Notes under the pieces: model-generated
Database searches by the model: none
What the model was told of the DNA's origin: nothing
What the model saw: only the letters and a program-made list of their open reading frames with translations
In this document: positions 1 through 64,000 of the stretch, piece by piece
Layout of the letters: each line of letters begins with the position of its first letter
Position numbering within the stretch: position 1 is the first letter of the stretch
Program-made: the position numbers and the translations under genes
Assembly: GCF_010731595.1 (NCBI RefSeq)
Contig: NZ_AP022582.1
Location: forward strand, 1,488,001 to 1,552,000
Direction of reading: 5' to 3'
From: Mycobacterium seoulense
GTDB lineage: Bacteria > Actinomycetota > Actinomycetes > Mycobacteriales > Mycobacteriaceae
DNA: 64,000 bases

Positions 1-1159
1 GTTGCGACGGCGCAGGCACCGGTGGCTCGAATGCCTCCTCGATTCGCCGGCGTTGCTGCTCGCGGTCGATCTCGGTCTGCGCCTCGATCGCCATCCGGGC
101 CTGGGTGAGTTGGTGCTCGGCCCACATGATCTCGGCTTCGCGGCGGACCTCGGCCCGCTTGATCGCGATCGCGGTGTCGGCTTCGAGCTCCGCGCGTTCG
201 CGCTCGGCGCGCGCCGCCGCGTGGCGATCGTGAGAGGTCTCTGGGCGCCACCGCCCGAGGATCAGCGGCAGGAGGTAGAGCAGCACGCAGAACGCGATCG
301 TCATCAGCCGCAACGTCAGCGCCCCCAAGGCGGCGGAGGTCAGGTCGTTCAGGGCGACCCAGCGCGCGCCGAGGCCACGATCGGCGTGCGCGACCACACC
401 GTGGCGGGCCTCGTCGAGCGCTTGCTGCTCGCGGGAGATCTGGGCGTCCAACTCGGGCGCTTGGCGGTCGCGGGCCGCGAGCGCATTGTCCAGTTCGCGT
501 TGGGCGTCCGCCAGAAGCTCATTGGCCGTTCGTGTTTCGGGTCCCGCACCGGGAACACCGGTGATCCGGGTTTGCGGGCAGGCGGGGCTGGGATGGTATT
601 CGCAGCGGGCCACGACCAGGGCCTGATCCTGCTGCTGGTGAGCCCGGTCGACGGCGCTGTCGAGCGCGGCGCGCGCGTCCCTGGTCTGTTGCAGCGACGC
701 CGACGCCTGCGCGACCGCCGGCGCCGAGGCGGCATTGCGCAGGGCGCGTTCGTCGAGGTGGTGGTCGATCGAGCCCGACAGCAGGACGATGGCGGCCAGT
801 TCGCCCACGACGGCGCCGAGCGCGGCGGCGACCACCGCGCGCGCTGCGAGCCCGGCCCGGCCCCCGTTGAACCCGGCGGCGGTGGCGCGGGTGACCGCGC
901 CGACCAGCAGGCCGAACACCAGGGTCAGCGGCAGGGCGGAAAGGAGCGACCAGCGAGTCGACTCGCTCACGGCCAGGGTCGCGACGAGCCAGGCCAGCAC
1001 CGCCCCGAACAACACCACCGCGCCGACCCCGGTTTCGGCGGCGTGACCGGAGCGCTCGCGGCGCTCAGCCGGCTCCCGCCGCTGCCCGCCGCCAAGCCAG
1101 TTGAGCACGCTCGCGGGCGACATCTGGGAGCCCCGCTCGGTGACTTTCTGGGCGCACAT
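1..1159 (-). CDS. DUF4407-type integral membrane protein (Rv1779c orthologue), 3' end cut by window edge
   Basis: Reading the minus strand from ATG at 1159 gives an uninterrupted frame of about 386 codons that runs off the left edge, so no stop is visible. A GGGAGG ribosome site lies 9 bases before the ATG. The protein begins MCAQKVTERGSQMSPASVLN, has three hydrophobic segments in residues ~45-135, a charged helical stretch rich in Arg/Ala/Gln/Glu, another membrane segment near residue 290, then a long charged, probably coiled-coil tail. This layout is that of DUF4407 proteins. Its position divergent from the next gene and close to malQ matches Rv1779c. Function is unknown. Confidence 0.8.
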   Translation of the reverse strand, partial: MCAQKVTERGSQMSPASVLNWLGGGQRREPAERRERSGHAAETGVGAVVLFGAVLAWLVATLAVSESTRWSLLSALPLTLVFGLLVGAVTRATAAGFNGGRAGLAARAVVAAALGAVVGELAAIVLLSGSIDHHLDERALRNAASAPAVAQASASLQQTRDARAALDSAVDRAHQQQDQALVVARCEYHPSPACPQTRITGVPGAGPETRTANELLADAQRELDNALAARDRQAPELDAQISREQQALDEARHGVVAHADRGLGARWVALNDLTSAALGALTLRLMTIAFCVLLYLLPLILGRWRPETSHDRHAAARAERERAELEADTAIAIKRAEVRREAEIMWAEHQLTQARMAIEAQTEIDREQQRRRIEEAFEPPVPAPSQ

Positions 1160-1355
1160 CGAAAAACACCTCCCAAATCAACAAGCCTCCCAGGCCACCC
1201 CCCGTCGCATCGAATTGAAACCCCGCGCGTGTGGCGTGCTTCACAACGCGACCGGATCGCCGGCGAACCTGGAGGGCGAGCCTGGGGCCCCGATTTCGTG
1301 CGACGCGTGCAGATCAGCGACGGTTCCGGCGGCCGACATGAGACGGTATAAGTCT

Positions 1356-1913
1356 ATGGAGACTCACGATTATGTCACCTACGAAGAGTTCGGCCGCCGA
1401 TTCTTCGAGGTCGCTGTCACCCCCGAGCGTGTCGCCGCCGCATTCGCCGACATCGCCGGCAACGAGTTCGCCATGGAGCCCATAGCGCAGGGGCCCGGCG
1501 GGATCGCCAAAGTCAGCGCCAACGTCAAGATCCACGAACCCAAAGTCACGCGCCGCATCGGCGACAGCATCACGTTCGTCATCCACATCCCCCTGTCGAT
1601 CGACCTGCTGCTCGACCTGCGGCTCGACAAGCAGCGGTTCGTCGTCTCGGGCGACATTGCGTTGCGGGCCACGGCGCGAGCGGCCGAGCCGCTGCTGCTG
1701 ATCGTCGACGTCGCGAAACCGCGGCCCTCCGACATCACCGTCAACGTGTCATCGAAGTCCTTCCGCGGCGAGGTGTTGCGCATCCTCGCCGGCGTCGACG
1801 GCGAGATCCGCCGATTCGTCGCCCAGTACGTCGCCGAGGAGATCGACGCGCCGCAGTCCCAATCCGCGCAGGTGATCGACGTGGCACAGCAGTTGGCGCA
1901 GGCCTGGCCCTGA
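1356..1913 (+). CDS. conserved hypothetical protein (Rv1780 orthologue)
   Basis: A 185-residue protein beginning METHDYVTYEEFGRRFFEVA. I chose ATG 1356 because the conserved family sequence begins there; an in-frame ATG at 1338 gives six extra residues. No clear Shine-Dalgarno precedes it, but TATAAG ends only 3 bases upstream, which could mean a leaderless or very short-leader transcript. No signal peptide or membrane segment is seen. The family is mycobacterial and has no assigned function. It is divergent from the DUF4407 gene across about 196 bases. Confidence 0.85.
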   Translation: METHDYVTYEEFGRRFFEVAVTPERVAAAFADIAGNEFAMEPIAQGPGGIAKVSANVKIHEPKVTRRIGDSITFVIHIPLSIDLLLDLRLDKQRFVVSGDIALRATARAAEPLLLIVDVAKPRPSDITVNVSSKSFRGEVLRILAGVDGEIRRFVAQYVAEEIDAPQSQSAQVIDVAQQLAQAWP

Positions 1914-2024
1914 CGCCCCGGCGCCGACGCGTAGCTGCGGCCATCCCCGGGTACCCCACGAATTGTCGTGCGCGGGCCGTACCGGCGCCGACCGCGATCA
2001 TCGTCCGGGGAGGAGCGACAAGAG

Positions 2025-2453
2025 TTGGCACGAGTGGATGTTTCGGTGACGTCGCAGGTAGCGCCGGAGGCCGCGTGGAAGCTGGCGTCCGACCTCAGCC
2101 GATTCGGCGAGTGGATGACCATATTCGCCGGCTGGCGCGGACCCGTCCCGGAGACGATCGAGGAGGGCACCTGCGTCTCGTCGTGTGTGAAAGTCAAGGG
2201 GTTCCGCAACGTCATCCACTGGACGGTCACCCGCTACGACGAGCCGAAAGCGATTGAGCTGCAAGGTCGCGGCCGCGGCGGGATACGCCTCGGGGTGGCG
2301 ATGACGGTGACGGACAACGATTCCGGCACCGACTTCCATCTCACCGCGGATCTCAGGGGCGGATTGCTCAGCGGCCCGATCGGGGGGCTGGTCGCCCGCG
2401 TGCTCCGCTCCGACGTGGAGAAGTCGGTGCGCAACCTCGTCGCGCTGCAATAA
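2025..2453 (+). CDS. SRPBCC (START-like/polyketide cyclase) family protein
   Basis: About 142 residues with the SRPBCC pattern: a first strand LARVDVSVTSQV, then APEAAWKLASDLSRFGEWM, where a short helix and an aromatic W precede the ligand-cavity strands, and a C-terminal amphipathic helix ending LVALQ. Such proteins bind hydrophobic ligands. The TTG at 2025 is favoured because a GGGGAGGAG site lies about 10 bases upstream; GTG 2034 is the alternative. It converges on the next gene with only 3 bases between the stops. Ligand unknown. Confidence 0.8.
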   Translation: MARVDVSVTSQVAPEAAWKLASDLSRFGEWMTIFAGWRGPVPETIEEGTCVSSCVKVKGFRNVIHWTVTRYDEPKAIELQGRGRGGIRLGVAMTVTDNDSGTDFHLTADLRGGLLSGPIGGLVARVLRSDVEKSVRNLVALQ

Positions 2454-2456
2454 GCC

Positions 2457-2744
2457 CTACCGCGCCGCCGGGTGGCCGATCGGCCACCCCCGCCGTTCCT
2501 CCTGGCGAATCCGCCTGCGGTCCATGGCAAGCCAGGCCAGGCCGGCCCCGAATCCGAGCAGGGCGACGATCGCGGCGGCCACGCCCGCACCGGCGTCTCC
2601 GAGCGCAAATGTCGCCACGCATACCGCGAATGCCAGGGCGGCAGCCCCGACGACGACGAGCCCGGGCGTGCGCTCGACGTCTGACGCCGGCCCGGCGTCA
2701 TGCCGATGGATCGTCCGATCATGGTCGACAGGGTTGTGCCTCAT
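2457..2744 (-). CDS. small two-helix membrane protein, UsfY-like
   Basis: 95 residues from ATG 2744, which has AGAGGAG about 8 bases upstream; an upstream ATG at 2765 lacks a good site. A polar N-terminus containing NPVDHDRT is followed by two hydrophobic helices (about residues 30-50 and 55-75) and an Arg-rich end RRRIRQEERR. The D-P/N-V-D-H-x-R-T start followed by a PG-led membrane hairpin recalls UsfY from the mycobacterial sigF region, but I cannot confirm this by alignment. Function unknown. Confidence 0.6.
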   Translation of the reverse strand: MRHNPVDHDRTIHRHDAGPASDVERTPGLVVVGAAALAFAVCVATFALGDAGAGVAAAIVALLGFGAGLAWLAMDRRRIRQEERRGWPIGHPAAR

Positions 2745-2868
2745 CGGCGTCTCCTCTGCTGTCACATCCGCTCGGCGGCTTCCGTTGTGCTACCCGGATT
2801 GCCGTCGTGACAAACGACGTGAAGCTTCGACGCCGAGGGGCCCGGCGCAGTCGGTCGAGGGCCGCGCC

Positions 2869-4680
2869 CTACAGCGTCTGGTGTCGCCCGAAGTACTTGT
2901 GGTCCTCGCTGTAACCGCCGTAACCGCTGCCGATGTCGCGGTAGTCGGCAACGAACTCGATCCCCTTGATCCACTTGACGAGTTTGAAGCCGTGCTGCAA
3001 TTCGTTGCGCAGCCGCAGCGGCTTGCCGTGCATGTAGGGGAGGGGCTGGTCGTTCATGTTGTAGGCGAGCATCGTCATGTGATGGTCCATTTGCCCGATG
3101 TGGTGGGCGTTGTAATAGATGCCGCCCGTCGCGCCGAGGCCCATCGAGTAGAACACCACCCACTTGGCCTCGGGGAGCGGCTTGACGATATCCATGATCG
3201 TCTTCATCTGCACGCCACCCCATTTGGCGACGCCCGACCAGGCCTGGATGCAGAAGTGCTGGCTGATCTGCTCGTGGTAGGGCAGCGCCTTCAGGTCGTC
3301 GAGCGAGAACTCCATCGGGTGTTCGACGAGACCGTAGACCTTGAGCCGCCAGTCCCGGAAGTCGTTCTGCTCGAGTTCCTTGTACTCGACGGTCTCCGGC
3401 AGCCGGCCGTTGCGCCAATGGTGCGGTGAGATGTCCTTCTCGGTGAACGCACCGGGCTTGGGGTCGAGCTGTTCCAGCATGCGCTGGAACGGGCCGACCA
3501 GCGCGTAGCCGACCCGCTGAATCACGCGCGGATGGCGAATGGTGAACGGAGTGGCCCAAACCCACGCGATCGCCGTCAGCACCATGGCCGCGGCGAAGAT
3601 CCCGAAGCCTACCCAGCTGTTGTCGTCGCGGGAGGCGAACATGTGGTTGAGGTTTCGCAGCGCGCTGGTCGTCAGCACCATGGTGACGTGGACGAGGATG
3701 AAGAACAGGAAATAGACCAGCACCACGAAGTGCAGCGACCGCGCATGCTGGATGCTCAGCCGCTTGCTGAGCCAGTGAACGCGCTGCGACAACGCGGGCG
3801 ACATGCCCAGCCCGGTGATCAACGCCGCGGGGGCGGCGACGAAAACCGTGGTGAAGTAAGACAACAACTGCAGGCCGTTGTAAGCGACCCAGCCGTTGTC
3901 GGTCGGCCAGTCCAGCGACAGATACTGAACCGCCACCGACGCCGCGTTGGGAAACACGTCCCAGCTGGTCGGCACGATGTGCCGCCACTGCCCCGTGGCG
4001 AACAGCAGCACATAGAAGACCGCGCCGTTCACCAGCCACAGGACGTCAACGCCGAGGTGCCACCACCGGGCCAGCCCGATGGAGTGCCGGAATCCGGGCA
4101 GCCCGAATTGTGGTGGCAGCGCGACGGTGTCGGCGTTGGCGGTCCACAGCTCGTCGTCCGGTACCGGCGGCCCGACCCGCAGCCACTCGTCCTTGCCGGG
4201 CGTGGCGTTGCGGCTGAAGTAGAGCCGGGGATGGTCGCACAGGATCTGGATCCCCGTCCTGATGATGAACATCATCATGAAGAGGTTGAAGAAGTGCGTC
4301 CAACCGATCCAGGCCGGTAGCCCGGGGGTGACACCGGAACTGTCCGTCCCGGGATGACGCTGGATGAACGCCTGCACGGCCGGCATGTTGTGCAGACCTT
4401 TGCCGACGGCCACCCCGACGATCAGCAGGGCAAAGCCGATGGGGATCAACCAGAGCAGGTTGAACCACCGGTCTCGTCCGATACGCAGCTTCGGGGCGGT
4501 GGCCCGCCGACTGAGATCGAAGCCGCCACCGTAGGTCTCGACGTCGATGACGTCTTCGGCGGTGTGAATCTCGCTGCGGTAATCCGGAGGGGTTCCCAGC
4601 GGCGCGCCCACCGCCAGTGTCGATACCTCGCCGCTCGGCGTCGCCTGTGCGGCCGTGGACTCCGCGGGATTGACGTTCAT
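2869..4680 (-). CDS. cytochrome b561-like membrane domain fused to a sulfite-oxidase-type molybdopterin domain
   Basis: 603 residues from ATG 4680. Residues ~70-400 hold about six membrane helices with spaced His residues (HFFNLF, WWHLGVD, HFVVLV, LVHVTMV), as in haem-b cytochrome b561/formate dehydrogenase gamma subunits. The C-terminal ~170 residues match the sulfite oxidase/YedY (MsrP) fold: Cys477 in QHFCIQAWSGVAKWGG is the expected Mo ligand, with a following YYNAHHIGQMDH stretch. In most bacteria the Mo enzyme and its haem partner are separate genes; here they are joined. It probably passes quinol electrons to, or from, an unknown substrate. No twin-Arg signal is visible. Confidence 0.8.
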   Translation of the reverse strand: MNVNPAESTAAQATPSGEVSTLAVGAPLGTPPDYRSEIHTAEDVIDVETYGGGFDLSRRATAPKLRIGRDRWFNLLWLIPIGFALLIVGVAVGKGLHNMPAVQAFIQRHPGTDSSGVTPGLPAWIGWTHFFNLFMMMFIIRTGIQILCDHPRLYFSRNATPGKDEWLRVGPPVPDDELWTANADTVALPPQFGLPGFRHSIGLARWWHLGVDVLWLVNGAVFYVLLFATGQWRHIVPTSWDVFPNAASVAVQYLSLDWPTDNGWVAYNGLQLLSYFTTVFVAAPAALITGLGMSPALSQRVHWLSKRLSIQHARSLHFVVLVYFLFFILVHVTMVLTTSALRNLNHMFASRDDNSWVGFGIFAAAMVLTAIAWVWATPFTIRHPRVIQRVGYALVGPFQRMLEQLDPKPGAFTEKDISPHHWRNGRLPETVEYKELEQNDFRDWRLKVYGLVEHPMEFSLDDLKALPYHEQISQHFCIQAWSGVAKWGGVQMKTIMDIVKPLPEAKWVVFYSMGLGATGGIYYNAHHIGQMDHHMTMLAYNMNDQPLPYMHGKPLRLRNELQHGFKLVKWIKGIEFVADYRDIGSGYGGYSEDHKYFGRHQTL

Positions 4681-4934
4681 GGTCCGATGTTCGGTGTTCG
4701 TCACGCGGCCGAAAATACACGGATCGACTTGTATAAATTGGACACGATCAGGAAGAAATGCGCCGTCCGCGGCCCCGCCGCGACCCATGGGCGCCGGCCT
4801 CGGCGCGGGATGGGCGAATTCCGCCCCGGCCGGCGCGGCGGTAGCCGCAACTGCTCAACGAACCGCGCATTCTCGCCGCAGATTCGGTTCATGCGCAGTG
4901 GCTGTGAGTTTGCGCAAAGTCTTCTGCAAGCGGG

Positions 4935-5402
4935 CTAGGCCGGGTCGTGTGGGCGCACCCGGCGGACCGAACGGGTCTCAATCGCGTTGATGGTCAGCGC
5001 CCGGCGGCCGATCCGCCAGCGGTCGGTCAGCTCGTACTCGTCGTCGTAGCGCAGATGCCAGACCACGTCGACGAGTTCGTCGCCGCGCTGGTCCCAGTGG
5101 TGCGCGATGCACGCGATGCGGCCGCGAGCCGCGTCCGGCCCGGCGCCCCGCTTGTAGACCTCACCGACGATGGCGTGCTCGGTGCGGGCTACGGCCGCGA
5201 CGGTGGCGACCGCGGCGGCGATGGCCGCTCGGCCGTGATGGGCGTGGATCGGCTCGAGCGCCTTGGGCGGTTCGGGCACCGCGAGCACGGCGGTTTCGGT
5301 GAATAGCGCAGCCACATCATTGAATTGGCGCTCATCGGTGTAGGCCGCGTAGCGGTGCACCAAATCGCTGAGGGCGGATCGGTGGTCGGTTGGCGGGGCC
5401 AT
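4935..5402 (-). CDS. SnoaL-like (NTF2-fold) domain protein
   Basis: 155 residues from ATG 5402. The pattern LSDLVHRYAAYTDERQFNDVAALFT followed by a central HHGRAAI and WHLRYDDEYELTDRWRIGRRAL strands is typical of SnoaL-like/NTF2 proteins, which act as small hydrolases, isomerases or binding proteins. It starts 5 bases after the stop of the LLM-class oxidoreductase, so the two are probably translated from one message and may act in one pathway. Substrate unknown. Confidence 0.8.
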   Translation of the reverse strand: MAPPTDHRSALSDLVHRYAAYTDERQFNDVAALFTETAVLAVPEPPKALEPIHAHHGRAAIAAAVATVAAVARTEHAIVGEVYKRGAGPDAARGRIACIAHHWDQRGDELVDVVWHLRYDDEYELTDRWRIGRRALTINAIETRSVRRVRPHDPA

Positions 5403-5407
5403 CGGGG

Positions 5408-6289
5408 TCACGCAATCAGCGACAAGCGTTGCGCACACGCCGACAGCATGTCCTGGGCCTGCCCGATGTCGGTGGTCGCCGGCATGGCCAACACAAGCCG
5501 GTCGGCACCCTGCTCGATCAGGCCGCCGGCACGCTCGGCATCGATCTTGTCGACCGCATGGCCCAGTGACACTTCGAGATTCGCCGGGTCGCGACCCGAC
5601 GATGCGGCCTCGTCGCGCATGAGCGCGATCAGCGACGCCAGGCGGGTCCCCGTCACGCCGAGCGGTTGCAAGCCGTCGCCGAGACGTCCCGCCCGGCGCG
5701 CCGCCGCTGGGCTGTGCCCGCCGATATGAATCGGGAGACGCTCGCCCGCAATGGGTTTGGGGTAGCACATGACGTTGTCGAAGTTGAAGAACTCGCCGTG
5801 ATAGCAGGCCCCCTGCGGCTGGTCCGCCCACAGCGCCCGCAAGACCGCCAACTGCTCGTCGGCGCGTCTGCCGCGGTTATCGAAATCCGCGCCGCACGCT
5901 TCGAGCTCCTCCTTGAGCCACCCCACGCCCACGCACAGCCGCAGGCGCCCACCCGACAACGCGTCCACCGTGGCGGCGCGCTTGGCGAGGACCACCGGAT
6001 GGTGGTTGGGCAGCACCAACACCCCGGTGGCCAGTCCGAGGGTGGTGGTGTGGCCGGCCAGGAAGGCCAGCAGATCGAGCGGGTCGGGGATGGGGCAGTC
6101 GGCCGCCAGCCCGACGCGTCCGGAGCTGTCATACGGATAGACGCTGTCGTAGCGGGTGGCCAGGACGGTGTGCTCGACGACAACGATGGACTCGAAACCG
6201 CAGCGTTCCAGGTGGCGGGCGAAGGCCGCCATCCACTCGGGATCCGCGGTGACACCGTCGGCGACCGGGGCCACCACTGAGACCTTCAT
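5408..6289 (-). CDS. LLM-class F420-dependent oxidoreductase
   Basis: 293 residues from ATG 6289, beginning MKVSVVAPVADGV. The luciferase-like (alpha/beta)8 fold is shown by FESIVVVEHTVL near the N-terminus, LGLATGVLVLPNHHPVVLAKRAATVDALSGGRL in the middle and PIHIGGHSPAAARRAGRLGDG later. These are hallmarks of the actinobacterial TIGR03619-type family that uses F420. Mycobacteria have dozens of these, many acting on lipids or xenobiotics. The partner SnoaL-like gene follows directly. The ATG lacks a strong ribosome site. Confidence 0.85.
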   Translation of the reverse strand: MKVSVVAPVADGVTADPEWMAAFARHLERCGFESIVVVEHTVLATRYDSVYPYDSSGRVGLAADCPIPDPLDLLAFLAGHTTTLGLATGVLVLPNHHPVVLAKRAATVDALSGGRLRLCVGVGWLKEELEACGADFDNRGRRADEQLAVLRALWADQPQGACYHGEFFNFDNVMCYPKPIAGERLPIHIGGHSPAAARRAGRLGDGLQPLGVTGTRLASLIALMRDEAASSGRDPANLEVSLGHAVDKIDAERAGGLIEQGADRLVLAMPATTDIGQAQDMLSACAQRLSLIA

Positions 6290-6293
6290 GGCC

Positions 6294-8456
6294 TCAGAAG
6301 CTAACAGGCTCGCTTTCGACGGCCGCGGGCGCGATCGCACGGCGCACCGCCTCGGCCAGTGTCGCCGCCCGAGCATCGGTGAACACGTCCTCGAGCAGCA
6401 TCGGGCGTCCGTCCGGGCCGGTCAGCGGTACCCGCCAGTTGGGGTATTCGTCGGTGGTTCCCGGCTGATTCTGGGTCCGCCGGTCACCCACCGCGTCGGT
6501 CAGGGCAACCCCCACCAGCCGCGAAGGCGTCCGCCCCAGATACCGGTACAGGGCGAGCACGACGCTTTCCGCGTCGTCCTCGGCGTCGCCGAGCAACCCG
6601 ACCCGCCTGAGTTCGGCCATCCAGGCCGCCAGTTCGGCCCGGTCGGAGGCGAGCTCGTCCTCGGCCGGGCGAGTCAGCAAACCGAGGGATTCGCGCAGCC
6701 GCACGTGGTCGCCCGCCAGGTATCCGGCGGTCGGCGGCAGGTCGTGGGTGGTCACCGAGGACAGGCAGTACTCGCGCCAGCGCTCGGCCGGCAGTGGGCC
6801 GCCGGAGCCGTCGCGGTCCAACTCGAACCAGAGGATCGAGGTGCCGAGCAGGCCGCGCAACAGTAGGTAGTCGCGGACCCATGGCTCGACGGTGCCGAGG
6901 TCCTCGCCCACGACGAGCGCCCCGGCGCGGTGCGCCTCCAGGGCGACGATGCCGATCATCGCTTCGTGGTCGTAACGCACGTAGGTGCCGTGGGTGGGCG
7001 GCGCTCCGTCCGGGATCCACCACAGCCGGAACAGCCCGATGATGTGGTCGATGCGCACGCCGCCGGCATGCCGCAGCACCGCGCGGATCAACGCCCGAAA
7101 GGGGCGATACTCCTGCGCGTCCAACCGATCCGGCCGCCACGGCGGCTGGGACCAGTCCTGGCCGAGCTGATTGAACTCGTCGGGCGGCGCGCCGGCGGTG
7201 ACGCCCAGGGCCAACACATCCTGCAGGGCCCACGCGTCGGCGCCGTTGGGATGGACGCCGACGGCCAGGTCGTGCATCACGCCCAGCGCCATTCCGGCCC
7301 GGACCGACCGCGACTGCGCCGCGGCGAGCTGCTCGTCGAGTTGCCACTGCAGCCAGCGATGGAAATCGACCGCCTGCGAATGCTGCTCGACGAAGGCGGC
7401 GACGCCGGGGGCGTGGGGATGCTGCAGCGCTTCCGGCCACGTGTGCCAGTCGTCGCCGTACTTCTCGGCCAGGGCGCACCAGGTGGCGAAGTCGTCGAGG
7501 GCGCCGCCTTCACGGGCCCGGAAGGCCTCGTAGGACAACTGGCGGCCCGCCGTCCGCGGCACGCGGTGCAGTAGCTCGAGCGCGGCGCGCTTCGCCGCCC
7601 ACGAGCTGTCGCGATCGATGGCGTCGAGTCGGGCGGCCTTGTGTTGCACGTCGGAACGCAGCCGCCGCACCCGGCTGCGCTTGGGCAGCTCGGCGAACTC
7701 GGGAATCGCCTCGACATGCAGATAGATCGGGTTGATGAAGCGCCGCGAGGTCGGCAGATAGGGCGACGGCTCCATCGGGCACGTCGGCGCGGCGGCGTGC
7801 AGGGGATTGACCAACACGTAGTCGGCGCCGTGCTGCGACGCCGACCACACCGCCAGGTCGGTGAGATCCGTCAGATCGCCGACCCCCCACGACTGCCTGG
7901 ACCGCACGCTGTACAGCTGCGCGGCCAGCCCCCAGGCCCGGCGGGCGCCGAGCCGCTCGGGCAGCCCGAGCCAATCCGGCGTCACGATCAGCGCGGTGCT
8001 GGTCTCACCGTCGGCCGACCGCAGATGCACCCGGTGATACCCCAGCGGCAGGTCGGGCGGCAGCACGAAGCTGGCTTCGCCGACCCAGCGACCGTCCAAG
8101 TCGAACGGCGGCGTGAAGTTGTCGACCTGCTGGATGCCACCGCGTAGCGTGCTGTCCTCGAGCTGCAACCAGACCTCGGCGGGATCACCGTGGGTCACGT
8201 GCGCCCAGAACCGCGTCTGCTCACCGGTGCGGCCGACGATGGTCGCGGGCAACCGGCGCGCCCAGTGCGACCGCAGCTTCGCGGCCAGCGCCACGTTGCG
8301 CTCCTGCTCGGTGCCGCCCGCCACGCCGAGCGCGGCCAGCACCGCCACCAAGGTGGACGCCGGGACCTGCACCCGCCGCCCGGTCCAGTCCTCGTACTCG
8401 GTCGCGATGCCATATCGCCCGGCAAGTTCGACCAGCGACGGCGCGAGCTCACTCAT
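6294..8456 (-). CDS. malQ: 4-alpha-glucanotransferase (amylomaltase)
   Basis: About 720 residues, matching mycobacterial MalQ (Rv1781c) throughout, including the actinobacterial N-terminal extension. The GH77 catalytic parts are visible: RIDHIIGLFRLWW contains the Asp nucleophile, VGEDLGTVEPWV the acid/base Glu, and VTTHDLPPTAGYL the third carboxylate. The enzyme moves alpha-1,4-glucan segments between maltodextrins in glycogen/maltose metabolism. I start at ATG 8456 (MSELAPSLVELAG) as in M. tuberculosis; ATG 8465 would add three residues. It ends 4 bases before the start codon region of the LLM gene, so the three genes may be co-transcribed. Confidence 0.93.
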   Translation of the reverse strand: MSELAPSLVELAGRYGIATEYEDWTGRRVQVPASTLVAVLAALGVAGGTEQERNVALAAKLRSHWARRLPATIVGRTGEQTRFWAHVTHGDPAEVWLQLEDSTLRGGIQQVDNFTPPFDLDGRWVGEASFVLPPDLPLGYHRVHLRSADGETSTALIVTPDWLGLPERLGARRAWGLAAQLYSVRSRQSWGVGDLTDLTDLAVWSASQHGADYVLVNPLHAAAPTCPMEPSPYLPTSRRFINPIYLHVEAIPEFAELPKRSRVRRLRSDVQHKAARLDAIDRDSSWAAKRAALELLHRVPRTAGRQLSYEAFRAREGGALDDFATWCALAEKYGDDWHTWPEALQHPHAPGVAAFVEQHSQAVDFHRWLQWQLDEQLAAAQSRSVRAGMALGVMHDLAVGVHPNGADAWALQDVLALGVTAGAPPDEFNQLGQDWSQPPWRPDRLDAQEYRPFRALIRAVLRHAGGVRIDHIIGLFRLWWIPDGAPPTHGTYVRYDHEAMIGIVALEAHRAGALVVGEDLGTVEPWVRDYLLLRGLLGTSILWFELDRDGSGGPLPAERWREYCLSSVTTHDLPPTAGYLAGDHVRLRESLGLLTRPAEDELASDRAELAAWMAELRRVGLLGDAEDDAESVVLALYRYLGRTPSRLVGVALTDAVGDRRTQNQPGTTDEYPNWRVPLTGPDGRPMLLEDVFTDARAATLAEAVRRAIAPAAVESEPVSF

Positions 8457-8852
8457 ACCGCTCATCTTGCTGCCAGAATTCGCCGCCCGACTAATCGGGG
8501 AGAGGCGGCGACTCGGCGCGCCCTTCAGTTCGCCGAGGGCGCACGCTCAACAGGACGTGCCGGCCGTTCGCCATTACGATGCCCTGAGGAGAGATCAGGA
8601 GTCCGGGCGGGGAGCGGCGGGGGAATCCGAAAGTGCCAGTTCAACGGCGCCTGGCGCGGTGCGGACGTCGGCGCGATCCCGCGAGCCGCCGACGACCGGA
8701 CACCTGCGCATAAACAGATGTGGCAGCGAACGCCATCGGCGCCGCGTGGCGAGGCCCGTATCGGTGCCTTACGGTTGTCGATGTAATTCGCGCTGGATCA
8801 GTATTGAAGAGACAATATCCAGGCCTTCTAGCAGACCGGACGGTGAAATAAC
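8457..8852. promoter_or_regulatory. divergent malQ/eccB5 intergenic region
   Basis: About 396 bases without a convincing gene. It should hold the promoters of malQ (leftward) and of the ESX-5 operon (rightward). Just before eccB5 an interrupted hairpin is visible at 8793-8822: CTGG and TATTG pair with CAATA and CCAG around a 6-base loop. No recognisable promoter hexamers could be fixed. Confidence 0.4.
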
Positions 8853-10370
8853 GTGGCGGAAGAGAGTCGCGGGCAACGCGGGTCGGGGTATGGCCTCGGG
8901 TTGTCGACCCGGACCCAGGTAACCGGCTACCAGTTCCTCGCTCGCCGCACGGCAATGGCGCTCACCCGGTGGCGCGTGCGCATGGAGGTCGAGCCGGGCC
9001 GGCGGCAGACGCTGGCCGTGGTGGCCTCGGTGTCGGCGGCGATGGTGATCTGCCTCGGTGCCCTGCTGTGGTCGTTCATCAGCCCCTCCGGCCAGATCAA
9101 CGAATCGCCGATCATCGCCGACCGGGACTCCGGCGCGCTGTATGTCCGCGTCGGCGACAGGTTGTACCCGGCGCTGAACCTGGCCTCGGCACGCCTGATC
9201 ACCGGCCGGCCGGACAATCCGCACCTGGTCCGGTCCAGCCAGATCGCCACCCTGCCGCGCGGCCCGATGGTGGGCATCCCGGGTGCACCGTCGAACTTCC
9301 ACACCACCAGTCCGTCGACGTCGTCGTGGCTGGTGTGTGACACCGTCGCCACCTCGACCGGTGTCGGCGCGCCGTCCGGGGTGACCGTGACCGTCATCGA
9401 CGGGAATCCCGACCTGAGCAACCACCGCCGCGTGCTGAGCGGGTCGGACGCCGTGGTCCTGAGCTACGGCGGGGACGCGTGGGTGATCCGCGAGGGACGC
9501 CGGTCTCGGATCGACGCCACGAACCGCTCGGTGCTGTTGCCGCTGGGCCTGACGCCGGAGCAGGTCGGCCAGGCGAAGCCGATGAGCCGCGCCCTGTTCG
9601 ACGCCTTGCCGGTTGGCCCGGAACTGACCGTGCCGCAGGTGCAGAACGCCGGAACCGGCGCGTCGTTCCCCGGCGCCCCCGGCCCGATCGGCACGGTGAT
9701 CGTCACGCCGCAAATCAGTGGGCCGCAACAGTATTCGCTGGTGCTCGCCGACGGCGTGCAGACGCTGCCGCCGCTGGTGGCCCAGATCCTGCAGAACGCC
9801 GGACCGGGCAACACCAAACCGGTCACGGTGGAGCCGTCCGCCCTGGCGAAGATGCCGGTGGTCAACAAGCTGGACCTGTCCTCCTACCCGGACGCCCCGC
9901 TCAACGTGGCGGACATCCGCGAGAACCCGGCGACGTGCTGGTGGTGGCAGAAGACGGCCGGCGAGAACCGGGCCCGCATCCAGGTCGTGTCGGGCGCGAC
10001 CATCCCGGTCGCGGCCAAGGACGAGAGCAAGGTCGTGTCTCTGGTCAAGGCCGACACCACCGGCCGCGAAGCCGACCAGGTCTTCTTCGGGCCCGACTAT
10101 GGCAACTTCGTCGCCGTCACCGGCAACGACCCCGGCGCCAAGACGACGGAATCGCTGTGGTGGCTGACGGATGCCGGCGCCCGGTTCGGGGTCGACGACA
10201 CCCGCGAGGTGCGTGAGGCGCTGGGGTTGAAGTCGAAACCGAGCCTGGCGCCATGGGTGGCGCTGCGGCTGCTCCCGCAAGGTCCCACGTTGTCGCGGGC
10301 GGACGCGCTCGTGGAGCACGACACCTTACCGATGGATATGTCCCCGGCAGAATTGGCGGTACCAAAGTGA
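8853..10370 (+). CDS. eccB5: ESX-5 type VII secretion system core component EccB5
   Basis: 505 residues from GTG 8853. A short cytosolic N-terminus with the EccB signature TRTQVTGYQFLARR is followed by one membrane helix at residues ~52-76 and a large periplasmic domain built of the EccB repeats. Two Cys (in SWLVCDTV and ENPATCWWWQ) are placed to form the conserved periplasmic disulfide. EccB5 assembles with EccC5, EccD5 and EccE5 into the hexameric inner-membrane channel. Its stop overlaps the start of eccC5 by 4 bases (GTGA), so the two are translationally coupled. Matches Rv1782. Confidence 0.96.
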   Translation: MAEESRGQRGSGYGLGLSTRTQVTGYQFLARRTAMALTRWRVRMEVEPGRRQTLAVVASVSAAMVICLGALLWSFISPSGQINESPIIADRDSGALYVRVGDRLYPALNLASARLITGRPDNPHLVRSSQIATLPRGPMVGIPGAPSNFHTTSPSTSSWLVCDTVATSTGVGAPSGVTVTVIDGNPDLSNHRRVLSGSDAVVLSYGGDAWVIREGRRSRIDATNRSVLLPLGLTPEQVGQAKPMSRALFDALPVGPELTVPQVQNAGTGASFPGAPGPIGTVIVTPQISGPQQYSLVLADGVQTLPPLVAQILQNAGPGNTKPVTVEPSALAKMPVVNKLDLSSYPDAPLNVADIRENPATCWWWQKTAGENRARIQVVSGATIPVAAKDESKVVSLVKADTTGREADQVFFGPDYGNFVAVTGNDPGAKTTESLWWLTDAGARFGVDDTREVREALGLKSKPSLAPWVALRLLPQGPTLSRADALVEHDTLPMDMSPAELAVPK

Positions 10371-13300
10371 AACGCGGGTTTGCCCGGCCGACACCGGAGA
10401 AGCCTCCGGTCATCAAGCCGGAGAACATCGTCCTTCCCACGCCCCTCAGCATTCCGCCGCCGGAAGGCAAGCCCTGGTGGCTGATCGTCGTCGGCGTGGT
10501 GGTGGTCGGCCTGCTGATCGGCATGGTCGCCATGACCTTCGCCAGCGGCTCACACGTCTTCGGGGGCGCCGGCTCGATCTTCCCGATCTTCATGATCGGC
10601 GGCGTCGCGATGATGATGTTCGGCGGGCGGTTCGGCGGGCAGCAGCAGATGAGCCGGCCCAAGCTGGACTCGATGCGCGCCCAGTTCATGCTGATGCTGG
10701 ACATGCTGCGCGAGACCGCCCACGAGTCGGCCGACAGCATGGACGCCAACTACCGGTGGTTCCACCCGGCGCCCACGACGCTGGCCGCCGCGGTGGGAAC
10801 CCCGCGCATGTGGGAACGCAAGCCCGACGGCAAGGACCTCAACTTCGGTGTGGTGCGAGTCGGCGTCGGCATGACGCGTCCCGAGGTGACCTGGGGTGAG
10901 CCCCAGAACATGCCGACCGACATCGAGCTGGAGCCGGTGACCGGTAAGGCGCTGCAGGAGTTCGGTCGCTACCAGAGCGTCGTCTACAACCTGCCCAAGA
11001 TGATTTCGCTGCTCGTCGAACCGTGGTACGCGCTCGACGGCCAGCGGGAACAGGTCCTGGGCCTGATGCGCGCGATCATCTGCCAGCTGGCGTTCTCGCA
11101 CGGGCCCGACCACGTGCAGATGGTCGTCGTCACCTCGGACCTCGATGAGTGGGACTGGGTGAAGTGGCTTCCGCACTTCGGTGACCCGCGGCGCCAGGAC
11201 GCCGCCGGCAACGCGCGGATGGTCTACAGCTCGGTGCGCGAGTTCGCCGCGGAGCAGGCCGAATTGTTCTCCGGCCGTGGGTCGTTCACGCCCCGGCACG
11301 CGAGTTCGTCGGCGCAGACCCCGACGCCGCACACGGTGATCGTCGCCGACGTCGTCGACCCCCAGTGGGAATTCGTGATCAGCGCCGAAGGCATCGACGG
11401 AGTGACCTTCTTCGACCTGACCGGCTCCTCGATGTGGACGTCGGTCCCCGAGCGCACGCTGCGGTTCGACGACAAGGGCGTGATCGAGGCGCTGCCCCGC
11501 GACCGCGACACCTGGATGGTGATCGACGAGAAGCCGTGGTTCTTCGCGCTGACCGACCACGTCAGCGTCGCGGAGGCCGAAGAGTTCGCGCAGGCGCTGG
11601 CGCGCTGGCGGCTCGCCGAGGCCTACGAAGAGATCGGTCAGCGGGTGGCCCACATCGGCGCCCGAGACATCTTGACCTACTACGGAATCGACGACCCGGG
11701 CCGCATCGACTTCCAGGCGCTCTGGGGCGCCCGCACCGACACGATGGGCCGGTCGCGGTTGCGGGCGCCGTTCGGCAATCGTTCCGACAACGGCGAGTTG
11801 CTGTTCTTGGACATGAAGTCACTGGACGAGGGCGGTGACGGCCCGCACGGCGTCATGTCCGGAACGACGGGTTCGGGTAAATCCACCCTGGTGCGGACCG
11901 TGATCGAGTCGCTGATGCTCAGCCACCCGCCCGAGGAACTGCAATTCGTGTTGGCCGACCTCAAGGGTGGATCGGCGGTCAAGCCGTTCGCCGGGGTCCC
12001 GCACGTGTCGCGGATCATCACCGACCTGGAAGAGGACCAGGCGCTGATGGAGCGCTTCCTGGACGCCCTGTGGGGCGAGATCGCCCGGCGCAAGGCGATT
12101 TGCGACAGCGCCGGTGTCGACGACGCCAAGGAGTACAACTCGGTCCGGCTCAGGATGCAGGCCCGCGGCCAGGACATGCCGCCGCTGCCGATGCTCGTGG
12201 TGGTCATCGACGAGTTCTACGAATGGTTCCGCATCATGCCGACGGCGGTCGACGTGCTCGACTCGATCGGCCGGCAGGGCCGCGCCTACTGGATCCACCT
12301 GATGATGGCGTCGCAGACCATCGAGAGCCGCGCCGAAAAGCTCATGGAGAACATGGGTTACCGGCTGGTGCTGAAGGCGCGCACCGCCGGTGCGGCGCAG
12401 GCCGCGGGTGTGCCGAACGCGGTGAACCTGCCGGCGCAGGCGGGTCTGGGCTACTTCCGCCGCAGCCTGGAGGACATCGTCCGGTTCCAGGCGGAGTTCC
12501 TGTGGCGGGACTACTTCCCCCGCGGGCTGACCGATGACGGCGACGAAGCCCCGGCGCTGGTGCACAGCATCGACTACGTTCGGCCGCAGCTGTTCACCAA
12601 CTCCTTCACCCCGCTCGAGGTCAGCGTGGGCGGACCCGAACTCACCCCGGCGGCCATCACGAACGGCGAGACGCTGGACGCCGACGGCGTGGTGGGCGAA
12701 GACGAGGACATCGAGGGCATCAGGGTTCCGAAGGTCGGCACGGTGATCATCGATCAGCTGCGCAAGATCGACTTCGAGCCGTACCGGTTGTGGCAGCCGC
12801 CGCTGAACCAGCCCGTCCCGATCGACGAGTTGGTCAACCGGTTCCTCGGCCACCCGTGGCAGGAGGACTATGGGTCCGCCCGGGATCTGGCCTTCCCGAT
12901 CGGGATCATCGACCGCCCCTTCAAGCACGACCAGCCGCCGTGGACCGTGGACACCTCGGGGCCGGGCGCCAACGTCCTGATCCTGGGCGCCGGCGGTTCG
13001 GGCAAGACGACGGCCCTGCAGACCCTCATCTGCTCGGCCGCGCTGACCCACACTCCCGAGCAGGTCCAGTTCTACTGCCTCGCCTACAGCAGCACCGCGC
13101 TGACCACCGTCGCCCGGCTCCCGCACGTGGGTGAGGTGGCCGGTCCGACCGACCCGTACGGCGTGCGCCGGACGGTGGCCGAACTGCTCGCGTTGGTCCG
13201 CGAGCGCAAGCGGACCTTCCTGGAGTACGGAATCGCCTCGATGGAGGTCTTCCGGCGCCGCAAGTTCGGCGGTGAGCCCGGCCCCGTCCCCAACGACGGA

Positions 13301-14536
13301 TTCGGCGACGTCTACCTGGTGGTCGACAACTACCGGGCGCTGGCCGAAGAGAACGAGGTGCTGATCGAGCAGGTCAACGTGATCATCAACCAGGGCCCCT
13401 CGTTCGGGGTCCACGTGGTGGTCACCGCCGACCGCGAATCGGAGCTACGGCCACCGGTGCGCAGCGGCTTCGGCTCCCGGGTGGAGTTGCGGCTGGCCGC
13501 GGTGGAAGACGCCAAGCTGGTGCGCTCCCGGTTCGCCAAGGACGTTCCGGTCAAGCCGGGCCGCGGCATGGTCGCCGTCAACTACGTCCGACTGGACTCC
13601 GACCCGCAGGCCGGTCTGCACACGCTGGTGGCCCGCCCCGCGCTCGCCACCACTCCCGACTACGTGTTCGAGTCCGACAGCGTCATCGACGCGGTCAGTC
13701 GCCTCACGACCGGGCAGGCCCCGCCGGTGCGGCGCCTGCCCGCACGGTTCGACGTGGCGCAGCTGCGGGAGCTGGCGGCGCAAGACACCCGCCAAGGGGT
13801 CGGCGTGGGCGGAATCGCTTGGGCCATCTCCGAATTGGACCTGTCGCCGGTCTACCTCAATTTCGCCGAGAACGCGCACCTGATGGTCACGGGCCGACGG
13901 GAATGTGGGCGGACCACCACGCTGGCCACCATCATGTCCGAGATCGGCCGGCTGTACGCGCCGGGAGCGAGCAGCGCACCGCCGCCGCCGGCGGGCCAGC
14001 CGTCGGCGCAGGTGTGGCTGGTGGACCCACGACGTCAGCTGCTGACCGCACTGGGTTCGGACTATGTCGAGAAGTTCGCCTACAACCTCGACGGCGTCCA
14101 GGCGATGATGGGCGAGCTCGCGGCGGTCCTGGCCGGACGCGAACCCCCGCCCGGTCTGTCCGCGGAAGAGTTGTTGTCGCGGTCGTGGTGGAGCGGCCCC
14201 GAAATCTTCCTGATCGTCGACGACATCCAGCAGCTGCCGGCAGGATTCGATTCGCCGCTGCACAAGGCCGCCCCGTGGGTGACCAGGGCAGCCGACGTCG
14301 GGTTGCACGTGATCGTCACGCGCACGTTCGGTGGTTGGTCGTCCGCGGGCAGCGACCCGATGTTGCGGGCGCTTGCCCAGGCGAACGCGCCGCTGCTGGT
14401 GATGGACGCCGACCCGGACGAGGGCTTCATCCGCGGCAAGATGAAGGGTGGCCCGCTGCCCCGCGGTCGAGGCCTGCTGATGGCCGAGGACACCGGCGTG
14501 TTCGTCCAGGTCGCGGCGACGGACTTGCGCAAATAG
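10367..14536 (+). CDS. eccC5: ESX-5 secretion ATPase EccC5 (three FtsK/SpoIIIE domains, single ORF)
   Basis: 1389 residues from GTG 10367, beginning VKRGFARPTPEKPPVIKPEN. Two membrane helices (residues ~40-65 and ~70-90) precede three FtsK/SpoIIIE-like ATPase domains. Walker A in domain 1 is GTTGSGKST (499-507) with a Walker B ending VVVIDEF; domain 2 has GAGGSGKTT (874-882) but only VVDNY at Walker B; domain 3 has GRRECGRTT (1176-1184), where Arg replaces the usual Lys. Domains 2 and 3 therefore look like substrate-binding, low-activity sites, as known for the family. In M. tuberculosis annotation this is split as Rv1783/Rv1784; here it is plainly one frame. Confidence 0.96.
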   Translation: MKRGFARPTPEKPPVIKPENIVLPTPLSIPPPEGKPWWLIVVGVVVVGLLIGMVAMTFASGSHVFGGAGSIFPIFMIGGVAMMMFGGRFGGQQQMSRPKLDSMRAQFMLMLDMLRETAHESADSMDANYRWFHPAPTTLAAAVGTPRMWERKPDGKDLNFGVVRVGVGMTRPEVTWGEPQNMPTDIELEPVTGKALQEFGRYQSVVYNLPKMISLLVEPWYALDGQREQVLGLMRAIICQLAFSHGPDHVQMVVVTSDLDEWDWVKWLPHFGDPRRQDAAGNARMVYSSVREFAAEQAELFSGRGSFTPRHASSSAQTPTPHTVIVADVVDPQWEFVISAEGIDGVTFFDLTGSSMWTSVPERTLRFDDKGVIEALPRDRDTWMVIDEKPWFFALTDHVSVAEAEEFAQALARWRLAEAYEEIGQRVAHIGARDILTYYGIDDPGRIDFQALWGARTDTMGRSRLRAPFGNRSDNGELLFLDMKSLDEGGDGPHGVMSGTTGSGKSTLVRTVIESLMLSHPPEELQFVLADLKGGSAVKPFAGVPHVSRIITDLEEDQALMERFLDALWGEIARRKAICDSAGVDDAKEYNSVRLRMQARGQDMPPLPMLVVVIDEFYEWFRIMPTAVDVLDSIGRQGRAYWIHLMMASQTIESRAEKLMENMGYRLVLKARTAGAAQAAGVPNAVNLPAQAGLGYFRRSLEDIVRFQAEFLWRDYFPRGLTDDGDEAPALVHSIDYVRPQLFTNSFTPLEVSVGGPELTPAAITNGETLDADGVVGEDEDIEGIRVPKVGTVIIDQLRKIDFEPYRLWQPPLNQPVPIDELVNRFLGHPWQEDYGSARDLAFPIGIIDRPFKHDQPPWTVDTSGPGANVLILGAGGSGKTTALQTLICSAALTHTPEQVQFYCLAYSSTALTTVARLPHVGEVAGPTDPYGVRRTVAELLALVRERKRTFLEYGIASMEVFRRRKFGGEPGPVPNDGFGDVYLVVDNYRALAEENEVLIEQVNVIINQGPSFGVHVVVTADRESELRPPVRSGFGSRVELRLAAVEDAKLVRSRFAKDVPVKPGRGMVAVNYVRLDSDPQAGLHTLVARPALATTPDYVFESDSVIDAVSRLTTGQAPPVRRLPARFDVAQLRELAAQDTRQGVGVGGIAWAISELDLSPVYLNFAENAHLMVTGRRECGRTTTLATIMSEIGRLYAPGASSAPPPPAGQPSAQVWLVDPRRQLLTALGSDYVEKFAYNLDGVQAMMGELAAVLAGREPPPGLSAEELLSRSWWSGPEIFLIVDDIQQLPAGFDSPLHKAAPWVTRAADVGLHVIVTRTFGGWSSAGSDPMLRALAQANAPLLVMDADPDEGFIRGKMKGGPLPRGRGLLMAEDTGVFVQVAATDLRK

Positions 14537-14571
14537 GATTGCCGGTTACCGCTGCGCCGGGGTTGGCTGGA

Positions 14572-16131
<1,560 letters not shown>

Positions 16132-16158
16132 CGGCGTGCGCGACAGGCAAACCGCCGA

Positions 16159-16270
16159 TGAACAACCGGTTGCCGGACATGAACGCCAGTCGACGGGGAG
16201 TGAACATTGGCTGGCCTGGAATGAACAGTTGGCTTCGCGTATCGGCGCACCCGCGGTAACAAACTAATCT
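16159..16270 (+). promoter_or_regulatory. four-copy TGAAC array (PHO-box-like) with TAATCT -10 element
   Basis: TGAAC occurs at 16159, 16180, 16201 and 16222, exactly 21 bases apart. On the other strand each reads GTTCA followed by T or C, like the half-sites bound by actinobacterial PhoP/RegX3 regulators. A TANNNT-type -10 box, TAATCT, lies at 16265-16270, 43 bases from the last repeat. It would drive the PPE gene at 16597 with a leader of about 320 bases. The remaining part of the ferredoxin-PPE gap (16271-16596) shows no gene. Confidence 0.6.
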
Positions 16271-16596
16271 CATTCGCGAGCGACAGTTCGGATAGATGCG
16301 AGCTGTCGCTCGGTTGCTGACAACGGGGATCAATCGAGGCTTAAGGGTGCACGTTGTTCCTGACCGGACGTCCGAAACGCGTGGCTGCAGGCCACATTTG
16401 GGCGCCGCGTCCGGGATATGCAGGATGCGCCGGCGAGCCCGTCGGCCGGGGTGGTGGACCGCGAGGTCTGGGTCGATGATTCCAGAGGTCAGGGGCCCGG
16501 GGGGTGGCGTTTGCTTACGAAGCCGTGACTACGGCCACCACTGATTCCGATGCGACGGTCGAGATTGCAGAGATCGCGACCAACTGAGGAGAACAG

Positions 16597-17838
16597 GTGT
16601 TTGACTTCGGGGCGTTACCGCCGGAGATTAACTCCGGTCGGATGTATGCGGGTCCGGGCTCGGGGCCGATGATGGTCGCGGCGGCCGCCTGGGATGTGCT
16701 CGCGGCCGAATTGGGCACGGCGGCAAGCGGTTACAACTCCATCATCGACGAGCTGACGAACGGGCCCTGGGTGGGCCCGGCTTCGACGTCGATGGTGGCG
16801 GCTGTCACGCCCTATGTGACCTGGCTGAGTGCCGTCGCCGGTCAGGCCGAGGAGAGCGCCGGTCATGCGCGTGCGGCCGCGGCCGCCTTCGAGGCCGCGT
16901 TTGCGATGACGGTCCCGCCGCCGGTGATCGCGGCCAACAGGGTGTTGCTGGCAACGCTGATCGCGACCAACTTCTTCGGTCAGAACACGCCGGCCATCGC
17001 GGCCACCGAGGCCCAGTACATGGAGATGTGGGCGCAGGACGCCGGGGCGATGTACGCCTACGCGGCCTCGTCGATGACCGCGTCGCAGATGACGCCGTTC
17101 GCGGCGCCGCCGCAGACCACCACGCCGGACGGCGAATCCGAACAGTTCGCCGCCGTCACGCAGGCCACCACGCAGCAGGCCGGCAACACCGCGCAGACCG
17201 CCGCCAACACGTCGTCGCAGCTCGCAACGCCGCAGCTGTTGTCGGCCACCACATCGCAAACGACGCAGCAACTCACGACCGCGGCCACGGCACCGACCAC
17301 GACCGGTACCTCGCTGCAGGACGTCCTGCCCAGCCCGACGAACTGGTGGTCGCTCAACCCGGGTAACTACACCGCGATCATCAAGCAGACGCTGCAGGCG
17401 TACTTCGGGGTGGGTATCGGTAACTTCGGCTGGTCGATAGGCCAGCAGTTGACCTTCGGTCCGGGTGGTGGCACGGCGGGTGCCGGTGGTGCCTGGTTCC
17501 CGACCCCGCAGTTCGCCCAATTGGGCCTGGGCAACCTCGGCAACCTGGGCCACACCGCCGGTGCGGTGACCGCGGGCACCGGACAGGCCGCCCAGGTCGG
17601 CGGGTTGTCGGTGCCCCAGCAATGGGCCACGCTGGCCTCCACGGTGAGCCCGGCCGACGCCGCCGAGGCGGAGGCCGCCCCGATCCAGACCGTTTCGGCG
17701 AGCAACCCACCGGGCAACGCCCTGCTGCGCGGCATGCCGACCGGCGCGGTGGGCCGGCGGGCCGGCGCCGCCGCCGGCTATACGCACAAATACGGCTTCC
17801 GCTACAGCGTCCTGACCCGCCCGCCATCGGCCGGATAG
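16597..17838 (+). CDS. PPE family protein, PPE-SVP subgroup (PPE25-like)
   Basis: 413 residues from GTG 16597 (GAGGAG upstream). The ~180-residue PPE domain starts [17 protein letters not shown] and has the WVGPAS turn. The tail carries the SVP motif GGLSVPQQW near residue 340 and ends [20 protein letters not shown] proteins pair with PE proteins and are exported by ESX-5 with EspG5 as chaperone. The tail is related to that of the PPE gene at 19994, and the two head duplicate modules. Confidence 0.93.
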
Positions 17839-17849
17839 GGAACGTCCAA

Positions 17850-17920
17850 GTGAACGGAAGTTGTCCAGTAATGAACAGTCGGCACTAGGGAGGCAAGGCA
17901 CCGCGTGACCCATCTAATCT
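17850..17920 (+). promoter_or_regulatory. two-copy TGAAC array with TAATCT -10 element upstream of the PE gene
   Basis: TGAAC at 17851 and 17872 (21 bases apart), and TAATCT at 17915-17920. The distance from last repeat to -10 box is 43 bases, identical to the copy at 16159-16270; AATGAACAGTYGGC and CTAATCTCA are shared between the two. The predicted transcript starts about 80 bases before the PE gene at 18006. Confidence 0.6.
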
Positions 17921-18005
17921 CACGAGTAAGCCAAGCCCCCGGTGGGCCCGAAGGCGAACCGATCCTCGAGCGCCAGCGAGCCGGGAAAGTAGGGAGGGAC
18001 TTCAG

Positions 18006-18305
18006 ATGTCTTTTGTGACGACGCAGCCGGAGGCACTGGCCGCGGCGGCGGGCAACCTGCAGAGCATCGGCTCGGCGCTCAACGCGCAGAACGCAGCCGC
18101 GGCGGCCCCCACCACGGCGGTCGTCCCGGCCGCGGCCGACGAAGTGTCAGCGCTGACAGCGGCGCAGTTCGCCGCGCATGCCCAGATGTACCAAGCCGTC
18201 AGCGCGCAGGCGGCGACGGTTCACGAAATGTTCGTAAACACCCTCAGCATGAGCTCGGGGTCGTATGCCGTGACTGAGGCGGCCAACGCGGCCGCGACGG
18301 GTTAA
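18006..18305 (+). CDS. PE family protein (PE18-like)
   Basis: 99 residues, PE domain only. The N-terminus [19 protein letters not shown] is family-typical, and SYAVTEAAN near the C-terminus gives the YxxxE type VII secretion signal. An AGGGAGG site precedes the ATG. The stop is 8 bases before the next PPE gene, the usual operon arrangement for a PE/PPE heterodimer secreted by ESX-5. About 90% of residues match the PE at 23201, although third codon positions differ widely. Confidence 0.95.
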
Positions 18306-18313
18306 AGGAGTCA

Positions 18314-19528
18314 ATGATGTTGGATTTCGGGGCGTTACCGCCGGAGGTCAATTCGGCGCGGATGTATGCCGGTCCGGGGTCGGGGTCGTTGATGACCGCG
18401 GCGTCGGCGTGGAATGCGCTGGCCGCGGAGCTGAACTCGGCGGCGCTGAGCTATGACAAGCTGATCACCACGCTCAACAGCGAGGAGTGGATGGGGCCGG
18501 CGTCGGCCGCGATGGCCGCCGCGGCCCAGCCGTATGTGACGTGGATGACGGCGACTGCCGCTCAGGCCGAAGAGGCGGCCACCCAGGCTCAGGCGGCGGC
18601 GGCCGCCTACGAGACGGCGCTGGCGGCGACGGTGCCGCCGCCGCTGGTGGCGGCCAACCGCGCCGAGACCGCCCAGCTGATGGCCACCAACGTCCTGGGG
18701 CAGAACACGCCGATGATCGCGCAGCTGGAGACCCAGTACGGCGAGATGTGGGCGCAGGACGCCAGCGCGATGTACAGCTATGCGGGTCAGTCGGCGACGG
18801 CGACGAAGGTGACGCAGTTCAGCGCCGCCCCCAAGATCTCCAACGACACCGCCCCGGCCACCCAGAGCGCCGCAGTCACGAGCGCGACGACAAACTCGAC
18901 CGCGACCAACACGTCGAAAGTCTTGCAGTCGTTGGCTCAGCCGGCCGCGAGCAACACCAGCAACGTGACCACGGCCGCATCGCAGGCGACCCAGGATCCG
19001 TTCAGCTACATCTGGTACCTGCTGACGGGCCAGTCCACCATCCCGACGAACCTGGGTGCCGCCCTGAACGGCTACAGCCCGTGGGCCAGCTTCTTCTATA
19101 ACACCGAGGGTCTGCCGTACTTCAGTGTCGGTATGGGCAACTTCGGTGTGCAGATGGCCAAGACCCTGGGAGTGATCGGCGGTGCGGCCCCGGCGGCGGC
19201 CAAGGCCCTGCCCGGCCTGGGCGGGCTGGGTGGCCTGCTCGGCGGTGGTGCCGGAGCGGTGCACCCGGCGGCGGCCATCGGCGGGGCCGCCTCCATCGGC
19301 GGCAAGCTGTCGGTGCCGGTGGCCTGGACCGGCGGCCCGGCGATCCCGGCGATGACCCACTCGGCGATTCCGGTCAGCGCCATCAGCGCAGCGCCCGAGG
19401 CCGGGGGACCGGGCAACCTGCTCGGTGGCATGCCCCTGGCCGGCGTCGGCAGCGGCACCCACGCCGGTGCCGGACCCCGATACGGGTTCCGCCCCACCGT
19501 CATGGCCCGACCCCCCTTCGCCGGATAA
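18314..19528 (+). CDS. PPE family protein, PPE-SVP subgroup (PPE26-like, copy 1)
   Basis: 404 residues from ATG 18314, with AAAGGAG upstream; the PPE domain begins [16 protein letters not shown] and contains WMGPAS. The C-terminal third, rich in Gly/Ala, has [10 protein letters not shown] (SVP motif) and ends [14 protein letters not shown]. From about residue 261 to the stop the DNA is identical to the PPE gene at 21574, whereas the upstream two thirds have diverged. Likely partner of the adjoining PE protein and an ESX-5 substrate. A perfect 19-bp hairpin follows the stop. Confidence 0.94.
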
Positions 19529-19530
19529 CC
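19092..19530 (+). repeat. 439-bp exact repeat, copy 1
   Basis: Reading both copies side by side, 19092-19530 is base-for-base identical to 22346-22784, including all silent positions and two bases past the stop codon. Flanking bases differ at once on both sides. This looks like recent gene conversion between the two PPE genes. Confidence 0.93.
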
Positions 19531-19542
19531 GTACGCAGCACG

Positions 19543-19590
19543 CGAAAGACGCTTTAGCGCGCGAAAAGTGCCGCGCTAAAGCGTCTTTCG
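19543..19590 (+). terminator. perfect 19-bp hairpin after the PPE gene
   Basis: CGAAAGACGCTTTAGCGCG at 19543-19561 pairs fully with 19572-19590 across a 10-base loop, 15 bases after the stop of the upstream PPE gene. No long U run follows, as is usual for mycobacterial terminators. It would close the first PE/PPE unit. The copy of the same gene end at 22784 has no such hairpin. Confidence 0.65.
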
Positions 19591-19963
19591 GCGTGGGCTA
19601 CCGGACGGGACTCGCCGGCGCGGATCTGCCGTCGCGAGCTGAGCGCCGTCTTGCCGCGGCGACTTTTCTGCGCCCGGATTTTTTTCCGGCCCCACCCGGC
19701 CGTTCCGCACGTGCGGGCCCGGGCAGCCGAGCAGGAGCATCCGCCCAGTCGCGGTGTTCCCGCAGCTAGCGGCGTCGATCGTCGACGCGACGGACACCCG
19801 GTCCCGATGTGCGCGCCGGTGCGCGAACGCCGGCCGGCGAGCTGATAACCCGCCCGGGCGGTCTCGTCGAGGCGGCACCCGGACGTCGCGTCAACTTAGC
19901 CTTCGCAACAAGCAAGCGAACGCTTGAGGTCGTTCGACCAAGACCAGTTGCGAGGAATTGCAC
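19591..19963. other. 373-base stretch with no convincing gene
   Basis: Short open frames occur on both strands but none has a ribosome site or family resemblance. A 12-base palindrome CCGCACGTGCGG sits at 19705-19716, a possible binding site. The PPE promoter must lie near the right end. Confidence 0.4.
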
Positions 19964-19990
19964 ATGCCGTTCGAACCGGGCGTCTCGTAG
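19964..19990 (+). CDS. candidate 8-codon upstream ORF before the PPE gene
   Basis: ATG 19964 has a good GAGGA site at 19952-19956 and encodes MPFEPGVS before TAG. Only three bases separate this stop from the PPE ATG at 19994, which has no ribosome site of its own. The PPE could be translated by termination-reinitiation. It may also be just a chance frame. Confidence 0.35.
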   Translation: MPFEPGVS

Positions 19991-19993
19991 CAG

Positions 19994-21229
19994 ATGGATT
20001 TCGGGGCGTTACCGCCGGAGATCAACTCCGGCCGCATGTATGCGGGCCCGGGTTCCGGGCCGATGATGGCTGCGGCGGCCGCGTGGGACGAGATCGCCGC
20101 GGAGGTGGCGACGGCGGCCAGTGGCTGCAACTCGGTGGTCTCGGAACTGACCGGTGGGCCGTGGGTCGGGCCTGCGGCGTGGTCAATGGTGTCGGCGGTG
20201 ACGCCTTATGTGAGTTGGTTGGGTGCGGTTGCGGCCTTGGCCGAGCAGACGGCTAGCCAGGGGCGGGCTGCGGCGGCGGCCTTCGAGGCGGCGTTCGCGA
20301 TGACGGTGCCGCCGCCGGTGATTGCGGCCAATCGGATGCTGTTGGCGACGCTGGTCGCAACGAATTTCTTCGGACAGAACACACCGGCGATCGCGGCCAC
20401 CGAGGCCGCCTACATGGAGATGTGGGCCCTGGACGCGGCGGCAATGTATGGCTATACCGCCGCCTCGGCGGCCGCGACCGAGTTGGCTCCGTTTACCTCG
20501 CCACCGAACACCACCAGCCCCGAGGGGGTGGCCCATCAGGTGTTAGCGGTAACACAGGCCGCGCAAGCCCCGGCCGTCGACTCCGCCCGGACCGCGGTCT
20601 CGAGCACCTCGCCGTTCGCCACGGTCGCCGCCCCTCAAGCCGCGACGACGATCAACGCGTCGGACCCGGGGCCGCTGGCCTGGCTATGGAACGCGATCCG
20701 GGACTTCCTGCAGTACGGGCCGCCCACCCCGACCAACAATTACCTGGGGCTCGCACCCTCCATGTACACGGCAGTCCTCAAGCAGACGACCGGTCTGGCG
20801 TATTTTTCGAACGGCCTGGCAAACTTCGGGATGTCGATCGCGCAGCAGTTGACGACCGGTCCCGGTGGTGCCACGGCCGGTGCTGGTGGTGCCTGGTTCC
20901 CGACGCCGCAGTTCGCCCATTTGGGTCTTGGCAACCTCGGCAGTATCGGCGGCGGCGCTGTGTCTGCTGGTACCGGGCAGGCCGCCCAGGTCGGAGCGTT
21001 GTCGGTGCCCCAGCACTGGGCCACGCTGACCTCCGCGGTGAGCCCCGCCAACGCCGTCGAGACGGAGTTCGCCGACGTGCATCCTGGGGCCGCCGCGAAT
21101 CCGCCGGGCAACGCGCTGCTGCGTGGAATTCCGGCCGGTGCGGTCGGCCGGCGTACCGGTGCCGCCGGTTACTCACACAAATACGGATTTCGCCACAGCG
21201 TGCTCACGCGCCCGCCGTCGGCGGGATAG
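19994..21229 (+). CDS. PPE family protein, PPE-SVP subgroup (PPE27-like)
   Basis: 411 residues from ATG 19994, beginning [23 protein letters not shown] domain with WVGPAA; SVP motif GALSVPQHW; end [17 protein letters not shown]. It is the counterpart of the PPE at 16597 in the second PE/PPE module, but protein and DNA have diverged. The start lacks its own Shine-Dalgarno and instead follows a small upstream frame. Expected ESX-5 substrate chaperoned by EspG5. Confidence 0.93.
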   Translation: MDFGALPPEINSGRMYAGPGSGPMMAAAAAWDEIAAEVATAASGCNSVVSELTGGPWVGPAAWSMVSAVTPYVSWLGAVAALAEQTASQGRAAAAAFEAAFAMTVPPPVIAANRMLLATLVATNFFGQNTPAIAATEAAYMEMWALDAAAMYGYTAASAAATELAPFTSPPNTTSPEGVAHQVLAVTQAAQAPAVDSARTAVSSTSPFATVAAPQAATTINASDPGPLAWLWNAIRDFLQYGPPTPTNNYLGLAPSMYTAVLKQTTGLAYFSNGLANFGMSIAQQLTTGPGGATAGAGGAWFPTPQFAHLGLGNLGSIGGGAVSAGTGQAAQVGALSVPQHWATLTSAVSPANAVETEFADVHPGAAANPPGNALLRGIPAGAVGRRTGAAGYSHKYGFRHSVLTRPPSAG

Positions 21230-21573
21230 CAATCGGAAATGCGCACACCACAACCGTTTTCGGCGCGGCCGGATTTTATCCCCGGCGGGCTGCGCCGAGG
21301 ACCGGCCGCGGCAAAATCTGGCGTTCTCGCGCGCGGTTCGGCGCTCTTCATTGGTGCCCGCCGCAACGGTGTTATTCCAGCTCAAGCCCCGCTGGCGGCC
21401 GGCCTATCCGCGCTTCCCCCGCTATTGGTGGCGCCGCTGTGGCCGCCGGCCGAGAGGTCCACGCGCCCGGCGTCGCCGCGATCACCGAATTCGGCAACTG
21501 GCAGCCGACCACATTCGCATTACCGTCAGTGACTACTCAAGCAAACATCCATTACGGATTTAAGGGGTAATCG
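21230..21573. other. 344-base intergenic region between two PPE genes
   Basis: No gene or clear hairpin recognised. AAGGGG at the right end provides the ribosome site for the GTG-started PPE at 21574. GC is lower in the last 80 bases, as expected for a promoter. Confidence 0.35.
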
Positions 21574-22782
21574 GTGTTCGATTTCGGGGCGTTTCCGCCG
21601 GAATTCAATTCGGCGCGCATCTATTCCGGTCCGGGATCGGGGTCGTTGATGACCGCCGCGTCGGCGTGGAACTCGGTGGCTGCCGAGTCGAATGCGGCGG
21701 CGTCGAGCTATGACGCGCTGATCACCGCGCTCAGCAGTGAGGAGTGGCTGGGGCCGGCGTCGGGCGCGATGGCCGCGGCGGTGCAGCCGTATCTGGACTG
21801 GTTGACCGCGACCGCCGCCCAGGCCGAGCTGGCCGCCACCCAGGCTCAGGCGGCGGCGGCAGCCTACGAGACGGCGCTGGCGTCGTCGGTGCCGCCGCCG
21901 GTGATCGCGGCCAACCGGGCACAGACGTCGCAGCTGACCGTGACCAACGTGCTGGGGCAGAACACCCCGATGATCGCGCAGCTGGAAGCCCAGTACGGAG
22001 AGTATTGGGCGCAGGACGCCGGCGCGATGTACAGCTATGCGGCTCAGTCGGCGACGGCCACCAAGAGCCTGTCGACGTTTCAGTCCGCACCGAAGATCAC
22101 CAACGACGCCGGCACGGCCACCCAGGCCGGGACGGTCGCCCGGACCACGGCCAGCACCGCCGCGGGCAACACGGCCAACACCGCGCAAAACGCGGCGACG
22201 ACCACCGCGACCGCGGCCCCTCAGCTCGCGGCCGCGACAACGCAGACGGATCCGTTCAGCGAGATCTGGTTCCTGCTGACCGGGCAGTCCGTCTTGCCGA
22301 CGAACCTGGGGGCGCTCGTGAACGGCTACACCCCGTTCGCCGGCCTCTTCTATAACACCGAGGGTCTGCCGTACTTCAGTGTCGGTATGGGCAACTTCGG
22401 TGTGCAGATGGCCAAGACCCTGGGAGTGATCGGCGGTGCGGCCCCGGCGGCGGCCAAGGCCCTGCCCGGCCTGGGCGGGCTGGGTGGCCTGCTCGGCGGT
22501 GGTGCCGGAGCGGTGCACCCGGCGGCGGCCATCGGCGGGGCCGCCTCCATCGGCGGCAAGCTGTCGGTGCCGGTGGCCTGGACCGGCGGCCCGGCGATCC
22601 CGGCGATGACCCACTCGGCGATTCCGGTCAGCGCCATCAGCGCAGCGCCCGAGGCCGGGGGACCGGGCAACCTGCTCGGTGGCATGCCCCTGGCCGGCGT
22701 CGGCAGCGGCACCCACGCCGGTGCCGGACCCCGATACGGGTTCCGCCCCACCGTCATGGCCCGACCCCCCTTCGCCGGATAA
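21574..22782 (+). CDS. PPE family protein, PPE-SVP subgroup (PPE26-like, copy 2)
   Basis: 402 residues from GTG 21574 with TAAGGGG upstream. The PPE domain starts VFDFGAFPPEFNSARIY with WLGPAS. From about residue 259 to the end, sequence is identical in protein and DNA to the PPE at 18314; the first two thirds are clearly different in DNA and partly in protein (for example FPPEFNSARIYS against [12 protein letters not shown]). So two PPE proteins of this locus have variable, PE-binding heads and one shared, exposed tail. Confidence 0.94.
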   Translation: MFDFGAFPPEFNSARIYSGPGSGSLMTAASAWNSVAAESNAAASSYDALITALSSEEWLGPASGAMAAAVQPYLDWLTATAAQAELAATQAQAAAAAYETALASSVPPPVIAANRAQTSQLTVTNVLGQNTPMIAQLEAQYGEYWAQDAGAMYSYAAQSATATKSLSTFQSAPKITNDAGTATQAGTVARTTASTAAGNTANTAQNAATTTATAAPQLAAATTQTDPFSEIWFLLTGQSVLPTNLGALVNGYTPFAGLFYNTEGLPYFSVGMGNFGVQMAKTLGVIGGAAPAAAKALPGLGGLGGLLGGGAGAVHPAAAIGGAASIGGKLSVPVAWTGGPAIPAMTHSAIPVSAISAAPEAGGPGNLLGGMPLAGVGSGTHAGAGPRYGFRPTVMARPPFAG

Positions 22783-22784
22783 CC
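22346..22784 (+). repeat. 439-bp exact repeat, copy 2
   Basis: Identical to 19092-19530 with a constant offset of 3254 bases. The left border falls inside a variable linker of the PPE gene and the right border is two bases after its stop. Confidence 0.93.
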
Positions 22785-23082
22785 CCGTTGATGGCTCGAC
22801 ATGACCTACGGGTTAACAGAGGGGGTCGGACGCGGGCGGGGACGCCGCGGTCCCGGGCCCGTCGCGATGAGGCTTGGGGCCATCGCGGGCGGCCCATCCA
22901 CCGGTTGCTAGCGGATCGTCGGGAGATAACGGCAAACGGATTTTTAAGGGGCTTGCCCTGCGGCAGCGCCCCGGCAGGCGTCGACCAGGTTCTTTACCCA
23001 CCGACTGCGTCACAGTTTGCTGTGACGAAGCTGAAAGGGAGGCGGTCCGGGCCAAACGCTGTTACTGTGGCGTTACTAAAAA

Positions 23083-23162
23083 TGAATTCGTCGTACCGTC
23101 ACGTGAACAGTTGCAAACAGGCGGCTTCCGAAAGAGCTTCACAGGCCGCTGTCATCTACTCT
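23083..23162 (+). promoter_or_regulatory. TGAAT/TGAAC pair at 21-bp spacing with TACTCT -10 element
   Basis: TGAAT at 23083 and TGAAC at 23104 repeat the 21-base spacing of the two other arrays; TGAACAGTTGC matches their core TGAACAGTYGGC. A possible -10 box TACTCT is at 23157-23162, 53 bases on, one helical turn further than in the others. It would start a short leader for the PE gene at 23201. The rest of the 22785-23200 gap has no gene. Confidence 0.5.
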
Positions 23163-23200
23163 CTGCAGAGTCGGGGATTGAACTTAGGAGGGAATCAAGC

Positions 23201-23500
23201 ATGTCTTTCGTGACCACACAGCCGGAGGCTTTGGCTGCGGCGGCCGGAAACCTGCAGGCCATTGGCTCAACGCTGAGCGCTCAGAACGCGGCTGCCGCCG
23301 CCCCCACGACCGGGGTGGTTCCGGCTGCGGCCGACGAGGTGTCGGCGCTGACGGCGGCGCAGTTCGCGGCGCACGCGCAGATGTACCAGGCGGTCAGCGC
23401 TCAGGCCGCCGCCATTCACGAGGCGTTCGTGAACACTCTGTCGATGAGCTCGGGCTCCTACGCTGCGACCGAGGCAGCCAACGCAGCTGCTGCGGGCTGA
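23201..23500 (+). CDS. PE family protein (PE19-like)
   Basis: 99-residue PE-only protein from ATG 23201 with TTAGGAGGG upstream. Starts [28 protein letters not shown] carries the YxxxE export signal. Closely related to the PE at 18006. In M. tuberculosis the gene at this place, pe19, is a target of phosphate control, which fits the repeat array upstream. Unlike the first PE it is followed by 291 bases and then esxM rather than by a PPE gene. Confidence 0.94.
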   Translation: MSFVTTQPEALAAAAGNLQAIGSTLSAQNAAAAAPTTGVVPAAADEVSALTAAQFAAHAQMYQAVSAQAAAIHEAFVNTLSMSSGSYAATEAANAAAAG

Positions 23501-23791
23501 TCGGACCGGCGGTTGGATGGTTTGGGGACGGACGTCATCGACGTGGTCTTCCGCCGCCCGACCGCCCAGCTACCGATGATCTCGGGGGCTGACGGCCGGA
23601 CAACTCAAACGCCGGGGTTCGGGTTTGACGTCCGTCTCACCGTGTTACAGCGACCGGTGGCCGCCGGCTGACGGGAAGGGGGGATCATCCTTTTGTATTC
23701 GGCTCGGCGGTTCGCCAGCGCGTGACCGGTCCGGCCATCGTCGTAACCACAGCAAGTATCTGAGTACTCACTTATTAAGGAGACAGCCAGC

Positions 23792-24088
23792 ATGGCAACA
23801 CGTTTTATGACGGACCCGCACGAGATGCGGGCGATGGCGGGCCGCTTCGAGGTGCACGCCCAGACGGTTGAGGACGAGGCCCGCAAGATGTGGGCGTCGT
23901 CGATGAACATCGCCGGCTCTGGCTGGAGTGGTCAGGCGCAGGCGACCTCGTACGACACCATGGGTCAGGTCAACCAGGCCTTCCGCAACATCGTCAACAT
24001 GCTCCACGGGGTGCGCGACGGGCTGATCCGCGACGCCAACAACTACGAGCAGCAAGAGCAGGCCTCGCAGCAAATCCTCGGCAGCTAG
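23792..24088 (+). CDS. esxM: WXG100 protein EsxM (QILSS/CFP-10-like subfamily)
   Basis: 98 residues from ATG 23792 with AAGGAG at a proper distance. The helix-turn-helix hairpin has SGWSG (WXG turn) and the C-terminal YEQQE gives YxxxE, the secretion signal. Matches the EsxM/J/K/P/W group; the frame is full length, without the premature stop known from some M. tuberculosis lineages. It pairs with EsxN, whose gene follows after 50 bases, and the dimer is exported by ESX-5. Confidence 0.95.
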
Positions 24089-24138
24089 CGCTAAAAACCG
24101 CGGCTGCGTACCATTCCAGACATTAGGAGAACACCGTT

Positions 24139-24423
24139 ATGACAATCAATTACCAGTTCGGCGATGTCGACGCCCACGGTGCCTTGATCCGCGCCCAGGC
24201 CGCGTCTTTGGAGGCTGAGCACCAGGCCATCGTTCGTGATGTGCTTGCTGCGGGTGACTTCTGGGGCGGCGCCGGTTCGGTGGCCTGCCAGGAGTTCATC
24301 ACCCAGTTGGGTCGCAACTTCCAGGTGATCTACGAGCAGGCCAACGCCCACGGGCAGAAGGTGCAGAGCGCCGGCAGCAACATGGCCAGCACCGACAGCG
24401 CCGTTGGGTCCAGCTGGGCCTAA
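24139..24423 (+). CDS. esxN: WXG100 protein EsxN (ESAT-6-like, Mtb9.9 family)
   Basis: 94 residues from ATG 24139 (TAGGAG upstream), beginning MTINYQFGDVDAHGALIRAQ. FWGGAG is the WXG turn. This is the Mtb9.9 subfamily with EsxI/L/O/V. Heterodimer partner of EsxM. A degraded second copy lies at 32395. A 14-bp hairpin follows the stop. Confidence 0.95.
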   Translation: MTINYQFGDVDAHGALIRAQAASLEAEHQAIVRDVLAAGDFWGGAGSVACQEFITQLGRNFQVIYEQANAHGQKVQSAGSNMASTDSAVGSSWA

Positions 24424-24436
24424 CCCCAACTTCAGG

Positions 24437-24471
24437 CGCGGCAGCACACCACACACCGGTGTGCTGCCGCG
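24437..24471 (+). terminator. 14-bp perfect hairpin between esxN and espG5
   Basis: CGCGGCAGCACACC at 24437-24450 pairs fully with 24458-24471 over a 7-base loop. It lies 13 bases after the esxN stop. It could end, or thin out, transcription so that abundant EsxM/EsxN are made with less of the downstream machinery, or protect the esxN message from 3' decay. Confidence 0.65.
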
Positions 24472-24510
24472 TCCTGCGGTTACCGTGCACTTTGAACCCT
24501 TGAGGTAGTG

Positions 24511-25413
24511 ATGGACCAACAGACCGCCCGCACCGACATCACCGTTAACGTCGACGGTTTCTGGATGCTCCAGGCCCTTCTGGACATCCGGCACGTCGCG
24601 CCGGAGTTGCGCTGCCGGCCATTTGTTTCTACCGACTCGAGCGACTGGCTCAACGAGCATCCCGGCATGGCGGTGATGCGCGAGCAGGGCATCGTCGAAA
24701 ACGATCAGGTGAATGAACATGTGGCCGCTCGGATGAGGGTGCTCGCCGCGCCGGACCTCGAGGTCATCGCCCTGCTGTCGCGGGGCAAGCTGCTCTACGG
24801 CGTGGTCGACGACGAAAACCAGCCACCCGGTTCGCGCGACATTCCCGACAACGAGTTCCGCGTGGTGCTCGCGCGTCGTGGTCAGCACTGGGTGTCGGCG
24901 GTACGCGTCGGCAGCGACATCACCGTCGACGACGTCGCCATCGCCGACAGCGCCTCGATCGCCTCCCTGGTCTTGGACGCGCTGGAGTCGATACACCACG
25001 CCGAGCCCGCGGCGATCAACGCGGTGAACGTGCCGCTGGAAGAGATGCTGGAAGCGACGAAGTCGTGGCAGGAGTCGGGCTTCAACGTGTTTTCCGGCGG
25101 TGACCTGCGGCGGATGGGCGTCAGCGCCGCCACCGTGGCCGCGCTGGGACAGGCCCTCTCGGATCCGGCTGCCGAGGTCGCGGTGTACGCGCGCCAATAC
25201 CGGGACGATGCGAAGGGCCCCAGCGCCTCGGTGCTGTCGCTCAAAGACGGTTCCGGTGGCCGCATCGCCCTCTACCAGCAGGCGCGGACGGCCGGGTCGG
25301 GCGAAGCCTGGCTGGCCATCTGCCCGGCAACCCCCCAGTTGGTGCAGGTGGGCGTCAAGACCGTGCTGGACACGCTGCCCTACGGCGAGTGGAAAACCCA
25401 CAGCAGGGTCTGA
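24511..25413 (+). CDS. espG5: ESX-5 PE/PPE-specific chaperone EspG5
   Basis: 300 residues from ATG 24511 (MDQQTARTDITVNVDGFWML), strongly matching Rv1794. TGAGG at 24501-24505 is the ribosome site; the GTG just before the ATG is less likely. EspG5 is a cytosolic protein that binds the tip of the PPE domain, keeps PE/PPE dimers soluble and delivers them to ESX-5. Its position between substrates and core membrane genes is the standard order. Confidence 0.95.
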   Translation: MDQQTARTDITVNVDGFWMLQALLDIRHVAPELRCRPFVSTDSSDWLNEHPGMAVMREQGIVENDQVNEHVAARMRVLAAPDLEVIALLSRGKLLYGVVDDENQPPGSRDIPDNEFRVVLARRGQHWVSAVRVGSDITVDDVAIADSASIASLVLDALESIHHAEPAAINAVNVPLEEMLEATKSWQESGFNVFSGGDLRRMGVSAATVAALGQALSDPAAEVAVYARQYRDDAKGPSASVLSLKDGSGGRIALYQQARTAGSGEAWLAICPATPQLVQVGVKTVLDTLPYGEWKTHSRV

Positions 25414-25549
25414 CATTCGACGAAACATAAAGTTCACCAATGTCTTTGCACTCAACATGCGGTTGAGAAGCCAACACGGCATACTTCTCTAAGAGGTTCA
25501 GCAAATCTCTAACCACTGTCACCACAGGTTTAATCGCAAGGCGGGGTAG

Positions 25550-25681
25550 ATGGAATTCGGAATAGTCGAGCTGCACTTTCCCGGGGGCCGCAGCCCCTCG
25601 GAAAGCGGGCCGGCGCACACCCTCGCCCGGCTGGCGGCGCGGGGTTACACGTTCACGACGGTAAGGGGTTCAGGGCGATGA
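25550..25681 (+). CDS. candidate 43-residue small ORF coupled to eccD5
   Basis: ATG 25550 with AGGCGGGG just upstream begins a frame MEFGIVELHFPGGRSPSESG ending in TGA at 25679-25681. That stop overlaps the eccD5 start as ATGA, the usual sign of translational coupling. No family resemblance. It could be a leader peptide, a real small protein, or chance; high-GC codon pattern is only partly convincing. Confidence 0.35.
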   Translation: MEFGIVELHFPGGRSPSESGPAHTLARLAARGYTFTTVRGSGR

Positions 25682-27189
25682 CTGCGGTTGTTGAAGCGCT
25701 ACAGCCTGACGTTGAGGGAATTTCGCAGCCTCGGGCGGTCGTGGTCGGCGTCATGGCCGGCGCGGGCGTACAGATCGGCGTCCTGCTGGACGCCAACGCC
25801 CCCGTCTCGGTGATGACCGAGCCGCTGCTGAAGGTGGTGAACAGCCGCCTCAGGGAACTCGGCGAGACCCCGCTGGAGGCCACGGGCCGCGGCAGGTGGG
25901 CTCTCTGCCTCGTCGACGGCAGCCCCTTGCGGGCTACCCAGTCCCTGACCGAACAGGACGTCTACGACGGCGACCGGCTGTGGATCCGATTCATCCAGGA
26001 CACCGAGCATCGCTCGCAGGTCATCGAGCACATCTCCACCGCCGTCGCGGCGGACCTTAGCAAGCGGTTCGCCGCGATCGACCCCGTCGTCGCGGTGCAG
26101 GTCGGCGCGTCGATGGTCGCCGCGGGCGTCACCGCCGCCTCGGGCTTGCTGCTCTGGTACCGGTGGCACCACAACTCCTGGATGCCGACGGCATACTCCG
26201 CGGTGATCGCCGCGGCGGTGCTGGGCGTTTCGCTGATGCTGCTGATGCGGGCACGCACCGATCAGGACCGCCGCATCGCCGACATCATGCTGCTGAGCGG
26301 CCTGACCCCGCTCACGGTCGCCGCCGCGGCGGCTCCCCCCGGGGGAGTCGGTTCCCCGCACGCGGTGTTGGGCTTCGGCGTGCTCACCATCGCCGCGATG
26401 CTCGCCGTGCGTTTCACCGGACGCCGGTTGGGGCTTTACACCGCGCTCATCACCGTCAGCGTGGTCACGGCGCTTGCGGCCCTGGCCCGCATGGTCGCGA
26501 TGACCAGCGCCGTGACGCTGCTGACCAGCGTCGTCCTGGTGTGCGTGCTCGTGTACCACACCGCTCCGGCGCTCTCGCGCCGGTTGGCCGGCATCCGTCT
26601 GCCGGTGTTCCCCTCGGCGACCAGCCGGTGGGTGTTCGAGGCCCGGCCCGACCTGCCCACCACCGTGGTTCGCTCCGACGGTGGACCCCCGGTGCTCGAG
26701 GGGCCCGCGTCCGTCCGCGACGTCTTGGTGCAGGCCGAGCGCGCCCGTTCCTTCTTGACGGGCCTGCTGATCGGGCTCGGTGTGCTGATGGTCGTCTCGT
26801 TGACGGCGTTGTCGGACCCCCACACCGGCCAGCGCTGGCTGCCGCTCCTGCTGGCCGGCTTCAGCGCCGGGTTCCTGATGCTGCGCGGACGCTCCTACGT
26901 CGACCGCTGGCAGGCGATCACCCTGGCCGTCACCGCCGTCCTCATCGTCGGAGCCGTGGTGGCGCGGTACGCGCTGGTGTTGCAGTCGCCCCTGGCGGTG
27001 TCCGTCAGCGCGGCGATCCTGGTTCTGCTGCCGGCGGCCGGCCTGACGTCCGCGGCCGTGGTGCCCAACACGATCTACAGCCCGCTGTTCCGCAAGTTCG
27101 TGGAATGGATCGAATACCTCTGCCTGATGCCGATCTTCCCGCTGGCATTGTGGTTGATGAATGTCTATGCAGCCATCCGCTACCGGTAG
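25678..27189 (+). CDS. eccD5: ESX-5 membrane channel component EccD5
   Basis: 503 residues from ATG 25678. The first ~100 residues form the ubiquitin-like cytosolic domain (VVVGVMAGAGVQIGVLLDA...), followed by about eleven membrane helices from residue ~135 to the end, finishing [11 protein letters not shown]. Two EccD copies per protomer line the ESX-5 membrane complex. Matches Rv1795. The 3' end overlaps the start of mycP5. Confidence 0.95.
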   Translation: MTAVVEALQPDVEGISQPRAVVVGVMAGAGVQIGVLLDANAPVSVMTEPLLKVVNSRLRELGETPLEATGRGRWALCLVDGSPLRATQSLTEQDVYDGDRLWIRFIQDTEHRSQVIEHISTAVAADLSKRFAAIDPVVAVQVGASMVAAGVTAASGLLLWYRWHHNSWMPTAYSAVIAAAVLGVSLMLLMRARTDQDRRIADIMLLSGLTPLTVAAAAAPPGGVGSPHAVLGFGVLTIAAMLAVRFTGRRLGLYTALITVSVVTALAALARMVAMTSAVTLLTSVVLVCVLVYHTAPALSRRLAGIRLPVFPSATSRWVFEARPDLPTTVVRSDGGPPVLEGPASVRDVLVQAERARSFLTGLLIGLGVLMVVSLTALSDPHTGQRWLPLLLAGFSAGFLMLRGRSYVDRWQAITLAVTAVLIVGAVVARYALVLQSPLAVSVSAAILVLLPAAGLTSAAVVPNTIYSPLFRKFVEWIEYLCLMPIFPLALWLMNVYAAIRYR

Positions 27190-28990
27190 TAGCAAGGTGT
27201 GGCGAGGGCGCGCATCCGCTGCGGCCCTCGCCGCAGTCTTGCTCGCCTCAGGAGCACTGGCCGGCTTGCCGCCCGCCTCTGCGATCTCGCCGCCGACGAT
27301 CGACCCGGGCGCGGTGCCGCCCGATGGTCCGCCCGGTCCGCCGGCGCCGATGAAACAGAACTCGTACTGCACCGAGGTCGGGGTGCTGCCGGGCACGGAC
27401 TTCCGGTTGCAGCCCAAGTACATGGACATGCTGAACCTGCAGGAGGCATGGCAGTTCGGCCGTGGCGCCGGCGTGAAGGTGGCCGTGATCGACACCGGCG
27501 TGAGCCCGCACCCGAGGTTTCCCCACCTGATCCCCGGCGGTGACTACGTCATGGGCGGCGACGGGCTGTCGGACTGCGACGCGCACGGCACCATGGTCGC
27601 GTCGATGATCGGTGCCGCCCCGGCCAACGGCGCCGGGGTGCCACCGGCCGCGCCGCGCCGACCGGTGACCATTCCCACCACCGAACCGCCACCGAAAGCG
27701 CCGCCACCCCAGACGGTGACGCTGTCGCCGTTGCCGCAGACCGTGACGATGGTTCCCCCGTCTCCGCAGGATCAACAACCGGCTCCGGGACCGTTCGGGC
27801 TGCCACCGCCAGCGCCGCCGCCGGCGCCCGCGGGCCCACCACCGGGACCACCGCAAGGCGGGCAGGCCCCGGCGGGCAGCCACGGCGGCGGCACGGTGAC
27901 GATACCGAGCTACGCCGGCGGCGGCCACGTGGTCCGGGTCGACCACCCGCGCCCGCTCGACCCACCGCCACCTCCACCCCCGCCGCCACCGGCGCCGACT
28001 GCGGGTCCCGACGCGTTCAGCGGCATCGCACCGGACGTCGACATCATCGCGATTCGCCAGTCCAGCCAGGCCTTCGGTCTCAAGGACGCCTACACCGGCG
28101 ACGAGGACCCGCAGACCAGGGCGAAGATCGACGACGTTCAGACGATGGCGCGGGCGATCGTCCACGCCGCCAACATGGGCGCACAGGTGATCAACATCTC
28201 GGATGTGACCTGCATGAGCGCGCGCAACATCATTGACCAGCGCGCGCTGGGCGCCGCGGTGCGCTACGCGGCGGTCGACAAGAACGCGGTCATCGTGGCC
28301 GCGGCCGGCGACACCAGCAAGAAGGACTGCAAGCAGAACCCGCCCCATGATCCGTTGCAGCCCAACGACCCTCGCAACTGGAATGCCGTCACCACCGTCG
28401 TGACGCCGTCCTGGTTCAGCGACTACGTGCTGACGGTCGGTGCGGTCGACGAAGACGGTCGGCCGTTGACCCAGGGCAACCAGGGTCAAGCATCGACGAG
28501 CGTGGCCGGCCCGTGGGTGGGCATCGCCGCACCGGGCACCGACGTGGTCGGGCTATCCCCCCGGGACGACGGCGTCGTCAACGCGATCGACGGACCGGAC
28601 AACACGCTGCTGGTTCCGTCGGGCACCAGCTTCTCGGCGGCGATCGTGTCCGGCGTCGCCGCGCTCGTTCGCGCCAAGTTCCCCCAACTGTCGGCATACC
28701 AGGTCATCAACCGGTTGACCCGCACCGCACGCGCACCCGCGCGCGGCGTGGACAACCAGATCGGCCACGGCATCGTCGACCCGGTGGCGGCGCTGACGTG
28801 GGACGTGCCCGACGGGCCGCTCAAGCCGCCACAGCAGCTTTCGGCGCCGCTCAACATTCCGAAGCCGGCCCCGCCCCGGGATATGGTGCCGGTGTGGGTG
28901 GCCGCCGGGGGCTTGCTCGGGGCGCTGTTGATCGGTGGGGGCGTGTTTGGTACGGCGATGCTGATGAAGCGATCGCGGAAGCAGCAATGA
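27161..28990 (+). CDS. mycP5: mycosin MycP5, subtilisin-like serine protease of ESX-5
   Basis: 609 residues from ATG 27161 (ATG 27167 is the other choice and fits M. tuberculosis better). A signal peptide ([19 protein letters not shown]) precedes the subtilase domain with Asp111 in VAVIDTGV, His142 in DAHGTM and Ser490 in SGTSFSAA. Between His and Ser lies a very Pro-rich loop of about 130 residues, longer than the family core and typical of MycP5. One C-terminal helix and RSRKQQ anchor it. Mycosins cap and stabilise the periplasmic face of the channel. Confidence 0.95.
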
Positions 28991-29009
28991 GGGCGGAGCA
29001 GCAACGGTC

Positions 29010-30206
29010 ATGAAAGCTCAGCGCAGATTCGGGTTGTCGTTGTCGTGGCCACGGGTCACGGCGGTGTTCCTGGTCGACATCGCGATCATGGTGGTGGCCA
29101 GCCACTGCCCGGAGTCGTGGCAGGGCACCTATCGCATCGCGTTCTGGGTGGGTGTCGGTCTCGCGGCGTTGATCGCGCTCTTCTCGCTGGTCACCTACCA
29201 CGGCATCACCGTGACGTCAGGTCTGGGGACCTGGCTGTGGGACTGGTCCGCCGATCCGGGCACGGCCCTGGGCGCGGGCTGCACGCCGGCGCTGGACTAC
29301 CAGCGCCGATTCGGGCGCGACAAGGTCGGCGTGCGCGAGTACGAGGGCCAGCTGGTGACCGTGATCGCCGTCAACGGCGGCGAGGACGACCCCGCGTCGC
29401 GTCACCGCCACCGCGCGGCGCCGCCCACCCTGCTGGTGCAGGCGGTGGCTGACGGGTTGCGGCAGTTCGACATTCACCTCGACGACGTCGACATCGTGTC
29501 GGTCAAGGTGCGCCGTGGCGGCAACGCCGCCGAGTTGTCCAAGCTCGACGACTGGGGCCCCGAGGAGTGGGAGGTCGCCAACGGTGAGCCCACCTCGTAC
29601 GTCCGCCGAACCTGGCTGGTGTTGCGGATGAACCCGCAGCGCAACATCGCCGCGGTCGCGGTCCGCGATTCGCTGGCCTCGACGTTGGTGGCGGCCACCG
29701 AGCGGCTTGCCCAGGATCTCGACGGACTGACCTGTGCCGCAAAGCCGTTGACCGCCGAGGAGCTGGCCGGGGTCGACCGCGCGGTGCTGGCAGACCTGGA
29801 GCCGACGTGGAGCCGGCCCGGCTGGCGTCACCTCAAGCATTTCAACGGCTTCACGACCAGCTTCTGGGTGACGCCCTCCGACATCACCACCGACACGCTC
29901 GACGAGCTGTGGCAGGCCGACACGGCGGCCACCGTGCTGACAGTGAGGCTGACCGCGCGAGCGGGCCGGCCGCAGGTCTCGGCCTGGGTGCGCTACCACA
30001 CCGAGAAGCGGCTGCCCCGAGACGTGTCGGCCGGCCTCAACCGCCTCACGGGGCGTCAGCTGGCCGCGGTCCGCGCCAGCCTGCCCGCCCCGGCACCACG
30101 CGCCCCGCTCGTCGTGCCGAGCCGCGGACTGCGTGACGACGACGACTTGGTGCTGTCGGTCGATCAGCTGCGAGGGAGCCCGGCCGGCGCGCCTGTAGCG
30201 CAATGA
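29010..30206 (+). CDS. eccE5: ESX-5 membrane complex component EccE5
   Basis: 398 residues from ATG 29010, with GGAGC in the right place. Two membrane helices (about residues 12-30 and 42-65) are followed by a large soluble domain, the EccE plan. EccE sits at the rim of the ESX-5 membrane complex. Starts 19 bases after mycP5; its stop overlaps the eccA5 start as ATGA. Matches Rv1797. Confidence 0.94.
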
Positions 30207-32035
30207 CGCGGCCACAATCAACCGCTGAGGGCGCCCGCAATGCGATGGTCGCCGGCCTGTTGGCATCCGGGATATCGGTCAACGGGCTGCAACCGAGTCA
30301 CAACCCGCAGGTGGCGTCGCAGATGTTCACCACGGCCAGCAACCTGGACCCTGGGATGTGCGACGCCTGGCTCGCACGGTTGCTGGCGGGGGAGCGCAGC
30401 ATCGAGGTACTCGCCGGCGCCTGGGCGTCGATCCGGACGTTCGGGTGGGAGACCCGCCGGCTCGGGGTCACCGATCTGCACTTCCGCCCCCAGGTCTCCG
30501 ACGGGCTGTTCCTGCAGCTGGCAGTCACCAGCGTCGAGTCGCTCGCGTGTGCGTACGCCGCCGTTCTCGCGGAGGCCAAGCGCTACGAGGAGGCCTCGGA
30601 GCTGCTCGACGGGGTCGAACCCCGCCAGCCCTTCGAGCAGGAGCTGGTGGACTACGTGCGGGGCGTGCTGTATTTCCGCACCGGCCGGTGGCCGGACGTG
30701 CTCAATCAGTTCCCGGAGGGCAAGGTCTGGCGTCAGCCCGAACTGAAGGCCGCCGGTGCGGCGATGGCAACGACCGCGCTGGCTTCGCTCGGCGTCTTCG
30801 AGGAGGCGATCCGGCGAGGCAAGGACGCGATCGAAGGAGACCGAGTCCCGGGCGCGGCCAACATCGCCCTGTACACCCAGGGGATGTGCTTGCGGCATCT
30901 CGGCCGCGAGGAAGAGGCCGTCGAACTGTTGCGCCGGGTGTATTCGCGCGATCCGAAGTTCAGCCCGGCCCGTGAAGCGCTGGACAACCCGAACTTTCGA
31001 CTGGTCTTGACCGACCCGGAAACCATCGAGGCGCGCACGGATCCGTGGGACGCGGACAGCGCGCCGACCCGGGCCGAGACCGAGGCCGCTCGCCATGCCG
31101 AGGAGGCCGCACGATACCTCGCCGAGGGTGACGCCGAACTCAACGCGATGCTGGGCATGGAGCGGGCCAAGCGGGAAATCAAGCTCATCAAGGCGACGAC
31201 GAAGGTGAACCTGGCGCGCGCCAAGATGGGCCTTCCGGTGCCGGTGACGTCTCGCCACACCCTGCTCTTGGGACCGCCCGGCACCGGAAAGACGTCGGTG
31301 GCACGGGCCTTCAGCAAGCAACTGTGCGGCTTGACGGTGCTGCGCAAGCCGGTGGTGGTGGAAACCAGCCGCACCAAGCTGCTGGGCCGCTACATGGCCG
31401 ACGCGGAGAAGAACACCGAGGAGATGCTCGAGGAAGCTCTGGGCGGGGCCGTCTTCTTCGACGAGATGCACACGTTGCACGAGAAGGGTTACCAGCAAGG
31501 TGATCCCTACGGCAACGCGATCATCAATACGTTGCTGCTGTACATGGAGAACCATCGCGACGAACTCGTGGTCTTCGGTGCGGGCTACGCCAAGGCGATG
31601 GAGAAGATGCTCGACGTGAATCAGGGCCTGCGGCGGCGGTTTTCGACCGTCATCGAGTTCTTCAGCTACACGCCGGACGAGCTGGTCGCCCTGACCCGGT
31701 TGATGGGCCAGGAGAACGAGGACGTCATCACCGAGGAAGCCGCCCAGTCCCTGTTGCCTTCGTACACCAGGTTTTATCTCGACGAGAGCTACTCCGAGGA
31801 CGGGGACCTGATCCGGGGGATCGATACGCTGGGCAATGCCGGTTTCGTGCGCAATGTGGTGGAGAAGGCCCGCGATCACCGCAGTTTCCGGCTGGACGAC
31901 GAGGACCTGGATGCGGTGCTCGCCAGCGACGTCACCGAGTTCACCGAACGCCAGCTGTTGCGGTTCAAGGAGCTGACCCACGAGGATCTCGCCGAGGGCC
32001 TGAGCGCGGCGGTCGCCGAGAACAAGACGACGTAA
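30203..32035 (+). CDS. eccA5: ESX-5 AAA+ ATPase EccA5
   Basis: 610 residues from ATG 30203. N-terminal TPR-like helical repeats (to about residue 280) precede a CbxX/CfqX-type AAA+ domain with Walker [10 protein letters not shown] (357-365), Walker [10 protein letters not shown] and an arginine finger region [13 protein letters not shown]. EccA is cytosolic and thought to release EspG from PE/PPE substrates or drive delivery. Last gene of the ESX-5 machinery operon here; lppT, which follows in M. tuberculosis, is absent. Confidence 0.95.
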
Positions 32036-32121
32036 ACCGGCGCCCCTCGCGCCGCGGAGGGCGTGCGTTCCTGCGGCCATGGACGCCGCGCCCGCCGCGG
32101 ATCCGGCTCCGATGTCACCAG

Positions 32122-32147
32122 GGGCCGCCGGACGCCTGAGGCGGCCC
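32122..32147 (+). terminator. GC-rich hairpin downstream of eccA5
   Basis: GGGCCGCC at 32122-32129 pairs with GGCGGCCC at 32140-32147 over a 10-base loop, about 87 bases after the eccA5 stop. A weaker, imperfect hairpin lies closer (about 32040-32066). Either could end the ESX-5 operon. Confidence 0.4.
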
Positions 32148-32394
32148 GCCGGCGGTGCCGGCAACCTTGTGGCTGGGCACCGCGCGCCAGCGGGTCCGCA
32201 GGTTTTTACATGTCGTTTTTGAGAAAAGTCGACCCTTCGGCAACCTTCTGACGGTTGCAACAGGGCCACCGACCCTGCCCAAAAACCGCAATGAGCAGCG
32301 AAAACCTGGCTCCCAGGAAACTGTCAGCAGCTAATCAGCGGCGCGGCAGAGTAGCCCGTTTAACCTTCGTCTTGATGAACGGTAGGGGAATGGC

Positions 32395-32562
32395 GTGACA
32401 ATCAACTATCAATTCGGCGACCGTGGACGCCCATGGCGCCACCATCCGCGCCCAAGCGGCCTCGTTGGAGGCCGAGCAGGCACCGCCCATGGGCAGAAGG
32501 TGCAAAGCGCCGGCAGCAACATGTCCAGCACCGACAGCGCCGTTGGGTCCAGCTGGGCGTAA
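32395..32562 (+). pseudogene. degenerate esxN-like gene
   Basis: GTG 32395 begins an EsxN-like start (VTINYQFGD) with AGGGGAA upstream. One extra C then shifts the frame; beyond it the second frame reads VDAHGATIRAQAASLEAEQ. About 120 bases of the middle, including the WXG turn, are missing; the tail resumes HGQKVQSAGSNMSSTDSAVG and ends at the normal esxN stop (TAA 32560-32562). So it has both a frameshift and an internal deletion and cannot make an Esx protein. It points to a former second esx gene beside the PPE pair downstream. Confidence 0.85.
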
Positions 32563-33200
32563 TCACGGGTGAAATTGAGGGCGGTGTTTATTTCGGATTG
32601 ACACGCTCGCTATGAGCTTGCCGGTCTGAACCGATCGACGTTTGCGGCGCTGCCGCATGCGGGTTTCGTGCTGTTTTTGCGGTATGGAAATAGGAGGTCT
32701 TCGGGGGCTGCGATTTCGTGTCACCTAGGAAATAATTGATTTAGCGAACCGGCGAAATGGCGCCGATTCGTACAACAACTGCGTTCCAAGACGCGGTTGT
32801 TAATTGCCTCACATACCGTTGCTAATGTGCGCCACGAAGCAACGTTAACCATTGAGTCCACGCAATATACGCGATAGCTGGGAGGACAAACTTCTCACAC
32901 AACCCAACGACATAGTGACATTCGTTTTTTACACGTCGTTACCTGCGGGGAACTGCGACCGAATACAGTGCGGTCACGATTCCCTTATATTCGTGGAGCG
33001 GCCGGAGAGGTCGGTTGCGCATCAATCTTCCCCGGGCGCCTTCAGTTAAGGAGAAATGGTCTGTTGTCAGACACATGTGAAATGAGCTCATGGGTTCAAG
33101 GACGAATTTGATGCGTTTCATTAGAACCGTGGTCCGGATGCGGCCAGGGCAGCAAAGCCACGCCTACCATGGCGGCCACTTAGGGGACCGGAGGTAGTAG
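32563..33200. other. 638-base, relatively AT-rich region without a clear gene
   Basis: Base composition drops below that of the surroundings, with runs such as TAATTGATTTAGC. Short frames exist but none has family resemblance. A mini-frame MVCCQTHVK with a good AAGGAG site is at 33056-33085. The last part holds the GGAGGT site of the PPE at 33201. In M. tuberculosis lppT lies in this interval; nothing of it is visible. Confidence 0.4.
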
Positions 33201-34460
33201 ATGCTGGATTTCGGGGCGCTTCCGCCGGAGATCAACTCGGGGCGGATGTATGTCGGTGCGGGATCGGGTCCGCTGTTGGCTGCCGCGGCGGCGTGGGACG
33301 AGTTGGCCACGGAATTACAGGCCGCCGGAGCGTCGTACAGCTCGGCGGTCGAAGCGCTGGCTACGGGACCGTGGACTGGGCCGTCGTCGATAGCAATGGC
33401 CGCCGCCGCGGCCCCATACGTGGCGTGGATCAACGCCACCGGCGCTCAGGCCGAAGCGACCGGCGCCCAGGCCAAGCTGGCCGCGGGCGCCTATGAGGCG
33501 GCTTTTGCGGCCACGGTGCCACCCCCGGTGATTGCGGCCAACCGCGCGCTGCTGGCCACCTTGATCGCGACGAACATCCTCGGCCAGAACACCCCGGCGA
33601 TCGCCGCCACCGAAGCCCAATACATGGAGATGTGGGCCCAGGACGCGGCGGCGATGTACGGCTACGCGGCCTCGTCGGCGACCGCATCGCAGCTGACCCC
33701 GTTCGCCGAGCCGCCGCAGACCACCAACCAGTCGGCCGGACCGACGCAGGCGGCCGCGGTCACCCAGTCCAGTGCCCAGTCGAGCTCGAACACCGCCGCG
33801 CAGCTGTCGCAGCTGAGCACGTCGATGCAGGCCGTCAGCAACGTCAGCAACGCGGCACCGAATGCCGGGACGACGGGCACGGGACTCACCACCGGAATCG
33901 GGCAAAACCTGGACTACTGGAACAACATCTGGTCGGTGCTGACGGGCCCGTATTCCCCCCAGTCATGGGCCAGCGTTCCGGGCGGCCCGTTCCTGTCGTT
34001 CGGTCAGGCGTACGCCTGGGGCCAGAACGGCCAGGGCGCCGCTGCCTATTTGGCCGGCCCGAAGGCGATCTCCGGCGCTCTCGCTCCGCTGACCAGTGGG
34101 CCGAGCGCGGTCAGGCCGATGCTCAGCTCCGCCGTGGGGCCGGTGTCCGGGTCTCTGGGCAAGGCGGCCCTGGTTGGCGGCATGTCGGTACCACAGGGGT
34201 GGACGGAAGCCGCTCCGGCGATCCGGACGATCGCCCAGGTGTTGCCGACCAACATGGCGGCCGCCCCCGCGGCGCTGGCCGGCGAAGAAGGCGTCTTCAG
34301 CCAGATGGCCCTGTCCAGCTTGGCGGGACGCGCGGTTGCGGCTGCCGGGACCCACTCCGTCGGCGGCACCTCCACGGCGGCCGCCTCATTGGGCGGCGCG
34401 GTCGCCGAGGCCGACCCCGCCGCAGCCACCATCATCGTGATCCCTTACATCGAGGAGTGA
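33201..34460 (+). CDS. PPE family protein, PPE-SVP subgroup
   Basis: 419 residues from ATG 33201 with GGAGGT upstream. The PPE domain begins [20 protein letters not shown], with WTGPSS; SVP motif GGMSVPQGW near residue 335. The tail ends in an unusual hydrophobic IIVIPYIEE. By position it corresponds to the PPE28-PPE30 group (Rv1800-Rv1802). No PE gene accompanies it. Probably exported by ESX-5. Confidence 0.92.
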
Positions 34461-34526
34461 CAGCGATGATCACCACGTACCGGGGTCCGGCGCCGTCGAC
34501 CCAAGCGCCTGAGTAAGGGGATAGCA

Positions 34527-35942
34527 ATGTTTTACGGAGCCTTTCCGCCAGAGTTCAACTCGGGCCGGATGTACAGCGGGCCGGGAGCGGAGTCGCTGGT
34601 CGCGGCGGCGACTGCCTGGGAGAACCTGGCCACCGAGCTGCAGTCCACCGCCACTGCCTATTCGTCGGTGATCGCGAGCCTGACCGGTGGGCCATGGGTG
34701 GGTCCCTCGTCGATCGCAATGGCGTCCGCGGCGGCCCCTTACGTGGCCTGGATGCAGCAAACGGCGACCCAGGCCCAGGAAGCCGCGACCCAAGCCGCGT
34801 CGGCGGCGGCGGCCTACGAGGCGGCGTTCGCGGCCCACGTACCGCCCCCGGTGATCGCGGAAAACCGTGCGCTATTAGCCCAGCTGATGGCGAGCAACCT
34901 CTTCGGGCAGAACACGGCGGCGATCGCAGCGACCGAGACCCAGTATGGCGAAATGTGGGCCCAGGACGCCGTGGCGATGGACACCTACGCCAGCTCGTCG
35001 CAGGCGGCCACCCGGTTCACGCCGTTCACCGACCCGCCGCAGACCACCAGCGGGACGGGCACGACGATGCAGGCGGCCGCGATGAGCCAAGCGGCGGGCA
35101 CGTCGACCGGCAATGTGGCGTCGACCATCAACGCGGCGGCCACCTCGCTGACCGCGGGCCCGGGGAATCCGATACTGGCATGGCTCTCCCAGCTGGCCAC
35201 CCAATACAACACCGCCGTCAACACCTTCTTGAAAGGCTTCGGCACAACGCCCGGCGGCACCCCCTTGATCACCGCGATGTACAACGCGGTGAAGGTGCCG
35301 CTTGGCCTGACCACGCAGTTCAACGACGTCGGGCTGCTGATCAACTTCCCCCTGTCGCAGTGGCTCAAGTTCGCCCCGCCCGCCGCCTATGGCGCGCTGC
35401 CGAAGGATGCGCTGGGCGCCGGGCTCGGGGCGTTGGGCTTCGGCCGCGGCACGCTGTACAGCGCGATCAGCCCGATAGCGAGCATGGGCAACGCCGGCAC
35501 CTTGGTGGGCAAGCTATCGGTCCCCCCGAGTTGGGCCACCTCGACGCCCGCCATCAGGACGGTTGCCGCCGCATTGTCGGCCGCCGGACCCGAGGCGGTG
35601 CCCGCGGCCGCGCTCGGTGAGGGCAGCCTGTTCAGTTCGATGGGCATGGCCGGAATGCTGGGCAGCGCCCTCGGCTCCGGGGGGCCCACCGTCGTGGGTG
35701 CCGGCGTGCGCAACCGGATGAAACCGATCAAGGACCTCAAGGGCCAACAATCTCCCGAACAACTCAAGCGTCTGGTCGCGCAGATATCGGAGAAGCCCGA
35801 AACCGTGCAGCACCACAACGTCGACCAGGAAGGTCTCGACGCCCTGCTCGAGCAGCTGGCGAAGAAACCCGGCATCCACGCTGTGCACCTGAAAAAGGGA
35901 GACAAGTCCAAAGTCTTACCCGCCGATGCCCAGTTAGGTTGA
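34527..35942 (+). CDS. PPE family protein with SVP motif and a charged C-terminal extension
   Basis: 471 residues from ATG 34527 (AAGGGG upstream). PPE domain MFYGAFPPEFNSGRMY with WVGPSS; SVP motif VGKLSVPPSW near residue 330. After the normal PPE end (GAGVRNRMKP, about residue 395) comes a ~75-residue hydrophilic, Lys-rich extension (QLKRLVAQISEKPETV, LLEQLAKKPGIHAVHLKKGD), probably helical and unlike the Gly/Ala/Pro tails of its neighbours. PPE30-like by position. Confidence 0.9.
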   Translation: MFYGAFPPEFNSGRMYSGPGAESLVAAATAWENLATELQSTATAYSSVIASLTGGPWVGPSSIAMASAAAPYVAWMQQTATQAQEAATQAASAAAAYEAAFAAHVPPPVIAENRALLAQLMASNLFGQNTAAIAATETQYGEMWAQDAVAMDTYASSSQAATRFTPFTDPPQTTSGTGTTMQAAAMSQAAGTSTGNVASTINAAATSLTAGPGNPILAWLSQLATQYNTAVNTFLKGFGTTPGGTPLITAMYNAVKVPLGLTTQFNDVGLLINFPLSQWLKFAPPAAYGALPKDALGAGLGALGFGRGTLYSAISPIASMGNAGTLVGKLSVPPSWATSTPAIRTVAAALSAAGPEAVPAAALGEGSLFSSMGMAGMLGSALGSGGPTVVGAGVRNRMKPIKDLKGQQSPEQLKRLVAQISEKPETVQHHNVDQEGLDALLEQLAKKPGIHAVHLKKGDKSKVLPADAQLG

Positions 35943-36033
35943 CAGCAAACGTGTTCGTCGTCGACCAGGAAAACGCGCGGCGGCTGATGTGGATAAGACA
36001 TCTTCCCGTCGCCCTGAGAGAAGGTAAGTAGAA

Positions 36034-36357
36034 ATGAAACGGCTGCTAGCGCTACTGGCTGTCCCCGCCATGATCGGCCTGGCCGCACCGGCGTACGCCG
36101 ACCCTCCGCCCGTGCCCGACGGTGACGACGGGGCCTTCCTGGCCGCCCTGCATCAGGCCGGCTTCACCTTCGCCAGTCCGGGTGCGGCGGTCGGGGCTGG
36201 CCGGGCGGTGTGTTCGTGCCTGAACAACGGCGAATCTGGCCTGGAGCTGGTTCACGACGTGAAGACACACAACCCGGGAATGGACATGGAGATGGCCTCC
36301 AACTTCGCGATGATTTCCGCGAAATACTATTGCCCGCATCAACTCAGCAAAGCCTGA
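36034..36357 (+). CDS. DUF732 secreted protein
   Basis: 107 residues with a signal peptide (MKRLLALLAVPAMIGLAAPAYA) and the DUF732 core FLAALHQAGFTFASPGAAV...ICPHQ-type end, here KYYCPHQLSKA. Cys residues (CSC and YYC) probably form disulfides outside the cell. Mycobacteria carry many such proteins of unknown role (Rv1804c, Rv1810). AGAGAAGG lies upstream. A paralogue follows. Confidence 0.9.
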   Translation: MKRLLALLAVPAMIGLAAPAYADPPPVPDGDDGAFLAALHQAGFTFASPGAAVGAGRAVCSCLNNGESGLELVHDVKTHNPGMDMEMASNFAMISAKYYCPHQLSKA

Positions 36358-36439
36358 TCGCGGTTGGACGGCTCTCGTATTACATTGGCCGGTAGGGCAT
36401 TACGGTAAGTGAAGCCAGCGCTGCGGTCGCTAGCGCAAC

Positions 36440-36778
36440 ATGAGACAATCACCGGTTATGAGGCTGCCAATGGCGTTGATCGGCGTTTCGGCCGTGATTG
36501 CGCTTGCCGCCCCCGCAGGCGCTGACCCGGACGCCGCCGGCGTCGACGAGGCGAGCTTTCTGGCGTCGCTGCGCAGCGCGGGTATCACCTACAAGACGCC
36601 GGAGGCGGCGGTCCAGTTCGCCCAGGCGGTGTGTAGCGCCATGGGCAATGGCGAGTACGGCCCCCAGATGGTCAACGATTTGAAAGGCCAAAACCCCGGG
36701 CTCACCACGGACCACGCAACGTCGTTTCTGGCGATCGCCGCGAAATTTTATTGTCCCCAGCAACTCAACAGGAGCTAG
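36440..36778 (+). CDS. DUF732 secreted protein
   Basis: 112 residues, signal peptide ending GADPD, core FLASLRSAGITYKTPEAAVQFAQAVC and end KFYCPQQLNRS. Paralogue of the gene 82 bases upstream, with the CSC pair reduced to one Cys. The start could be ATG 36440 or ATG 36458; neither has a strong ribosome site. Corresponds to Rv1810 in place. Function unknown. Confidence 0.87.
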   Translation: MRQSPVMRLPMALIGVSAVIALAAPAGADPDAAGVDEASFLASLRSAGITYKTPEAAVQFAQAVCSAMGNGEYGPQMVNDLKGQNPGLTTDHATSFLAIAAKFYCPQQLNRS

Positions 36779-36925
36779 CTGGGCGCCGCCATTGCATCCG
36801 CCGGTTGCCCGCAGGTTGCGCGCGGGTGGCCGCATCGAATCCGGTTCCGAGGCGGTGCACCCGTTGTTTACTTGTGCGTGGTTAGCTCCGGGCTGCTGTG
36901 CCTGGCCCGGGGGGAAGGAGTGCCG

Positions 36926-37642
36926 ATGGACACGTTGAGTGTCGCCGATTTCGCGCTCCGACTGGCCGTCGGGGTGGGTTGTGGAGCCCTCATCGGTCTG
37001 GAGCGGCAATGGCGGGCCCGGCGGGCCGGCCTGCGCACCAACGCGCTGGTCGCCGGCGGCGCGACGCTCTTCGTGCTGTACGCCGCCGCCACCACGGACA
37101 CCAGCCCCACCAGGGTCGCGTCGTACGTGGTGTCCGGGATCGGCTTCCTCGGCGGTGGCGTGATCCTGCGCGAAGGGGTGAACGTCCGGGGCCTCAACAC
37201 CGCCGCCACCCTGTGGTGCTCGGCGGCGATCGGTGTCCTGGCCGCATCCGGACATCTGGCCTTCGCGTTGATCGGCACCGGGACCGTCATCGCCATTCAC
37301 GTGCTCGGGCGCCCGCTGGGCCGGTTGATCGACCGCGACAACACCGGCGACGACGACGAAAGCCTGCGGCCCTACCTGGTCCAGGTGATCTCGCGGCCAA
37401 AACACGAGAAGTACGCGCGCGCCCAGATCATCCAGCACGCGAGCGGTAACGACATCACGCTCCGCGGCATCCATACCGGGCAGGCCGGCGACGACGAGAT
37501 CATGTTGACCGCCCACCTCCTCATGGACGGCGACGCTCCCGCCCGGTTGGAGCGGTTGGTGGCGGAGCTGTCCCTGCAGCCCGGAGTCCGGGCGGTGCAG
37601 TGGTACGCCGGCGACGAGGCACAGCAGGACGGGCTTCGCTAG
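36926..37642 (+). CDS. mgtC: MgtC family virulence/Mg2+ homeostasis membrane protein
   Basis: 238 residues from ATG 36926, preceded by AAGGAG; matches Rv1811. MDTLSVADFALRLAVGVGCG, IGLERQWRARRAGLRTNALV and GIGFLGGGVILREG are the MgtC core, with about four to five membrane helices in the first ~150 residues. The soluble ACT-like C-terminal domain covers ~155-238. MgtC is needed for growth at low Mg2+ and in macrophages. Confidence 0.93.
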   Translation: MDTLSVADFALRLAVGVGCGALIGLERQWRARRAGLRTNALVAGGATLFVLYAAATTDTSPTRVASYVVSGIGFLGGGVILREGVNVRGLNTAATLWCSAAIGVLAASGHLAFALIGTGTVIAIHVLGRPLGRLIDRDNTGDDDESLRPYLVQVISRPKHEKYARAQIIQHASGNDITLRGIHTGQAGDDEIMLTAHLLMDGDAPARLERLVAELSLQPGVRAVQWYAGDEAQQDGLR

Positions 37643-37684
37643 GGACCAGAGCGACCCAACCGTCCGGTTGGTCGTCGTATTCTT

Positions 37685-38620
37685 ATGCCTGTGAGTACGC
37701 TTTCAGGCTTTGTGTCGGCGCTGCCCCCGCAGCTGAGGGACCCGGTGCTGCTCGCCGTTCCGTTCTTCCTGTTGCTGTTGGCCCTGGAATGGACCGCGGC
37801 CCGCAAGCTGGAAAGCATCGTCGGGCAGCGTCCGGTGTCCGGTGCGTACCTCACCCGCGACTCGCTGGCCAGCATCTCGATGGGGCTGGTTTCGGTGGGC
37901 ACTACCGCCGCATGGAAGACGCTGGCCCTGTTCGGCTACGCCGCGATCTATGCCTACGTGGCGCCCTGGCACCTCTCGGCGAACCGGTGGTACACGTGGG
38001 TCATCGCGATCATCGGTGTCGACCTGCTCTACTACGCCTATCACCGGATCGCGCACCGGGTCCGGTTGATCTGGGCGACGCACCAGGCCCATCACTCCAG
38101 CGAATACTTCAACTTCGCCACCGCACTGCGCCAGAAGTGGAACAACAGCGGCGAGATCCTGATGTGGGTCCCCTTGCCGCTGTTGGGGATTCCACCCTGG
38201 ATGGTGTTCTTCAGTTTCTCGATCAGCCTGATCTACCAGTTCTGGGTGCACACCGAGCGGATCGGCAAGCTGCCCCGGCCCTTCGAATTCGTCCTCAACA
38301 CCCCGTCGCATCATCGGGTGCACCACGGAATGGACCAGATCTACCTCGACAAGAACTACGGCGGGATCCTCATCATCTGGGACCGGCTTTTCGGCAGCTT
38401 CCAGGCCGAGTTGTTCCGCCCGCACTACGGCCTGACCAAGAAGGTCGACACCTTCAACATCTGGAAGCTGCAGACCCGCGAATACGTCGCGATCGCCCAC
38501 GACTGGCGTTCGGCGACCCGCCTGCGCGATCGGCTGGGCTACGTTTTCGGTCCGCCCGGCTGGGCGCCGCGCACCGCGAGCCAGATCGAGGCGGCCGTCC
38601 CGGTGGCGACGTCGCCGTAA
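37685..38620 (+). CDS. erg3: membrane-bound C-5 sterol desaturase-like fatty acid hydroxylase family protein (Erg3, Rv1814)
   Basis: 311 residues from ATG 37685. Several membrane helices frame the three di-iron histidine motifs [17 protein letters not shown] and HHRVHHGMD that define the sterol desaturase/fatty acid hydroxylase superfamily. Closely matches Rv1814. The natural substrate in mycobacteria, which do not make ergosterol, is uncertain. Lies 42 bases after mgtC. Confidence 0.9.
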
Positions 38621-38714
38621 CACCGGCCGCGGACGGCGCGAAGACTTCTGCGTAACGGAAAGTCACGCCGTAATCTCAAATCGGTCGAGATTTGGCCCCG
38701 ACGGATCGGAGTTC

Positions 38715-39395
38715 ATGGTGCGTCGCCTGGCAATGCGCGCATTCACCGCGTCGATCACCGTCGCCGCACTTGCGCAATCGCTGCCGCCTGTGCCGGCTGA
38801 AGCCGACCCCGTCATGGTCTATCCGGGCATGGAGATCCATCAGGGCAACCGCGTCTGCACGCTGGGCTACGTCGACCCCGGGATGAAGATCGCGTTCACG
38901 GCGGGGCACTGCCGGGGCGGCGAGGGGGTCGTCACCGACCGGGGTGGCGCGGTCATCGGCCGCCTGGCGGCCTTCCGGGACAACACCCCCAGCGGCACGA
39001 CGGTGGCCACCGACCAGTTGATCACCGACTACGAGGCGATCGTGCTGGACAACGGCGTCATGGCGAACAACGTCCTGCCGGGCGGGCGTCAACTGATCTC
39101 GAATCCGGCGGCGGCGCTGGCCCCCGGACAGGCGATCTGCCATTTCGGCGTGAGCACCGGCGAAACGTGCGGGACCGTGGAAAGCGTGAACAACGGCTGG
39201 TTCACCATGTCGCACGGCGTGCAGAGCCACAACGGTGACTCCGGCGGCCCGGTCTACCTGCCTTCCAGCGGCGGTCCTGGGCTGCTCGTGGGCATCTTCA
39301 ACAGCGTCTGGGGGGATTTTCCGGCCGCGGTGTCGTGGCGGGCCACGTCCGAAGAAGTCCGGGAGGACCTCGGGGTGGCGCGGGGCGCGCGCTAG
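38715..39395 (+). CDS. secreted chymotrypsin-like serine protease (Rv1815 orthologue)
   Basis: 226 residues with an N-terminal signal peptide (cut near AEADP). The S1 protease residues are visible: His in FTAGHCRGG, Asp in ITDYEAIVL or nearby, and Ser in [12 protein letters not shown], with an S1-like [17 protein letters not shown]. Two Cys pairs (CTLGY/GHC, ICHF/ETC) could make disulfides. Substrate unknown. Confidence 0.88.
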
Positions 39396-39401
39396 GCGAT
39401 T

Positions 39402-39857
39402 TCAGCGGGGCGCGTCCGCCTCCGCGAGGGCGAACACCGGGATGGTAGGCGCGACAGCGCGGAACTGTTCGTCGGTGCTGTCCGGGGTCAGGCCCCCGAC
39501 ATAGTCCTTGACCTGCCAGTACCAGCGGTCCAGATAGCGTCGCAGCAATTCCGGCTTGGCCGCGTCGGCCACCTCGCTGGCCCGGGCGCGCCGCCTGCGC
39601 CAGCGCGGGCCCGTCTCGACGACGCCCGCGGCCCGGACGTTGCGTGCCCACTGGGTGTTGCCGCGCGGTGAGACCACGTAGTGCACGCCCTCCACGGTGA
39701 GCAGGTTGATCACCACCGCCCGCGGTTTTCCGCTCTTGCGCCCGCGGACCCGCAGCGCGCGCGTCCCGGCGATGCTGACCCCCATCTCGGCCAGCCAGCG
39801 GATCACCGCGTTCGCGGCCCGCGCGGCCCGGTTCGGCTCTTCGTATCGGGTCGACAT
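39402..39857 (-). CDS. deazaflavin-dependent nitroreductase-family protein (DUF385)
   Basis: 151 residues from ATG 39857, AAAGGA upstream. TRALRVRGRKSGKPRAVVINLLTVEGVHYVV and GNTQWARNVRAAG are the split-beta-barrel F420-binding marks of the Ddn/DUF385 family. It is divergent from the TetR gene across 112 bases holding a perfect palindrome, so it is likely the regulator's target. Likely F420H2-linked reductase; substrate unknown. Confidence 0.88.
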   Translation of the reverse strand: MSTRYEEPNRAARAANAVIRWLAEMGVSIAGTRALRVRGRKSGKPRAVVINLLTVEGVHYVVSPRGNTQWARNVRAAGVVETGPRWRRRRARASEVADAAKPELLRRYLDRWYWQVKDYVGGLTPDSTDEQFRAVAPTIPVFALAEADAPR

Positions 39858-39882
39858 GTCGCGTCCTTTCTCGCAAGCAACC

Positions 39883-39897
39883 GAGAGCACTGCTCTC
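39883..39897. promoter_or_regulatory. 15-bp perfect palindrome, probable TetR operator
   Basis: GAGAGCA-C-TGCTCTC, centred between the divergent deazaflavin oxidoreductase and TetR genes, 26 bases before the former's start. Size and placement fit a TetR dimer site that controls both genes. Confidence 0.7.
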
Positions 39898-39969
39898 TTA
39901 GATTCGCAGGCTGCCACAGTCCTGGCCAGAAAGCAAGAGCGGTGATCTCGGTTATGCCAGACTGACCGC

Positions 39970-40653
39970 GTGGGCAAACGCCAGGAGACGCGGGAGCAGA
40001 TCGAGGCGCGCATCATCGAGCTCGGCCGCCAGCAGCTGGTCGATCGCGGGGCGGCCGGGTTGTCCGTGCGTGCGATCGCCCGGGATCTCGGGATGGTGTC
40101 GTCCGCCGTGTACCGGTACGTGTCCAGCCGGGATGAGCTGGTGACCTTGCTGCTGGTCGACGCCTACTCCGACCTGGCCGACGCCGTGGACCGCGCCCGC
40201 GAAGAGGTCGGGGAGCTGTGGAGTGACGACGTCGTCGCCATTTCCCGGGCGACGCGGCGCTGGGCCGTCGCTCACCCCGCCCGCTGGGCCCTGCTCTACG
40301 GCAGCCCCGTGCCCGGGTATCACGCGCCGCCCGAGCGCACCGTGGGCGTTGGGACCCGGGTGGTGGCGGCCTTCTTCGACGCCGTGGCGTCCGGGATCGC
40401 CACCGGAGACATCAGGCTGACGGATGACGTTGCGCCCCAACCGATGTCGTCGGACTTTGACCGGATTCGCCAGGAGTTCGGGTTTCCCGGCGACGACCAG
40501 GTGGTCACGAAGTGCTTCCTGCTCTGGGCGGGCGTACTGGGCGCGATCAGTCTCGAGGTGTTCGGGCAATACGGCGCCGACACCCTCACCGACCCGGAGG
40601 CGGTGTTCGACGCGCAGCTTCGGCTGCTGGTGGACGTGCTGGGCCGGCACTGA
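39970..40653 (+). CDS. TetR family transcriptional regulator (Rv1816 orthologue)
   Basis: 227 residues from the GTG at 39970 (GKRQETREQIEARIIELGRQ). The N-terminal helix-turn-helix is AAGLSVRAIARDLGMVSSAVYRYVSSRDEL; the rest is a helical ligand-binding domain beginning near WSDDVVAISRATRRWA, conserved with Rv1816. Probable repressor of itself and of the divergent oxidoreductase gene. Confidence 0.92.
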   Translation: MGKRQETREQIEARIIELGRQQLVDRGAAGLSVRAIARDLGMVSSAVYRYVSSRDELVTLLLVDAYSDLADAVDRAREEVGELWSDDVVAISRATRRWAVAHPARWALLYGSPVPGYHAPPERTVGVGTRVVAAFFDAVASGIATGDIRLTDDVAPQPMSSDFDRIRQEFGFPGDDQVVTKCFLLWAGVLGAISLEVFGQYGADTLTDPEAVFDAQLRLLVDVLGRH

Positions 40654-40773
40654 CGGCCGCGGGCGCAAATTAGAACATGTTCACCCAGCCGTGGCGTGAC
40701 CGCGGCGGCTCGGCATGGCAAAGTTTTCCCGGCCCTTTCTGGAGGCCGAGCCACTGGACTATCCTGCGAGACG

Positions 40774-41274
40774 ATGACCCTTCCCGTTCAATCGCCGACG
40801 CAGATCGCGTGGGTGACCCCCGACCTGGATGGCACCGAAACCGCTCTCACCGGCTTGTTAGGTGTGCGTAAATGGATCCGGATACCCGACGTGCACTTTG
40901 CTCCGGATTCCTGCAGCTACCTCGGCAAGCCCGCCGATTTCGTCGCCAGCATCTCACTGAGCTACCTCGGCGACATGCAGTTGGAGCTGATCCAACCGGT
41001 CCGCGGCGAGAACATCTATAGTGACTTTCTGCGTGAATCCGGGCCCGGTCTGCACCACATCTGCATGGAGGCGGAAAGCCCCGAACAATTGGAGGCGGCG
41101 TTGGCGGGGGCCGTGAAGTCCGGGGCGGCGGTGGTGCAGCGAGGCGTGATGCCCGGCGGAATCGAATTCGCCTACGTGTCGGCGCCGCAGGCGGCAGTGC
41201 CGTTTGTGGAGATCGCCTACATCGCGCCCGAGATGAGGGCGTTCTACGACTACATCAAACAGGAGCAGCGGTGA
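40774..41274 (+). CDS. VOC (glyoxalase/epimerase-like) superfamily protein
   Basis: 166 residues from ATG 40774. TQIAWVTPDLDGTETALTGLLGVRKW starts a first beta-alpha-beta-beta-beta unit and GLHHICMEAESPEQLEAAL a second, with His and Glu (FVEIAYI) at the usual metal-ligand places. Related to methylmalonyl-CoA epimerase and dioxygenase folds. It precedes the flavoprotein gene by about 100 bases in the same direction, suggesting joint action on a small molecule. Confidence 0.85.
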   Translation: MTLPVQSPTQIAWVTPDLDGTETALTGLLGVRKWIRIPDVHFAPDSCSYLGKPADFVASISLSYLGDMQLELIQPVRGENIYSDFLRESGPGLHHICMEAESPEQLEAALAGAVKSGAAVVQRGVMPGGIEFAYVSAPQAAVPFVEIAYIAPEMRAFYDYIKQEQR

Positions 41275-41350
41275 GCCGTCCCAGCGACGACGCACTGGGA
41301 GCACCCCCAGCCACTCAGCGGCGAGGGGGATGCGGTGATGTGGGGGCACG

Positions 41351-41364
41351 CCCCGCTTGCGGGG
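41351..41364 (+). repeat. short GC hairpin CCCCGC-TT-GCGGGG
   Basis: A perfect 6-bp stem with a TT loop sits in the spacer before the flavoprotein gene, just upstream of its GAGAGGAG ribosome site. Such hairpins recur in mycobacterial intergenic regions; this one could affect translation of the downstream gene. Confidence 0.5.
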
Positions 41365-41380
41365 GAGAGGAGTGGCGCAA

Positions 41381-42844
41381 ATGAGCACGGAGATACCGGC
41401 AACGGTCAGCGTGGACGACGTCACATCGTGGTCCGATGACGTCGACGTGGTGGTGATCGGCTTCGGCATCGCCGGTGGCTGCGCCGCCGTCAGCGCGGCG
41501 GCCGCCGGTGCGCGGGTGCTGGTGCTGGAGCGTGCCGCGGCGGCGGGTGGCACGACGTCGCTGGCCGGGGGCCACTTCTACCTGGGTGGGGGAACGGCGG
41601 TTCAGCAGGCCACCGGTCACCCCGATTCGCCCGAGGAGATGTACAAATACCTGGTCGCCGTGTCCCGGCAGCCCGATCATGACAAGATCCGGGCCTACTG
41701 TGAGGGCAGCGTCGAGCATTTCGATTGGCTGGAAGACCTGGGTTTCCAATTCGAGCGCAGCTACTTCCCGGGCAAGGCGGTCATCCAGCCCAACACCGAG
41801 GGCCTGATGTTCACCGGCAACGAGAAGGTGTGGCCCTTCCTGGAGCAGGCGGTGCCGGCCCCGCGTGGCCACAAGGTGCCGGTGCCCGGTGATACCGGCG
41901 GCGCCAGCATGGTGATCGATCTGCTGCTCAAGCGCGCCGCGAGCCTGGGCGTGCAGATTGGGTACGAGACGGGCGCCACCGAGCTCATCGTGGACGGTTC
42001 GGGCGCGGTCACCGGCGTCATGTGGAAGCGGTTCTCCGAAACCGGTGCGGTCAAGGCAAAGTCGGTGATCATCGCTGCGGGGGGGTTCGTGATGAACCCG
42101 GAGATGGTTGCCGAATACACCCCGAAGCTCGCCGAGAAACCGTTCGTGCTCGGCAACACCTACGACGACGGCCTGGGCATCCGGATGGGCGTATCGGCGG
42201 GCGGCGCCACCGAGCACATGGATCAGATTTTCATCACGGCCCCGCCGTACCCGCCGTCGATCCTGTTGACGGGGATCATCGTGAACAAGCTCGGACAGCG
42301 CTTCGTTGCCGAGGATTCATACCATTCGCGGACTGCCGGGTTCATCATGGACCAGCCGGACAGCGCGGCGTTCCTCATCGTCGACGAGGCGCACCTGGAA
42401 CACCCCAAGATGCCGCTGGTCCCGCTGATCGACGGATGGGAGACCGTCCCGGAAATGGAAGCGGCGCTTGGCATTCCGGAAGGCAACCTGGTGGCGACGC
42501 TGGATCGGTACAACGCCAACGCCGCCCGCGGCGAGGATCCCGACTTCCACAAGCAGCCCGAATTCCTTGCGGCACAAGACCAGGGGCCATGGGGCGCGTT
42601 CGACATGTCGCTGGGTAAGGCGATGTACGCCGGTTTCACCATCGGTGGGCTCGCCACGTCCGTGGACGGCGAGGTGCTGCGTAAGGACGGCACCGTCGTG
42701 CCCGGCTTGTACGCGGCCGGGGCCTGCGCGTCCAACATCGCCCAGGACGGCAAGGGTTACGCCAGCGGCACACAGTTGGGGGAGGGCTCGTTCTTCGGGC
42801 GCCGCGCCGGAGCGCACGCCGCCCGCAGGGCGGCGGGAGCGTAG
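41381..42844 (+). CDS. FAD-binding oxidoreductase of the fumarate reductase/3-ketosteroid dehydrogenase family (Rv1817 orthologue)
   Basis: 487 residues from ATG 41381 (GAGAGGAG 8-16 bases upstream; GTG 41372 possible). The FAD dinucleotide fold is VDVVVIGFGIAGGCAAVSAA...VLVLERA; GGTTSLAGGHFYLGGGTAVQ and the closing YAAGACASNIAQDGKGYASG are the FAD_binding_2 family marks. Very close to Rv1817. Dehydrogenates or reduces an unknown, perhaps steroid-like, substrate. The last codons hold a hairpin (42817-42835). Confidence 0.9.
   Translation: MSTEIPATVSVDDVTSWSDDVDVVVIGFGIAGGCAAVSAAAAGARVLVLERAAAAGGTTSLAGGHFYLGGGTAVQQATGHPDSPEEMYKYLVAVSRQPDHDKIRAYCEGSVEHFDWLEDLGFQFERSYFPGKAVIQPNTEGLMFTGNEKVWPFLEQAVPAPRGHKVPVPGDTGGASMVIDLLLKRAASLGVQIGYETGATELIVDGSGAVTGVMWKRFSETGAVKAKSVIIAAGGFVMNPEMVAEYTPKLAEKPFVLGNTYDDGLGIRMGVSAGGATEHMDQIFITAPPYPPSILLTGIIVNKLGQRFVAEDSYHSRTAGFIMDQPDSAAFLIVDEAHLEHPKMPLVPLIDGWETVPEMEAALGIPEGNLVATLDRYNANAARGEDPDFHKQPEFLAAQDQGPWGAFDMSLGKAMYAGFTIGGLATSVDGEVLRKDGTVVPGLYAAGACASNIAQDGKGYASGTQLGEGSFFGRRAGAHAARRAAGA
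42807..42829 (+). repeat. 23-bp direct repeat, copy 1 (inside gene end)
   Basis: CCGGAGCGCACGCCGCCCGC plus AGG at 42807-42829 recurs exactly at 42861-42883. The first copy is within the last codons of the flavoprotein gene and also forms part of a CGCCGCCC/GGGCGGCG hairpin. Confidence 0.85.
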
Positions 42845-42860
42845 GCGCGCTCAGAACCAG

Positions 42861-42883
42861 CCGGAGCGCACGCCGCCCGCAGG
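42861..42883 (+). repeat. 23-bp direct repeat, copy 2 (intergenic)
   Basis: Second exact copy, in the 41-base gap between the converging flavoprotein and bacA genes. PE_PGRS33 sits at this junction in M. tuberculosis but not here. Confidence 0.85.
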
Positions 42884-42885
42884 CG

Positions 42886-44811
42886 CTAGACCCGCGCGGG
42901 TTCCTTCTCTTCCTGCACCGGGCCCAGCCGCCAGGGCCCGCCGCCGAGCAATTGCAGCTCTTGTTCGTGGTGCTGCTCGACGGTGGGCCGGTGACTGACG
43001 CTGACGACCACGCAGTCCGGCAGTTCGGCGCGCACCAGTTGGTAGAGCGCGTATTCCAGCCCCTCGTCCAGCGCCGAGGTGGCCTCGTCGAGGAACACCG
43101 CCTTGGGTTTGGTGAGCAGGATGCGCGCGAAGGCAACACGCTGCTGCTCGCCCGGGGAGAGCACCTTGGCCCAGTCCCGTTCTTCGTCGAGGCGATCGAT
43201 CAGGGGCGCCAGGGCGACCTTGGTGAGCACCTCGCGCAGCTCTGCGTCGGCGACCTCGTCCGGCGAGTTCGGATAGCACACGACGGTGCGCAGACTGCCC
43301 AACGGCACGTATGGCAACTGGGACAGGAACATCGTCGCGTTGTCGCCGTCCGGACGGCACAGGGTGCCGGAAGCATACGGCCACAATTCGGCCAGGCTGC
43401 GCAGCAGCGTGGTCTTGCCGGCACCGGAGCGCCCGGTGATCACCAGCGAATCCCCTTCGGCGAGTTGAACATCGAGCGGGTCGATGAGCCGATCGCCGAC
43501 CGGCGTGCGCACCTCGATGTCGCGAAGCTCGACGGTCGCCTCCTCACTCGGCTTGACCAGAATGGTCGGCAGCGCGCGACCCTTGTCGTTGGCGTCGACC
43601 AGCCCGTGCAACCGGATGATCGACGCCCGGAAGGCCGCGAACGCGTCGTAGTTATTGCGGAAGAACGACAGTGAATCCTGAATGTTGCCAAAGGCCGTCG
43701 CGCTCTGGCCGACGTCGCCGAAGTCGATCCGGCCGGCGAACAGGCGCGGCGCCTGGATGACCCACGGCAGCGGGACGATCGCCTGCGACACCGACCAGTT
43801 CCAGCCGTTGAAGATGATGGTGCGGCGGACGAACTTGCGATAGTTGTCGATGATCGGGGTGAAGCGCCGCCACAGTTGGGCCCGCTCCACTCGCTCACCG
43901 CGGTAGAAGCCCACGGCCTCAGCGGCATCCCGCAATCGGACCAGGGCGTAGCGGAACGCGGCGTTGAGCTTCTCGTTGTTGAAGCTGAGCCAGATCAGCG
44001 GATGGCCGAGCCAGATCGCCACCAGCGTGGCGACGAGTACATACACCAGGACGGTCCAGAACATCGCGCGCGGGAACTCGACCCCCAACACGGTGAGGCT
44101 TCCGGACAGGTTCCACAGGATCGCGGCGAACGAAATCACGGACGCCACCGCGTTGACGGCGCCGAAGAGCAAGGTGCTGCCGGTCCCATTCGACGGGATG
44201 TTCGGGGTGCCACCCGCATTCGCGGTGAAGATGTCGATGTCCTGCTGGATGCGCTGGTCGGGGTTGTCGATGGTGTGGTCGATGAACAGGTCCCGGTAAT
44301 AGGCCCGGCCGGTCAGCCAGTCGTCGGTGAGATTGGCCGTCAGCCACATGCGCCAGGCGATGATGAACCGCTGCGTCAGGTAGATGTCGATCATGAACCG
44401 GATGACGTACAAGACGGCCAGCACGCTGAAGATCGCGATCGACATCCAAAAGCCGTGAATGCCGGATTGTTTGACCGCGTCGTCGTCGGCCGCGAGGCCC
44501 TGCACGGCTTTTTGCACCGCGGTGTACAGGTCGTTGCCCTGGTAGCTGAGCAACACCATCAGTCGCACCGACAGGAGTACTGACAGCAACAGCACGCCCA
44601 GCATCAGCCACACCCGGACGCTGCGCGCACCGACGAAATACCCGCGGGTGATCCGCCAGAACTGCCTGCCCCACGGCGTGAGATACCTGAAGGCGACCAG
44701 GACGATGAAGAGCACCACCGCGCTGATGAGCCACGCGATGGCTACCCACCGCAAGGAATCTACGGTGGCCGTCGACCAGTTGATCGAGGGCTTGAACGGC
44801 TTTGGGCCCAT
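42886..44811 (-). CDS. bacA: BacA/SbmA-type ABC transporter (Rv1819c), multi-solute/vitamin B12 importer
   Basis: 641 residues from ATG 44811. N-terminal membrane domain of six helices in the SbmA/BacA fold (about residues 20-400), joined to a nucleotide-binding domain with Walker [10 protein letters not shown], signature [13 protein letters not shown] and Walker [14 protein letters not shown]. Matches Rv1819c, which takes up cobalamin, bleomycin and antimicrobial peptides and has a large water-filled cavity. Divergent from ilvG over 93 bases. Confidence 0.94.
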
Positions 44812-44904
44812 GGTCGCTGTCTCCTCACGGTCGAGCTGGTGGACTCGGCTGGAACTTCAAATCCTCCGGCGAAGGTACCGGACGGATCTGGATAGGCTGC
44901 GGTT

Positions 44905-46548
44905 ATGAGCACCGACGCCATCCCCACACAAACATTGCACGCCGGCCGGCTCATCGCGCGGCGCCTGCGGGCCAGCGGTGTCGACACCGTCTTCACGTTG
45001 TCCGGCGGCCACCTGTTCTCCGTTTACGACGGCTGCCGCGAGGAGGGCGTCCGGCTGATCGACACCCGCCACGAGCAGACCGCGACGTTCGCCGCGGAAG
45101 GGTGGTCGAAGGTGACGCGGGTGCCCGGCGTCGCCGCGCTCACCGCGGGGCCGGGCGTCACCAACGGGATGAGCGCGATGGCGGCCGCACAGCAGAACCA
45201 GTCGCCCCTGGTCGTGCTCGGCGGTCGCGCGCCCGCGGGGCGGTGGGGCATGGGATCGCTGCAGGAGATCGACCATGTGCCGTTCGTGGCGCCGCTGGCC
45301 CGCTTCGCCGCCACGGCACCCTCGGCCGAGGACTCCGGCCGGCTCGTCGACGAGGCGCTGCGGGCGGCGGTCGGTCCGCCCTCGGGCGTCGGTTTCGTCG
45401 ACTTCCCCATGGATCACGTGTTTTCGACGTCCGAGGATGACGCTCGCCCCGGGGCGCTCGCCGACCTGCCGCCCGGACCCCCGCCCGACGGCGACGCGCT
45501 CGGCCGGGCCGCGGCCCTGCTGTCCGCGGCGAAGCGGCCGGTGATCATGGCGGGCACCAACGTCTGGTGGGGACACGGGGAGGCGGCCCTGCTGCGTCTC
45601 GCCGAGGAACTGCGGATCCCGGTGCTGATGAACGGGATGGCCCGCGGCGCGGTGCCAGCCGATCACCCGTTGGCGTTCTCCCGGGTGCGCGGAAAAGCGT
45701 TGGGGGAGGCCGATGTTGCGCTGATCGTCGGCGTGCCCATGGACTTCCGGCTCGGCTTCGGCGCGGTGTTCGGGCCGCAAACCCGGCTCATCGTGGCGGA
45801 CCGGGTGCAACCCGAGCGCAAGCATCCGCGCCCGGTCGAGGCCGAGCTCTACGGCGACCTGTTGTCGACACTGGCGGCGCTGGCCGCCGGCGGCGCGGCC
45901 GATCACCAGGACTGGATCGACGAACTGCGGACGGCCGAGACGGCGGCGCGCGGCAAGGAAAAGGCCGAACTCGCCGACGACCGCGTCCCCCTGCACCCCA
46001 TGCGGGTGTACGCGGAGCTCGCGCCGATGCTGGACCGCGACGCCATCGTCGTCATCGACGCCGGTGATTTCGGCTCCTACGCCGGGCGGGTGATCGACAG
46101 CTACCAGCCGGGCTGCTGGCTGGACAGCGGCCCCTTCGGCTGCCTGGGCTCGGGCCCCGGCTACGCCCTGGCCGCCAAGCTGGCCCGTCCCGACCGTCAG
46201 GTCGTCCTGCTGCAGGGCGACGGCGCGTTCGGGTTCAGCGGCATGGAATGGGACACCCTGGTCCGGCACAACGTGCCCGTCGTCTCGGTGATCGGCAACA
46301 ACGGCATATGGGGGCTGGAGAAGCACCCCATGGAGGCGTTGTACGGCTACTCGGTGGTCGCCGAGCTACGTCCGGGAACGCGCTACGACGAGGTGGTGCG
46401 CGCCCTCGGCGGCCACGGTGAGCTGGTCTCCGCGCCGGCCGAGTTGCGGCCCGCGCTGGAACGCGCCTTCACCAGCGGCCTGCCGTCCGTCGTCAATGTC
46501 CTCACCGACCCCAACGTCGCCTATCCCCGCCGGTCCAACTTGGCCTGA
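44905..46548 (+). CDS. ilvG: acetolactate synthase-like ThDP-dependent enzyme IlvG
   Basis: 547 residues from ATG 44905. Catalytic Glu in [12 protein letters not shown], central FAD-like domain, and the ThDP motif [29 protein letters not shown] near the C-terminus. Matches Rv1820 IlvG. The family includes acetolactate synthases and oxalyl-CoA decarboxylase-like enzymes; whether this paralogue really makes acetolactate is not settled by sequence. Confidence 0.9.
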
Positions 46549-46611
46549 GGGCCCAGCGGGCGGCGTGTCGCGCCCCGCGGGGCCGTCCCACGGTTCGCGT
46601 ACCGTTGACCT

Positions 46612-48936
46612 GTGCCAAAGACCACCCGTGCGCAACCCGGCCGCCTGAGCAGCCGATTTTGGCGGCTGCTCGGCGCCAGCACCGAGAAGAACCGCAGCCG
46701 ATCCCTCGCCCAGGTCACCGAGTCGTCCGAATACGACGAGGAAGCCGCCGGCCTCAGCGACGAGCAGTTACGCAAGGCCGCCGGGCTGCTCGATCTCGAC
46801 GACCTCGCCGAGTCCGATGACATCCCGCAGTTCCTCGCCATCGCGAGGGAGGCGGCCGAACGCGTGACCACGCTGCGCCCATTCGACGTGCAGCTGCTCG
46901 GGGCGCTGCGCATGCTCGCCGGCGACGTGATCGAAATGGCCACCGGTGAGGGCAAGACGCTCTCCGGGGCGATCGCGGCGGCCGGATACGCCCTGGCCGG
47001 TCGGCACGTCCACGTGGTGACCATCAACGATTACCTGGCCCGCCGCGATGCGGAATGGATGGGCCCGCTCATCGAGGCGATGGGGCTGACCGTCGGCTGG
47101 ATCACCGCCGAGTCCACGAGCGAGGAGCGCCGCGCCGCGTACGGCTGCGACGTCACCTACGCCTCGGTCAACGAGATCGGTTTCGACGTGCTGCGCGACC
47201 AACTCGTGGTCGACGTCGCCGACCTGGTGTCACCGAATCCCGACGTCGCCCTCATCGACGAGGCCGACTCGGTGCTGGTCGACGAGGCGTTGGTGCCGCT
47301 GGTGCTGGCCGGCACCACGCACCGGGAAACGCCGCGGCTCGAGATCATCAAGCTGGTCGGGGAACTGTCCCCGGAGACCGACTACGACACCGACTCCGAC
47401 AGCCGCAACGTCCATCTGACCGACGTCGGCGCGCGCAAGGTGGAGAAGGCGCTCGGCGGCATCGACCTCTACTCCGAGGAACACGTCGGCACCACCCTGA
47501 CCGAAGTCAACGTCGCGCTGCACGCGCACGTGCTCCTGCAACGCGACGTGCACTACATCGTCCGGGACGACGCCGTGCACCTGATCAACGCCTCCCGTGG
47601 GCGCATCGCCCAGCTGCAGCGCTGGCCCGACGGCCTGCAGGCAGCCGTCGAGGCGAAGGAGGGAATCGAGACCACCGAAACCGGCGAAGTCCTCGACACC
47701 ATCACGGTCCAGGCGCTGATCAACCGCTACGAAACGGTGTGCGGCATGACCGGCACCGCGCTGGCCGCCGGTGAGCAGCTGCGCCAGTTCTACAAGCTCG
47801 GGGTGTCCCCAATTCCCCCGAACAAGCCCAACATTCGCGAAGACGAGTCCGACCGCGTCTACATCACCGCCGCCGCCAAGAACGACGGCATCGTCGCGCA
47901 CATCGCCGAAGTCCACGAGACCGGGCAGCCGGTGCTGGTCGGCACCCGCGACGTGGCCGAATCAGAGGAGCTGCACGAGCGGCTGCTGCGCCGCGGCGTG
48001 CCCGCGGTGGTCCTCAACGCGAAGAACGACGCCGAGGAGGCGGAGGTGATCGCCGAGGCCGGCAAATACGGGGTGGTCACGGTGTCCACCCAGATGGCGG
48101 GGCGGGGCACTGACATCCGGCTCGGCGGCTCCGACGAAGCCGACCACGACCGGGTCGCCGAACTCGGCGGGCTGCACGTGGTCGGCACCGGACGGCATCA
48201 CACCGAGCGGCTCGACAACCAACTGCGTGGCCGCGCCGGGCGTCAGGGCGACCCCGGCTCGTCGGTGTTCTTCTCGAGTTGGGAAGACGACGTCGTCGCC
48301 GCCAACCTCGACCACAACAAGCTGCCGATGGAAACCGACGAGGACGGCCGGATCGTCAGCCCGAAGGCGGCCGGTCTGCTCGACCACGCCCAGCGGGTCG
48401 CCGAGGGCCGGATGCTCGACGTGCACGCCAACACGTGGCGGTACAACCAGTTGATCGCCCAACAGCGCGCCATCATCGTCGATCGGCGAAACACGTTGCT
48501 GCGCACCGCAACCGCGCGCGAGGAGCTCGCCGAACTGGCGCCCAAGCGGTACAAGGAGCTGTCCAAAGACATCCCCGAAGATCGCCTGGAGACCATCTGC
48601 CGGCAGATCATGCTGTATCACCTCGACCGCGGCTGGGCCGATCATCTGGCGTACCTGGCCGACATCCGGGAAAGCATCCACCTGCGGGCGCTGGGCCGGC
48701 AGAACCCGCTGGACGAGTTCCACCGGCTGGCGGTCGACGCGTTCGCGTCGCTGGCCGCGGACGCGATCGAGGCTGCGCAGCAGACGTTCGAGACCGCCAA
48801 CGTCCTGGAAGAGGAACAGGGCCTGGATCTGTCCAAGCTGGCCCGGCCGACGTCGACCTGGACCTACATGGTCAACGACAACCCGCTTTCGGACGACACG
48901 CTTTCCACGCTGAGCCTGCCCGGGGTCTTCCGCTAG
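46612..48936 (+). CDS. secA2: accessory Sec translocase ATPase SecA2
   Basis: 774 residues from GTG 46612. Walker [14 protein letters not shown]-like box [14 protein letters not shown] and the helicase motif [14 protein letters not shown] are present. It is shorter than SecA1 and lacks the C-terminal zinc finger, as SecA2 does. Matches Rv1821. It exports a small set of proteins and supports growth in macrophages. Confidence 0.96.
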
Positions 48937-48949
48937 GTCGATGGCGCGC

Positions 48950-48985
48950 GGTCCGCGCTGCGGACCGCATCGTCGTCGGGCTAAG
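48950..48985 (+). repeat. 36-bp direct repeat with internal hairpin, copy 1
   Basis: Starts GGTCCGC-GCT-GCGGACC, a perfect 7-bp hairpin with 3-base loop, and continues to CGTCGTCGGGCTAAG. The same 36 bases recur at 49007-49042. Lies 13 bases after the secA2 stop, so it could act as a terminator. Confidence 0.85.
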
Positions 48986-49006
48986 CCAATTGCCCGACTC
49001 CTCCAC

Positions 49007-49042
49007 GGTCCGCGCTGCGGACCGCATCGTCGTCGGGCTAAG
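49007..49042 (+). repeat. 36-bp direct repeat with internal hairpin, copy 2
   Basis: Exact second copy, 57 bases after the first and ending 10 bases before the pgsA2 ATG. It replaces any ordinary ribosome site region apart from TAAGG at its end. Confidence 0.85.
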
Positions 49043-49052
49043 GTCACGGCTT

Positions 49053-49682
49053 ATGGAGCCGGCGCTTCCGCCCAACCGGGTGCTGACGGTGCCCAACGCG
49101 CTGAGCGCCCTCCGCTTGGTGCTGATCGCAGTGTTCGCCTACGCCCTGCTGGGCGCGCACGCCAACGGCTGGGCGGTCGGGATTTTGATGTTCAGCGGCG
49201 CGTCCGACTGGGCCGACGGCAAGATCGCCCGGCTGCTCAACCAGTCTTCGCGGCTGGGTGTGCTGCTCGACCCGGCGGTCGACCGCCTCTACATGGTCTG
49301 CGTCCCGGTCGTGATGGCGTTGAGCGGGATCGTGCCGTGGTGGTTCGTCGCCGTCCTGCTGGCGCGCGACGGCGTGCTGGCCGCGACGTTGCCGCTGCTG
49401 TGGAGCCGGGGGCTGTCCGCGCTGCCGGTGACCTACATCGGGAAGGCCGCCACCTTCGCGTTGATGTCCGGCTTTCCGCTCGTGCTGCTGGGGACGTGGG
49501 ACGCCCTGTGGAGCCGGGTCGTCGGGGCGTGCGGCTGGGCGTTCCTGATCTGGGGCATGTACGCCTACCTGTGGTCGTTCGCACTGTACGTGGTGCAGCT
49601 GACGTTGGTGGTGCGCCGGATGCCCCGGCTCGACCACGGTGCGCGCCGGCCCCCGACCCCGAAGGCGGTCGAGCGTGGCTGA
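49053..49682 (+). CDS. pgsA2: CDP-alcohol phosphatidyltransferase PgsA2
   Basis: 209 residues from ATG 49053 ([20 protein letters not shown]). The CDP-alcohol phosphotransferase signature DGxxARxxxxxxxxGxxxDxxxD is seen in [19 protein letters not shown] and its continuation [10 protein letters not shown]; about five to six membrane helices. Matches Rv1822, presumed to make a phosphatidylglycerol-type or cardiolipin-type lipid. Its stop overlaps the next gene's GTG. Confidence 0.93.
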
Positions 49683-50601
49683 CGGGGATCGCCTGCTCGG
49701 CGGCTACGACCCGAACGCCGGCCGCAGCGCCCACGTGGCCTCGCGGCCGAAGCTGATCCCGGTGCCCTCCCTGCTGCGCGCGCTGCTGTCCGAACACCTG
49801 GATCCGGGTTACGCCGCGGCGGCCGCCAAACGCGCCGACGCCGCCCCGGATGCCGGTCGGCGCCGACGCGCCGCCGACTGGCTTTGGCAGGCGTTGGCGG
49901 CGCTGCTGATCGCCACGGTCTTCGCGGCCGCGGTCGCCCAGGCACGCTCGGTGGCCCCCGGTGTGCGCTCGGCACAGCAGCTTCTGCTGGGCAACGTGCG
50001 CTCGGCGGAGAACGCCGCGACGACACTCGCCCAGCGGCGCAGCGCGCTGTCCGCGCGAGTGGACGACGTGCAGCGCCGCGCGCTGGCCGACGACGCCGAA
50101 GGGCAGCGGCTATTGGCGCGCCTCGACGCCCTCGGCCTGGCGGCGGCCAGCACGGCGGTGATCGGCCCGGGCCTGAAGGTGACCGTGACCGATCCGGGCG
50201 CCAGCCCGAACCTTTCCGACGTGTCCAAGCAACGAGTCAGCGGCAGCAGGCAGATCATCCTGGACCGGGATCTGCAGCTCGTCGTGAATTCGTTGTGGGC
50301 GAGCGGCGCCGAGGCGATTTCGGTCGGCGGCGTCCGCATCGGGCCCGACGCGACCATCCGGCAGGCCGGCGGGGCGATCCTGGTCGACAACAACCCGACC
50401 CGCAGCCCGTACACGATCCTTGCGGTGGGGCCGCCACGGGCGATGCGGGACGCCTTCGACCAGAGCGCGGGCCGACAGCGCCTCAAGCTGCTCGAGGCCT
50501 CCTACGGCGTCGTCGTCACCGTGGACGCCGCCGACGGGCTGACGCTCCCCGCCGGATCGATCAGGGATATCAAGTTCGCCAAACAGATTGGGCCACAGTG
50601 A
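49675..50601 (+). CDS. DUF881 membrane-anchored protein (Rv1823 orthologue)
   Basis: 308 residues from GTG 49675, overlapping the pgsA2 stop by 8 bases. Cytosolic N-terminus, one membrane helix near residues 75-95 ([20 protein letters not shown]), a coiled-coil stretch and an extracytoplasmic DUF881 domain ([32 protein letters not shown]). Resembles the division-linked YlxX/YlxW proteins of Gram-positives. Works with the next two genes, which are always neighbours. Confidence 0.92.
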
Positions 50602-50659
50602 GAAAAGTCCTCCTCGGCAGACGGCGCCCCGTGTGCGAGTCCCGGACGGGGAATCGAGC

Positions 50660-50992
50660 ATGATCGGCATCGCCGCGCTGGCGATCGGCATCGTGCTCGG
50701 CCTGGTTTTTCACCCCGCGGTGCCCGAGGTCGTGCAGCCGTACCTGCCCATCGCGGTCGTCGCGGCGCTCGACGCGGTGTTCGGCGGCCTGCGCGCCTAT
50801 CTGGAGCGGATCTTCGACCCCAAAGTGTTCGTGATCTCGTTCGTGTTCAACGTTTTCGTGGCCGCTCTGATCGTCTATGTGGGCGACCAACTGGGGGTGG
50901 GCACGCAGTTGTCCACGGCGATCATCGTGGTGTTGGGCATCCGCATCTTCGGCAATGCCGCCGCGCTGCGGCGCCGGTTGTTCGGGGCGTGA
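50660..50992 (+). CDS. small basic protein Sbp (DUF1290, Rv1824 orthologue)
   Basis: 110 residues from ATG 50660, three hydrophobic helices and the family sequence AALDAVFGGLRAYLERIFDP. Sbp-type proteins lie next to DUF881 and division genes in Gram-positive bacteria. Fits the ylxW-sbp-ylxX cluster. Role unproven, perhaps envelope or septum. Confidence 0.92.
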   Translation: MIGIAALAIGIVLGLVFHPAVPEVVQPYLPIAVVAALDAVFGGLRAYLERIFDPKVFVISFVFNVFVAALIVYVGDQLGVGTQLSTAIIVVLGIRIFGNAAALRRRLFGA

Positions 50993-51008
50993 CCGGGATG
51001 GGGCCAGC

Positions 51009-51848
51009 ATGAGCCAGGACCCGCCGGACGGCGCCGCCGAAAGCCGGGAAGCGGCAAGCCGCGCGCAGCACGGCCGCCATGAACTGCCGACGAACAGCCC
51101 CCGCCCGGAGATCGGGCCGGTACGCCGGACGGGACTTTCCGGGCTGGTCCGTGGCGGCCGGTCCCGCATGGCGTTCGGGACGTTGGCGGTCCTGCTGTGT
51201 CTGCTGCTGGGCGTCGCCATCGTCACGCAGGTCCGCCAGAACGAGTCGGGCGACTCGCTGGAAACCGCGCGCCCCGCGGACTTGTTGGTGCTGCTGGATT
51301 CGTTACGGCAGCGGGAGGCCACCCTCAACGCCGAAGTGAACGAATTGCAGAAAACGCTGAATTCGCTTCAGGCGTCCGGTAACAACGACCAGGCCGCCAT
51401 TGCGGCCGCGCAGGCCCGGCTGGCGGCGCTGTCCATCTTGGCCGGCGCCGTGGGGGCCACCGGGCCGGGCGTCACCGTCACGATCGACGACCCGGGGCCC
51501 GGGGTCGCACCGGAGGCGATGCTCGACGTGGTCAACGAACTGCGGGCCGCCGGCGCGGAGGCGATCGAGATCAACGATGCGCACCAGTCGGTGCGCGTAG
51601 GCGTGGACACCTGGGTGGTGGGCATGCCCGGCTCGCTGACCATCGACGCCAAGACGCTGTCACCCCCGTATTCCATTCTGGCGATAGGCGATCCACCCAC
51701 CCTGGCCGCGGCGATGAACATTCCGGGCGGCGCGGAGGACAGCATCAAGCGCGTGGGGGCGAGGATGTCCGTCCGGCAGGCCGACCGGGTGGACGTGACC
51801 ACCTTGCGACAACCAAAACCGCACCAATACGCTCAGCCCGTCAAGTGA
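51009..51848 (+). CDS. DUF881 membrane-anchored protein (Rv1825 orthologue)
   Basis: 279 residues from ATG 51009. Disordered N-terminus (to ~50), one membrane helix ([20 protein letters not shown]), coiled coil ([20 protein letters not shown]) and DUF881 domain ([15 protein letters not shown]). Paralogue of the gene at 49675, with sbp between them. Confidence 0.92.
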
Positions 51849-51876
51849 GCAATCACCCAACAGAACAGGACTACTC

Positions 51877-52275
51877 GTGAGCGATATCCCACCGGACCTG
51901 CACTACACCGCCGAACACGAGTGGGTTCGCCGCAGCGGTGAGGACACTGCGCGGGTCGGAATCACCGACTTCGCCCAGTCGGCACTGGGTGACGTCGTCT
52001 TTGTTCAGCTGCCCGAGGTGGGCACCGAACTGACCGCGGGTGAATCGTTCGGAGAGGTCGAGTCGACGAAATCGGTCTCGGACCTGTACGCGCCGGTGTC
52101 GGGCACGGTGTCCGCGGTCAACGCCGACCTGGAGGGCAGTCCGCAGCTGGTCAACTCCGACCCGTACGGGGCCGGGTGGTTGCTGGACGTCCAGGTGTCG
52201 GACGTCGCCGCGTTGGAGTCGGCCATTTCGTCGTTGCTCGACGCCGAGGCCTACCGCGGAACACTGACCGAATGA
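51877..52275 (+). CDS. gcvH: glycine cleavage system H protein
   Basis: 132 residues from GTG 51877. Lipoyl carrier protein; Lys65 in VESTKSVSD is the lipoylation site, inside the hallmark [12 protein letters not shown] shuttles the aminomethyl group between GcvB (P), T and L. Separated from gcvB by garA and three regulators. Matches Rv1826. Confidence 0.96.
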
Positions 52276-52528
52276 CGATTGCTAATGTGCCTGCCAGCCC
52301 CGCGCGGCGACGCGAGCGGCGCGGCAGGCCGGCGGGGGGAAGGCGGGCACTCGGTCTTGCGATCGTCGGGTGGGGGGCACATTGCAGACCTATGCGCGGT
52401 ACCGTCGACACATCGACACTTGAAGGCACCGGTCTCGGTAATCGGCAGTACCGGGCGGAGAAACCCAGCGAGCAGCCGGCCGAGCGGCCCGGTCAGACAA
52501 CGCCACAGCGGCCAGTGAGGAGCAGCGC

Positions 52529-52999
52529 GTGACGGACATGGACAACGACCAGACCTCTGACGAAGTCACGGTGGAGACGACCTCGGTCTTCCGTGCCGAC
52601 TTCCTCAATGAGCTCGACGCCCCCGCGCAGGCGGGCACCGAGAGTGCGGTATCCGGGGTGGAAGGCCTCCCGGCGGGCTCGGCGCTGTTGGTCGTCAAGC
52701 GGGGACCGAACGCCGGGTCGCGCTTCTTGCTCGACCAGCCCATCACGTCGGCCGGTCGGCATCCCGACAGCGACATCTTCCTCGACGACGTCACCGTCAG
52801 CCGCCGCCACGCCGAATTCAGGTTGGAAAACAACGAATTCAGCGTGGTCGATGTCGGTAGCCTTAACGGGACCTACGTCAACCGGGAGCCCGTCGACTCG
52901 GCGGTGCTCGCCAACGGCGACGAGGTGCAGATCGGCAAGTTCCGCTTGGTGTTTTTGACCGGGCCCAAGCAGGGTGAGGATGGAGGATCCGGAGGCTAG
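52529..52999 (+). CDS. garA: FHA-domain metabolic regulator GarA
   Basis: 156 residues from GTG 52529. The N-terminal phospho-switch ETTSVF holds the paired Thr (17 and 18 here; 21 and 22 in M. tuberculosis) that PknB/PknG phosphorylate. The FHA domain follows ([29 protein letters not shown]). Unphosphorylated GarA inhibits 2-oxoglutarate decarboxylase and glutamate dehydrogenase and activates glutamate synthase. Its stop shares one base with the next gene's start. The 253 bases before it carry no supported gene. Confidence 0.96.
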
Positions 53000-53754
53000 T
53001 GAGCGCACCCGATAGCCCGGCACTGGCCGGGATGTCGATCGGGACGGTCCTGGAACTGTTGCGGCCGGACTTTCCCGACGTCACGATCTCCAAGATTCGC
53101 TTCTTGGAGGCCGAGGGACTGGTCACGCCACAGCGCGCCGCGTCCGGCTATCGGAGATTCACCGCATACGACTGCGCCCGGTTGCGCTTCATCCTGACCG
53201 CGCAGCGCGATCATTACCTGCCGCTCAAGGTCATCCGGGCGCAATTGGACGCCCAACCCGACGGGGAGCTACCGCCCTTCGGCTCGCCCTACGCCGCGCC
53301 GCGCCTGGTGTCGGTGGCGGGGGTGGGGGAGGCCGAACCGGGCCCCGGCGCCGGATCCGATACGGCCGCGGTGGCCCCGTCGAGCATCCGGTTGAGCCGC
53401 GAAGATCTGCTGGAGCGCTCCGGGGTGGACGGCGACCTGTTGACGGCGCTGTTGAAGGCGGGGGTGATCACCACCGGCCCGGGCGGCTTCTTCGACGAGC
53501 ACGCCGTCGTCATCCTGCAATGCGCGCGGGCGCTGTCGGACTATGGCGTGGAGCCGCGGCATCTGCGCGCTTTCCGCTCGGCGGCGGACCGGCAATCGGA
53601 CCTGATCGCCCAAATCGCCGGGCCGGTAGTCAAAGCCGACAAGGCCGGCGCCCGCGATCGCGCCGACGACTTGGCCCGTGAGGTGGCGGCCCTTGCCATC
53701 ACCTTGCACACGTCGTTGATCAAATCCGCCGTTCGCGACGTTCTGCATCGCTGA
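52999..53754 (+). CDS. MerR family regulator (Rv1828 orthologue)
   Basis: 251 residues from GTG 52999, preceded by GGAGG and overlapping the garA stop. Winged helix [28 protein letters not shown] is of MerR type; the C-terminal part ([21 protein letters not shown]) forms a second domain instead of a metal site. Translational coupling to garA suggests a shared metabolic signal. Confidence 0.92.
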
Positions 53755-53859
53755 GGACTAGACTTCGTCGATAGCTTGGTTTTCGGCGGCAGAGCGAGAA
53801 TTCGGCGTCGTCGTTGCGCCAAGAACCGACACGGCAGCACATGCGGAGGGCAGACACAA

Positions 53860-54354
53860 ATGGGCGAAGTTCGTGTTGTCGGCATTCGCGTGGAGCAGCC
53901 GCAGAACCAGCCGGTCCTGTTACTGCGCGAGACCGACGGTGACCGATACCTGCCGATCTGGATCGGTCAATCGGAGGCTGCCGCCATCGCGCTCGAGCAG
54001 CAGGGGGTCGAGCCGCCCCGCCCGCTCACACACGACCTGATCAGGGATGTCATTGCCGCGCTTGGCCATTCGCTGAAAGAGGTGCGGATCGTCGACCTGC
54101 AAGAGGGCACCTTCTACGCCGACCTGGTCTTCGACCGCAATATCACTGTGTCGGCGCGACCCTCGGATTCGGTCGCCATAGCGCTGCGGGTGGGCGTTCC
54201 CATCTACGTCGAGGAGGCCGTGCTGGCCCAGGCCGGCCTGCTGATCCCCGACGAGACCGACGAAGAGGGGGGCACCACCGTCCGCGAGGACGAGGTGGAG
54301 AAGTTCAAGGAATTTCTCGACAGCGTGTCTCCCGACGATTTCAAGGCCACCTAG
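53860..54354 (+). CDS. bifunctional nuclease family (DUF151) protein, Rv1829 orthologue
   Basis: 164 residues from ATG 53860, GGAGGG upstream. The DUF151 core is PVLLLRETDGDRYLPIWIGQSEAAAIA and RPSDSVAIALRVGVPIYVEEAVL, followed by an acidic tail. Family members have RNase/DNase activity in vitro; physiological role unknown. It lies between two MerR genes in all mycobacteria I know. Confidence 0.92.
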   Translation: MGEVRVVGIRVEQPQNQPVLLLRETDGDRYLPIWIGQSEAAAIALEQQGVEPPRPLTHDLIRDVIAALGHSLKEVRIVDLQEGTFYADLVFDRNITVSARPSDSVAIALRVGVPIYVEEAVLAQAGLLIPDETDEEGGTTVREDEVEKFKEFLDSVSPDDFKAT

Positions 54355-54658
54355 TCGGTTTTGCGGGCGGTTGCGGGCCCGTCGGGCGGCGTCCTACTGG
54401 CTTCGCGGGGCGCCCGGGACGCGTACTAACCTGGGCGTCGACATCACGGATCCGTCTCAACTGGCGGTGGGATGTCGACACGCCTGGCGGATAGCGCGCC
54501 CAGTTAGCCCGGCGGCGGCCATACTTTGATCACGACTTAAGGGCGCGGTAGCTATCGAACAGCGTAAGCTCTCAAGCACTCGGGCCCGAGCAAACGTGGC
54601 TGCGACGCAGCCAGTGACGCAGCTGGAAACGAAAGCGCGATCGGCGAGAGGAAGCACC
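54355..54658. other. 304-base intergenic region upstream of the second MerR gene
   Basis: No gene seen. A 9-base perfect inverted repeat, GTCGACATC at 54437-54445 and GATGTCGAC at 54471-54479, separated by 25 bases, could be a regulator site or weak terminator. Confidence 0.35.
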
Positions 54659-55264
54659 GTGGGCGAGCAGCCACGCCAAGAACAGCTGGACCTAGCTGAC
54701 CACGCGACCACCGCGCCGGAAGCGCCCGTGCAGCCCGGGCTGTTCCCCGACGACTCCGTGCCCGACGAACTCGTCGGGTACCGCGGCCCGAGCGCCTGCC
54801 AGATCGCCGGTATCACCTACCGTCAGCTGGATTACTGGGCGCGCACGTCGCTGGTGGTGCCGTCGATCCGCAGCGCGGCGGGCTCGGGCAGCCAGCGGCT
54901 CTACTCGTTCAAGGACATCCTGGTCCTCAAGATCGTCAAGCGGCTGCTCGACACCGGGATCTCGCTGCACAACATCAGGGTCGCGGTCGATCATCTGCGC
55001 CAGCGCGGCGTGCAGGACCTGGCCAACATCACGTTGTTCTCCGACGGCACCACGGTTTATGAATGCACGTCGGCCGAAGAGGTCGTCGACCTGCTCCAGG
55101 GCGGGCAGGGCGTCTTCGGCATCGCGGTGTCCGGCGCCATGCGCGAGCTGACCGGGGTCATCGCCGACTTCCCCGGCGAGCGGGCCGACGGGGGCGAGTC
55201 GATCGCCGCCCCGGAAGACGAGCTGGCCTCCCGGCGCAAGCACCGCGACCGCAAGATCGGTTAA
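54659..55264 (+). CDS. MerR family regulator (Rv1830 orthologue)
   Basis: 201 residues from GTG 54659 (GAGAGGAAG upstream). [27 protein letters not shown] is the MerR-type recognition domain, followed by [31 protein letters not shown]. Conserved in all mycobacteria (Rv1830), where it has been linked to growth control. A longer frame to 54596 lacks a family-like N-terminus. Confidence 0.92.
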
Positions 55265-55301
55265 GCGGACCGGCGCGGCCCGGCCGGGTAAACTGGGTCA
55301 C

Positions 55302-55525
55302 GCATCGCACTCGTGCGGGAGAGTTCCGTGGCGGCCAGCCACGGACGCCGAAGGAGCAACACCTCTCCGCTAACCTCTCAGGCACCCGGACCGCGCGAGT
55401 TAACGATGCCTCTGGAAAGCGGTGCCGACCCCTAGCGGTCGGCGCCCGCCGATGGGGAAAGGCGCTCAGACACCAACGGGCGCCGAATCTCTCAGGCGCC
55501 CGGCGAACGGGTGAAGACAGAGGGA
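55302..55525 (+). ncRNA. tandem glycine riboswitch upstream of gcvB
   Basis: Two aptamers in series. The first runs about 55306-55400 with GCGGGAGAG, CGCCGAAGGAGCAA and CTCTCAGGCACCCGGACCG. The second, about 55405-55520, has CTCTGGAAAGCGG, CGCCGATGGGGAAAGGCGC and CTCTCAGGCGCCCGGCGAAC, then GACAGAGGGAGAGG. These are the conserved glycine riboswitch parts. In this gene class glycine binding switches gcv genes on. About 55 bases remain before the gcvB start for the expression platform. Confidence 0.93.
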
Positions 55526-55581
55526 GAGGGCGGTAGTCCCTTCCTTCTGCACCTTTGTCGACGCCACCAGGAGTTTCGCCA

Positions 55582-58419
<2,838 letters not shown>

Positions 58420-58442
58420 ATCCGCGTGGCCCGCGACGCGGG

Positions 58443-59315
58443 TCAGCCGAAACGCTCGATGATGGCCGCCGCGATTTGATCCGGGGCGTCCTCCTGGATG
58501 AAGTGCTTGGCCGTGGGCAATTCGACCAGGACATGGTCGGGAAACGCGGCGCGCATGCGCGGAAGGGTGGGGCCGGGGCGGAACGCGAAATCCTTCATCC
58601 CCCAGACGAACAGGGCGGGTTTGGCACCCAGCTTGGCCGGTACCTCCCGGGCGAGTCGCGCCAGTAGCGGGGCGGCGGCCAGGATCTGCTTGGGCATCTC
58701 CGCGACGCCTCTGCGGGCGTCGGGGCTGGGCTGCACCGCGCGGTAATGCTGCATCACCGCGTCGCTTGGGCGGTGTTCGGTGCCCGCCGGGATCAGGCGT
58801 TCGACGAAGAAGTTGCGGTGCAGGATCGCGTATTGCAGCGGCGGACTGGACATCACCCGGCTGAACATCTTCGTCGTGAATTCGTCGGTGGGCCAGAACC
58901 AGGTGTTGCCGAGGATGACGCCGCGCACCCGGTCGGCACGCTCCACCGCGACCGCCATGCTGACGGGGCCACCCCAGTCCTGGCCCATCGTCACGAAGTC
59001 GTCCAGGCCGAGGTGGTCGACCAACTCGCCGACCACCCGGGCGTGCTCGTCGACCTTGTACCCGAACCCCGCGGGTCGATCGGAAAGCCCGAACCCCAGA
59101 TAATCCGGTGCGACGCAGCGGAACCTGTCACGCAGCGCGATGACGATGTTGCGATACAGGAAGCTCCACGTCGGGTTGCCGTGGCACAGCAGCAGCGGCG
59201 GCCCTGTGAAACCGGCGGGGCCTTCGTCGATGTAGTGCACGCGCCCCTGGGAACTGTCGAACCAGCGCGACTCGAACGGATAGAGCTTGGGGTCGGGGGT
59301 GAAATCGATGGTCAT
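58443..59315 (-). CDS. dmbC: haloalkane dehalogenase (DmbC type, Rv1833c)
   Basis: 290 residues from ATG 59315. Alpha/beta hydrolase with nucleophile Asp113 in MGQDWGGP, Trp114 beside it as halide ligand, oxyanion HGNPTW (Asn47), and the catalytic His in AKHFIQED. Matches the subfamily III dehalogenase Rv1833c. Natural substrate unknown. Converges on gcvB with 23 bases between. Confidence 0.92.
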   Translation of the reverse strand: MTIDFTPDPKLYPFESRWFDSSQGRVHYIDEGPAGFTGPPLLLCHGNPTWSFLYRNIVIALRDRFRCVAPDYLGFGLSDRPAGFGYKVDEHARVVGELVDHLGLDDFVTMGQDWGGPVSMAVAVERADRVRGVILGNTWFWPTDEFTTKMFSRVMSSPPLQYAILHRNFFVERLIPAGTEHRPSDAVMQHYRAVQPSPDARRGVAEMPKQILAAAPLLARLAREVPAKLGAKPALFVWGMKDFAFRPGPTLPRMRAAFPDHVLVELPTAKHFIQEDAPDQIAAAIIERFG

Positions 59316-59380
59316 GGCGCTCCTTCGCTAGCGCTCGCGATGCTAGGCGCCGACGGTGACAACACCGATCTCGTGCTTTT

Positions 59381-60634
59381 TCAGTACCTGCCGAACGCCA
59401 GGGCGACGTTGTGGCCACCGAACCCGAACGAATTGTTGATGGCGTACTGGTAGTTGCCGGGCCGCGGCTTCCCCGCCACCACGTCCAAATCGATCTGGGG
59501 GTCCAGGTTTTCCAGATTCAACGTCGGCGGAACGACCTGGTCGCGCAGCGCCAGCACGGTCAGTATCGACTCCACCGCGCCGACCGCGCCGACCGAGTGC
59601 CCGAGCGCGGATTTGGGTGCGTACACCGCCGGCTTGTTGCTGCCCAGCGCGTTGTTGATGGCCTTGCCCTCGGCCAGGTCACCGATCTGCGTTCCGGTGG
59701 CGTGGGCGTTGACGTGGTCGATGTCGTCAGGGGTGAGCCCGGCGAGCTGGATGGCGCGCGTCATCGCGTGCCCGGCGCGATTCCCGCTCGGGTCCGGCGC
59801 CACCATGTGGTAGCCGTCGGAGGTCACGCCGGCCCCCATCAGCCGGGCCAGGATGCGCGCCCCGCGCGCCTTGGCGTGTTCCTCGGTCTCGAGCACCATC
59901 AGGGCGCCGGCCTCGCCGAACACGAAACCGTCGCGGTCCTTGTCGAACGGGCGACAGGCGCCGGCCGGATTCGCGTTGTTCGTCGACATCACGATCCGCA
60001 TGTTCGCGAAGGCGGCGATGGGCACCGCCTCGATCCTGGTCTCGACGCCCCCGCAGATCGCGACGTCGGCCTCACCGAAAACGATCGCCTGCCAGGCGCG
60101 GGCGATCGCCTCCGAGCCCGACGCGCACGCTGACACCGGTGTCATCACGCCGGCCCTGGCGTGCCGTTCCAGCCCCACCGCCTGAGCGGCGGCGTCGGGC
60201 ATGTACTTGCTGACAGCCAGCGGCGAGACGGCCTTGACGCCGCGGGCGCGCAGGGTGTCGCGGGTGAACACCAGCTCCTCGCCGGAACCGAATCCGGTGC
60301 CGATGGACACCAGCAGGCGATTGTGGTCGACCTCGGGGGCGCCGGCGTTCTCCCACGCCCGCCGGTTGACGACCGCGGACATTCTCGCCAGGTAGCCCGT
60401 CCGGCGCAGCTCGGCCGGATTCAGCTCGCTGTCGAATTCCTCCAACAGGTGCCCGCCGATGCGGACCGGCAGGTCGAACTCCTCAACGAACGGGTCGTCG
60501 AGCTCACGGATTCCGCTTTGGCAGTCGAGCAACAACTTCCAGGTGGTCTCCGCATCCGTGGCCAATGCGGTGGTCATCGCCATCCCCGTGACGACGACGT
60601 TCGGAAGCGCCTGCCCAGTAATCAGATTCGTCAT
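59381..60634 (-). CDS. KasB-like beta-ketoacyl-ACP synthase, extra paralogue
   Basis: 417 residues from ATG 60634. Almost colinear with KasB of the FAS-II system: the start [29 protein letters not shown], Cys170 in [10 protein letters not shown], His in [10 protein letters not shown], Lys/His in [14 protein letters not shown] and the end [19 protein letters not shown]. Would extend long meromycolyl-ACP chains. In M. tuberculosis kasA/kasB lie elsewhere with acpM and fabD, and lipZ/Rv1835c occupy this place. It stands alone, so this is a third KAS, gained or duplicated. Confidence 0.92.
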
Positions 60635-60869
60635 TGCTGTCGTGGATCATCCTTTCGCAGCGCCACCCCGGCCGTCTTCACGGCCCCACGCGTCATCGGG
60701 GCACCCTCCCGACGGACAGGAGGGCGCTCGGCTCCGAACCTTCGCACGCTCCCCATAGCGCCGGCCGTGGAATCAACCTCGATCGAGCGTAGCGCCAACG
60801 TGGCGTCCCGCCCGTGAAGACCCCGCCGCGACGTTGGCGTTGCCGCTCTTACGCGAGCGTAGCCGGACC

Positions 60870-62903
60870 TCAGCTCAGAAAGGCGTTGATCGCCGCGGCG
60901 AGGTCGGGGGACGCCGACGTGGCAAGGCTCTGGTAGCCACCGCCGCTGAGCTGGGCCACGGCTTCCCACGTAGCCCGGTCCGGGTCGCCGCCGAAGTCGA
61001 TGACGTTCACCGCGATCGGTTTGGCCGGGTCGGCGCTCTTGCGGATGAAATCCTGCAACCCGGGGCCGTCCAGGCTCTGGTCGGTATGCGGGCCCGCCGT
61101 GACGACCAGAATCGAGTTGGTCTGCCCCGCGCGGTAATTCGCCTGCACGTCTTGGTAGATCATCCGCAGGGTGGTGAACGACACGGCCCCGCCGGCCGAC
61201 GAGTACTGCTTGTCCAACGCCGCCGTCAGCGCCGCCGAACGCGGCTGGCCGTTGACGGGGTCGCCGAGCGGCCCACCGGCCACCTCGGACCGTCCCTCAT
61301 GGCCGTCGAACGTCCACAACCCCACCACGGCGGTGGGCGGCAACGCCTTGATCTTGTCCTGAAGTGCCGCGATCACGTTCGCCAGCCGGGACTTCCCACC
61401 TTCCTGGCCGGGCATCGACTGGTCGAGCATGATGGTCGCCGCCAGTCCGCTCGACGGGGCCGCCATCGCCTCGGCAAGCGTGGCGCGCATCGCATCGTCA
61501 CCCACGGACAACGCCGGCGGCAGCGCCGGGAACGTGGTGACCGGGCTGCTCGGCGGCGTGACGCCGTTGACCCGGAAGCCGGCCTTGGCCAGCTTGGCGA
61601 GTTGGTCGGGCTTGCGCATGAAGCGGGCGAACTCGCTGGCCGCCGAGGTCTGCTCCTGCGTCAGCCACGAGCCGCTCAGCAGCACCGTGGGGTAGTCGGC
61701 GACCGGCACGGGTCCCTGCGGCAGCCAGGAAGCGAGCGCGCCCTTGGCGTCTGGCAGCGACTGCCCGCGCTGGAACAGCTGCTGCTCGGTGGTGATCACC
61801 GCGTGCACCGGCGCGGTCGCCGGGTCGCCGGGCTTGAGCAGCGCGTTCATCGCCTCCGTCAGCGAGTTGTCGGCCAGTTTGGGTTGGGCGCTCAGCAAGG
61901 TGCGCACCGCGCCGGTGCCCTGCGTCGCGGGCGCGCCGGGGGGCACCGTGCCCGCGGCCACCGCTTCCCCGGCCAGGAACGCCGCGTCGCCGTTGCCGTT
62001 CGTCGGCACGGCCAGCCGCAGCGACCCCCACGCCGGCAGGTTCAGGCCGGCCAACCCGCTGGGGTTGGTCTGCAGGCCGGGCAGCGCCGCCCAGTTCTGG
62101 CTGCCCAGGGCTGACGCGAGTTCCGGCCGGACGGCCAGTACCACCGGCGACGTCACCAGCGAGCGGCTGTCGGTGATCGTCTTCTGCGCCGTGGCCCCGG
62201 CGAGCCGCGCGGCCGAGACCGAGCTGCCCGGGATCCACAACGCCGGCTGCCCACCGAGCTCGGCGGGCCACTTGCCGATGAAACCGTTCAGGACGGCGTC
62301 CGAGCCCGCCGGTTTGACGCTTACCTCCATGCAGTGGTCGCCGACGGGGCCGGCCGAGGAGTTGTAGCTTTCCGCGGACTGCCGCACCACGTCGGCGATC
62401 GACGGGTCGGCGATGACGGCGACCGTCTCCTTGCCGCCCACGCAGCGCCCGGCGGCCTTGTGCGAGCGGTTGGACAGCGCGTCACCGAAGAAGCTCCACA
62501 GGATCACGGTGCCCACCACCACGATGACCGCGACCAGGGCCACGATCACGCCGATGCTGACTCCGCGGCGCCCGCCCTCGCTGCGATGACCGCCGCGCCA
62601 ATCGCCGAGTCCGCGGTGGCCGCGGCTGAACAGCGACGGCGAGGAGGCCGGCGGCTCGGACGCCGCCGGCCCCGGCTGCCGCGGCGGGAACTCCGGGTAC
62701 TCGTCGGCGGTGCCGTCTTCGAACGCGTCCTCGGCGTAGAGGTCTTCCCCGGCGGAGTAGTCGTCCGCCGAGAAGTCCTCGTCGGGCGGGTAGTGACCCT
62801 CGTCCGGGTAGTCGTCGGTGACGGGGTGACGGTCGTCCGGCTCGCCGCGTTGGTACGGCTCGTCGGCGGAGTCCTCAGGGTCGGGCAAACTGTGCCTACC
62901 CAT
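60870..62903 (-). CDS. VWA-domain and substrate-binding-like membrane protein (Rv1836c orthologue)
   Basis: 677 residues from ATG 62903. Acidic, disordered N-terminus (~115 residues, rich in Glu/Asp/Tyr), one membrane helix (GVSIGVIVALVAVIVVVGTVILW), a solute-binding-like region (AVIADPSIADVVRQSAESYN) and a C-terminal von Willebrand A domain with LDQSMPGQEGGKSRLANV replacing the classical DxSxS. The outside part faces the cell wall. Function unknown. Confidence 0.88.
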   Translation of the reverse strand: MGRHSLPDPEDSADEPYQRGEPDDRHPVTDDYPDEGHYPPDEDFSADDYSAGEDLYAEDAFEDGTADEYPEFPPRQPGPAASEPPASSPSLFSRGHRGLGDWRGGHRSEGGRRGVSIGVIVALVAVIVVVGTVILWSFFGDALSNRSHKAAGRCVGGKETVAVIADPSIADVVRQSAESYNSSAGPVGDHCMEVSVKPAGSDAVLNGFIGKWPAELGGQPALWIPGSSVSAARLAGATAQKTITDSRSLVTSPVVLAVRPELASALGSQNWAALPGLQTNPSGLAGLNLPAWGSLRLAVPTNGNGDAAFLAGEAVAAGTVPPGAPATQGTGAVRTLLSAQPKLADNSLTEAMNALLKPGDPATAPVHAVITTEQQLFQRGQSLPDAKGALASWLPQGPVPVADYPTVLLSGSWLTQEQTSAASEFARFMRKPDQLAKLAKAGFRVNGVTPPSSPVTTFPALPPALSVGDDAMRATLAEAMAAPSSGLAATIMLDQSMPGQEGGKSRLANVIAALQDKIKALPPTAVVGLWTFDGHEGRSEVAGGPLGDPVNGQPRSAALTAALDKQYSSAGGAVSFTTLRMIYQDVQANYRAGQTNSILVVTAGPHTDQSLDGPGLQDFIRKSADPAKPIAVNVIDFGGDPDRATWEAVAQLSGGGYQSLATSASPDLAAAINAFLS

Positions 62904-63011
62904 AGCGGTGCCCGTCGCCTTTCCGTTGATCCGTCCGACTTGTTGTCAACCCGCCGCTGATCTTAGTCACCAGCGGGCTCGATGCGTGGCGAGCCCGATT
63001 AAGGCACGAAC

Positions 63012-64000
63012 TCAATTTGATTGCGCCGCGCGGGCCTTGGCTTCGCGACGGCGGCGATGCAGGATCGGCTCGGTGTAGCCGTTGGGCTGCTGCGTGCCGG
63101 TCAGGATCAGGTCCTGGGCGGCCAGGAACGCCAGGCTGTCGTCGAAGTTGGGCGCCATCGGCAGGTAGGCCGCATCCTTGGCGTTCTGCGCGTCCACCAG
63201 CGGCGCCATCCGCTCCAGGCTGGCCCGGACGTCCTCCTCGGTGATCACGCCGTGGCGCAGCCAATTGGCCAGCAACTGGCTCGAGATCCGCAGCGTGGCA
63301 CGGTCTTCCATCAGCGCCACGTCGTGAATGTCGGGCACCTTCGAGCAGCCGACGCCCTGGGCGACCCAGCGCACCACGTAGCCGAGGATCGACTGGCAGT
63401 TGTTGTCGACCTCCTCACGGATCTCCTCGGGAGCCCAGGCCAGTTCCTTGGCCAGCGGGATGGTCAGCAGCTGGTCGATGTTGGTGCGCTTCTCGCCCGC
63501 CAGCTCGTCCTGCACGGCGCCGACGTCGACGTAGTGGTAGTGCATCGCGTGCAGGGTTGCCGCCGTCGGGGAGGGCACCCACGCGGTGGTCGCGCCCGCC
63601 TTGGGCTGGCCGATCTTCTGCTCGACCATGTCGGCCATCAGCTCGGTCATCGCCCACATGCCCTTGCCGATCTGCGCCTTGCCCTTGAAGCCGGCGGCCA
63701 GGCCGATGTCGACGTTGGCGTCCTCGTAGGCCTTGATCCACGTGGTGTTCTTCATCGCGCCCTTGCGGATCATCGGGCCGGCCTCCATCGACGTGTGGAT
63801 CTCGTCGCCGGTGCGGTCCAGGAAGCCGGTGTTGATGAACACGACGCGGTCGGCCGCGGCCTTGATGCACGCCTTGAGGTTGACGGTGGTGCGCCGCTCC
63901 TCGTCCATGATGCCGACCTTGAGGGTGGCCTGCGGCAGGCCCAGGACGTCCTCGACGCGGCTGAACAGCTCGCAGGTGAACGCGACCTCGTCGGGGCCGT
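63012..64000 (-). CDS. glcB: malate synthase G, 3' part only (5' end outside window)
   Basis: The frame enters at the right window edge and ends at TGA 63012-63014, giving about 329 codons of a protein normally ~740 residues. TANDEM landmarks: [35 protein letters not shown] carries the acetyl-CoA/active-site region, [15 protein letters not shown] and the end [16 protein letters not shown]. It condenses glyoxylate and acetyl-CoA to malate; also an exported adhesin in M. tuberculosis. Matches Rv1837c. Confidence 0.95.

Follow-up and report, generated by a model that had tools for sequence, protein, structure and literature searches.

Arrays of TGAAC repeats phased at 21 bp precede three PE/PPE genes of the Mycobacterium seoulense ESX-5 locus and are candidate operators of an OmpR-family regulator

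Three arrays of short direct repeats precede PE/PPE genes in the ESX-5 locus of Mycobacterium seoulense, within the 64,000-nucleotide stretch of contig NZ_AP022582.1 analyzed here (the window). The arrays with their distal half-sites, the hexamers downstream of them and the PPE25-, PE18-, and PE19-like genes all lie on the forward strand. Array 1 (16159..16226) has four TGAAC units, starting at 16159, 16180, 16201, and 16222, upstream of a PPE gene (16597..17838; PF00823 PPE, PF12484 PPE-SVP) that is presumably PPE25, judging from its position in the locus. Array 2 (17851..17876) has two units, at 17851 and 17872, upstream of a PE18-like gene (18006..18305; PF00934 PE), which is followed by a further PPE gene (18314-19528); relatives carry this array too. 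Array 3 (23083..23118), upstream of a PE19-like gene (23201..23500; PF00934 PE), pairs TGAAT at 23083 with TGAAC at 23104. The pitch is 21 bp in all three. A re-reading of the window sequence found every TGAAC and TGAAT coordinate of the original prediction to be exact, and added half-sites to two of the arrays. Array 3 is longer than first described, with two GTTAC half-sites 11 bp apart as its distal part (23061 and 23072; 23061..23076) and CAAAC at 23114; with GTACC at 23093 the sequence 23083..23118 follows a 10-11 bp lattice. Array 1 gains a distal GCAAAC (16147..16152), whose reverse complement GTTTGC adjoins the GTTCA of unit 1. Elsewhere in the locus, a search of 14000-26000 against Rfam with E up to 1 gave one match, far below the Rfam cut-off, and a ferredoxin query (in frame, 15937) matched no NCBIfam family. 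A possible 5' hairpin (16276..16312) opens the approximately 320-nt leader of the PPE25-like gene; the covariation result for it was mixed, and the main claim has no need of it.

The phasing of TGAAC lies far beyond chance. The window contains 112 copies of TGAAC on both strands, from which about 7.5e-8 four-copy runs are expected, and one is observed. The window also has eight pairs of TGAAY spaced 21 bp apart; 200 first-order Markov sequences average 0.12 such pairs and contain at most 2. With one mismatch allowed, the TGAAC pair at 21 bp has 11 matches where 1.96 are expected.

Comparison with 33 related loci, anchored on the neighboring P450 gene, bears on the prediction that the phase would be conserved in orthologous regions. 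It is strictly kept: among the 93 TGAAY spacings of 12 to 35 bp, 92 are of 21 bp and one is of 23. Four exact TGAAC in a run are present in 28/33 loci, and at least three in 31/33. The 68 bp of array 1 show indels in none of the 33, nor do the 12-bp GCAAAC flank (16147-16158) and the 16-bp segment of the -10-like hexamer, whereas in the noncoding segments flanking the array the number of loci with indels ranges from 7 to 33. The distal half-site of array 1 reads GCAAAC in 27 relatives, GCGAAC in five, and GGAAAC in one. At PE19, both GTTAC half-sites are exact in 12 of the 13 aligned loci, the remaining one (L043) having GTTAA for the second, and they occur in more distant ESX-5 loci as well.

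The distance from the arrays to a -10-like hexamer is similarly constrained. As originally proposed, TAATCT, the putative -10 of the PPE25-like (16265..16270) and PE18-like (17915..17920) promoters, starts 43 bp past the first base of the final repeat of arrays 1 and 2, and TACTCT (23157..23162), that of the PE19-like promoter, starts 53 bp past it in array 3. The first of these distances is conserved in the relatives. Among 113 distinct arrays, 80 have TAnnnT 42-44 bp past the last repeat and 27 have it at 52-54 bp, compared with 24/1895 lone TGAAY at 42-44 bp. Four of the six remaining arrays carry TAnnnT at 64-65 bp, one unit further; in three of these four, the additional unit contains a near-TGAAC. 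The PE19 array stands 53-54 bp from its -10 in this clade versus 43 bp in distant ESX-5 loci.

What kind of protein might read such arrays? On the minus strand TGAAC reads GTTCA, the core of PHO-type boxes in pstS promoters of Mycobacteriales, and all units of arrays 1 and 2 contain it. We built an 18-bp PHO matrix from 15 pstS promoters, those among 31 pstS loci with a visible GTTCA-type pair at 11 bp, many of the others having none. Array half-site pairs rank 4th, 5th, and 7th of approximately 128,000 window positions with this matrix, and 31 of the 32 three/four-copy arrays (P450-anchored set plus window) fall in the top 0.01%, as do 7/25 two-copy arrays. Array 3 of the window scores poorly (best rank 37), and its GTTAC is not a PHO half-site. 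PHO-type half-sites also fall in the intervals separating the repeats, forming a 10-11 bp lattice. When GTTCA itself is excluded from the score, the companion half-sites still score above 835 nonarray GTTCA sites. The pstS half-site matrix averages -6.1/-6.4 at +10/+11 from GTTCA, and at nine other offsets its averages lie between -11.4 and -14.5, although scores similar to those of -11 and -10 are also reached at the off-lattice offsets -38, -17, and +4. Its summed score at +-10/11 is reached by 5/5040 column permutations; in these and the rank tests related species were treated as independent even after thinning and, since related loci are not independent, such p-like figures are inflated and serve as indications.

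The original reading of the repeats as PHO-type half-sites is supported in part, by the GTTCA core and by recognition of arrays 1 and 2 by the pstS matrix; pitch and orientation do not agree with it, and array 3 is weak. The arrays resemble pstS boxes in their core, companion lattice, and tandem layout. However, successive pstS boxes are 11 or 22 bp apart, with a single step of 12 in each of two loci, whereas the arrays space their strong half-sites at 21 instead of the canonical 22 per pair, alternate strong and weak half-sites, and reach four copies. Moreover, pstS boxes face the gene close to the -10, whereas the arrays have the opposite orientation, with TGAAC on the coding strand and the hexamer 43 or 53 bp downstream. 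M. seoulense itself has four pstS promoters: two contain a canonically oriented GTTCA box, and all four lack the extended element.

In M. tuberculosis, RegX3 reportedly controls esx-5 and pe19 (Elliott and Tischler 2016), the same locus and gene as the PE19-like array. The known site lies between ppe27 and pe19. PMC6016242, in general terms, has RegX3 directly binding and regulating esx-5 genes, and PMC5513712 reports that a pstA1 mutant overexpresses pe19 in a RegX3-dependent manner; in the passages concerned neither text describes the arrays at PPE25 and PE18 or the 21-bp phase. The PHO box of actinobacterial PhoP/RegX3 is given in PMC4415409 as GTTCACC direct repeats of 11 bp. The proposed control of these genes by RegX3 finds backing in PMC6016242, but it is weakened at PE19, where the GTTAC box is of GlnR/MtrA type and a GlnR peak is reported (PMC4950008).

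We consider it somewhat more likely than not that the arrays are tandem operators through which an OmpR/PhoB-family response regulator, most likely RegX3, jointly activates the three PE/PPE promoters. Each 21-bp unit would offer a strong half-site, TGAAC (GTTCA when read from the opposite strand), together with a weaker one at a distance of 10-11 bp. Two to four regulator dimers could then align along the same helical face, upstream of a promoter that we infer to be SigA-type. With the last strong half-site 43 bp before the -10, and one turn further at PE19, activation might proceed from a class-I-like position. RegX3 under phosphate limitation is the likeliest occupant, and the common operator would tie the PPE25, PE18, and PE19 transcripts together. 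A phased operator common to three promoters would be a compact target for identifying the nutrient signals that govern PE/PPE export, and its 21-bp pitch would allow a clean phase test of upstream activation by an OmpR-family regulator.

The main rival to RegX3 as occupant is GlnR, the nitrogen response regulator of the OmpR family, which could be the principal occupant or share the operator with RegX3, phosphate and nitrogen signals competing; we view this as rather unlikely. The GlnR operator is given as Gn2AC-n6-GnAACA in PMC3662644. The PE19 GTTAC-n6-GTTAC fits the GTnAC-n6-GTnAC of S. venezuelae GlnR reported there, and TGAACA is close to the GnAACA site of M. smegmatis, differing in the first base. 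Set against AC-n9-AC with GnnAC and GnAACA half-sites, the arrays give a mixed picture, the PE19 GTTAC pair being a fit. In relatives, the coding strand of amtB promoters bears GAAACA-type sites in tandem, 22 bp apart; operator and arrays share direct repeats near 11/22 bp in the same orientation. They differ in core, GAAAC against TGAAC, and TGAAC is poorer as a GlnR core than as a PHO core (2.0 vs 3.7 sd). The GlnR a-site matrix shows enrichment at two offsets, -11 and +10, and at the latter 84/162 array sites exceed the 95th percentile; 67/5040 permutations reach the sum of this matrix, likewise an indication. Head-to-tail half-sites about 10-11 bp apart, of OmpR/PhoB type, are found with both the pstS and the amtB matrices (some off-lattice offsets also being high with pstS), and companion half-site tests do not by themselves distinguish RegX3 from GlnR. 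The GlnR box on the minus strand places 13/25 two-copy arrays in the top 0.1% and six in the top 0.01%; the amtB-derived full-box matrix, however, misses the PPE25 arrays, placing 0/32 three/four-copy arrays in the top 0.01%. The amtB -10 distance is about 28 (by eye, few promoters). In M. tuberculosis, GlnR ChIP-seq peaks lie at PE8 (50.83; expression 4.75-fold), PE32 (48.07), and PE19 (5.38-fold) (PMC4950008 Table 2), but the PE19 peak is weak and expression changes there by 1.33-fold, with 0.81 for PE32 (PMC4950008). More speculatively, the arrays might constitute a shared phosphate-nitrogen operator private to ESX-5, its strictly 21-bp-phased half-sites being read by RegX3 from one strand and by GlnR from the other. 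If so, PE/PPE export would be set jointly by phosphate and nitrogen.

AraC/XylS-type regulators bind two-box half-sites that repeat at 21 bp, a pitch that agrees with the arrays. A non-OmpR regulator, be it AraC/XylS-like with monomers on 21-bp direct repeats or an unknown one dedicated to ESX-5, might be invoked, the strict pitch being unlike pstS or amtB operators. In addition, a two-unit profile finds the element in the ESX-5 locus only, with no further target above chance in the M. seoulense genome (150 of 1232 first-look candidates scored). Half-site matrices of two OmpR-family regulators nevertheless favor a 10-11 bp lattice, and we deem this explanation improbable. Slightly less credit still goes to MtrA, or another OmpR-family regulator with GTnAC-type half-sites. 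The MtrA operator resembles the arrays in being an OmpR-type direct repeat of GTnAC-like half-sites, with the motif c-G-T/A-n-A-C/T-c and a four-base spacer, and PPE genes are among its targets; but TGAAC is not a GTnAC half-site, and the main text of PMC6265350, the source of these data, lacks the terms ESX-5 and pe19 and names no esx-5 target. Chance, or a simple tandem duplication devoid of function, is hardly credible: array units are partly alike, as expected of duplicates, but spacer letters vary while phase, half-sites, and -10 distance are held in the 33 loci and in distant ESX-5 loci.

The comparison genomes probably do not include M. tuberculosis, since a CRISPR repeat of its complex is found in 0/396. 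A three-copy pattern occurs in 99/248 genomes (reversed-pattern control, 7/248). Among the 30 matches listed, 12 adjoin ESX-5 genes, and one other, unrelated-looking sequence among them recurs in many genomes; the raw count was consequently dropped as a measure. Searching 158 genomes with the profile (42 candidates scored per genome) gave 39 with a best match at E < 0.0048, and all 38 of these best matches inspected (G174 left out) adjoin ESX-5-type PE, PPE, or CYP143-like genes. Eight further loci (L165, L167, L168, L169, L172, L173, L174, and L180; E 0.0048-0.018) have no ESX-5-type neighbors and were taken as chance. Across the genus the element tracks EccD5, with which it co-occurs in 44/66 versus 6/92 genomes.

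The ESX-5 locus of the window comprises a cytochrome P450 gene (14572-15882, minus strand), PPE and PE genes, two WXG100 genes recognized by Pfam, and an EccD gene (25678-27189; NCBIfam TIGR03920). From its position we take the P450 gene to be CYP143, and we assume for EccD the number 5, and for the PE and PPE genes their numbers, after the M. tuberculosis locus. The original prediction placed TGAAC or TGAAT repeats at exactly 21 bp upstream of three of these genes, and all its positions hold: 16159, 16180, 16201 and 16222 before the PPE25-like gene (array 1), 17851 and 17872 before the PE18-like gene (array 2), and 23083 (TGAAT) and 23104 before the PE19-like gene (array 3). The hexamers TAATCT, TAATCT and TACTCT likewise begin 43, 43 and 53 bp, respectively, after the first base of the last repeat unit. 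The chance expectation for four TGAAC in a row in the window is about 7.5e-8.

The P450 gene provided an array-neutral anchor for relatives, giving 33 loci on Mycobacterium contigs chosen without selecting for arrays; this set, whose closest members include M. scrofulaceum and M. parascrofulaceum, may lack the genome that the window comes from and that genome's nearest kin. Within 750 bp before the P450 gene, a run of four exact TGAAC is found in 28 of the 33 loci and at least three in 31, and among TGAAY spacings of 12-35 bp the value 21 occurs in 92 cases and 23 in one. The 21-bp phase is therefore kept in relatives: aligned with the window, none of the 33 loci has gained or lost a base within the 68 bp of the array, nor in the GCAAAC flank and the -10 segment. 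Indels do occur elsewhere, directly before the array (31/33 loci), between array and -10 (7/33) and in the leader segments (16 to 33 of 32-33). TGAAC is nearly invariant across species and the spacer letters differ. In three of the P450-anchored loci (L026, L030 and L032) the promoter-proximal unit has decayed to one or two letters off TGAAC, and the last repeat that is still intact lies 64 bp from the -10.

A two-unit sequence profile was run on the own genome and on 158 genomes of the genus. In the former, array matches reach E values of 3e-6, 1e-4 and 7e-4, with array 3 at 0.59 only, and matches outside the arrays are at chance level, from E 0.94; among the candidates scored in the own genome (150 of 1232), the class was found at this locus only. 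Matches with E up to 0.02 occur in 50 of the 158 genomes, namely in 44 of 66 with EccD5 (at least 60% identity) versus 6 of 92 without. Five of these six (all but G021) were assessed: four (G020, G104, G119 and G128) show no ESX-5 gene near the match, and G131 carries the P450/PPE25-type promoter (locus L125). Twenty of the 22 EccD5 genomes without a match were fetched, three as stretches too short and 17 readable. In thirteen of the latter two TGAAY stand exactly 21 bp apart, one has a degenerate pair, and the pair is absent from three; none of the 17 has a pair at 20 or 22 bp in gene orientation. Thus, the profile undercounts. Overall, the comparison argues for a real, strictly phased putative operator class across ESX-5-bearing Mycobacterium species, common to the three promoters.

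The distance to the -10-like hexamer was examined in 113 distinct arrays (55 from the P450 set and the window, 40 from loci mostly found via the array itself, 18 from further ESX-5 loci). Counting from the last TGAAY, TAnnnT starts at 42-44 bp in 80 arrays, at 52-54 bp in 27 and at neither distance in six. Four of these six have it one unit further, at 64-65 bp, and in three of the four the additional unit holds a near-TGAAC. As a control, only 24 of 1895 distinct lone TGAAY in the same loci have TAnnnT at 42-44 bp. The 53-bp class consists mostly of PE19-like promoters from the clade of the window and those next to it, whereas in distant ESX-5 loci, with an EccD5 about 62% identical (e.g., L163, L164, L166, L123, L131), the PE19-like promoters have 43 bp. 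Since the difference is about one helical turn, we infer that the face of the helix may matter.

The half-site lattice argues for a candidate regulator from the OmpR family, and the core points to RegX3. A PHO matrix of 18 bp was built from 15 of 31 scanned pstS loci, selected because two GTTCA-type half-sites lie 11 bp apart; in most of the 15, the coding strand carries GTTCAYC-like half-sites near a -10, at relative positions 0, 11 and about 33. By this matrix the array pairs rank 4th, 5th and 7th in the window, and 31 of 32 three/four-copy arrays, with 7 of 25 two-copy arrays, fall in the top 0.01%. Because the arrays had been found via TGAAC, the core was taken out of a test of companion half-sites: 74 of 162 array sites exceed the 95th and 45 the 99th percentile of 835 non-array GTTCA sites. 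The pstS half-site signal is maximal at +10/+11. In 54 thinned units the sum at +-10/11 is reached by 5 of 5040 permuted matrices and the +11 value by 41, but in these units scores are high at -38, -17 and +4 too. The predicted PHO-box reading is supported in part, by the matrix recognition of the three/four-copy arrays, but pitch and orientation, both tested, differ from those of the canonical PHO box, and so the arrays are kept apart from it. RegX3 is the best single candidate occupant, and in mode of action the arrays are predicted to be a tandem OmpR-family operator. Overexpression of pe19 has been described as dependent on RegX3 (PMC5513712), and direct binding of esx-5 genes by RegX3, with regulation of them, is also reported (PMC6016242).

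At the PE19 array, GlnR and MtrA are also candidate occupants. Array 3 extends beyond its earlier description, reading GTTAC-n6-GTTAC-n6-TGAAT-n16-TGAAC, in which GTTAC-n6-GTTAC matches boxes described for GlnR (PMC3662644) and MtrA (PMC6265350), and is by its letters a putative box of either type, not a PHO box. Among 13 aligned loci, picked for possessing the PE19 pair, the full arrangement is exact in 12 (L043 has GTTAA as second half-site), and all 13 have an extra C-n-AAC half-site 10 bp further on. The lattice recurs in more distant species, including the 3.3-Mb genome G075, where its spacing to a -10 is not conserved. GlnR matrices from 37 amtB boxes went through the same tests: the a-site matrix is enriched on the lattice at -11 and +10 (67/5040 permutations), and with the full box on the minus strand, 13 of the 25 arrays of two copies score within the top 0.1% and six within the top 0.01%. 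However, the core points to RegX3, and none of the 32 three/four-copy arrays is in the top 0.01% by the full GlnR box, with seven strand-hits at 0.1%. Published ChIP-seq of M. tuberculosis lists GlnR peaks at PE19, PE8 and PE32, the first weak and with PE19 changed just 1.33-fold by GlnR; none is listed for the ESX-5b region Rv1195-Rv1198 (PMC4950008). PE8 (Rv1040c) and PE32 (Rv3622c) belong to the ESX-5a and ESX-5c duplicates (PMC4852179).

In the literature searched, which included few subscription papers, arrays with a 21-bp pitch are not described for these promoters. During infection, M. avium subsp. paratuberculosis lowers three genes of its ESX-5 region, PE19, PPE25 and PPE26, together, and the structural gene is without significant change (PMC9469519); a shared operator would permit such a pattern.

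Upstream of array 3, a perfect palindrome, CGTCACAG-tttg-CTGTGACG, lies at 23008-23027; its TTTGCTGTGA is conserved in most of the 13 aligned loci and its left half in some only. The amtB boxes are themselves tandem, with GAAACA-type sites at 22 bp (L182 and other amtB loci) and, in some loci, additional boxes about 32 bp upstream. The PPE25-like leader of about 320 nt starts with a possible hairpin (16276-16312), in which 87.1% of cells pair across 16 distinct sequences, a value reached by none of 500 shuffles; a covariation score as high occurs in 6 of 500, but as many pairs changed on both sides occur in 159 of 500. Directly after it stands TTGCTGAC (16314-16321), and PE19-like leaders of distant ESX-5 loci such as L163, L164 and L166 contain TTGCTGA(C/G).
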